DNA of 33,194 nucleotides. Origin: Crocinitomicaceae bacterium. GTDB taxonomy: Bacteria; Bacteroidota; Bacteroidia; Flavobacteriales_D; Sanyastnellaceae. Below the pieces are notes generated by a model, which did not search any database, was not told the DNA's origin, and worked only from the letters and a program-made list of their open reading frames with translations. Below are positions 1 through 33,194 of this stretch, piece after piece. Every line of letters starts with the position of its first letter. Position 1 is the first letter of the stretch. The translations under genes were made by a program, and so were the position numbers. Location: positions 14,449 to 47,642 of the forward strand of contig NZRP01000061.1 in assembly GCA_002693775.1 (NCBI GenBank). The letters are read 5' to 3'.

Positions 1-96
1 CAAGCCTGCAGAGATGAGAACTCCTCGTAAACACTTGTTTTTATAGTATTTGCGGATGAACTCGTCGAGCTTTTCTATTAATGAGGTTTGATTCAT
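1..96 (-). CDS. DUF4175-like membrane protein, N-terminal fragment
   Basis: The first 32 codons of a minus-strand gene; the rest lies outside the window. It starts with ATG at 96 and reads MNQTSLIEKLDEFIRKYY, then a stretch turning hydrophobic (RGVLISAGL). An amphipathic start with 'EKLDxFIRKYYKN' followed by the beginning of a membrane segment resembles the N terminus of the large DUF4175 proteins common in Flavobacteria, whose function is unknown. The assignment rests on this short piece only. It is transcribed divergently from the T9SS cargo at 149, and both -7 elements meet at a palindrome at 107-124. Confidence 0.55.
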   Translation of the reverse strand, partial: MNQTSLIEKLDEFIRKYYKNKCLRGVLISAGL

Positions 97-106
97 TTTG
101 AGTCCG

Positions 107-124
107 TAAAGGTACGTACCTTGC
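107..124. promoter_or_regulatory. Back-to-back -7 elements of a divergent gene pair
   Basis: On the minus strand TACCTTTA (114 to 107) lies 10 nt before the ATG at 96. On the plus strand TACCTTGC (117-124) lies 24 nt before the ATG at 149. Both resemble the Bacteroidota -7 element TAnnTTTG. The two cores share the perfect palindrome GGTACGTACC (111-120), so the two promoters should compete for polymerase. No good -33 TTG was assigned for either. Confidence 0.5.
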
Positions 125-148
125 GTTTCCGAGAGTAACGATAGAAAA

Positions 149-3100
149 ATGACAACCAGATTTAATTTTTTACTAGCTTTTTTTGTTGGGTTTACCACGT
201 TGGCCGGATCAGCATCGGCGCAAGGACTTGTTATAAACGAAGTAGATGTAATCCCTGGAGACGGGGAGCAGTTTGTTGAACTTTTTGGGCTTCCATCTTC
301 TGATTTAGACGGTTACTCATTAGCCCTGGTTAAAGCACAGTTTTTAGGAGGGGGAGTTTATGAGGCTCAGATTTATGAGGCTTTAGATCTAACAGGAGAG
401 TCGTTGAATGAAGACGGATTTGTGGCGTTTGCCCTGCCTCTTAACACGACAATTGCGGGCGTTGCTCTTTATGAGGCAGATATAGAATCTTTAGTTGTGG
501 GCGAGGCTCCGCCTTCTGACGACGTTGTTGATGCCATTATTTATGGAAACACTTCGCCAGGAAATCCTCAAGCAGCAGTTTTATTACAGGCGGTTATGCC
601 TGCGGGCAGCGGCCTTATTTACGAAGGAGCTGAAGGCAACGGACAAGGCCAATCGATCTCAAGATTTCCCAATGGCGGAGACGCTTTTGACATAGACAGC
701 TATGTGCTTCAAGCGCCCACACAAGGCATTTCTAACATTCTGGCTTGTGACGGCGGCTACTTAGAGATAACCAATCTTGCTAACGACACTCTTTGTACAG
801 ACCAAGGGCCTGCAGTTGCAACCTTCAACCACTTTACAGATGCTCCATATGCTTTGCTAACGCTACTTGTGGTAGACCCAGCAACTGGAGAAATAGCGGT
901 GACAGCAAACGGATCTGCGGTTAATTTTCAAGGTTTGGGCGATGGAGAATTTAACGTAGTTGCCGTGTCTCATGACCTTCCCTTAGTTGGATCGACCATA
1001 GAGGTGGGACAACAATTGTCTGGAGTAATAGGGGAGGGGTGCTTCAGTGTTTCCGACTTTCCGTTTGTGGTGTTATGTGAGACTTGTGAGGTGCCTGCTT
1101 GTGACGGAGGAACAATGCTTGACGCAAGCGGTGCCCCAGAAGTATTAGTGTGTTTGTCCGACGATGGAACCTTGGTTCCTTTTGGATATTACAGCGAGGC
1201 TGTAGAAGATGACTTCTTATTTGCCATTTGTAATGACGACGATGAGGTTCTTGCAACTACGGCAGAGCCGTATTATGACTTTACAGACCTGGGCGCGGAT
1301 ATTTATCACGTATGGGGAGTAAGCACACAAGGAGACCTAGACCAAACGACCGTAGAAACAGGAGAATTAGTCTTTAACGCAACAGCATTAGAATGTGACA
1401 GCGTAGGAGCTTCAGCTCTTGAGGTAACAGTTATGCAGTGTGGCGATGCTGGACTGTGTGACGATCTAATTATTTCAGAATACGTGGAGGGCGACAGCCA
1501 CAACAAGGCAATTGAAATTCACAATCCTACCCCACTAACAATAGATCTAGCGCCTTACTCTGTAGAGACGTATAACAACGGAGCAACAGAACCAACCCAA
1601 CAACTAGACCTTGAAGGCCAACTCCTTCCTGGAGGAACATTTGTAATTGGAAACAGCCAGGCTGTTGGGGCCATTTTAAATGTGTCTACAGTATTTAGCA
1701 ACGTGACGTGGTATAATGGAAACGATGCAATTGTTCTTCGAAAAAACGAAGAGGCGATCGACATTATGGGCGAAATAGGAGAGGATCCAGGTGAGCCTTG
1801 GACTGTAACAACAGGTGGTGCGATGGCGGAATTCACCCTCGTAAGAAAACCCAACATAGGCTCGGGCAGCACTGACTGGAGTGAAGGAATGACACAGTGG
1901 GACGGCTACCCACAAGACACCTTCGACTTCTTAGGAGACCACAGCGCGACTTGTGGTGGCCTGGGCACAATGCAAATAGGGTTTGATTTCCCAGAACTAT
2001 ACGTAACAGAAGGAGGGGGAGTTGAGGTTAGCATGTCTCCTACCTACCCTCTTGAAGATGCGGTGCTAAAAGTAAGTGTTGCTGGAGGTGACGCAGTAGT
2101 TGGTGTCGATTATCCGGATGTATTCCCTCTAGAGTTCAACTTTGAAATGGGGCTGCTCAATTCCCAAACCTTCACCTTTACAGCGATCGATGAAGAAGAA
2201 CCAGAGATTCAAGAAGATGTCCTGCTTGCTTTAAGCATTGTGTCAGGCGATGTTGAACTGGGAATAGACACCATGGTGGTGCATATTTTGCCTTCTGATT
2301 TGGACTACCCTGTATATGAAATCAACCAAGTTAGAGGAGTAAACCCTCAAGGAGTTTTAGATAGCATAGGCACAGCTTGCGAGCTTAGAGGAATTGTACA
2401 CGGATGGAATGATTACCCAAGTGGCCTTCAGTTTACTCTTATCGATGAGACTAATGGAATCAATGCTTTCAGCCCTGTAAATGACTTTGGATACGATGTT
2501 GTCGAAGGCGATAGCGTAAGGGCAAGAGGTGTGATTGATCAATACTTAGGCCTAGCCCAAATCCGACTAGACACCCTTATCTACGAAGGTTCAGGCTTCG
2601 ATTCAGAACAACCTAACCTTGTGTTTGAGCTAGACGAAGAGACAGAGTCGAGAATTATAAAACTGAAGTGCGTTGAGCTTGTTAATCCTGCGGAATGGAC
2701 TAATGCCACGCCTGGATTTGACGTGTCGATCACTACAGGAACACAGGAGATATTAATGAGGGTCGATGCTAATACAGATCTGTTTGGACAACCGGCGCCT
2801 GTAGGAGTGTTTGGTGTTAGCGGAATTGGCGGACAGAGGGACTACAATCCGCCTTTAGTAGACGGATATACCATTACGCCAAGAGGGCAGTTTGATTTGA
2901 CGGAGCCGGTAATTGCTGACTTTATCGTAGTGTCACCGTGGGACGGTTCTAGCGGGGTTGTTGAGGTCTTTAATATGAGCGCAGGAGCTGGCGGGTATCA
3001 CTGGAGCATGGGTGACGGAGAAACTTATACTGACGACACCCCAGAACACTGGTACTCGGAATCAGGAACATTTACAATTACTCTAACAGCATTTAGTGAG

Positions 3101-3403
3101 GATGGCGAATGCTCTTCTCAGGCGACTAACGACGTTATCAGCAACTGGGTTTCTGTTGAAGATTTTGAGTCAGGAATTGGAGAGGCGCTTGCATACCCTA
3201 ACCCAACAAGTAGCGAGCAATTGATAGAATTCAGCGGCGAAGGCGTTGAGTTTATTCAGATATTCGACACTAAAGGATCTACCATTCTTTCGAATCAAAT
3301 ACCTAAGACTAACAGAGTAAAACTAGATTTTAGTTCTTTTGAAAAAGGTGTTTACACCTTAATCGCAGAAGGCTATTCAGCGATTAGAATTATAGTACAA
3401 TAA
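149..3403 (+). CDS. Secreted multidomain lamin-tail/PKD protein with T9SS type A sorting domain
   Basis: A 1084-residue exported protein. Residues 1-25 are a signal peptide ending SASAQ. Residues 26-140 form a lamin-tail domain (LVINEVDVIPGDGEQFVELF). Two related Cys-containing repeats follow (about 199-310 and 317-431; each begins CDGG). A second lamin-tail domain spans 437-600 (LIISEYVEG...KAIEIHNP). Then come a Calx-beta-like segment (610-715), an OB-like DUF5689-type segment (722-915; ACELRGIV, GLQFTLIDE), a PKD domain (921-1000; WSMGDGETYT) and a T9SS type A C-terminal domain (1014-1084; YPNPTSSE, ending in IIVQ). Such proteins are exported through the outer membrane by T9SS and released or anchored at the surface. 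Several Asp/Glu-rich loops suggest calcium binding (inference). No catalytic domain is visible. Its 3' end overlaps hemW by 14 bp, tail to tail. Confidence 0.85.
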   Translation: MTTRFNFLLAFFVGFTTLAGSASAQGLVINEVDVIPGDGEQFVELFGLPSSDLDGYSLALVKAQFLGGGVYEAQIYEALDLTGESLNEDGFVAFALPLNTTIAGVALYEADIESLVVGEAPPSDDVVDAIIYGNTSPGNPQAAVLLQAVMPAGSGLIYEGAEGNGQGQSISRFPNGGDAFDIDSYVLQAPTQGISNILACDGGYLEITNLANDTLCTDQGPAVATFNHFTDAPYALLTLLVVDPATGEIAVTANGSAVNFQGLGDGEFNVVAVSHDLPLVGSTIEVGQQLSGVIGEGCFSVSDFPFVVLCETCEVPACDGGTMLDASGAPEVLVCLSDDGTLVPFGYYSEAVEDDFLFAICNDDDEVLATTAEPYYDFTDLGADIYHVWGVSTQGDLDQTTVETGELVFNATALECDSVGASALEVTVMQCGDAGLCDDLIISEYVEGDSHNKAIEIHNPTPLTIDLAPYSVETYNNGATEPTQQLDLEGQLLPGGTFVIGNSQAVGAILNVSTVFSNVTWYNGNDAIVLRKNEEAIDIMGEIGEDPGEPWTVTTGGAMAEFTLVRKPNIGSGSTDWSEGMTQWDGYPQDTFDFLGDHSATCGGLGTMQIGFDFPELYVTEGGGVEVSMSPTYPLEDAVLKVSVAGGDAVVGVDYPDVFPLEFNFEMGLLNSQTFTFTAIDEEEPEIQEDVLLALSIVSGDVELGIDTMVVHILPSDLDYPVYEINQVRGVNPQGVLDSIGTACELRGIVHGWNDYPSGLQFTLIDETNGINAFSPVNDFGYDVVEGDSVRARGVIDQYLGLAQIRLDTLIYEGSGFDSEQPNLVFELDEETESRIIKLKCVELVNPAEWTNATPGFDVSITTGTQEILMRVDANTDLFGQPAPVGVFGVSGIGGQRDYNPPLVDGYTITPRGQFDLTEPVIADFIVVSPWDGSSGVVEVFNMSAGAGGYHWSMGDGETYTDDTPEHWYSESGTFTITLTAFSEDGECSSQATNDVISNWVSVEDFESGIGEALAYPNPTSSEQLIEFSGEGVEFIQIFDTKGSTILSNQIPKTNRVKLDFSSFEKGVYTLIAEGYSAIRIIVQ

Positions 3404-4532
3404 AGTCTGAGGCGATTGAGTCGCCTATAAGCCAATGTTCCTCAGAGATGCGGTGTCTACCGTTATCTAAAGAAACAATTGCGCCTGCCTCCGACCACTT
3501 TTGCCATGCGTCTTTATTTGAGCCGATGTGATCTACACCAAATAATTGCTCTAGCTCATTAAAATTAACCCCTTGAGCTGTCCTTAAACCCGTCATCATC
3601 ATTTCGTTACTACAATCAGCAGGAGTGAGAGTTTCTAAGGTGTCGGGAAGAATCAGTTCATCAATTGAGCGCAGGTATTTAGGATTATTAGAAACAACAG
3701 AGTAGCGAGACTTACCGTCGAACCCATGTGCGCCAGGTCCTAAACCTAAATAAGGAGCGCCCAACCAGTATGCAGAATTGTGCACAGCCTTGTTTTCTTT
3801 GTTACGCGCCCAGTTTGACACCTCGTAATGACTAAACCCATTATCCTCAGCGACTGAACAAATCAACCCGTAGTCAGATTCAATTACCGAATCAGGGGCT
3901 TCTTTTTCCTCGCCCTTTTTCACCCTAGCGCCTAACACAGTTCTGGGCTCCACGGTAAGCGCGTAGCAACTAATATGGTCGATAGGAAGAGAAAATGCCT
4001 TGCTCACAGTGTGTTCAAACGATTTAGGCGAGCCATGTGGAAGCCCATAAATAAGGTCGATTGAAACCTTATTAAAACCAGCTTTGCGGGCTGCAAAAAC
4101 GGCAGACTCAGCCTGTTCAGCTGAATGCTTGCGGTTCATCCAATTGAGTAAGGAGTCGTCAAAGGTTTGGACTCCAATGCTTATCCTATCAAAACCACAC
4201 TCAACATAACCCCTGGAAACCTCTTCAGTAAGGTCCTCGGGGTTTACTTCTATTGTAGCCTCGTCTAATCGCTCAGAATTAAACCCGGGCAAAGACTCAT
4301 TCAGCGCACCAAGAATTTTATCTATGTCTTGAAGCGATAACACGGAAGGCGTACCTCCTCCAAGATATAATGTCCGGAAATCTTCATTTTTCCACATCTC
4401 ACTGCGGAGCTTTATTTCCCTCACAACCCCGTTTACAAATGCGCCCACAGAATTCAACGAGGTTGAAAAGTGAAAGTCACAATAGTGGCATGCCGTTCTG
4501 CAAAAGGGAACATGTAGGTAGATTCCAGACAT
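3390..4532 (-). CDS. hemW: Radical SAM heme chaperone HemW
   Basis: 380 residues, normal for HemW. The N terminus carries the radical SAM cluster motif CxxxCxxC (C11, C15, C18, within YLHVPFCRTACHYCDF), followed by LGGGTPSVL, EVNPEDLT, RISIGVQTFDD and SIDLIYGLP, all typical of the HemN/HemW family, and the C-terminal HemW winged-helix part. The short N terminus without the HemN extension favours HemW, which delivers heme to respiratory enzymes, over coproporphyrinogen dehydrogenase. It acts in the cytoplasm or at the membrane. The gene converges with the T9SS cargo gene (14-bp overlap) and diverges from the biotin carrier gene. A GACCTTGC element lies 4 nt before the ATG. Confidence 0.88.
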   Translation of the reverse strand: MSGIYLHVPFCRTACHYCDFHFSTSLNSVGAFVNGVVREIKLRSEMWKNEDFRTLYLGGGTPSVLSLQDIDKILGALNESLPGFNSERLDEATIEVNPEDLTEEVSRGYVECGFDRISIGVQTFDDSLLNWMNRKHSAEQAESAVFAARKAGFNKVSIDLIYGLPHGSPKSFEHTVSKAFSLPIDHISCYALTVEPRTVLGARVKKGEEKEAPDSVIESDYGLICSVAEDNGFSHYEVSNWARNKENKAVHNSAYWLGAPYLGLGPGAHGFDGKSRYSVVSNNPKYLRSIDELILPDTLETLTPADCSNEMMMTGLRTAQGVNFNELEQLFGVDHIGSNKDAWQKWSEAGAIVSLDNGRHRISEEHWLIGDSIASDFIVL

Positions 4533-4536
4533 ATGC

Positions 4537-4565
4537 GCAAGGTCGGAGTAAAGAGATTAAATTTG
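4537..4565. promoter_or_regulatory. Divergent hemW / biotin carrier promoters, both near-leaderless
   Basis: Plus strand: TAAATTTG at 4558-4565 fits TAnnTTTG and ends 4 nt before the ATG at 4570. Minus strand: GACCTTGC (4544 to 4537), a weaker match, ends 4 nt before the hemW ATG at 4532. With such spacing the transcript would begin at or next to the start codon. Confidence 0.5.
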
Positions 4566-4569
4566 CGAC

Positions 4570-5055
4570 ATGGCAATGGAAATTCGTTGGGACGACAAGG
4601 TCGTCGAGGTAAGTGAAAAAGGCGAGGGTAGGTCTGATTGGGTTTGGACTCAGCTAGCACCAGGAAGCTACAGGGTAAACATCGATGGGAAAAACTACTC
4701 AGTTAGTGCAGTAGACGGCCCCGACAACTCAGGCAAGATGGTAGTCAGAGTATCCGGCGTAGAACGTGAGGTAACAATTCTTGACGAAAGAGCGTTACTT
4801 CTAGATAGAATGGGAATGTCGGCAGGCGATTCCAAGGCTGATCTAGAGCTCTGTGCGCCTATGCCAGGCAAGGTGCTAAGCGTGCTAGTTAAACCTGGAG
4901 ACACAGTAAACCCTGGTGATTCTCTTCTAATTCTAGAAGCTATGAAAATGGAAAACGTGATAAAATCAACAGTCTCAGCCACGGTTGAAGAAGTGTCAGC
5001 TAATGCCGATTCCGCTGTGGAAAAGGGAGAATTACTGATAAAATTCGCGGAATAG
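4570..5055 (+). CDS. Biotin carboxyl carrier protein subunit of an acyl-CoA carboxylase
   Basis: 161 residues. The C-terminal half (about 91-161) is a biotinyl/lipoyl domain with the biotinylation motif EAMKMEN; K126 is the acceptor lysine. CAPMPGKV and VKPGDTVNPGDSLLILEAMKM are typical. The N-terminal half resembles the linker region seen in stand-alone carrier subunits related to the propionyl-CoA carboxylase alpha tail. It should carry CO2 between a biotin carboxylase and a carboxyltransferase. Neither partner is encoded here, so whether it serves acetyl- or propionyl-CoA carboxylation cannot be decided. The gene has a promoter of its own directly before the ATG and is 22 nt from the next gene. 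Confidence 0.85.
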   Translation: MAMEIRWDDKVVEVSEKGEGRSDWVWTQLAPGSYRVNIDGKNYSVSAVDGPDNSGKMVVRVSGVEREVTILDERALLLDRMGMSAGDSKADLELCAPMPGKVLSVLVKPGDTVNPGDSLLILEAMKMENVIKSTVSATVEEVSANADSAVEKGELLIKFAE

Positions 5056-5062
5056 TTCTCCT

Positions 5063-5070
5063 TACCTTTC
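5063..5070 (+). promoter_or_regulatory. -7 element before the T9SS type B cargo gene
   Basis: TACCTTTC lies 7 nt before the ATG at 5078 and matches TAnnTTTG in all but the last base. It suggests that the five-gene chain starting at 5078 has its own promoter instead of relying only on read-through from the biotin carrier gene. Confidence 0.4.
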
Positions 5071-5077
5071 GAATGAA

Positions 5078-6085
5078 ATGCGAAAAGAGTTGAAACATAG
5101 GATATTAAAGACGGCGCTGTTTGCCGCAATTGCTTTAGTCGGTTTTTCAGAGGCCAACACTTTAGCCCAAACTTGCGACAACCCCACCCCCCTCTGCGGT
5201 GGCGAATCAGAATTGTCGACGCAGTTTACCCAAATGGACATGAGTGCTGCGCCAGTAAGCTCTTGCTTTACAGGTGACATGTTTTCTTTTGTTAGGTTTC
5301 ACACCACATACCTAAGCACAACTGAGGGAGTAACAGTAAGTCTTAGCAACATCGACTGCTCAAACACAGCAGTTACTGCAATGGTAGTACTTGCTAACCC
5401 GCTAGACTACTGCGACATTATCCAGTACTCTCCAGTTTCAGACTGCATTACAGCTACGTCAGACACACAGTTTACAACTGACGATCTCTACATCAACACC
5501 GACTACCTGGTTATCCTAAACTACCAAAGCGGTGCGGAGCCTTCGCTTTGTGAAATCGAGGTAGGAGTATCAGGCATACCGCTAACAATCGAGGCGTGTT
5601 GCCCCACAAATATTGACCATCTTGAGTCGGCAAACATTGATGTTCAGGGAGGCGACATAGGAGTGGGATACCAGTGGGAGCCTAGCGAATTCGTGGACAA
5701 CCCGACGGCCCACAATGTAAACGTAACTCCTGAGACAACTACCCTATTCGAGGTTAGTGGTTTTGTAGAAAATTGCGAATACTCTGACCAAATTCTAATA
5801 GTCGTTGGCACGGAAATAGACGTGCCTAATGCCTTTTCTCCCAACGGAGATACGGTTAATGACCTTTGGAATATCACAGGTCTTGCGTCATACACAGGCT
5901 CCATCCTAACCCTTTACGATAGGTGGGGTCAGCAGATAATGCGGACAAGCTCCTACCCACAACCATGGGATGGAAAAATAGGAGGTAAGGACGTTCCAGT
6001 AGGAACCTACTATTACGTTATTGAGTTAAACCAACCAGGAGTGGACCTTGAGCCCATCACAGGCAACGTAGCGATTATCAGATGA
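5078..6085 (+). CDS. Secreted protein with T9SS type B (CHU_C/gliding-motility-associated) sorting domain
   Basis: 335 residues. Signal peptide about 1-31 (hydrophobic core TALFAAIALVGF, ending LAQ). The body (32-245) is Cys-rich and probably an extracellular beta fold; residues 174-240 look like an Ig-type domain (YQWEPSEFVDNPTA...TTTLFEVSG). The last roughly 88 residues are a type B sorting domain: VPNAFSPNGDTVNDLWNI, then LYDRWGQQI, PWDGKIGGKDVPVGTYYYVI. Known type B cargos, such as SprB, depend on a PorP/SprF partner for T9SS export, and the next gene, overlapping by 4 bp (ATGA), encodes one. The unusually small N-terminal part gives no enzymatic clue; adhesion or a structural role is a guess. 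Confidence 0.85.
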   Translation: MRKELKHRILKTALFAAIALVGFSEANTLAQTCDNPTPLCGGESELSTQFTQMDMSAAPVSSCFTGDMFSFVRFHTTYLSTTEGVTVSLSNIDCSNTAVTAMVVLANPLDYCDIIQYSPVSDCITATSDTQFTTDDLYINTDYLVILNYQSGAEPSLCEIEVGVSGIPLTIEACCPTNIDHLESANIDVQGGDIGVGYQWEPSEFVDNPTAHNVNVTPETTTLFEVSGFVENCEYSDQILIVVGTEIDVPNAFSPNGDTVNDLWNITGLASYTGSILTLYDRWGQQIMRTSSYPQPWDGKIGGKDVPVGTYYYVIELNQPGVDLEPITGNVAIIR

Positions 6086-7029
6086 AGCAGCTAATGAAAA
6101 ACATTATAGCTGCCTCACTCCTAATCGCAGCAACATCAACTGTCCTCAACGCACAGTTCATTCCTACAAGATCTAACTACTTGATGTCTTCGTTCATGGA
6201 CCACCCAGCGGCAGCTGGGAATAAGGAATGCTTAGACATGAGGCTAGGACACAGAAACCAATGGGTAGGATTCCCGGGAGCACCCACAAACTCATACCTA
6301 AGCCTTACGGGCAGGTTAAGTGAAGGTGCCAGGTCAGCTCAGGGTGTTGGTGTTAAGCTTGAGAACGACCAAGCGGGACCATGGGGGTCGACATCTGTAA
6401 GCCTTGCCTACTCTCATAAAATCAAGCTGACTAAAGGAGGATGGGTAAGCGCTGGATTCTCTTTAGGGATGAGTCAGTTTAGGCTCAATATTGGAGATTT
6501 GGACTTCCCCGACGTGGAGGCGTCGGGAGATCCAGCTTTAACTGGAGAAACAGCACAATTCACCTTCCCTTTAATTGACGCTGGGTTCTGGTATCAAGAC
6601 AAAAAGAGCTTTGGCGGACTTTCCATTCTAAACGCCACATCAGCAAACATCAACGGCATTACTAGCGGGTCTAAGGCGCCTAAGGTAATTGTGGCTACAG
6701 GCGGATCTTCACTAGAGCTTGATGGCAAATACATGTTCAGGCCATCTGTAAACATCAGATATGCAAAAGGGCTAGCGCCAAGCTTTGAAATGAACGGCGC
6801 GGTTGTATACGACGACCTTATTTCCGTGGGCATAGGCTACAGGTCGCAAAGCGCTGTAGTTGGGTCATTTCAAGTTGCTCTGTTTGACTACATGAAGGTG
6901 GGTTATTCTTACGACTTTGGCATATCAAGAATCAACGTCGTATCAAACACCTCGCACGAGTTTACGCTGGCCTTCAGCGCGTGTGATAAAAATGCAAGCC
7001 GAGCAATTTCATGCCCAGCATACGACTAA
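6082..7029 (+). CDS. PorP/SprF family type IX secretion outer-membrane protein
   Basis: 315 residues with a signal peptide (about 1-24, ending LNA). It shows the family start FIPTRSNYLMSSFMDHPAAAG, the conserved RLGHRNQWVGFPGAP, and alternating strands of a beta barrel through FSLGMSQFRLNIG, DAGFWYQDKKSFGGLSI and VGIGYRSQSAVVGSFQVAL. PorP/SprF proteins sit in the outer membrane and serve as partners for T9SS cargo with type B domains. The start overlaps the cargo stop codon (ATGA), so the pair is probably translationally coupled. A second in-frame ATG lies 4 codons in. The 3' end overlaps the sensor kinase start by 19 bp. Confidence 0.88.
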   Translation: MKQLMKNIIAASLLIAATSTVLNAQFIPTRSNYLMSSFMDHPAAAGNKECLDMRLGHRNQWVGFPGAPTNSYLSLTGRLSEGARSAQGVGVKLENDQAGPWGSTSVSLAYSHKIKLTKGGWVSAGFSLGMSQFRLNIGDLDFPDVEASGDPALTGETAQFTFPLIDAGFWYQDKKSFGGLSILNATSANINGITSGSKAPKVIVATGGSSLELDGKYMFRPSVNIRYAKGLAPSFEMNGAVVYDDLISVGIGYRSQSAVVGSFQVALFDYMKVGYSYDFGISRINVVSNTSHEFTLAFSACDKNASRAISCPAYD

Positions 7030-8531
7030 ACAAACAGCGATGGAAGCAGGTGCTTCTTATTGCCGCAGCGGTTATCGCTGGGGCGACGCTTTGGTTTACA
7101 AACGATATAACTAAACAAGTTAAGAAACAGGAGAGGGCAAAGGTTGTTGCTTGGCATAAGGAAGTTGTTGCTAGGTCGGAAGTTGTTGCTAACTACACAG
7201 AACAGTTATTTAAAGAGCTTCAAGAGGACGAACGCCAAAAGGCCGACAGGCTCGCCGACGCCTACAGGATAATTGACAACCCACCCCCTGGAATGGACCT
7301 AACTTTTCCCGGTAAGATTATTAAAGACAACAACACAGTCCCGGTTTTAATCTATAACTCAGCTGGGTCTATGATTGACACAAACTTAGGAGAAGATGTT
7401 AAAAACAACGCGTCAGAAGCTTATTTCGACAGCTTGCGAGATGAGATGTCTTCCAGATTCGAACCCATACACTTCGAGGACGAGGGGTATTTCCTTTACT
7501 ATGATGAAAGCAAAAGGCTCAAGGAATTGAGAAAAGCAAAGAAGGAGCTTATCTCTTCTTTCATTTCTGAAACGGTACTAAACAGCGCTTCTGTGCCTCT
7601 ATTGTTCATGGATTCCACCAAGACAGAAGTCGTTGAATCCAAGGAAATCGATGAAACTGTAATAAGTGACCCTGAGCTTCTTAAGGCCAAACTTGAAGAA
7701 ATGGCTGAAGCAAATGAGCCTATTAAAATCAACATTCCTGGCGAAGGCGTTCGATATGTGTTTTTTGAGGAAAGCTATGTTGTTACCACAATGCAGTACT
7801 TCCCCGTCATTCAGCTGATTCTGATCGCAGTCTTCCTGTTTGTGGCTTACCTGGTATTTAGCAGTTTTAGAAGGGCTGAGCAGGATAGGGTTTGGGTTGG
7901 AATGGCTAAGGAAACAGCTCACCAGCTGGGTACGCCCCTAAGCTCTTTAATGGCTTGGGTTGAGCTTCTTGAGGCTGAAGGGGCGGAGAGCTCCAAACTA
8001 AATGAAATGAAGAAGGACGTAAAGCGCCTTCACACAGTAACTGATAGGTTTAGCAAAATTGGATCTCAACCAGAGCTTAAGCCTGAAAACCTATCTGCAG
8101 CCCTAGAGGCAACAGCGTCTTACATGAGGCCTAGAATTTCTAAACAAGTCTCTCTAAAGCTTGCTGGTGTCTCTAAACCCATAACAGCCCTCTTCAACCA
8201 AAGTCTTTTAAGCTGGGTGCTTGAAAACCTCCTGCGCAATTCAGTTGACGCAATGGAAGGCAAAGGCTCAATAACCATTGTGCTTTCAGAAGAAAAAAAC
8301 TCCGTTTTAATCGATGTTGTCGACGACGGCAAGGGCATCTCTAGATCTGACGCCAGAAACGTATTTGCTCCAGGATTCACGACCAAAAAGCGCGGATGGG
8401 GTCTGGGACTTTCACTGACAAAGAGAATTATTGAGGAGTACCATGGAGGAAAAATTGCCCTTCACAGCACGACTCCAGGAGAGGGCACAACATTCAGAAT
8501 CACCCTGAGAAAAGAGGCGGTATATGGCTAG
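7011..8531 (+). CDS. Orphan membrane sensor histidine kinase
   Basis: 506 residues. One membrane segment at about 13-30, an extracytoplasmic region 31-262 without recognisable sensor fold (coiled, charged, around 160-235), a second membrane segment at about 264-286, then the kinase. H box KETAHQLGTPLSSL (H304), N box ENLLRNSVDAMEG (N410), G1 DVVDDGKGIS, G2 KRGWGLGLSLTKRI. No HAMP or receiver domain is visible and no response regulator gene is nearby. The start lies inside the 3' end of the PorP/SprF gene, indicating co-expression with the T9SS cargo pair. It may sense envelope or secretion state; that is inference from context. Confidence 0.87.
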   Translation: MPSIRLNKQRWKQVLLIAAAVIAGATLWFTNDITKQVKKQERAKVVAWHKEVVARSEVVANYTEQLFKELQEDERQKADRLADAYRIIDNPPPGMDLTFPGKIIKDNNTVPVLIYNSAGSMIDTNLGEDVKNNASEAYFDSLRDEMSSRFEPIHFEDEGYFLYYDESKRLKELRKAKKELISSFISETVLNSASVPLLFMDSTKTEVVESKEIDETVISDPELLKAKLEEMAEANEPIKINIPGEGVRYVFFEESYVVTTMQYFPVIQLILIAVFLFVAYLVFSSFRRAEQDRVWVGMAKETAHQLGTPLSSLMAWVELLEAEGAESSKLNEMKKDVKRLHTVTDRFSKIGSQPELKPENLSAALEATASYMRPRISKQVSLKLAGVSKPITALFNQSLLSWVLENLLRNSVDAMEGKGSITIVLSEEKNSVLIDVVDDGKGISRSDARNVFAPGFTTKKRGWGLGLSLTKRIIEEYHGGKIALHSTTPGEGTTFRITLRKEAVYG

Positions 8532-9192
8532 TAAGATTGCAGTTACAGGAACAGGAAGGTCTGGCACAAACTTTTTTGCTATAGTTCTTACTGAATTAGG
8601 CCGTGACGTAAAGCACGAAGCAATGGGCTCAGACGGCATTGCATCTTGGTGCATAGTTCCCAATGTGAAAGACGCAGTCTACGGACCTGGTGGCGCGGTT
8701 TTAACCGACGATTTTGTGATAGGGCACCAAGTGCGCAACCCGCTTAAAACGATTGGATCTCTAACTACATTCAACAGAACAAGCTGGAGATACGTCTCAG
8801 AACACTCACCTTCTCTACCAAACAAAATAACGCACAGAGCAATGGTGCATTGGCTTGATTGGAACATAAGAGCTGCCGATATGTCGTCTCACACCTGGAG
8901 GCTAGAAAATATCGCCGAGGCTGCGCCTAGCATCTTAAAAGATCTGGGGTGGGACGTAGAAGATGAGGTTTGGGCTAAAGCATATGAAAGAGCTAGACAT
9001 GAAGCAAACACTGGCGCCTCGAGAGCAACTAACTCCCTATTCAACCCAAAAGTAGGTCCCATCACACAATGGCGTAGATTTCGATACAACAACAGAAAGC
9101 ACCCGGTCTCTTGGGCTGAACTCGAAAAAATTGACGCTCTCCTAACTCAGGAAATCCAAGATTTTGCTCATGCCCTTGGCTACGACGTCTAA
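8524..9192 (+). CDS. Sulfotransferase-like P-loop protein
   Basis: 222 residues. The N terminus holds a P-loop, GTGRSGTNFF (residues 9-18), in the position of the PAPS 5'-phosphosulfate-binding loop of sulfotransferases. VRNPLKTIGSL further on fits the 3'-phosphate-binding RxPxxxxxS pattern. The length is short for the family but complete in appearance. It would transfer sulfate from PAPS to a glycan or other acceptor; the acceptor is unknown. A different P-loop kinase-type activity cannot be ruled out. The start overlaps the kinase gene by 8 bp and the glycosyltransferase gene follows after 11 nt, so it is part of the same transcription chain. Confidence 0.65.
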   Translation: MASKIAVTGTGRSGTNFFAIVLTELGRDVKHEAMGSDGIASWCIVPNVKDAVYGPGGAVLTDDFVIGHQVRNPLKTIGSLTTFNRTSWRYVSEHSPSLPNKITHRAMVHWLDWNIRAADMSSHTWRLENIAEAAPSILKDLGWDVEDEVWAKAYERARHEANTGASRATNSLFNPKVGPITQWRRFRYNNRKHPVSWAELEKIDALLTQEIQDFAHALGYDV

Positions 9193-9203
9193 CAACAATC
9201 AAG

Positions 9204-10085
9204 ATGAAAGTCACCCTCTTCCATAGACTCATCCCCAGCTTCATCAGGGTGCCCCTTGCCATTCTTTTCCGCAAGCTTGGCATCTCAACCACCATCCAAA
9301 CAGCACTTTGCATCTCGTCTGCAAACCGCCGCCGCAACGCCTTCAAGCCTACAAAAACAGACCACAGCGACTCGAAAGTCCTAATTGTGTGCGCCCACTA
9401 TAACCATTTGAACTATCTGCCTTCTTGCATAGATAGTCTGATAGCCCAAACCCACCCCAACTGGCACCTGGTAATCGCAGACGACCTTAGCTCCGACCCT
9501 TCCACCCCCTCAACCCTCGCCTCCCTCGCCTCTAATGATCAACGAATAACAGTAATCTGCCTATCAGAAAACTCTGGTGCCTACATAGCCAGAAACACAG
9601 CCCTCGAAGCAGCCCCATCTGATTGGACACACATCACCTTCATCGACCCAGACGACGAAGCCACACCCCACTTTCTCGAGCACTCACTCGATGTGCTTGG
9701 CAACTTGGAAGGCTCGGTTCGCCCAGTACTCGAGCGTTGGAACGAAGACTTCACGAAAATGAAGTCCATGTTCGTAGGTCATTGCCCCACCCTTCACTCC
9801 CGCCTTGCATGGGAACGAGCTGGCGGCTTCCTACCAGTCCGCGTATCAGGCGACTCAGAACTTACATCGCGCCTCCACCACCTTTCAAAAGACGGAACCA
9901 CACACCTTCTTTCAGCCCACAAAACGGCCCAACGCTGCCGACTCCTGCCCGGCTCCGCGTCTCATCAATTCCTGCACGAGCGAAAAATTTGGCTTGAGAG
10001 CCACTCCGCCGCCCATGCTAAAATGTCAACGACCGAACTCCGCGTCGATCCCGTAACCGCACCGTGGCAAAATTGCAATCAATGA
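9204..10085 (+). CDS. Glycosyltransferase family 2
   Basis: 293 residues. The GT-A domain starts near residue 57 (KVLIVCAHYNHLNYLPSCI), with the nucleotide-binding ADDLSSD region, GAYIARNTAL and the metal-binding DxD-type site DPDDEA (D148-D151), then GGFLPVRVSGDSEL as the acceptor-side motif. The N-terminal 50 residues are basic and partly hydrophobic and may attach to the membrane. It would transfer a sugar from an NDP-sugar to an unknown acceptor, perhaps a surface glycan also touched by the upstream sulfotransferase-like protein. Base use is odd: the coding strand is very rich in C (for example 32 C against 6 G at 9481-9540), unlike the kinase or PorP genes, which hints at a different origin or mutational history. 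Confidence 0.82.
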   Translation: MKVTLFHRLIPSFIRVPLAILFRKLGISTTIQTALCISSANRRRNAFKPTKTDHSDSKVLIVCAHYNHLNYLPSCIDSLIAQTHPNWHLVIADDLSSDPSTPSTLASLASNDQRITVICLSENSGAYIARNTALEAAPSDWTHITFIDPDDEATPHFLEHSLDVLGNLEGSVRPVLERWNEDFTKMKSMFVGHCPTLHSRLAWERAGGFLPVRVSGDSELTSRLHHLSKDGTTHLLSAHKTAQRCRLLPGSASHQFLHERKIWLESHSAAHAKMSTTELRVDPVTAPWQNCNQ

Positions 10086-10108
10086 CGTACTTTTACAATC
10101 CCTCATTT

Positions 10109-10190
10109 GCCCGAATGGCGGAATTGGTAGACGCGCACGACTCAAACTCGTGTTCCGCAAGGAGTGTGGGTTCGATTCCCACTTCGGGTA
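10109..10190 (+). tRNA. tRNA-Leu (anticodon CAA)
   Basis: A class II tRNA folds fully: acceptor GCCCGAA (10109-10115) with TTCGGGT (10183-10189; G1-U72 wobble), D arm GCG/CGC, anticodon stem CACGA/TCGTG with loop CTCAAAC (anticodon CAA at 10143-10145, reading UUG), variable arm TTCC-GCAA-GGAG, T arm GTGGG-TTCGATT-CCCAC. The discriminator base is A; the CCA end is not encoded. It lies 23 nt behind the glycosyltransferase gene. Confidence 0.97.
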
Positions 10191-10191
10191 C

Positions 10192-10214
10192 AAAAGCCGC
10201 AAAGCGGCTTTTTT
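10192..10214 (+). terminator. Intrinsic terminator after tRNA-Leu
   Basis: Stem AAAGCCGC / GCGGCTTT with an AAA loop, followed by a T run (10209-10214), starting 2 nt past the tRNA. It probably ends both the tRNA and the upstream five-gene chain. Confidence 0.9.
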
Positions 10215-10306
10215 CATGCTCTCACCTAAAACAAAATCGCAAGCCAGTTGCACATTGCAACTGAATGCCTATAACAGCAATTATTCAGCCGTCCCTCCAA
10301 GCGCGC

Positions 10307-10891
10307 TCAAATAATTTTCCGACACCCCCACCCGAGCAACACCCCCGTCACTAAATCAAATAGGTGATGCTGATGAACAAGTATTATCGAAAAGCAGATG
10401 GCAATAAACCACACCCACACTCCAATCTGCCACCATAGCTTTTTTGTTAATGACGTTATAAAACCTGCCGCCACAAATGAAAATGTAATATGGAGGGATG
10501 GGTACATATTTACCGGCCCGTCAAGGGCAAAGAGCGCCTCGTAAACCGAAGCAAACACACCAACTTCTGCCGTCCTGTCGTAACCCAGCTCGCCAGGAAA
10601 AACGAGGAATATAACAGCTGCGAGAGTGGCTGCGAGAATCATTTGACCCGAAATTTCCTTCAGATCATTAATAGTTCGACTCGATAAAAACCCTAAAGCT
10701 ATAAGCAGGTAAAACGAGACGTAAACGATGATTGTCCAAGGAACTAAAGGGATTTCTAACTCCCAATCCATGAACACCCTGTGCTTCTCCTCAAACCCAA
10801 CAGAAAGCTTATTCGTAGCAACATATAACAACGAGCAATAGCTCATAGTACCAACTCCCCACACCACAGTTTTGAATAAACGATTAGTCAT
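10307..10891 (-). CDS. PAP2-superfamily membrane protein, Aur1/PAP2_3-like
   Basis: 194 residues with about five membrane segments. It carries YPSLHITFS (PSLH, residues 131-134) and HQHHLFDLVTG (H175, D179), matching PAP2 motifs 2 and 3. The first PAP2 motif (KxxxxxxRP) is missing and the Arg of motif 3 is replaced by I169. This pattern resembles Aur1-type inositol phosphorylceramide synthases and the PAP2_3 group more than the classic lipid phosphatases, so a phosphohead-group transferase on sphingolipids or related lipids is possible (inference). Expression would start from TACCTTTC 4 nt before the ATG, divergent from the T9SS cargo at 10930. Confidence 0.7.
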   Translation of the reverse strand: MTNRLFKTVVWGVGTMSYCSLLYVATNKLSVGFEEKHRVFMDWELEIPLVPWTIIVYVSFYLLIALGFLSSRTINDLKEISGQMILAATLAAVIFLVFPGELGYDRTAEVGVFASVYEALFALDGPVNMYPSLHITFSFVAAGFITSLTKKLWWQIGVWVWFIAICFSIILVHQHHLFDLVTGVLLGWGCRKII

Positions 10892-10895
10892 AATA

Positions 10896-10925
10896 GAAAG
10901 GTAAATAATTATTAGCCTACCTTTA
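10896..10925. promoter_or_regulatory. Divergent near-leaderless promoters (inverted -7 elements)
   Basis: Minus strand: TACCTTTC (10903 to 10896), 4 nt before the ATG at 10891. Plus strand: TACCTTTA (10918-10925), 4 nt before the ATG at 10930. The whole 38-bp spacer is AT-rich and consists of little more than these two inverted elements 14 bp apart, so polymerase binding should be mutually exclusive. Confidence 0.55.
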
Positions 10926-10929
10926 GTTT

Positions 10930-11907
10930 ATGAACAAAGCAACTCTTCTTCTTTTGCTCATTACGCTTCGATTAGCAACGGTTTCAGCTCAAGAGCTAAA
11001 CTACCCAATAATAGGACATGGCGACTCGTTTACTATAGTCGTTTCTGACACTATTGCTCCTGGGGAAGCTGGAGCAAACATGGTTTGGGACTATTCAAAT
11101 CTTGTTGCAATACAGGCGATAAATGGACAGTTCTTTGAAACCATGGGCTCAGTTTATGCTGACGACTACCCCAATTCTAACTATTACCAAGCTATAAATG
11201 GAGGGCAGTATTACTATTTAATGGGTCCTTATTCCCAAGAGTATTATGGTGGAGTTGAAGGCGGCATAAGCTACCCCTATGAGGACTCAGAACATTTTTA
11301 TGACTACCCTTTTGCTTTTGAATCATCGCACTCAGACGACTCTTACAACGAGCTAAATATCCAAGGCCTTGCAACTTATAGATCAATCGAGACTAACACT
11401 GCTTGCGATGGATATGGTGTGTTGACATTGCCAGGCGATGGAAACACTTATGATGATGTTTACCGCGTAAGAGTAAACAGGTTGATTTCTGATAGCACAA
11501 TTACAGGAACCACAGTTATAGAGGTAGACCAAATCCAATTCTTAGCACAAGGTCTAGGGTCGCCACTTGTACTTCACACCAGCCTTTACATAACCACAGT
11601 AGGAGTAACGGACGAGTATCACTTCTGCGAGTTCATGCAACAATACACGGTAGAAACAGAAAAGATTATTGCGCCATCATTTGCGCTTTTCCCTAATCCT
11701 ACATCTGATGTTGCAACAATTAAGTGGGCTTCAGCAGCAGAGTCTCTAGAAATTTTCGATGCAACAGGTAGGCTTGTTAAATCAGTAACGCCAGTTCCAG
11801 GCCTAACTCTTGCCTTAGTCGATGTAAGCTCTTGGTCGCCTGGCATTTACTCTGTGACTATGAAAAACGGAGCCCAAATAGCTTCTGAAACACTCGTGGT
11901 AGAGTAA
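10930..11907 (+). CDS. Secreted protein with T9SS type A sorting domain, unknown function
   Basis: 325 residues. Signal peptide 1-21 (LLLLLITLRLATVSAQ). The middle part (22-245) has a beta-rich look with many Tyr, Asp and Asn and no motif I recognise; similar single-domain secreted proteins are common in marine Flavobacteriales. The last roughly 75 residues are a type A sorting domain: FALFPNPTSDVATIKW, LEIFDATGRLV, WSPGIYSVTM, ending ETLVVE. It should be exported by T9SS. It ends 16 bp before the convergent PurF gene without an obvious terminator. Confidence 0.8.
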   Translation: MNKATLLLLLITLRLATVSAQELNYPIIGHGDSFTIVVSDTIAPGEAGANMVWDYSNLVAIQAINGQFFETMGSVYADDYPNSNYYQAINGGQYYYLMGPYSQEYYGGVEGGISYPYEDSEHFYDYPFAFESSHSDDSYNELNIQGLATYRSIETNTACDGYGVLTLPGDGNTYDDVYRVRVNRLISDSTITGTTVIEVDQIQFLAQGLGSPLVLHTSLYITTVGVTDEYHFCEFMQQYTVETEKIIAPSFALFPNPTSDVATIKWASAAESLEIFDATGRLVKSVTPVPGLTLALVDVSSWSPGIYSVTMKNGAQIASETLVVE

Positions 11908-11923
11908 ACTAGTCGAGTAATAC

Positions 11924-13816
11924 TTAATAAGCTCTTTCGGTTCGGCCTTCCATGTAGTAAATAAAGGCTTTATTTACTACCCTGCGTCCACCCGGCGTAG
12001 GGTAGTTTCCTGTAAAATACCAGTCTCCTTTGTGGTTAGGGCAGGCTTGGTGAAGGCCCTGAATGTTTTGGAATATAATCTTAACCTCAGCACCCATTCC
12101 TTCAGGAGTCAGAAGCTCAGAGATTTTATCAGAGATTTCGTCAGCTGAGAATGGCTCGTAGATAGCTGTTACTGGGTTTTCGATTTCAGCAAGTGGCTTT
12201 TCTAATTCTTTCAGACATTTCTCGTAAGTCTCGTTAAGAATGTGGCCCATTCCCTTTTCTTTGAGAAGAGCAACTGCAGCTTGGAAGGCGATGAAGTCGC
12301 CCATCTTAGCCATGTCAATTCCGTAGCAATCTGGGTATCGAATCTGCGGTGCAGAAGAAGCAACAACAATTTTCTTTGGACCTAAGCGGTCAAGAATTCT
12401 AAGAATAGACTTCTTCAAAGTAGTACCTCTAACTATGCTATCGTCAATTACAACTAGGTTATCTACTCCAGGCTTAATTGTGCCATATGCGATGTCGTAA
12501 ACGTGAGCTACAAGGTCGTCTCTTGTTGCATCCTCAGAAATGAACGTTCTGAGTTTAGCATCCTTGACAGTAATCTTTTCAGCCCTTGTTCTTTCGCTTA
12601 AAATACTTTCGATTTCTTCTGAAGATGGGTTAGGACCTAGGCCCTTCACTCGTTCTATTTTACTTCTATTCAGGTGGTCTTCTAAACCCTTAACCAGTCC
12701 GTAGAAGCATACTTCAGCAGTGTTAGGAATAAAGCTGACAACAGTGTTGTCTAAATCGTGCTCGACTGCCTCTAGAACTTTTGGAACAACGCCCACTCCT
12801 AAAGCTTTTCTCTCCTCGTATATGTCTTTGTCGTTTCCTCGACTGAAGTAAATTCTTTCGAAGCTACAAGCATTTCTGTCGCCAGGCTCAATGATTTTTT
12901 CAACCATAGCCGTACCGTTTCTGCTGATGATTAATGCGTGTCCAGGATCGACCTCAACAACTTCTTCAGCCTTAAGGTTAAAAGCGGTTTGGATGACTGG
13001 GCGCTCGCTTGCAGCAACGACGATTTCATCGTCTTCATACCAGTAAGCTGGGCGGATGCCGTTAGGATCTCTTAGGACGAAGGCGTCCCCGTGACCTAGC
13101 AGACCACACATTGCGTAACCGCCGTCGAAATCAGATGCTGAAGAGCGAAGAACTCCGCCAAGGTCGAGGGTGTCCGCAATCTTTTCAGAGATTGATTTGT
13201 TGTCGAGACCTTCAGCTTTAAGGGCGTTAAAGCGGGTTTGGTTTTCGACATCAAGATAGTGGCCAATTTTTTCTAAAACAGTTACTGTGTCAGACTTCTG
13301 TTTAGGGTGCTGACCTATGTCGACAAGAACGTCGAATAACTCGTCGACGTTGGTCATATTGAAATTGCCGGCTACAACTAGGTTTCGAGTGCGCCAGTTG
13401 TTCTGCCTCAGAAATGGGTGACAATTTTCAATATCGTTCTTGCCGTAAGTGCCATATCTGAGGTGTCCCAAATAAAGCTCTCCAGTAAACGCAAATTTCT
13501 GCTGTAGGTAGTCCGCGTCAGAGAGCTGGTCGGAAGTGAGGCCCTCAAAGCGGCTCATGATTTTGCCAAAAACATCTTGAATGGGCTTTTGATCTATAGA
13601 CCTCATCCTTGAGATATATCTTTTGCCGGGACTTACATAGAGCTTTATGTTTGCAATACCCGCGCCGTCTTGACCCCGGTTATGCTGCTTTTCCATCAGG
13701 AGGTACATCTTGTTGAGCGCATAAAATACTGTTCCGTACTTGTTAATGTAGTACTGTAAAGGCTTTTTCAGCCTTAGTAGGGCGATGCCGCATTCGTGCG
13801 TTAAGAAGTCGCTCAT
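11924..13816 (-). CDS. purF: Amidophosphoribosyltransferase, long Bacteroidota type
   Basis: 630 residues from the ATG at 13816; an in-frame ATG 8 codons upstream at 13840 exists, but MSDFLTHECGIALLRL fits the family start and leaves room for the promoter. C9 after HE is the expected N-terminal nucleophile of the class II glutamine amidotransferase domain once a short propeptide is removed. NRGQDGAG, LGHLRYGTYG, GGYAMCGLLG and RDPNGIRP follow. The C-terminal phosphoribosyltransferase part has the PRPP loop VVIDDSIVRGTT. It catalyses the first step of purine synthesis (PRPP plus glutamine to phosphoribosylamine). Bacteroidota often carry this longer form beside a standard PurF, so the paralogue's exact task may differ. 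TACCTTTG lies 21 nt upstream of the start. Confidence 0.8.
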   Translation of the reverse strand: MSDFLTHECGIALLRLKKPLQYYINKYGTVFYALNKMYLLMEKQHNRGQDGAGIANIKLYVSPGKRYISRMRSIDQKPIQDVFGKIMSRFEGLTSDQLSDADYLQQKFAFTGELYLGHLRYGTYGKNDIENCHPFLRQNNWRTRNLVVAGNFNMTNVDELFDVLVDIGQHPKQKSDTVTVLEKIGHYLDVENQTRFNALKAEGLDNKSISEKIADTLDLGGVLRSSASDFDGGYAMCGLLGHGDAFVLRDPNGIRPAYWYEDDEIVVAASERPVIQTAFNLKAEEVVEVDPGHALIISRNGTAMVEKIIEPGDRNACSFERIYFSRGNDKDIYEERKALGVGVVPKVLEAVEHDLDNTVVSFIPNTAEVCFYGLVKGLEDHLNRSKIERVKGLGPNPSSEEIESILSERTRAEKITVKDAKLRTFISEDATRDDLVAHVYDIAYGTIKPGVDNLVVIDDSIVRGTTLKKSILRILDRLGPKKIVVASSAPQIRYPDCYGIDMAKMGDFIAFQAAVALLKEKGMGHILNETYEKCLKELEKPLAEIENPVTAIYEPFSADEISDKISELLTPEGMGAEVKIIFQNIQGLHQACPNHKGDWYFTGNYPTPGGRRVVNKAFIYYMEGRTERAY

Positions 13817-13837
13817 TAAGATGAAATAATTGAGCCA

Positions 13838-13862
13838 CAAAGGTAGTGAAATTGTACCTTTG
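13838..13862. promoter_or_regulatory. Perfect inverted pair of -7 elements between purF and DUF5522-hutU
   Basis: CAAAGGTA (13838-13845) and TACCTTTG (13855-13862) form a perfect 8-bp inverted repeat with a 9-bp spacer. Read outwards, each is a full consensus TAnnTTTG -7 element: the minus-strand one serves purF (ATG at 13816), the plus-strand one lies 5 nt before the DUF5522 ATG at 13868. A plus-strand TTG at 13830-13832 is a possible -33 element (22-nt spacer). It could also act as an operator for a dimeric repressor. Confidence 0.6.
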
Positions 13863-13867
13863 CATAG

Positions 13868-14041
13868 ATGGCGAAGAACTTAGAACCTGAAGACTATTAC
13901 ACGACGGAAGAGGGCTTCATCATTTTTACTGAGGAATACCATTTAAAACGAGGACATTGTTGTCAAAGTGGGTGCAAACATTGTCCGTTTGGCTTTGATA
14001 AAAAAACAGAGACATTTCGCAATGATTTGCAAAACGAATAG
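13868..14041 (+). CDS. DUF5522 small Cys-rich protein
   Basis: 57 residues. The core is GHCCQSGCKHCPFGF (residues 29-43), the CCxxxCxxCP signature of DUF5522, preceded by YYTTEEGFIIFTEEYHLKR, also typical of the family. Four closely placed cysteines suggest a metal or Fe-S site; function is unknown. It sits 3 nt before hutU and shares its promoter, so the two are probably made from one mRNA. The ATG follows the -7 element by only 5 nt, implying a leaderless start. Confidence 0.82.
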   Translation: MAKNLEPEDYYTTEEGFIIFTEEYHLKRGHCCQSGCKHCPFGFDKKTETFRNDLQNE

Positions 14042-14044
14042 CAA

Positions 14045-16057
14045 ATGAACTTAGAGCAATTTCGCCAAAACATTCAAGAGGGAATTCCCTCAACCCTTCC
14101 TGCGCCTAAGACGCCAAGTAAGGATGTGTCTCATGCTCCTGTGAGAAAGGACACTTTATCTGACAAGGAGAAGGAGCTGGCGCTTAAGAATGCTCTTAGA
14201 TATTTCCCAGCCGAGCATCACGCAGTGCTGGCGCCGGAGTTTGCCCAAGAGTTGGCAGACTATGGCCGAATCTACATGTACAGGTTCATGCCTGAGGGAG
14301 TGATGAAGGCTCGCCCCATTGATTGGTATCCTGCAAAGAGTAAACAGGCGGCTGCGATAATGCTGATGATTCAGAACAATTTGGACCCAGCCGTGGCACA
14401 GCACCCTGAGGAACTCATCACTTATGGAGGAAACGGTGCGGTTTTTTCTAACTGGGCGCAGTACAGGCTCACGATGAAGTATTTGAGTGAAATGGGTGAA
14501 GACCAAACCTTATCAATGTACTCAGGTCACCCCATGGGGCTTTTCCCATCCCACCCTGATGCGCCTAGAGTTGTAGTAACAAACGGAATGGTAATCCCCA
14601 ACCACAGCTCGCAAGAAGATTGGGAAAAAATGAACGCCTTAGGCGTAAGCCAATTCGGTCAAATGACGGCCGGCTCATACATGTACATAGGCCCTCAAGG
14701 CATTGTGCACGGAACAACAATCACAGTGTTAAATGCCGGCAGAAAACTTCCTGGTGATGGAACCCTAGCGGGCAAACTATTTGTCACTTCTGGCCTAGGC
14801 GGAATGAGTGGCGCTCAACCTAAAGCCGGCAACATCGCAGGTTGCGTTACTGTTTGCGCTGAGGTAAGTGCTGCTGCTGCATACAAGCGCCATTCGCAAG
14901 GATGGGTTGATCATGTAATCACAGACATTGAAGACCTGAAGCAAAAGGTTGTGGCTTCTGTTGAGAATAAAAAAGCGGTGTCATACGCTTATCTAGGAAA
15001 CATTGTTGACGTTTGGGAAGAATTTGATAAGGCTGGGATTTACATTGATTTGGGCTCAGACCAAACCTCACTTCACAATCCTTGGGCTGGTGGATACTAT
15101 CCAGTTGGAGTAAACTTTGAAGAGTCGAATAGACTTATGGCAGAGGAGCCAGCAAAATTCCGACACCTAGTTCAGGACACACTGAGAAGACATGCCACAG
15201 CTGTAAACAAACACACTGCAAAAGGCACTTACTTCTTCGATTACGGCAACGCTTTCTTACTCGAAGCAAGCAGGGCTGGTGCAGACATAATGGCTGAAGA
15301 TGGCATAAACTTCCGCTACCCAAGTTATGTACAGGACATTATGGGGCCTATGTGTTTTGATTATGGGTTTGGGCCGTTTAGGTGGGTTTGTTCTAGCGGA
15401 AACGAGGAAGACTTAGCAAAGACGGACAGCATTGCATGCAAGGTTCTCGAAGAAATCAGCAATACTGCACCTGAGGATATCCGCCAACAGCTGGAAGATA
15501 ACATACAGTGGATTAAAAGCGCTGAACAAAACAAGCTCGTTGTGGGGTCTCAGGCCCGCATCCTTTACGCTGACGCTGAAGGTCGAATAAAAATAGCTGA
15601 AGCCTTCAACAATGCTATTGCATCGGGAGAGCTTTCAGCACCAGTCATACTTGGTCGTGACCACCACGATGTTAGCGGAACGGACTCGCCGTACAGGGAG
15701 ACGTCGAACATTTATGACGGCTCGTCTTTTACAGCGGACATGGCTATACATAATGTTATAGGAGACGGATTTCGTGGAGCTACTTGGATCTCAATTCATA
15801 ACGGCGGTGGAGTCGGTTGGGGAGAGGTGATTAACGGAGGGTTTGGAATGCTACTTGATGGTTCTTCAGATGCTGATAGACGCCTGAAGTCTATGTTGCA
15901 CTTCGATGTAAACAATGGAATTGCAAGGAGGAACTGGGCGCGTAACTCCGGAGCTGAGTGGGCCATCGACAGGGCAATGGCAGTAGAGCCTCGTCTTCAA
16001 GTGACTAAACCTAACCACGCAGATTTGTCCCTTATCAAGGGCGCATTAAATACCTGA
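14045..16057 (+). CDS. hutU: Urocanate hydratase
   Basis: 670 residues, the long form usual in Bacteroidota (the proteobacterial form is about 560). Recognisable blocks: YGGNGAVFSNWAQYRLTMKYL, MYSGHPMGLFPSH, GQMTAGSYMYIGPQGIVHGTT, the NAD-binding region TSGLGGMSGAQPKAG (about 249-262), GSDQTSLHNPWAGGYYPVG, GRDHHDVSGTDSPYRET and ISIHNGGGVGWGEVINGG. It converts urocanate to 4-imidazolone-5-propionate in histidine degradation, in the cytoplasm, using tightly bound NAD+. No hutH, hutI or hutG lies nearby. It is co-transcribed with the DUF5522 gene 3 nt upstream. The 438-bp stretch behind it is treated separately. Confidence 0.95.
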   Translation: MNLEQFRQNIQEGIPSTLPAPKTPSKDVSHAPVRKDTLSDKEKELALKNALRYFPAEHHAVLAPEFAQELADYGRIYMYRFMPEGVMKARPIDWYPAKSKQAAAIMLMIQNNLDPAVAQHPEELITYGGNGAVFSNWAQYRLTMKYLSEMGEDQTLSMYSGHPMGLFPSHPDAPRVVVTNGMVIPNHSSQEDWEKMNALGVSQFGQMTAGSYMYIGPQGIVHGTTITVLNAGRKLPGDGTLAGKLFVTSGLGGMSGAQPKAGNIAGCVTVCAEVSAAAAYKRHSQGWVDHVITDIEDLKQKVVASVENKKAVSYAYLGNIVDVWEEFDKAGIYIDLGSDQTSLHNPWAGGYYPVGVNFEESNRLMAEEPAKFRHLVQDTLRRHATAVNKHTAKGTYFFDYGNAFLLEASRAGADIMAEDGINFRYPSYVQDIMGPMCFDYGFGPFRWVCSSGNEEDLAKTDSIACKVLEEISNTAPEDIRQQLEDNIQWIKSAEQNKLVVGSQARILYADAEGRIKIAEAFNNAIASGELSAPVILGRDHHDVSGTDSPYRETSNIYDGSSFTADMAIHNVIGDGFRGATWISIHNGGGVGWGEVINGGFGMLLDGSSDADRRLKSMLHFDVNNGIARRNWARNSGAEWAIDRAMAVEPRLQVTKPNHADLSLIKGALNT

Positions 16058-16257
16058 ACCCCTCCCCTTTAAATAGTTGTGCGCCCCCCAGTCATTTAAG
16101 ACGTGTTTTCATAAGTTTTGACGAACAATTTTGTGGGCTTGCAAAACCAGCGGGTTGTGTAAAAATGGGCTGGGTTCTTCTTCGCCATGATCACATTACC
16201 CCTAAAGCTGCGTCCAAAAAGGACTCGATAAACTTGAACATCTATACTTTAGCCCTA

Positions 16258-16478
16258 ACAACAGCTAATGTGTCCTTCTCTGTAACTCTGGATTTTACGG
16301 GGGGTTTCAAGCGATAAATAATTTTAACATTTCCAGCGCAACCTTTTCTTACTTAAAGACGTTTAAATAATGATTAGAAAGTCAATGTCGCGTGATTTCG
16401 ACATTAGCCCTTGAGACGATTCTCAGGGTATTGGTTAAGGCTGAAGCGCCACTCGAACGCGGGTGGCGCTTCTTTGTT
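16258..16478 (+). ncRNA. Candidate structured non-coding RNA (or long hutU 3' UTR)
   Basis: The gene-free interval 16058-16495 has no convincing ORF. Its second half folds: AATGTCG/CGACATT (16384-16405), CCCTTGAGA/TCTCAGGG with a CGAT loop (16408-16428, one bulge), then a strong terminator. GCTAATGT (16264-16271) is fully complementary to ACATTAGC (16401-16408), a long-range pairing that would compete with the first two hairpins. TACTTTAG (16245-16252) is a weak -7 candidate that would give a transcript of about 220 nt. I found no tmRNA, RNase P or SRP RNA signature. The 5' end is a guess; the first part (16058-16250) shows nothing I can name. Confidence 0.35.
16443..16478 (+). terminator. 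Strong intrinsic terminator, plus strand
   Basis: Ten-pair stem GAAGCGCCAC (16443-16452) / GTGGCGCTTC (16463-16472), 10-nt loop, then TTTGTT. The T-rich side is only downstream on the plus strand, so it ends rightward transcripts (hutU read-through or the candidate ncRNA), not alr. Confidence 0.8.
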
Positions 16479-16495
16479 ATAAAGAAATTTAAGGT

Positions 16496-17626
16496 CTAAT
16501 TAACAGTTAACCTTATCACCCTTTGGTGCACTCTTGCGATAAGCTCATAAGCTATTGTGCCGGCAGCTTTACTAACATCCTCAATTGCGATATTGTCTCC
16601 AAAAAGCTCAACCTCATCTCCTACCTGAACGCCCATCCCTGTAACATCAACAGCGGTCAGGTCCATACATACTCGACCCACAACCACAGCAGACCTACCA
16701 TTAACCCAAACCTTACCACGACCATCACTCAAATTTCTCGGATATCCATCAGCATATCCTACGGGCAGCCATGCGATTTCCCTTTCGTGAGTAGCAGGAT
16801 CTGCATACCCGTAACCAACACCATTGCCGGCGGGCACATTTTGGATTTGGGTAACTACCGTTTTAAAATAAACGGCCGGTTTTAAAGCTACTCCAGCACT
16901 AGATAGCTCACTGCCCAAAAGACTAAGCCCCACCCTAACATAGTCCATTCCGTGACTTGGAAATCTCACAACGCCTGATGAGTTTAATGAGTGTGTTTTA
17001 AAATCTTTAAGGCCGTTTGAAAGAGCTTCTCTCAGCCCTTCAATGATGGAATTGAAGAGATTGATTTGGCCTAAAGTATTAGTGTCAAAACCCTCTGCCT
17101 CAGTAGCAGCTAAGTGAGTGTAAACAGTACCCAATCTTAGACCAATAACACCATTCAGCTTTTCAGCAACCTCAGCCATCTCTGCGCGCTTAAACCCTAA
17201 GCGATGCATCCCAGTATTAAAATTTAAATGAACCGGCTCTAGGTTAGTTCTGCCACATGAGGACGCCCATTTAATATACGAATCAAGCTGCCCCATTGAA
17301 ATAAGGCTTGGTTCAAGATGGTGATCACCCATTACATTGAATGTTTCAGGGTCCGGGTTTAAGACCATTATGCGACCATTAATTCCAGACTCTCTCAGCT
17401 TAACGCCCTCCTCCACGTAGGCTACAGCAAGGTAATCTACACCTTCATTAGCGTAAACTTCCGCTAAAACCGTGTCATCAGTTCCGTAGCCAAACCCCTT
17501 GATAACTGCGATAATTCCAGGCTCAACTCCACCGACATCCTTCAAATGTTTTCGGACCACTTCGAAATTTTCTTTGATTCGACCAAGGTCAAGAGTTAAA
17601 GTAGTAACGTGTGAGGGGTCTTGCAT
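16496..17626 (-). CDS. alr: Alanine racemase
   Basis: 376 residues, full length. The PLP lysine lies in AVIKGFGYG (K43); further family blocks are VHLNFNTGMHRLGF, THLAATEAEG, SLNSSGVVRFP, YVRVGLSLLG, the Tyr-containing GVGYGYADP and PVGYADGYPR, and GRVCMDLTAVDV. It interconverts L- and D-alanine for peptidoglycan. In several Bacteroidota Alr is fused to MurF; here it stands alone. The ATG directly follows the TAA of tdk, so the two are an operon with likely coupled translation. Confidence 0.95.
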   Translation of the reverse strand: MQDPSHVTTLTLDLGRIKENFEVVRKHLKDVGGVEPGIIAVIKGFGYGTDDTVLAEVYANEGVDYLAVAYVEEGVKLRESGINGRIMVLNPDPETFNVMGDHHLEPSLISMGQLDSYIKWASSCGRTNLEPVHLNFNTGMHRLGFKRAEMAEVAEKLNGVIGLRLGTVYTHLAATEAEGFDTNTLGQINLFNSIIEGLREALSNGLKDFKTHSLNSSGVVRFPSHGMDYVRVGLSLLGSELSSAGVALKPAVYFKTVVTQIQNVPAGNGVGYGYADPATHEREIAWLPVGYADGYPRNLSDGRGKVWVNGRSAVVVGRVCMDLTAVDVTGMGVQVGDEVELFGDNIAIEDVSKAAGTIAYELIARVHQRVIRLTVN

Positions 17627-18208
17627 TTATTTTTTCCTTGCAGCAACAAATGCATGCCTTGCAAGAGGAATGTATTTGTCCTTTTCTCCTAATTCAACAG
17701 TGTCACCAGATCCAGAAATTTTATGAGAAAAATGTGCCGAGCGCCCTGTTTCAACACAAACAGCGTGAAGTTTGGTCACGTCTTCTGCAAGAGCAAGCAG
17801 CTCAGGCATATGCCCAAAAGGCACTCCGTTAAAATCCAAATCTAATCCTGCCACTATTACTCTAACTCCACGATTTGCAATTTCATTGCACACAGCTGGA
17901 AGTGAATCGTCGAAAAACTGCGCCTCATCAATAGCAACAACCAACGCAGGGCGACCATTTACTTCGATAGAATCTAAAATATCACGGGCCTTTTCTACCA
18001 CAACTGATGGCATAGCATTTTTATCGTGAGAAACCACGTCGTTTGCCGCATACCTAGTATCAATTGCAGGCTTAATTAATACGGTAGGAAGGTTGGCAAT
18101 AAGCGACCTCCTAACCCTTCTTAAAAGCTCTTCTGTTTTACCTGAAAACATGGGCCCACAGATTACCTCTAATCGCCCTTCTCCGATATATGATTCTGAT
18201 CTATGCAT
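17627..18208 (-). CDS. tdk: Thymidine kinase, lacking most zinc-ribbon cysteines
   Basis: 193 residues from the ATG at 18208; a TTG at 18220 would add four residues but is less likely. P-loop GPMFSGKTEELLRR (18-31), Walker B-like VVAIDEAQFF with D94 and catalytic E95, then VIVAGLDLDFNGVPFGHM, the lasso region and YIPLARHAF. It phosphorylates thymidine (and deoxyuridine) in the salvage pathway. Type II kinases usually hold a zinc with CxxC and a second Cys pair; here CVET (151-154) keeps one Cys and ARHA (183-186) has none, so three of four ligands are gone. The ATP and nucleoside sites seem intact. It is the first gene of the tdk-alr unit. Confidence 0.93.
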   Translation of the reverse strand: MHRSESYIGEGRLEVICGPMFSGKTEELLRRVRRSLIANLPTVLIKPAIDTRYAANDVVSHDKNAMPSVVVEKARDILDSIEVNGRPALVVAIDEAQFFDDSLPAVCNEIANRGVRVIVAGLDLDFNGVPFGHMPELLALAEDVTKLHAVCVETGRSAHFSHKISGSGDTVELGEKDKYIPLARHAFVAARKK

Positions 18209-18216
18209 AAACAGTC

Positions 18217-18236
18217 GCAAGTTACTCGTAATTTAG
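18217..18236. promoter_or_regulatory. Divergent promoters of tdk and the lipoprotein gene
   Basis: Minus strand: TAACTTGC (18224 to 18217), 8 nt before the tdk ATG. Plus strand: TAATTTAG (18229-18236), 4 nt before the lipoprotein ATG at 18241. Both are one- or two-base variants of TAnnTTTG in a spacer of only 32 bp. Confidence 0.35.
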
Positions 18237-18240
18237 TCAC

Positions 18241-18657
18241 ATGAATATCTCTAAAGCGACACTGTTACTTTTTTCTTTTAGCACTCTATTATTTTCTTGC
18301 ACAAGGACCCCTGGTGAAGGAGGAAGAGCTTCTATTACAGGACATGTAGACCAAATAAGAAGAGTCCAAATCAACAACCCCGCTTCAACCGTAGATACGA
18401 TAGCAGCATCTGACGAGGAAGTGTTTATAGTATACGGCGATAATACCAGCCCAAATGATAGGGTTTTCACTAACCCTGATGGGGACTTCGCTTTTAATTG
18501 GCTCAGAACAGGAGACTACACCTTATATGTATACTCTGAGGACACTGTGATTACCTCACAGCCTCTTCCTAGAATCGCTATAGAAGTCTCAGTAAACATC
18601 GATGATAGAGATGAGGTAGTTGAAGCTGGAACTATTACAATTTTCGACGAATTCTAA
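18241..18657 (+). CDS. Small lipoprotein with a beta-sandwich-like domain
   Basis: 138 residues. Hydrophobic leader with lipobox LLFSC, making C20 the lipidated residue. The remainder (GRASITGHVDQIRR... FTNPDGDFAFNWLRTGDYTLYVYSED) resembles the carboxypeptidase-regulatory/CarboxypepD_reg-like beta fold found in many Bacteroidota surface proteins. It lies in the inner or outer membrane; function unknown. Its TAA is followed directly by the ATG of the DUF2490 gene, indicating coupled translation and a shared task at the outer membrane. Confidence 0.75.
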   Translation: MNISKATLLLFSFSTLLFSCTRTPGEGGRASITGHVDQIRRVQINNPASTVDTIAASDEEVFIVYGDNTSPNDRVFTNPDGDFAFNWLRTGDYTLYVYSEDTVITSQPLPRIAIEVSVNIDDRDEVVEAGTITIFDEF

Positions 18658-19335
18658 ATGCGACTAAAAGCCGTAGTCGTTACAGTTGCTTTCTTCTCCT
18701 CTATAGTAGCACACTCTCAGTGGGTTGATTACAGAGGCTGGACCTCGCTGTCCCTATCCCAAAAGGTCGCAAAGAAAACCCTAGCTTCTGCAGATGTAGC
18801 TATGCGTTGGGACAGAGATTTTAGCAGGCTAGGTTCGACATTTATTGATGCCTCAATCTCCAGAGAGGTTTTAAAAGACATAACAGCATCTGTTGCCCTG
18901 CGTGGAGGGGCGTCCAGCACCGATGAGTATCAATGGGAGTCACAGCGCAGAGTCGCGGGCGCCTTGAGGTATAAAAACTCTTTAAACAATAAGTCTTCCC
19001 TTTCCATTCGTCTTCAAGGCCAAACCGGATTGAAGGGTATTGCACCCTTAGATCTATCCACCGCCGCCAGGATTAAAACCACTTATTATTATAAGGTCTC
19101 TAAAAAGCACAGGTTGAGCCTTTCCACAGAAGTCTTTTTCCGCCCTCTATATTCGAATTACGAATGGAGTGACACTAGATTTAGAGTAGCGTTTAGAAAG
19201 AAAGTCAGAAAAAGGAAGTTTTTCACTTTTGGCTATCAGCTGGAAACCCCGCGAAATGGGCCAGACCCATGGGTTGAGCATACAATAATTTGTAATTTTA
19301 GCCTTGAAAAGAAGCGTAGAAAGTCTGACAAATAA
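18658..19335 (+). CDS. DUF2490-type outer-membrane protein
   Basis: 225 residues. Signal peptide 1-21 ending AHSQ, then a start WVDYRGWTSLSLSQKV and the WDRDFSRLGSTFIDASISREV and LRGGASSTDEYQWESQRRV blocks that match DUF2490 proteins, followed by alternating beta strands (LSIRLQGQTGLKG, LSLSTEVFFRPLY, RVAFRKKVRKRKFFTFGYQLE). It probably forms a beta barrel in the outer membrane; what passes or binds is unknown. It belongs with the preceding lipoprotein gene (no gap). A 9-bp hairpin over the stop codon has no T tail and is not called a terminator. Confidence 0.72.
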   Translation: MRLKAVVVTVAFFSSIVAHSQWVDYRGWTSLSLSQKVAKKTLASADVAMRWDRDFSRLGSTFIDASISREVLKDITASVALRGGASSTDEYQWESQRRVAGALRYKNSLNNKSSLSIRLQGQTGLKGIAPLDLSTAARIKTTYYYKVSKKHRLSLSTEVFFRPLYSNYEWSDTRFRVAFRKKVRKRKFFTFGYQLETPRNGPDPWVEHTIICNFSLEKKRRKSDK

Positions 19336-19355
19336 AATTTGTTAGATAAAAACGC

Positions 19356-19385
19356 TTGGTTATCCACAGTCGTTAGTTATCTTTG
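19356..19385 (+). promoter_or_regulatory. Consensus Bacteroidota promoter of the rplM operon
   Basis: TTG (19356-19358), a 19-nt spacer, and TATCTTTG (19378-19385), a full match to the -33/-7 architecture (TTG-N19-TAnnTTTG). Transcription should start near 19391 and give a leader of roughly 40 nt, which begins with the hairpin CCCAA-ATTT-TTGGG (19390-19403). A uL13 leader motif has been reported for Bacteroidia, to my memory; I cannot verify a match. Confidence 0.7.
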
Positions 19386-19429
19386 CACCCCCAAATTTTT
19401 GGGAATTAGAAACACGCAACACATTCGCT

Positions 19430-19879
19430 GTGGATACTTTAAGCTACAAAACCATCTCTGCTAATAAGGAGAGCGCCGATAAGAAATGGCTATTAGTAGA
19501 CGCTGAGGGACAAACTCTTGGACGTCTTGCATCTGAAGTTGCTAAACTTCTTCGTGGAAAGCACAAGCCTAATTTTACACCACACGCAGATTGTGGCGAC
19601 TACGTGGTAGTTGTTAACGCGGAGAAGATTTCTCTTTCTGGGAAGAAGTGGGACCAAAAGATTTACATGCGCCACACCGGTTACCCTGGTGGACAGCGTA
19701 CACGTACCGCTACTGAAGTGATGGCCCGTAAGCCACACGCAATGGTAGAAGAAGCGGTAAGAGGAATGCTTCCTAAGAACACTCTTGGAAGAGACCTTTT
19801 CCGTAACATGCACGTTTACGTAGGCCCTAACCATAAGCACGAGGCACAACAGCCAACTGCTATTACATTCAATTCGTAA
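19430..19879 (+). CDS. rplM: 50S ribosomal protein L13 (uL13)
   Basis: 149 residues, full length. The start codon is [18 protein letters not shown] is the usual Bacteroidota L13 beginning and no better ATG exists. [48 protein letters not shown] and [10 protein letters not shown] are family blocks. It is part of the large ribosomal subunit. First gene of rplM-rpsI-rpsB-tsf, with a strong promoter upstream and rpsI 3 nt downstream. Confidence 0.97.
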
Positions 19880-19882
19880 GTA

Positions 19883-20269
19883 ATGGACGTAATCAATACA
19901 TCAGGACGTCGTAAGAACGCTGTTGCCCGCCTTTACATGTCAAAAGGCAAAGGAGAAATTACAATCAACAAGCGTGATTATAAAGACTATTTCCCAACAG
20001 GGACTCTGCAGTACACGATTAACCAGGCTTTCAACCTAACTGAAACCGCTGGTAAATTCAACATAAAGGTAAATGTTTCAGGCGGTGGTATCACTGGCCA
20101 AGCTGAGGCAGTACGTCTTGCTATTTCTAAAGCTCTTGTAGAGCTTGATCCTGAATTTAAGCCGGCTCTTAAAGCCGAAGGTCTTACAACTCGGGATCCA
20201 CGTATGGTTGAGCGTAAGAAGTTCGGTCAGAAGAAAGCACGTAAGAAAGAACAGTTCTCGAAGCGTTAA
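19883..20269 (+). CDS. rpsI: 30S ribosomal protein S9 (uS9)
   Basis: 128 residues, full length. Begins MDVINTSGRRKNAVARLYM, contains the GKGEITINKRDYKDYFP block and GGGITGQAEAVRLAISKAL, and ends in the conserved basic tail ERKKFGQKKARKKEQFSKR, which reaches the P-site tRNA in the ribosome. Co-transcribed with rplM; a 113-nt gap with possible leader structure separates it from rpsB. Confidence 0.97.
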   Translation: MDVINTSGRRKNAVARLYMSKGKGEITINKRDYKDYFPTGTLQYTINQAFNLTETAGKFNIKVNVSGGGITGQAEAVRLAISKALVELDPEFKPALKAEGLTTRDPRMVERKKFGQKKARKKEQFSKR

Positions 20270-20273
20270 CGGC

Positions 20274-20382
20274 ACCCGCCTAGGCGTTATCGATTTTTTT
20301 ATAATTCGTTTAGCATCCAAATTCTTGAGACTCATATCTGTGGCTACTCAAGAGTTGCTTTAAACAAGGAAAGTAAACAACC
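20274..20382 (+). promoter_or_regulatory. Possible attenuator and stem-loop in the rpsB leader
   Basis: After rpsI a GC-rich inverted repeat (CGCCTAGGCG, 20278-20287) is followed by a run of seven T at 20294-20300, which could terminate part of the transcripts. Then ATTCTTGAG (20321-20329) pairs with CTCAAGAGT (20347-20355), 9 pairs including one G-U, closing a 17-nt loop just before an AAGGAAAG stretch and the rpsB ATG. This fits a ribosomal-protein autoregulatory leader; family membership is not established. Confidence 0.35.
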
Positions 20383-21354
20383 ATGGCTCGTACAACTTTT
20401 GAGCAATTATTAGAGGCCGGAGCACATTTTGGCCACCAGAAACGCAAGTGGAATCCACACATGGCGCCATACCTTTTCACAGAGAAAAAGGGTATTCACA
20501 TTATCGACCTGCACAAGACAATAGCTAAGATTGACGATGCTGCAGCTGCTATGAAGCAGATTGCTAAGAGCGGAAAGAAGATTCTTTTTGTTTCTACTAA
20601 GAAGCAAGGTCAAGAAATCATTTCAACTCACGCTAAGGCCATTGGAATGCCTTACGTAACTGAGCGTTGGTCTGGAGGGATGCTTACAAACTTCGGCACA
20701 ATCCGTAAGGCGATCCGTAAAATGACTCAAATTGACAAGATGGAGGCAGACGGAACACTTGCTATTCTATCAAAGAGAGAGCGTCTTCAGGTTAGCCGCC
20801 AGAGAGCGAAGCTTGATAAAAACTTAGGCTCTATTGCTGACATGACTCGTCTACCTGCTGCAATTTTCATCGTTGACGTAACGAAAGAGCACATTGCTCT
20901 TGCAGAGGCGAAGAAGCTTAGAATACCGGTATTCGCAATTGTTGACTCTAACAGCGATCCACGTCCGGTAGATTTCATAATTCCAGCGAACGATGACGCA
21001 ACTAAGTCTATCGACCTTATCACAAGAACTCTTGCTGAGGCGGTTGCTGAAGGACTAAACGAGCGCCAAGCTGAAAAGGCAACGGCAGACGCAAAGACAA
21101 CTAAGAAAGCTGCTGCTAAAGAGGACAATAAAGCTGAAGAACCTGCTGTTGAGGAAGCACCTGCTGCTGGAGAAGCACCTGCTACTGAGGAAGCTCCAGC
21201 TGCTAAAGAAGCACCTGCTACTGAAGAAGCACCTGCTGCTGAGGAAGCACCTGCTGCTGGAGAAGCACCTGCTACTGAAGAAGCACCTGCTGCTGAGGAA
21301 GCACCTGCTACTGAGGAAGCACCTGCTACTGAGGAAGTTAAAGCTGACAAATAA
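20383..21354 (+). CDS. rpsB: 30S ribosomal protein S2 (uS2) with long repetitive tail
   Basis: 323 residues. The first roughly 230 are a normal S2: FEQLLEAGAHFGHQKRKWNPHM, GIHIIDLHKT, ILFVSTKKQGQEI, ERWSGGMLTNFGTI, IFIVDVTKEHIALAEA, VDSNSDPRPVDFIIPANDDA. From about 236 a charged linker rich in Lys and Ala leads to ten copies of a hexapeptide EAPA(A/T)(E/G/K) (residues 258-317) and a last EVKADK. The tail is unstructured and acidic and adds about 80 residues to the family's usual size. S2 binds late in small-subunit assembly; the tail should point away from the core (inference). tsf follows after 28 nt. Confidence 0.96.
   Translation: MARTTFEQLLEAGAHFGHQKRKWNPHMAPYLFTEKKGIHIIDLHKTIAKIDDAAAAMKQIAKSGKKILFVSTKKQGQEIISTHAKAIGMPYVTERWSGGMLTNFGTIRKAIRKMTQIDKMEADGTLAILSKRERLQVSRQRAKLDKNLGSIADMTRLPAAIFIVDVTKEHIALAEAKKLRIPVFAIVDSNSDPRPVDFIIPANDDATKSIDLITRTLAEAVAEGLNERQAEKATADAKTTKKAAAKEDNKAEEPAVEEAPAAGEAPATEEAPAAKEAPATEEAPAAEEAPAAGEAPATEEAPAAEEAPATEEAPATEEVKADK
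21154..21333 (+). repeat. Ten 18-bp tandem repeats inside rpsB
   Basis: Ten consecutive in-frame units of 18 bp based on GAAGCACCTGCTGCTGGA or its Thr/Glu variants, encoding EAPAAG, EAPATE, EAPAAK, EAPATE, EAPAAE, EAPAAG, EAPATE, EAPAAE, EAPATE, EAPATE. Unit 3 differs most at silent sites (GCTCCAGC). Near identity suggests recent slippage expansion; copy number probably varies between strains without breaking the frame. Confidence 0.93.
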
Positions 21355-21382
21355 AGACATCACACTTCTTATATAATTAATC

Positions 21383-22210
21383 ATGAGCATTACTGCTGCT
21401 GAAGTAAACAAGCTCCGTAAGCAAACGGGAGCCGGCATGATGGACTGCAAGAAGGCACTCCAAGAAGCCGAAGGAAACATGGAAAAAGCTGTTGAGATTC
21501 TTCGTCTTAAAGGCCAAAAAGTTGCTGCCAAGCGTAGCGACCGTGAGGCTAGCGAAGGAGCTATTCTTTCTGCCATTAGTGCAGATGGAAAAACAGGTGT
21601 TGTTCTTTCTTTAAACTGTGAAACTGATTTCGTTGCTAAGAACGCAGATTTTATCAGTGTAGCCCAAACTCTTCTCGATCTTGCTATCGCTGAGGGTTGT
21701 GAAAATAAAGAAAGTATCCTTGCATTAAACTTCCCTGGATCAGATATCACTGTTGCTGATAAGATTGTAGAGGAAACTGGTAAGATTGGAGAGCGTATTG
21801 AAATAGGCGATCTTCAGATGGCTAAGGGCGATACGGTTGCTGCATACATCCACCCAGGCAACCGTCTAGCTACTGTAGTTGGATTCTCTGGCGACGTGAA
21901 TGAAGGAGTAGGACGTGACGTAGCAATGCAAGCTGCTGCAATGGCACCTGTCGCTGTTGACGAAGCGAGCATTCCAGCGGACTTAGTAGAAAAAGAAAAA
22001 GCAATTAGCAAGGACCTAGCTATCCAAGAGGGCAAGCCAGCTGACCTAGCTGAAAAAATTGCTATAGGAAGGTTAAACAAGTGGTACAAGGAAGTTACTC
22101 TTGTAAACCAGCCATTTATCAAAGACAACAAGCAAACTGTTGCTAAATATGTAGCTTCTGAATGTCCAGGAGCAGCAGTATCTAGCTTCTGCCGTGTTGC
22201 TCTAGGATAA
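21383..22210 (+). CDS. tsf: Elongation factor Ts
   Basis: 275 residues. N-terminal UBA-like domain VNKLRKQTGAGMMDCKKALQEAEG, the nucleotide-exchange motif NCETDFVAKN, a dimerisation region with GDTVAAYIHPGNRLATVVGF, and the C-terminal LVNQPFIKDNKQTVAKYV. It restores EF-Tu-GTP from EF-Tu-GDP. The position after rpsB is conserved in most bacteria. A terminator follows at 22234. Confidence 0.97.
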   Translation: MSITAAEVNKLRKQTGAGMMDCKKALQEAEGNMEKAVEILRLKGQKVAAKRSDREASEGAILSAISADGKTGVVLSLNCETDFVAKNADFISVAQTLLDLAIAEGCENKESILALNFPGSDITVADKIVEETGKIGERIEIGDLQMAKGDTVAAYIHPGNRLATVVGFSGDVNEGVGRDVAMQAAAMAPVAVDEASIPADLVEKEKAISKDLAIQEGKPADLAEKIAIGRLNKWYKEVTLVNQPFIKDNKQTVAKYVASECPGAAVSSFCRVALG

Positions 22211-22233
22211 TCCTAAGCAGATATTATTTTTAG

Positions 22234-22266
22234 GAAGACCGCTTAGTGCGGTCTTCTTTCGTTTTG
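22234..22266 (+). terminator. Intrinsic terminator after tsf
   Basis: Stem GAAGACCGC (22234-22242) / GCGGTCTTC (22248-22256) with loop TTAGT, followed by TTTCGTTTT. It ends the rplM-tsf transcript before pyrH. Confidence 0.88.
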
Positions 22267-22271
22267 GGCAT

Positions 22272-22279
22272 TATATTTA
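22272..22279 (+). promoter_or_regulatory. Candidate -7 element of pyrH-frr
   Basis: TATATTTA, one base from TAnnTTTG, 8 nt before the pyrH ATG and directly behind the tsf terminator. It makes pyrH-frr a separate unit with almost no leader. No clear -33 TTG at the right distance. Confidence 0.4.
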
Positions 22280-22287
22280 CACTTTAG

Positions 22288-22998
<711 letters not shown>

Positions 22999-23001
22999 GA
23001 G

Positions 23002-23565
23002 ATGCACGAAGCAATTGAAATGGCTCATGAGGAGGCTAAAGACCAAATGGAGAAAGCTCTAGAGCGTCTTGCAGGAGAGCTAAGGAAAATTAGAGCGGGG
23101 AAGGCCCACCCATCTATGCTTGAGGGCGTTAGAATTGATTACTACGGCACACTAACGCCGATTAGCCAAGTTGCAAACGTTAATACTACTGACGCCAGAA
23201 CTATTGTTGTTCAGCCATGGGAAAAAGTGATGTTAGATCCTATTTCAATGGGAATTATTAATGCTAACCTAGGGCTTAACCCGATGAACAACGGTGAGGT
23301 TTTGATCATTAATGTTCCACCTCTAACAGAGGAAAGAAGAAAGGAGCTGAGCAAGCGCGCTAGAGGAGAGGGAGAGTCTGCAAGGGTTTCGATTAGAAAT
23401 GCCAGAAAGGACGCAAATGACCTTCTTAAATCAGCTAAAGAAGACGGCCTAAGCGAAGATATGCAGAAAACAGGAGAATCTCAGATTCAAAGCCTAACAA
23501 ATAAATACGTAGCTAAAGTAGAAGAGATGTTAGACGCTAAAGAAGCTGACATCATGACTATTTAA
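23002..23565 (+). CDS. frr: Ribosome recycling factor
   Basis: 187 residues. Start MHEAIEMAHEEAKDQMEKAL lines up with the usual helix 1; then LRKIRAGKAHPSML, YYGTLTPISQVANV, TIVVQPWEK, NANLGLNPMNNGEVLIINVPPLTEERRKEL and a long C-terminal helix. With EF-G it splits ribosomes after termination. It converges with dxr, only 9 bp between the two stop codons, with no terminator between them. Confidence 0.97.
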   Translation: MHEAIEMAHEEAKDQMEKALERLAGELRKIRAGKAHPSMLEGVRIDYYGTLTPISQVANVNTTDARTIVVQPWEKVMLDPISMGIINANLGLNPMNNGEVLIINVPPLTEERRKELSKRARGEGESARVSIRNARKDANDLLKSAKEDGLSEDMQKTGESQIQSLTNKYVAKVEEMLDAKEADIMTI

Positions 23566-23574
23566 GCAAAGCTA

Positions 23575-24732
23575 CTATTTAAAATCAGCAGCGATTTTTC
23601 GCGCTTCAAGATCTGAAGCAACAAGAGCATCCAAAGTGGTGCTCTTTTCGTATCCGACATTTTTCAATGCGTGCTCAACAACGTCTGGCAATTGATAAAA
23701 TTGAATCTCATCCTTTAAAAATCTTGCTACAGCCACTTCATTTGCCGCATTGAGGATAGCAGGACGATTACCTCCTTTAGAAAGGCTATCATATGCTAGT
23801 TGAAGATTTCTAAATGCACTGAAGTCAGGCTTTTCAAAAGTTAAACTTGGGTAGTCTAAAAAGTCAAACCTAGGAAAGTTATTCTTCAATCTATGAGGAT
23901 ATGTAAGCGCGTATTGAATAGGGAGCTTCATGTCTGGAAGACCTAATTGAGCTTTCATGGAACCGTCAGTAAACTGTACGATACTGTGGACGATAGATTG
24001 TGGGTGGACAATGATTTCGACTTGGTCTGCATTTAAATCAAAAAGCCATTTAGCCTCAATCACCTCTAAGCCCTTATTCATCATAGAAGCACTGTCGATT
24101 GTGATCTTCGCCCCCATATCCCAATTAGGATGATTGAGTGCTTGGGCCTTAGTTACAGCCTTTAGTTGCTCAGAATTGTAGCCTCTAAACGGGCCTCCTG
24201 AAGCAGTGAGAACAATTTTCTCAATAGGGTTGTGGAACTCGCCTGCAAGACATTGGTAAATGGCGCTATGCTCAGAGTCAACAGGATGAATCATCACTCC
24301 ATACTTCTCAGCTTCAGCAGTGACGATTTCGCCAGCGACAACCATGGTCTCCTTATTTGCTAGAGCGATGTGCTTGCCTGCTCTGATAGCGCTTAAAGTT
24401 GGCTGTAAACCTGCAGCACCAACGAGTGCAGTGAGCACCATTTGGACACCCTCCATTTCTACAACCTGAGCAAGGGCTTCAGTTCCTGAGTATACTTTAA
24501 TACCTTCATCAAATAAAGCGTCAAACACCTTTTCACGAAGAGACTCTTCTGCAATTACAACAACATTGGGCCTAAACTCAAGTGCCTGCTTAATTAGTAA
24601 GTCAGCATTTCTTCCTGCGGTTAAAACCTCTACGTGAAGGACGTCACTTTGATCCCTAATTACATCAAGGGCCTGTGTGCCAATGGAACCCGTAGATCCA
24701 AGAATTGCTATGCCACGAGTTTCTTCACTCAT
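23575..24732 (-). CDS. dxr: 1-deoxy-D-xylulose-5-phosphate reductoisomerase
   Basis: 385 residues from the ATG at 24732, chosen because the Rossmann motif IAILGSTGSIGTQALDVI then lies at residue 8 as in the family and the start forms an ATGA overlap with the upstream DUF59 stop; an upstream in-frame ATG at 24783 would put 17 extra residues within the DUF59 gene. Other blocks: ALVGAAGLQPT, LANKETMVVAGE, HPVDSEHSAIYQCL, TASGGPFR, TIDSASMMNKGLEVIEA, HPQSIVHSIVQFTDGS. It converts DXP to MEP with NADPH in isoprenoid synthesis and is the fosmidomycin target. Last gene of lysS-DUF59-dxr. Confidence 0.97.
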   Translation of the reverse strand: MSEETRGIAILGSTGSIGTQALDVIRDQSDVLHVEVLTAGRNADLLIKQALEFRPNVVVIAEESLREKVFDALFDEGIKVYSGTEALAQVVEMEGVQMVLTALVGAAGLQPTLSAIRAGKHIALANKETMVVAGEIVTAEAEKYGVMIHPVDSEHSAIYQCLAGEFHNPIEKIVLTASGGPFRGYNSEQLKAVTKAQALNHPNWDMGAKITIDSASMMNKGLEVIEAKWLFDLNADQVEIIVHPQSIVHSIVQFTDGSMKAQLGLPDMKLPIQYALTYPHRLKNNFPRFDFLDYPSLTFEKPDFSAFRNLQLAYDSLSKGGNRPAILNAANEVAVARFLKDEIQFYQLPDVVEHALKNVGYEKSTTLDALVASDLEARKIAADFK

Positions 24733-25037
24733 AGGAATCCGCATTCTAGTTTCGCAGCCTCGCTCATCATATCTTGAGTCCAAGCTGGTTCGAATACGAT
24801 AGTTACTTTCGCATCAACTACTCCATCCATTTCTTTCACTTTATCTTCAACCTCTCTTGGGAGGCTTTCTGCAACGGGGCAATTTGGTGAAGTGAGAGTC
24901 ATATCGATGTCTACCATTCCTTCAGAGCTGATTTTTACCTCGTAAATCAGGCCCAGCTCATAAATATCAACTGGAATTTCAGGGTCGAAAATCGTCTTAA
25001 GGACTTCTATAACTTGATTCTGATTTGGGATAGCCAT
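24729..25037 (-). CDS. DUF59/MIP18-type iron-sulfur assembly protein (SufT-like)
   Basis: 102 residues. IFDPEIPVDIYELGLIYEVKI and MTLTSPNCPVAESLP (C53) are the DUF59 signature; a second Cys is near the C terminus (LECGFL). Members help mature Fe-S proteins, usually next to suf genes; here the context is lysS (1 nt upstream) and dxr (4-bp overlap). The Fe-S enzymes of the isoprenoid pathway downstream of Dxr (IspG, IspH) might be clients, but this is only a guess. Confidence 0.85.
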   Translation of the reverse strand: MAIPNQNQVIEVLKTIFDPEIPVDIYELGLIYEVKISSEGMVDIDMTLTSPNCPVAESLPREVEDKVKEMDGVVDAKVTIVFEPAWTQDMMSEAAKLECGFL

Positions 25038-25038
25038 A

Positions 25039-26535
25039 TTACTTAGATTCAGGTCGCATTTGTGGGAAAAAAAGAACCTCTTGAATAGAGGTTTGGTCTG
25101 TAAGCATCATCACCAAACGATCAATTCCAATACCCACACCAGATGTTGGAGGCATTCCATATTCTAATGCTCTTAAAAAGTCTTGATCAATAAACATTGC
25201 CTCGTCGTCACCTCTTTTTGCGAGTTCTGCTTGAAGCTCAAAACGCTCTCTTTGATCTATCGGATCGTTTAGCTCGGAATAAGCGTTTGCCACTTCAGTT
25301 CCGTTGATCATTAATTCGAATCGCTCAGTATATCCGGGCTTTTCTCTGTGAGCTTTAGTCAGTGGAGACATGTCTACGGGATAGTCTGTTATGAAAGTTG
25401 GCTGAATATATTTATGTTCACACTTTTCACCAAAGAGTTCATCAATCAATTTGCCACGGCCCATGCTAGCGTTTGTATCTATTCCAAGCTTTTTACACTC
25501 ATTGCGCAATCCGTCTTCATCATACTCATCTATATCTACTCCAGTATGTTCAAGTATAGCATCTCTCATTGTAACTCTAGTATAAGGTGGAGTAAAATCA
25601 ATTACAGTGCCAGCCAGAGTTGCTTTTGTTGTTCCATGAACAGCATTGCATGCGTCTACAATAAGGTTTTCCATTGCCCCCATCATCCAATTGTAGTCCT
25701 TATATGCAACATAAAGTTCTAGAACAGTAAATTCTGGATTGTGCGTTCTGTCCATTCCTTCATTTCTGAAATTTCGGCTGAACTCATAAACGCCTTCAAA
25801 ACCACCAACGATTAGTCTCTTTAAGTAAAGCTCATTTGCAATTCTTAAATATAGAGGAATGTCTAATGCGTTGTGATGTGTAATGAATGGTCTTGCTGCG
25901 GCTCCGCCTGGAATGTTTTGAAGTACAGGAGTATCGACTTCTAACCAACCCCGTGAATCAAAATTGTCACGGATAGCCTTTATGATTTTGCTACGAGCAA
26001 TGAAAGTTTCTTTTACATGATCGTTTACTACAAGATCCACATAACGCATTCTGTAGCGCAATTCTGGGTCGACAAATGCATCGTGGACATTCCCGTCCTC
26101 ATCTGTCTTAACGGCTGGTAGTGGGCGGATGGTTTTGGCCAAAATGACAAGCTCGCTTACCTTAACAGACGGCTCGCCAACCTTAGTAAGGAAAGTTTTT
26201 CCTTTAACACCTATGAAGTCACCTCTATCAAGGAGTTTTTTAAACACGGTGTTATATAGTGTTTTATCCTCGCCAGAACAGATTTCATCTCTGTTTATGT
26301 AAAGTTGAAATGTTCCTTCAGAATCCTTTAGCTCAGCAAAAGAAGCCTTGCCCATTATTCGTCGGCTCATAAGCCTCCCAGCCAAGGCAACGTCTTTATC
26401 AACTTCAAAGTTGTCAGAGAGGTCATTGCTTCTGTGAGAAACGATAAATTCTTCAGCGGGGAAAGGGTTTATTCCCAAGTCTCTAATCCGCTGAAGAGAC
26501 CCCAACCGAATTGTTTCCTGTTCACTCCTTATCAT
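25039..26535 (-). CDS. lysS: Lysyl-tRNA synthetase, class II
   Basis: 498 residues from the ATG at 26535 (MIRSEQETIRLGSLQRIRDLGINPFP). The open frame extends 42 codons further upstream, but that part is not protein-like and overlaps the promoter. OB-fold anticodon domain (about 40-160), then class II motifs: motif 2 EFSRNFRNEGMDRTHNPEFT, motif 3 GVGIGIDRLVMMLT, and the tail VLFFPQMRPESK. It charges tRNA-Lys. First gene of the minus-strand operon lysS-DUF59-dxr. TACATTTG lies 5 nt before the ATG. Confidence 0.97.
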   Translation of the reverse strand: MIRSEQETIRLGSLQRIRDLGINPFPAEEFIVSHRSNDLSDNFEVDKDVALAGRLMSRRIMGKASFAELKDSEGTFQLYINRDEICSGEDKTLYNTVFKKLLDRGDFIGVKGKTFLTKVGEPSVKVSELVILAKTIRPLPAVKTDEDGNVHDAFVDPELRYRMRYVDLVVNDHVKETFIARSKIIKAIRDNFDSRGWLEVDTPVLQNIPGGAAARPFITHHNALDIPLYLRIANELYLKRLIVGGFEGVYEFSRNFRNEGMDRTHNPEFTVLELYVAYKDYNWMMGAMENLIVDACNAVHGTTKATLAGTVIDFTPPYTRVTMRDAILEHTGVDIDEYDEDGLRNECKKLGIDTNASMGRGKLIDELFGEKCEHKYIQPTFITDYPVDMSPLTKAHREKPGYTERFELMINGTEVANAYSELNDPIDQRERFELQAELAKRGDDEAMFIDQDFLRALEYGMPPTSGVGIGIDRLVMMLTDQTSIQEVLFFPQMRPESK

Positions 26536-26540
26536 AGGGG

Positions 26541-26591
26541 CAAATGTACATTGAAGGCAATAGTAATACAGACTATTGTGGCGTAACTTGC
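26541..26591. promoter_or_regulatory. Divergent promoters lysS / PGI-PMI
   Basis: Minus strand: TACATTTG (26548 to 26541), full consensus -7, 5 nt before the lysS ATG. Plus strand: TAACTTGC (26584-26591), 8 nt before the ATG at 26600; the same octamer precedes tdk at the same distance. Confidence 0.5.
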
Positions 26592-26599
26592 AAACTGAT

Positions 26600-27598
26600 A
26601 TGAGAAAATTAATAGAGGACTTTCCTAAACAGATTAAAGAAGCTGCAGAAGCTTTGTGCAATCAAGATTCATATTTGCATGATTCTTCAGCGAAAGAATT
26701 TAATCCAGACGGTGTTTTGATATTGGGTATGGGTGGCTCAGGAATAGGAGGAGCATTTGTATCATCTATCTTGAATAAAACGTCGAATTTGCCAATTCTA
26801 CCAAATCCCGATTATAGTATTCCAGGATGGGTAAGCAGCAATACTTTAGTAGTTGCATGTTCAAATTCGGGTAATACAGAAGAGACACTTGAAGCAGCGA
26901 TAGAAGCAAAAAAACGCAATGCAAAAATTGCTTGTGTTACATCAGGCGGAAAGCTTGAGGAGTTTGCAATAGAAGCAGGCTGGCCACTTGTAAAAGTCCC
27001 AGCGGGATTCCCTCCAAGATCACAGTTTGGACACAGCTTATTGAGCCTTGCTTGGACCTTAGTTAGGTTTGGAATCTTTCCAACAGCGCTTTATTCAATG
27101 CTAGAAAACACTCATGATTTTACTTCAAAAAACTCACCTAACGTTATTAAAAGAGCAGAAGAGGTAGTTGATATAATTGAGGGTAAAAACATTCATTTAT
27201 ATTCTGACACTCACTCAGGTTGTATTGTGACAAGATGGAGGCAACAGCTAAATGAAAACAGCAAGCTACTAGTTAATTCGCAAGCATTCCCTGAGCTTAA
27301 CCACAACGAACTTGTTGGATGGGCAGCTGGAGGTGAGAGTGATGTTGTAATTATTTTACGAACTCCAGAAGACAATTTCCGCACTCAAAAGAGGATGGAG
27401 TTAACAGCTGAGATTTTTCAAGAAATTGGATCAGATGTGATTTTTATTGACCCTGATGGTGAAAATCAAATGGAGAGAATAATGGACCTTGTGTTCTTAG
27501 GCGACTATGTTTCACTACTACTAGCGGAAAGAGCAGGAGTAGACCCAGTTGAAATAGATTATATAAACAGGCTTAAACAAGGGTTATCTGAAATCTAG
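26600..27598 (+). CDS. SIS-domain bifunctional phosphoglucose/phosphomannose isomerase
   Basis: 332 residues from the ATG at 26600 (MRKLIEDFPKQIKEA, typical start); an in-frame ATG at 26576 lies upstream of the -7 element. SIS fold with GMGGSGIGG (43-51) and SNSGNTEET (88-96) binding the sugar phosphate, and the C-terminal PGI/PMI part with ELNHNELVGW carrying the base/His residues. It interconverts glucose-6-P or mannose-6-P with fructose-6-P. lipB follows after 5 nt. Confidence 0.85.
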   Translation: MRKLIEDFPKQIKEAAEALCNQDSYLHDSSAKEFNPDGVLILGMGGSGIGGAFVSSILNKTSNLPILPNPDYSIPGWVSSNTLVVACSNSGNTEETLEAAIEAKKRNAKIACVTSGGKLEEFAIEAGWPLVKVPAGFPPRSQFGHSLLSLAWTLVRFGIFPTALYSMLENTHDFTSKNSPNVIKRAEEVVDIIEGKNIHLYSDTHSGCIVTRWRQQLNENSKLLVNSQAFPELNHNELVGWAAGGESDVVIILRTPEDNFRTQKRMELTAEIFQEIGSDVIFIDPDGENQMERIMDLVFLGDYVSLLLAERAGVDPVEIDYINRLKQGLSEI

Positions 27599-27603
27599 GC
27601 AAA

Positions 27604-28341
27604 ATGAAACTGCTGCAGTTTGAGGATTTGGGCTCAATGAGGTACAAACCTTGTTGGGACTATCAGGAAAAAATCTTCAAGGCCATAATTCAGAAGAAAA
27701 TCGATCGGAGGGATGCCGCAGATGATGATAGAGCCGCGCTTCCAGTTCCTACAAGTAGGTTGCTGTTTGTGGAGCATCCGCACGTTCTTACTCTTGGGAA
27801 GAGCGGAGATGCTAATAATGTGCTGGTGAACCCATCGAGGCTAGCTGAACTGGGGGTTGACTACTTTCCGATAAATAGAGGGGGAGATATTACTTATCAC
27901 GGTCCTGGGCAGTTGGTTGCGTATCCAATCCTGGATTTGGACCAGTACTGTACGGATATTCACAAGTATCTGAGGACTCTTGAGGAAGCGGTGATTAGGA
28001 CGTGTTCAGAGTTTGAAATTGAGGCGGGAAGAATAGAGGGTCTTACTGGAGTTTGGGTTGATATTGAGAGTGGTGCTTCAGCGAGAAAGATTTGTGCTTT
28101 TGGAGTTAAGACTAGCAGATGGGTTACTATGCACGGACTAGCCCTCAATGTTGATTCAGATTTGAACTTCTTCAATCTGATAGTTCCTTGCGGAATTACA
28201 GACAGAGGAGTTACTTCAATTTCAAAGGAGTTGGGAAGGAAGGTGGAATTAAGCGAGGTAAAGCCATTGCTTAGGAAGCATCTTCAAGAACTGTTCGGTT
28301 GGCAGGATACTTCGGGATTAGATTCCCATGATATCTGCTAA
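27604..28341 (+). CDS. lipB: Octanoyl-[ACP]:protein N-octanoyltransferase
   Basis: 245 residues. FVEHPHVLTLGKSG, NRGGDITYHGPGQLVAYPILDL, GVWVD, ARKICAFGVK with the catalytic K162, and LIVPCGITDRGVTSISKEL with the nucleophile C196. It transfers octanoate from acyl-carrier protein to lipoyl domains, the first step of lipoate assembly. No lipA nearby. Co-transcribed with the isomerase upstream. Its stop codon TAA (28339-28341) lies within a possible -7 element of the next gene. Confidence 0.95.
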   Translation: MKLLQFEDLGSMRYKPCWDYQEKIFKAIIQKKIDRRDAADDDRAALPVPTSRLLFVEHPHVLTLGKSGDANNVLVNPSRLAELGVDYFPINRGGDITYHGPGQLVAYPILDLDQYCTDIHKYLRTLEEAVIRTCSEFEIEAGRIEGLTGVWVDIESGASARKICAFGVKTSRWVTMHGLALNVDSDLNFFNLIVPCGITDRGVTSISKELGRKVELSEVKPLLRKHLQELFGWQDTSGLDSHDIC

Positions 28342-28350
28342 CTTGTTCTT

Positions 28351-29523
28351 ATGAAAAGGCTTAAGCGATTTATTGGTTACTGCTTGATTATTGGTTCAAC
28401 CACAGTTGGACTAGCGATGCTCACTGGTCACGGTTATTTATACAAGGGGATAAAGGAGGTTTGGCTTAGAGGGTGGTCGTCTGGAAACATTGACGATCTG
28501 CAATTTGCATATGACACAAGGGTTTTGAAGGCTTCTGATCCTTTGCTTTGGGCTGAGGACTTGGGGAGAGTTGCGCTGGATGATTCGACTTTGAAGTGGA
28601 TGGATGAGGAGTTGAGCGCAAGTTTTTTAGTGATAAGTAACGATACGATTATCTATGAAAATTACTGGAGAGGGCATGATGAGAATACCCTGAGTAATTC
28701 TTTTTCCATTGCTAAAACCATTGTCGCACTCGCAATAGGTCTGGCGGTTGACGACGGTCTTATTGATGTTAAAGCCCCAATTTCTAACTATATTCCCAGG
28801 TTCGCAGACGACAAGTATGGAGCATGCATCACGGTGGAACACGTTTTGCAGATGAGGACTTGTATTCCGTTTGGCGAGAGCTACAAAGATCCATTTGGGT
28901 TTCCAGCAAGAGCTTATTATGGGAGAGACATTCAATCATTAATGGAGCCATATAGACCGGAGGCTCAGTCAGGGACGGAGTTTAAGTATCAAAGCGGAAA
29001 CACAATCCTTCTTGCTGAAATCCTTTCTTCTGTACAGAATAAGAATCTCACTGAATATGTTTCTGATGGATTATGGGGTGCTGTTCATGCTGAGAATGAT
29101 GCTGAATGGGGGCTTGATGCGGTTGATGGCCTTGAAAGAAGCTTCGCTCAGGTTTATGCAACAACAAGAGATTTTGCGAGGTTTGGCAAGTTGATTTTAG
29201 ATGGCGGCATGGTGGATTCGGTAAGTGTTATTTCTTCAGAATACATTGAAGATATGATTACGCCTATTCACGATGAAGAGCTTGGAGTTGATGTTCCTTT
29301 TTACGGGTATCAAATTTGGATGGGACACACAGATGAAGGAATGGAGTTTAATTTATTGCGAGGTCACAGGGGGCAATATGTATTGTCAGTGCCTGAGAAA
29401 AACCTAATAATGGTGCGTACAGGCTATAAAAGAGATATGAGTCTACTTCGTAATCTCAGTGTAGACACTTATATTTATCTTGAAGCAGCTCTGAAATTGG
29501 CACAAGAGAGAGAACAGTTATAA
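28351..29523 (+). CDS. Serine hydrolase, beta-lactamase class C/NylB-like
   Basis: 390 residues. An N-terminal hydrophobic segment (about 8-26) acts as a signal anchor, placing the enzyme in the periplasm. Catalytic SxxK is SIAK (S119, K122, within NSFSIAKT); the tyrosine motif is FKYQSGNT (Y213), closer to 6-aminohexanoate-dimer hydrolase (NylB) types than to AmpC's YxN; HRG at 339-341 stands for the third motif. It probably hydrolyses amide or ester bonds; the substrate is unknown, and resistance activity cannot be inferred. TAACTTGT (28339-28346), 4 nt before the ATG, may give it its own start. Confidence 0.82.
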   Translation: MKRLKRFIGYCLIIGSTTVGLAMLTGHGYLYKGIKEVWLRGWSSGNIDDLQFAYDTRVLKASDPLLWAEDLGRVALDDSTLKWMDEELSASFLVISNDTIIYENYWRGHDENTLSNSFSIAKTIVALAIGLAVDDGLIDVKAPISNYIPRFADDKYGACITVEHVLQMRTCIPFGESYKDPFGFPARAYYGRDIQSLMEPYRPEAQSGTEFKYQSGNTILLAEILSSVQNKNLTEYVSDGLWGAVHAENDAEWGLDAVDGLERSFAQVYATTRDFARFGKLILDGGMVDSVSVISSEYIEDMITPIHDEELGVDVPFYGYQIWMGHTDEGMEFNLLRGHRGQYVLSVPEKNLIMVRTGYKRDMSLLRNLSVDTYIYLEAALKLAQEREQL

Positions 29524-29658
29524 ATTCATATCATGTGCATACCAAGTAATTTTACATAACGGCAAAGAAACACCCATAGCTATCTGCATACAGGAGCAGT
29601 TTAAGCACAACATGTAACAATTAATAGCAAGCTAGACTAGCTAGACAGGTAGAGGGGT

Positions 29659-29666
29659 TACTTTTG
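29659..29666 (+). promoter_or_regulatory. -7 element of rlmN, near-leaderless
   Basis: TACTTTTG, full TAnnTTTG match, ends 5 nt before the ATGATG at 29672. No TTG at the -33 position was found. The 148-bp gap before rlmN holds nothing else I can name apart from a CTAG-rich stretch (29631-29645). Confidence 0.55.
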
Positions 29667-29671
29667 CACTT

Positions 29672-30760
29672 ATGATGAAGGATATAAGATCGCTAACAAG
29701 TTCAGAGCTCAAGAAGGCCGTGATCTTAATGGGTGAGAAACCGTTTAGGTCTAAGCAGCTAGAGGAGTGGATTTGGACTAAATCGGCAAAATCCTTTGAC
29801 CAGATGACCAGCCTCTCTAAATCTTTCAGAGAAAAGCTGAGCGAGAAGTTCTACCTAAGGAGAATAGTCCTTTCTGAAAAACAGAAGAGTAGAGACGGAA
29901 CGATAAAGTGCGCTTTTGAAGTTGAAAAAAAAAGCCCCGCAGATTCAAGTGTGGTCGAAGGCGTACTTATTCCTACACAGTCTAGGATGACTGCGTGTAT
30001 TTCATCGCAAGTTGGGTGTAGTCTTGCTTGTAAATTCTGTGCAACGGGAAGGTTAAAGCTGATGAAAAACCTATCTGCAGCAGAGATGTATGACCAGGTT
30101 GAAAACCTTGCTTCTATTGCTTCTGAGGAATACAATGTTAACCTGTCTAACATAGTATACATGGGGATGGGAGAGCCGCTTTTAAACTATTCAAATGTTC
30201 TTGAGAGCGTAAATAGAATTTGCGGAACACCTGGCTTAGGGATGTCGCCTAAAAGAATAACGGTTAGTACTGCAGGGATTGCAAAGGCGATAAAGAGGTT
30301 AGGTGATGATGAGGTTAGGTTTAATTTGGCATTAAGCTTACACGCAGCAAATGACGAAAAGCGCAGTAAGATCATGGCTATTAACGAGACGAATAGCCTT
30401 GAAGAGCTTGCTGAATCGTTGAAGTATTTTTACGAAAAAACTGGGACAAGAGTTACGTTTGAGTACATCATCTTTAAGGATTTTAATGATGAGATAAAGG
30501 ATGCACGAGAACTTGCAAAATTCTGCAAAAACGTGCCGTGTAAGATCAACATCATTGAGTACAATGCTATTGATGAAGGAGAGTTTGAGCAGGCTGAAAT
30601 TTACAATGTGGATGCTTTTGCAAAATTTCTTGAAGATAGAAATCTAATTGTAAATGTTAGACGATCTAGAGGGAAGGATATTGACGCCGCTTGTGGTCAA
30701 CTAGCAAATAAGAATAAGCCTGGAGAGGGGGCGTTGAAGAAAGTCTTGCATTCTACCTAG
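29672..30760 (+). CDS. rlmN: Dual-specificity rRNA/tRNA adenine C2-methyltransferase RlmN
   Basis: 362 residues; ATGATG leaves two possible starts one codon apart. Radical SAM motif [12 protein letters not shown] (C116, C120, C123), [11 protein letters not shown], the SAM-binding [10 protein letters not shown] and [18 protein letters not shown], with C341 as the mechanistic cysteine that forms the RNA adduct. It methylates A2503 of 23S rRNA and A37 of some tRNAs. Its stop codon overlaps that of the convergent lepA in the tetranucleotide CTAG (30757-30760). Confidence 0.96.
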
Positions 30761-32547
30761 TCTAGCTTAAGTACAGCAAGGAACGCTGACTGAGGCACTT
30801 CTACTGACCCTACTTGACGCATTCTCTTCTTACCCTTTTTCTGCTTTTCAAGAAGCTTACGCTTACGTGTAATATCACCTCCATAACATTTAGCAGTAAC
30901 ATCTTTTCTTACGGCGCTTATACTTTCACGAGCAATAATTTTAGCACCAATTGCAGCCTGAATTGCTACCATGTATTGCTGCCTTGGGATAAGCTCCTTT
31001 AGTTTCAAGCACACCTTCTTGCCAAAATCATAAGCATGATCTCTGTGGATTAGAGCAGATAATGCGTCAACCTGATCTCCATTAAGAAGAATATCAAGTT
31101 TTACAAGGTTAGACTCCTTGTATCCGTCAGGGAAATAGTCGAAAGAAGCATAGCCTCTTGAGATGCTTTTAAGTTTGTCATAAAAATCAAAGACAATCTC
31201 GCCTAGTGGCATTTTAAAAGTCAGCTCGACCCTCTCTGATGACAGGTATACTTGACTAACTAGCTCTCCTCGCTTTTCAATGCAAAGGCTCATAACTGGG
31301 CCAATGTAATCTGACTTTGTTATGATTTGAGACTTGATATATGGCTCTTCGACAAAGTTTAGGTGATTGCTTTCAGGAAGATCAGAAGGATTGTTGATAG
31401 TAAACGATTCCCCATCTTTAACGTGTGCTATGTAGCTAACGTTAGGAACGGTAGTGATTACAGTCATGTTAAACTCTCGCTCTAATCTTTCTTGAACAAT
31501 TTCCATGTGAAGCATTCCAAGGAAGCCACATCTGAATCCAAACCCTAATGCAGCGGAACTCTCAGGCTCAAACACTAACGAGGCGTCATTTAGCTGCAGC
31601 TTTTCCATTGAAAATCTTAGCTCTTCGTAGTCCTCTGTATCTACGGGGTAGATGCCGGCAAAGACCATGGGCTTTACATCCTCAAAACCTTTAATTGCAT
31701 CAGTACACGGTCTGCTACTTACTGTGAGAGTATCTCCGACTTTTACCTCTTTTGCATCCTTAATTCCAGAAATGATGTAACCTACGTCTCCTGCAGAAAG
31801 GGTATCTTTAGGCTGAAGGTCAAGTCCAAGGGTGCCAATTTCGTCAGCGATGTATTCTTTGTCTGTAGAGATGAATTTTACTCGTTCTCTTCTGTTCAGC
31901 TTTCCATTAAGTACTCTGAAATAAGCGATGATTCCTCTGAAACTATTAAATACAGAGTCGAAAACCATTGCTTGGAAAGGCGCTTTTGTATCTCCCTTAG
32001 GAGCAGGGACTCTTTCAATCACTGCTGTAAGGATGTCCTGAACGCCCAGGCCAGACTTTCCACTAGCTGGTATGATTTCACTGTCATCACAGCCGATTAA
32101 ATCGATGATTTGGTCTCCTACAACCTCCGGGTCCGCAGAATCCAAATCCATTTTATTCAATACAGGAATTATCTCTAAATCGTGCTCAAGAGCTAGGTAG
32201 AGGTTTGAGATGGTTTGGGCTTCAATTCCCTGAGTTGCATCAACGATTAAAAGAGCGCCTTCGCATGCTGCAATAGAACGGCTTACCTCGTAAGAGAAAT
32301 CTACGTGCCCTGGTGTGTCAATTAAATTAAGGGTGTACTCCTTCCCATCTGTGTGGGTGTGGGTCATTTGAATCGCGTGTGACTTGATGGTGATTCCTCT
32401 TTCTCTTTCGAGGTCCATATCATCAAGCGTTTGCTCCTGCAACTGCCTGTCACTTATGGTGTTAGTTTCCTGCAGAAGCCTGTCAGCAAGCGTGCTTTTC
32501 CCGTGATCAATGTGGGCAATAATGCAGAAATTTCTAATTTGTTCCAT
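30757..32547 (-). CDS. lepA: Elongation factor 4 (LepA GTPase)
   Basis: 596 residues from the ATG at 32547 ([19 protein letters not shown]); 25 upstream codons in the same frame cover the promoter and are not used. G1 [10 protein letters not shown]2 region [15 protein letters not shown]3 DTPGHVDF, G4 NKMD, later [24 protein letters not shown]-like block and the LepA-specific C-terminal domain ([24 protein letters not shown] region, shown here only in part). A translation GTPase that aids initiation or recovery of ribosomes. TATTTTTG lies 25 nt upstream of the start. Confidence 0.96.
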
Positions 32548-32572
32548 GGGCTGTTCCCCTAATTTTAAGTTG

Positions 32573-32642
32573 CAAAAATACACTTGTTGAAGCTCAAAGC
32601 GACAAACAGTTGTTCTCAGCACTTATGAAAGTTGTATATTTA
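32573..32642. promoter_or_regulatory. Divergent promoters of lepA and the last gene
   Basis: Minus strand: TATTTTTG (32580 to 32573), with a TTTG 22 nt further up. Plus strand: TATATTTA (32635-32642), with TTG at 32610-32612 (22-nt spacer), 24 nt before the ATG at 32667. Both genes have short leaders here, unlike the leaderless pattern elsewhere. Confidence 0.45.
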
Positions 32643-32666
32643 CAATTGCTAAATCCCCGATTTACA

Positions 32667-33194
32667 ATGATTCGACTCCTGCAGAAAAGCTTAATTTTAG
32701 CAACTATTTTGCTACCAACTAGTGCGTTGGTTATTGCTCAAAGCGAACAACTAATTAAAGAATTTCGTACACCTCAAGAAATACTTGATTCGTATGGAGG
32801 TTTGAAGCACGCTGTACTCCAAATGACCCGAGATGAATGGGAAATTGTGCGTGCGTGGGAAGGCTTCGATGAAAATGAATATATAGCTGCTCTTAAAGTG
32901 TTTAAAGATTCATACGCTGATGAAAGAGCAAGAAGAAAAGAGGAGAGATTAAAGAAAGCTCAAGCGACTGATTGTGGATGTTGGGTTGAGCCAGACGACA
33001 CTTACATGACTCTTGTGCCACCTCCTGGATTAGGAGGGCTAGGGCCAAACGAAGTTCAATGGGCAACTCAAGGTGGAGCAGGATGGGACGTTGACTGTGC
33101 TTCTCCTCCAATTCAGTTTCCTGGTTGGACTTTCGAATTGTACGGCAGTGTTTATGATGAGTTCTACGTCAACTCCAAGGGAATGATCTCATTT
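32667..33194 (+). CDS. Secreted protein with nidogen-like domain, N-terminal part
   Basis: 176 codons up to the window edge, no stop. Signal peptide about 1-25 (LILATILLPTSALVIAQ). A charged helical segment follows (about 70-100), then CGCWVEPDDTYMTLVPPPG and FPGWTFELYGSVYDEFYVNSKGMISF, the start of the nidogen-like domain common in large Flavobacteriales surface proteins, which often end in T9SS or gliding-motility sorting domains; that end is not in view. The frame was read by hand from the DNA. Confidence 0.75.
   Translation, partial: MIRLLQKSLILATILLPTSALVIAQSEQLIKEFRTPQEILDSYGGLKHAVLQMTRDEWEIVRAWEGFDENEYIAALKVFKDSYADERARRKEERLKKAQATDCGCWVEPDDTYMTLVPPPGLGGLGPNEVQWATQGGAGWDVDCASPPIQFPGWTFELYGSVYDEFYVNSKGMISF

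Follow-up and report, generated by a model that had tools for sequence, protein, structure and literature searches.

The window (the whole stretch of DNA that was analysed, 33,194 nucleotides of a Crocinitomicaceae bacterium) carries a run of same-strand genes for a biotin carboxyl-carrier protein (BCCP), a T9SS cargo, a PorP/SprF-family protein, a sensor kinase, a sulfotransferase-like protein and a glycosyltransferase, followed by a tRNA gene and a hairpin (Table 1). The cargo and PorP genes overlap by 4 bp, the PorP and kinase genes by 19 bp, and the kinase and sulfotransferase-like genes by 8 bp; the gap between the sulfotransferase-like and glycosyltransferase genes is 11 nt. These values are exactly those of the five-gene chain described in the original prediction, and Pfam supports the families CHU_C/type B CTD, PorP_SprF, HisKA-HATPase_c, and GT2. 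The terminator placed past the tRNA is a real hairpin, AAAAGCCGC-AAA-GCGGCTTTTTT, with a folding energy of -15 kcal/mol (z -3.8). The promoter-like element placed before the cargo gene was not supported. A sigma-70 scan gave 6 sites versus 10.3 in shuffles, that is, at or below chance, with none 5′ of the cargo gene; the Bacteroidota-type element TTTG-N17-23-TAnnTTTG is absent from positions 4501 to 10300; and the co-oriented biotin-carrier gene lies just upstream.

Table 1. Features of the gene run and its right border (positions in the window).
Feature	Position	Strand	Support
Biotin carboxyl-carrier protein gene (BCCP), likely first in the run	4570..5055	+	Biotin_lipoyl 3.6e-18
Type B CTD (CHU_C) T9SS cargo, 335 aa	5078..6085	+	CHU_C 5.6e-21, TIGR04131 3.6e-19
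PorP/SprF-family outer-membrane shuttle/anchor	6082..7029	+	PorP_SprF 3.7e-55, TIGR03519 2.8e-60
PorY-type sensor histidine kinase	7011..8531	+	HATPase_c 5.2e-22, HisKA 7.9e-5 (below cut-off)
Divergent PAPS-sulfotransferase-like protein, 222 aa	8524..9192	+	PAPS-binding-like motifs
GT2 glycosyltransferase	9204..10085	+	Glycos_transf_2 1.9e-22
tRNA-Leu(CAA), right border of the variable glycan-gene slot	10109..10191	+	ARAGORN
Intrinsic-terminator-like hairpin with T run	10192..10214	+	folding energy

The order, spacing, conservation and families of the genes in the run can be read directly from the sequence. In 12 of 12 same-genus genomes with the run on a single contig, all junctions fall within -19 to +22 nt, and hence the tight spacing is not due to chance. 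The five genes from cargo to glycosyltransferase keep the same company and the same order in every member of the genus open to judgement. Because merely 22 nt separate the biotin-carrier and cargo genes (16-22 nt across the genus where measurable), the run most likely starts at the biotin-carrier gene, one gene upstream of the cargo.

The cargo has a signal-peptide-like start and a Cys-rich N-terminal region. Homologues (E<=1e-20) are present in 55 of 60 relatives, and a comparison with PDB sequences gave no match. With its TIGR04131/CHU_C C-terminal domain and a PorP/SprF gene directly 3′, it belongs to a type B pair, and such pairs are established in export and anchoring (PMC9143113, PMC12618676), in agreement with the original prediction that the two proteins cooperate in T9SS export. 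The same arrangement of a CHU_C/TIGR04131 cargo gene followed by a PorP/SprF gene is seen in sprB-sprF, Fjoh_3952-3951 and PG1035-PorP. However, the known pairs have a PorE-like gene downstream, whereas here the sensor kinase gene follows directly. The PorP C-tail also differs: SprF has Cys-X-Cys, while the tail here has Cys-X9-12-Cys, and this Cys pair (C301/C311) is invariant in 18/18 kinase-linked and 7/7 unlinked orthologues. The BCCP-cargo-PorP order is the same in distant genera of the family, also where the kinase gene is elsewhere; this core is family-wide.

The kinase has two membrane segments (identified by eye), a periplasmic part of ~230 residues (about 32-262) and an ATPase domain. 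Its phosphoacceptor, H304, lies inside the motif AHQLGTPL and is invariant. The landmarks of PorY are His193, Ser241, Ser266 and a length of 394 aa (PMC5445135, PMC7712824, PMC4800418), and H304, S352 and S377 in the 506-aa kinase match them, with Ser at H+48 and H+73 and with 202 residues after the His versus 201 in PorY. In the alignment, 20 of 21 rows have Ser at H+48 and 19 of 21 at H+73, and three other kinases of the same genome fail this His-Ser-Ser fingerprint. Comparison with the PDB returned generic kinases only. At a threshold of E<=1e-80, a single-copy match is present in 154 of 198 Bacteroidota genomes, and the T9SS pore protein SprA is likewise found in 154 of the same 198. The two disagree in two genomes: one case (G194) is an artefact caused by a truncated kinase match (2.9e-71), and the other is a complete genome (G061) with the kinase and without SprA. 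In the family that lacks T9SS, the best kinase match (2e-28) is at the level of unrelated kinases.

Taken together, the published landmarks and the distribution make it very probable that the kinase is PorY, which acts as sensor in PorXY, the regulatory system of T9SS genes (PMC5445135, PMC7712824, PMC4800418). PorX, with its receiver and PglZ domains, is encoded elsewhere in the genome (L191:4829-6418) and would be the partner of the kinase. The label of orphan kinase in the original prediction is apt only in that no response regulator gene is adjacent; its guess that the kinase senses the envelope or export state gains strength from this identity. The PorY residue landmarks, the distribution and PorX are shared with the Porphyromonas gingivalis PorXY-SigP system. 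In P. gingivalis, however, porY is a lone gene, and here the porY-type gene is inside an operon-like run that also encodes a type B cargo with its PorP shuttle.

Linkage of the kinase gene to the cargo and PorP genes is kept in five sister genera. It was found in none of the 20 other families sampled, and the kinase gene is unlinked in most genera and families. The expectation that relatives would conserve this neighbourhood therefore holds for the five genera and fails beyond them. In the kinase tree, the linked kinases form one group, which fits a single origin of the linkage. In other families (L101, L106, L110 and L111) the kinase gene is adjacent to hemW, an arrangement that would fit an ancestral setting.

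The 222-aa protein has a 5′-PSB-like motif (GTGRSGTN, residues 9-16) and a 3′-PB-like motif (RNPLKTIGS, residues 71-79), in which G9, G14, T15, R71 and S79 are invariant in 11 members and nine other sulfotransferase-family proteins. No Pfam family matches the window protein itself; PF13469 matches nine of the 11 members (best E 0.0023), the window protein not being among them. With hhalign, the comparison with sulfotransferases gave 2.7e-4 and controls, run with a different sequence set, at least 0.036. A structural model (pTM 0.71), built from an alignment in which sulfotransferases were already included, has sulfotransferases as top Foldseek matches (E 0.012) and aligns to Teg12 with Z 9.8 over 196 residues at 4.0 A. 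AlphaFold on a genus-only alignment reached a pLDDT of 50, at which the PDB matches are meaningless, and a search by sequence found no match among solved structures. This is most likely a divergent PAPS-sulfotransferase-like protein, restricted to one genus, and it probably has a sulfotransferase fold. Both PAPS-binding signatures are shared with Sulfotransfer_1/3, Teg12, StaL and SULTs, which also give the best structural matches to the model from the mixed alignment; unlike these, it is 222 aa long, has no Pfam match above cut-off and is confined to one genus. The genome has CysCDN-like genes that could supply PAPS, the APS-kinase-like protein matching part of the domain only. A phage or plasmid origin of the gene was considered and rejected, because searches of viral contigs, phages and plasmids all came back empty.

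The GT2 gene is always paired with the sulfotransferase-like gene within the genus and keeps its synteny wherever a contig extends far enough to include it. The pair is conserved inside the genus only. In sister genera, the place between porY and tRNA-Leu is taken by other glycan genes, namely PS_pyruv_trans, GT2, CTP_transf_3, NeuB, two LicD, a methyltransferase, GT4, Epimerase_2, and Sulfotransfer_1/3, and one of these genera (L093) lacks both transferases. Hence, the two transferases are outside the conserved unit, and the content of the slot varies from genus to genus.

The kinase could be another conserved Bacteroidota kinase, whose loss in one family happened to coincide with that of T9SS. 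Joint absence of the kinase and SprA is drawn from one family (two genera) and therefore perhaps reflects a single loss event, G061 has the kinase without SprA, and the assignment is based on landmarks taken from papers and on distribution. Nevertheless, the His-Ser-Ser spacing and C-terminal length agree with PorY, homologues outside the order are 380-450 aa long, near the 394 aa of PorY, the pattern is missing from other kinases of this genome, and co-occurrence of PorX/PorY with T9SS has been published (PMC10951265), all of which make this alternative very improbable. A stronger contender, although still unlikely, is that a small genome simply packs co-oriented genes and that the adjacency has no functional meaning. 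The genome is indeed small and compact (1.87 Mb), in most genera and families the kinase functions without this linkage, and an unrelated metabolic gene, that for the biotin carrier, is also part of the run. Against this, junction lengths stay between -19 and +22 nt over the five genera, including genomes of 2.1-2.9 Mb, while outer neighbours turn over, and the gene that joined is the T9SS-linked kinase rather than a random one.

At the other extreme, the original prediction proposed a regulated surface-display module, in which the kinase, cargo, shuttle and both transferases would serve one glycan-anchored surface protein. The constant company of the five genes within the genus is in its favor. 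However, sister genera have unrelated glycan genes in place of the transferases, and one of them (L093) lacks the two, which argues against a place for them in a conserved cargo/PorP module. What holds type B cargo is a PorP-like protein rather than a covalent glycan linkage, and PG1035 is without A-LPS (PMC9143113); attachment of a glycan to this cargo is a supposition. Because the transferases are conserved only within the genus, a single module modifying a cargo-holding glycan is not supported, and we regard it as highly doubtful.

We consider it probable that the run is one operon of three evolutionary layers: the BCCP-cargo-PorP core, PorY and the glycan slot. The genes would then be co-transcribed. 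The cargo would be exported via T9SS, after which its own PorP-like barrel would keep it on the cell surface. PorY, a lone gene elsewhere, most likely joined the core once, in the ancestor of the five sister genera. The kinase should phosphorylate PorX and thereby set T9SS gene expression. Sharing its expression with that of a T9SS client and shuttle, it would vary in level along with the output of surface proteins, and it might receive feedback from the client. The slot between porY and tRNA-Leu(CAA) would take up surface-glycan genes, and the sulfotransferase-like protein and GT2 probably act on a surface glycan, their presumed substrate, by sulfating and extending it, with no dedicated link to the cargo.

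What stands out here is a probable PorY orthologue, normally encoded by a lone gene, in a cargo/PorP operon-like run of uncultured marine Flavobacteriales. The analysis also puts names to what seemed an orphan kinase and to a sulfotransferase-like gene that had none, and it places the glycan genes in a separate, fast-changing slot. A bolder and rather improbable reading is that the cargo docked on PorP is a surface reporter whose signal crosses the envelope and reaches the PorY encoded in the same run, forming a self-contained export-feedback operon. The cargo might then report to PorY as PorA does in Porphyromonas. PorA (PGN_0123), a surface CTD protein upstream of PorXY-SigP, is likewise a CTD protein of the T9SS with a genetic tie to PorY; however, it is confined to Porphyromonas and tied to PorY by genetics, whereas the cargo here is tied by operon linkage, and the likeness is an analogy. 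If true, a PorA-like function would have evolved independently in marine Flavobacteriales. The placement of porY in an operon-like run with a single T9SS client and the shuttle of that client provides concrete candidates for the unsettled input of PorY, a question that becomes testable with two proteins.

The chain of five genes is present in the window exactly as the original prediction placed and spaced it. Its domain families in Pfam and NCBIfam are a type B CTD (CHU_C) cargo, PorP/SprF, a HisKA-HATPase_c kinase and a GT2 transferase; for the 222-aa sulfotransferase-like protein neither database gave a family assignment. The tRNA-Leu(CAA) gene comes next after the GT2 gene, and the terminator reported 3′ of the tRNA was recovered as a hairpin (-15 kcal/mol, z -3.8) that carries a T run. 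The promoter-like element proposed before the cargo gene was not borne out: consensus sites are rarer than chance, and the search for a Bacteroidota-type element found none. A biotin carboxyl-carrier gene (4570-5055) is likely the first gene of the run, because it lies on the same strand, only 22 nt 5′ of the cargo gene, and this spacing is kept across the genus (+16 to +22 nt). Whether chance could explain the packing was assessed through junction conservation: in each of 12 genus genomes, every junction of the run falls between -19 and +22 nt. The parts of the run are ordinary; their arrangement is unusual.

Sequence comparisons indicate that the kinase is most likely PorY, the sensor kinase controlling the T9SS. 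At a cut-off of E<=1e-80, a kinase profile from alignment A2 matches 154 of 198 Bacteroidota genomes, with one copy each, and the N-terminal domain of the T9SS pore (SprA_N) likewise matches 154 of the same genomes. The two lists disagree at G061 (kinase, without SprA) and G194 (with SprA); the kinase match in the latter (2.9e-71) spans model positions 215-451, and its frame does not end within the piece examined. The listed genomes without both kinase and SprA all belong to one family, f29, where no kinase scores better than 2e-28, the level of unrelated kinases elsewhere. This joint absence is probably one loss, and the co-occurrence statistic is therefore weaker than it appears. PorY is phosphorylated at His193 (PMC5445135), has known gain-of-function changes at Ser241 and Ser266 (PMC7712824), and, with its gene ending at nt 1185, is about 394 aa long (PMC4800418). 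Relative to the phosphorylated histidine, these landmarks lie at +48 and +73, with 201 residues to the end, compared with +48 (S352; Ser in 20/21 alignment rows), +73 (S377; 19/21 rows) and 202 residues after H304 in the window kinase, an agreement that is good but not unique, as the His-Ser-Ser spacing shifts by a few residues outside the order. The PorY landmarks do not fit three other kinases of the genome with a recognisable H-box. The gene for PorX (receiver and PglZ) lies at another site in the genome; porX and porY are separate in P. gingivalis too (PMC4800418). The assembly holds two near-identical PorX regions (L191 and L192, on G000 contigs C10 and C1), one with many ambiguous bases, reflecting a strain mixture or a duplicated assembly.

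Across some 50 compared loci, the run resolves into layers. Even distant genera of the family keep the order HemW (opposite strand)/biotin carrier-cargo-PorP; in them the kinase gene is at another site, and a giant CHU_C adhesin often lies downstream together with a second PorP. In four loci of such unlinked genera (L116, L117, L118 and L119), the adhesin has 1752-3509 aa and the pair follows the core within 5-10 kb. At window positions 3390-3403 the LTD-protein and HemW genes overlap, as they do in the two relatives closest to the window. In eight contigs of the genus and in some sister genera, a gene for an endonuclease/exonuclease/phosphatase-TSP3 protein, which these three lack, stands between the LTD-protein and HemW genes. 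The kinase gene is immediately 3′ of PorP in five genera (g1, g3, g5, g10 and g14), which form one group on the kinase tree, with 1 change, in all 200 bootstrap trees. The linkage thus likely arose once, a reading short of proof because g11, an unlinked, long-branched genus, has no settled placement at the edge of this group. Neither PorP nor cargo neighbours the kinase in any of 20 more genomes, which represent 19 further families of the phylum (two of these genomes are from f15).

Type B cargo requires a cognate PorP/SprF shuttle and stays held by it (PMC12618676, PMC9143113), and a Cys pair in the SprF C-tail links SprF to GldK (PMC12635249). A Cys pair also occurs within the last 15-20 residues of the window PorP and of its orthologues (18/18 linked and 7/7 unlinked); the second PorPs near giant adhesins lack it. 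The C-terminus (window:6982-7026) reads about C-X9-12-C-x-A-[YF] among orthologues. The GldK-bound SprF tail is Cys-X-Cys, whereas the cysteines of the window PorP are ~9-12 apart; by analogy, it is possible that this PorP is attached much as SprF is. With PorY in the operon of cargo and shuttle, kinase dose would be coupled at least to that client, and we hypothesize that the client may signal to the kinase. In Porphyromonas, the surface CTD protein PorA works upstream of PorXY-SigP (PMC7712824). Of the regulated surface-display module originally proposed, the sensing idea gains support through PorY, while the glycan genes form a separate, variable layer: the kinase is kept beside cargo and PorP in the five linked genera, but the transferases are replaced in sister genera. 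Judged by gene content, which varies among genera, the kinase-to-tRNA interval is a recurring slot for surface-glycan genes rather than a fixed module.

Gene content between the kinase gene and tRNA-Leu(CAA)
Lineage	Genes	Remark
Window's genus	sulfotransferase-like, GT2	
g5, one species	polysaccharide pyruvyl transferase, GT2, CTP_transf_3, NeuB	contig stops before tRNA
g5, other species	LicD x2, methyltransferase, GT2-like protein	
g10	GT2, different sulfotransferase	
g3	lectin-CHU_C protein with GT4	one species also UDP-GlcNAc 2-epimerase
g14	none	

The 3′ end of the tRNA is likely an integration site. A serine recombinase gene abuts it in one species (L085:11445-13064), and gene content past the tRNA differs widely among species. 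The GT2 gene (window:9204-10085) has 54% GC, compared with 44% for the window, a GC skew of -0.33 and C at 47% of third positions; the strand asymmetry has the same sign, but is weaker, in most genus members.

The two TRANSFERASES of the run are the 222-aa protein and GT2, always encoded in that order. In the former, the P-loop GTGRSGTN and R-x-P-x5-S are both invariant. In an alignment with nine other sulfotransferase-family proteins from the order, the two elements line up with the PAPS-binding motifs of those proteins, and all 20 aligned proteins share five invariant columns (G9, G14, T15, R71 and S79). Pfam Sulfotransfer_3 gives weak matches in 9/11 members (best 0.0023), and profile-profile comparison gives 2.7e-4 (negative controls, in an earlier set-up, 0.036 or worse). 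AlphaFold gave no usable model from the genus-only alignment (pLDDT 50) and reached pTM 0.71 once sulfotransferases were added. Every top PDB match of the latter model is a sulfotransferase (Foldseek best E 0.012; Teg12 Z 9.8, StaL Z 9.3), which supports but does not prove a sulfotransferase fold, since the alignment already leans towards these enzymes. The organism probably makes PAPS, as suggested by an APS-kinase-like-CysD-CysN operon in its genome and by the tendency of APS-kinase-like and sulfotransferase genes to share genera within the family (both in g1, g3, g10, g11 and g20). At L188:3294-4094, 5′ of cysD and cysN, the APS-kinase-like domain is fused to a HAD-like domain, an unusual CysC-like type that is seemingly kept in the genus. 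By analogy with the slot genes of sister genera, the likeliest substrate of both transferases would be a surface glycan.

The window comes from the draft genome (1.87 Mb) of an uncultured marine member of the Flavobacteriales; MAGs of its relatives have been deposited under Crocinitomicaceae or Flavobacteriales (e.g., SP201, NAT165, UBA974 and UBA2619). The 222-aa protein is present in 13/14 genus genomes, in 0/46 other relatives from the family and order and in 0/394 further Bacteroidota genomes, with no match among viral, phage or plasmid records. Of 60 relatives, 55 give a single strong match to the kinase, and 55 have cargo homologues. Elsewhere in the window (20383-21354), EEAPAA/EEAPAT repeats form a long C-terminal tail on a ribosomal protein S2-like ORF. 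One compared contig (L134, the same contig as G012:C54) suits this Flavobacteriales genus yet is titled 'Euryarchaeota archaeon isolate SP189', a probable mislabelling of the MAG.
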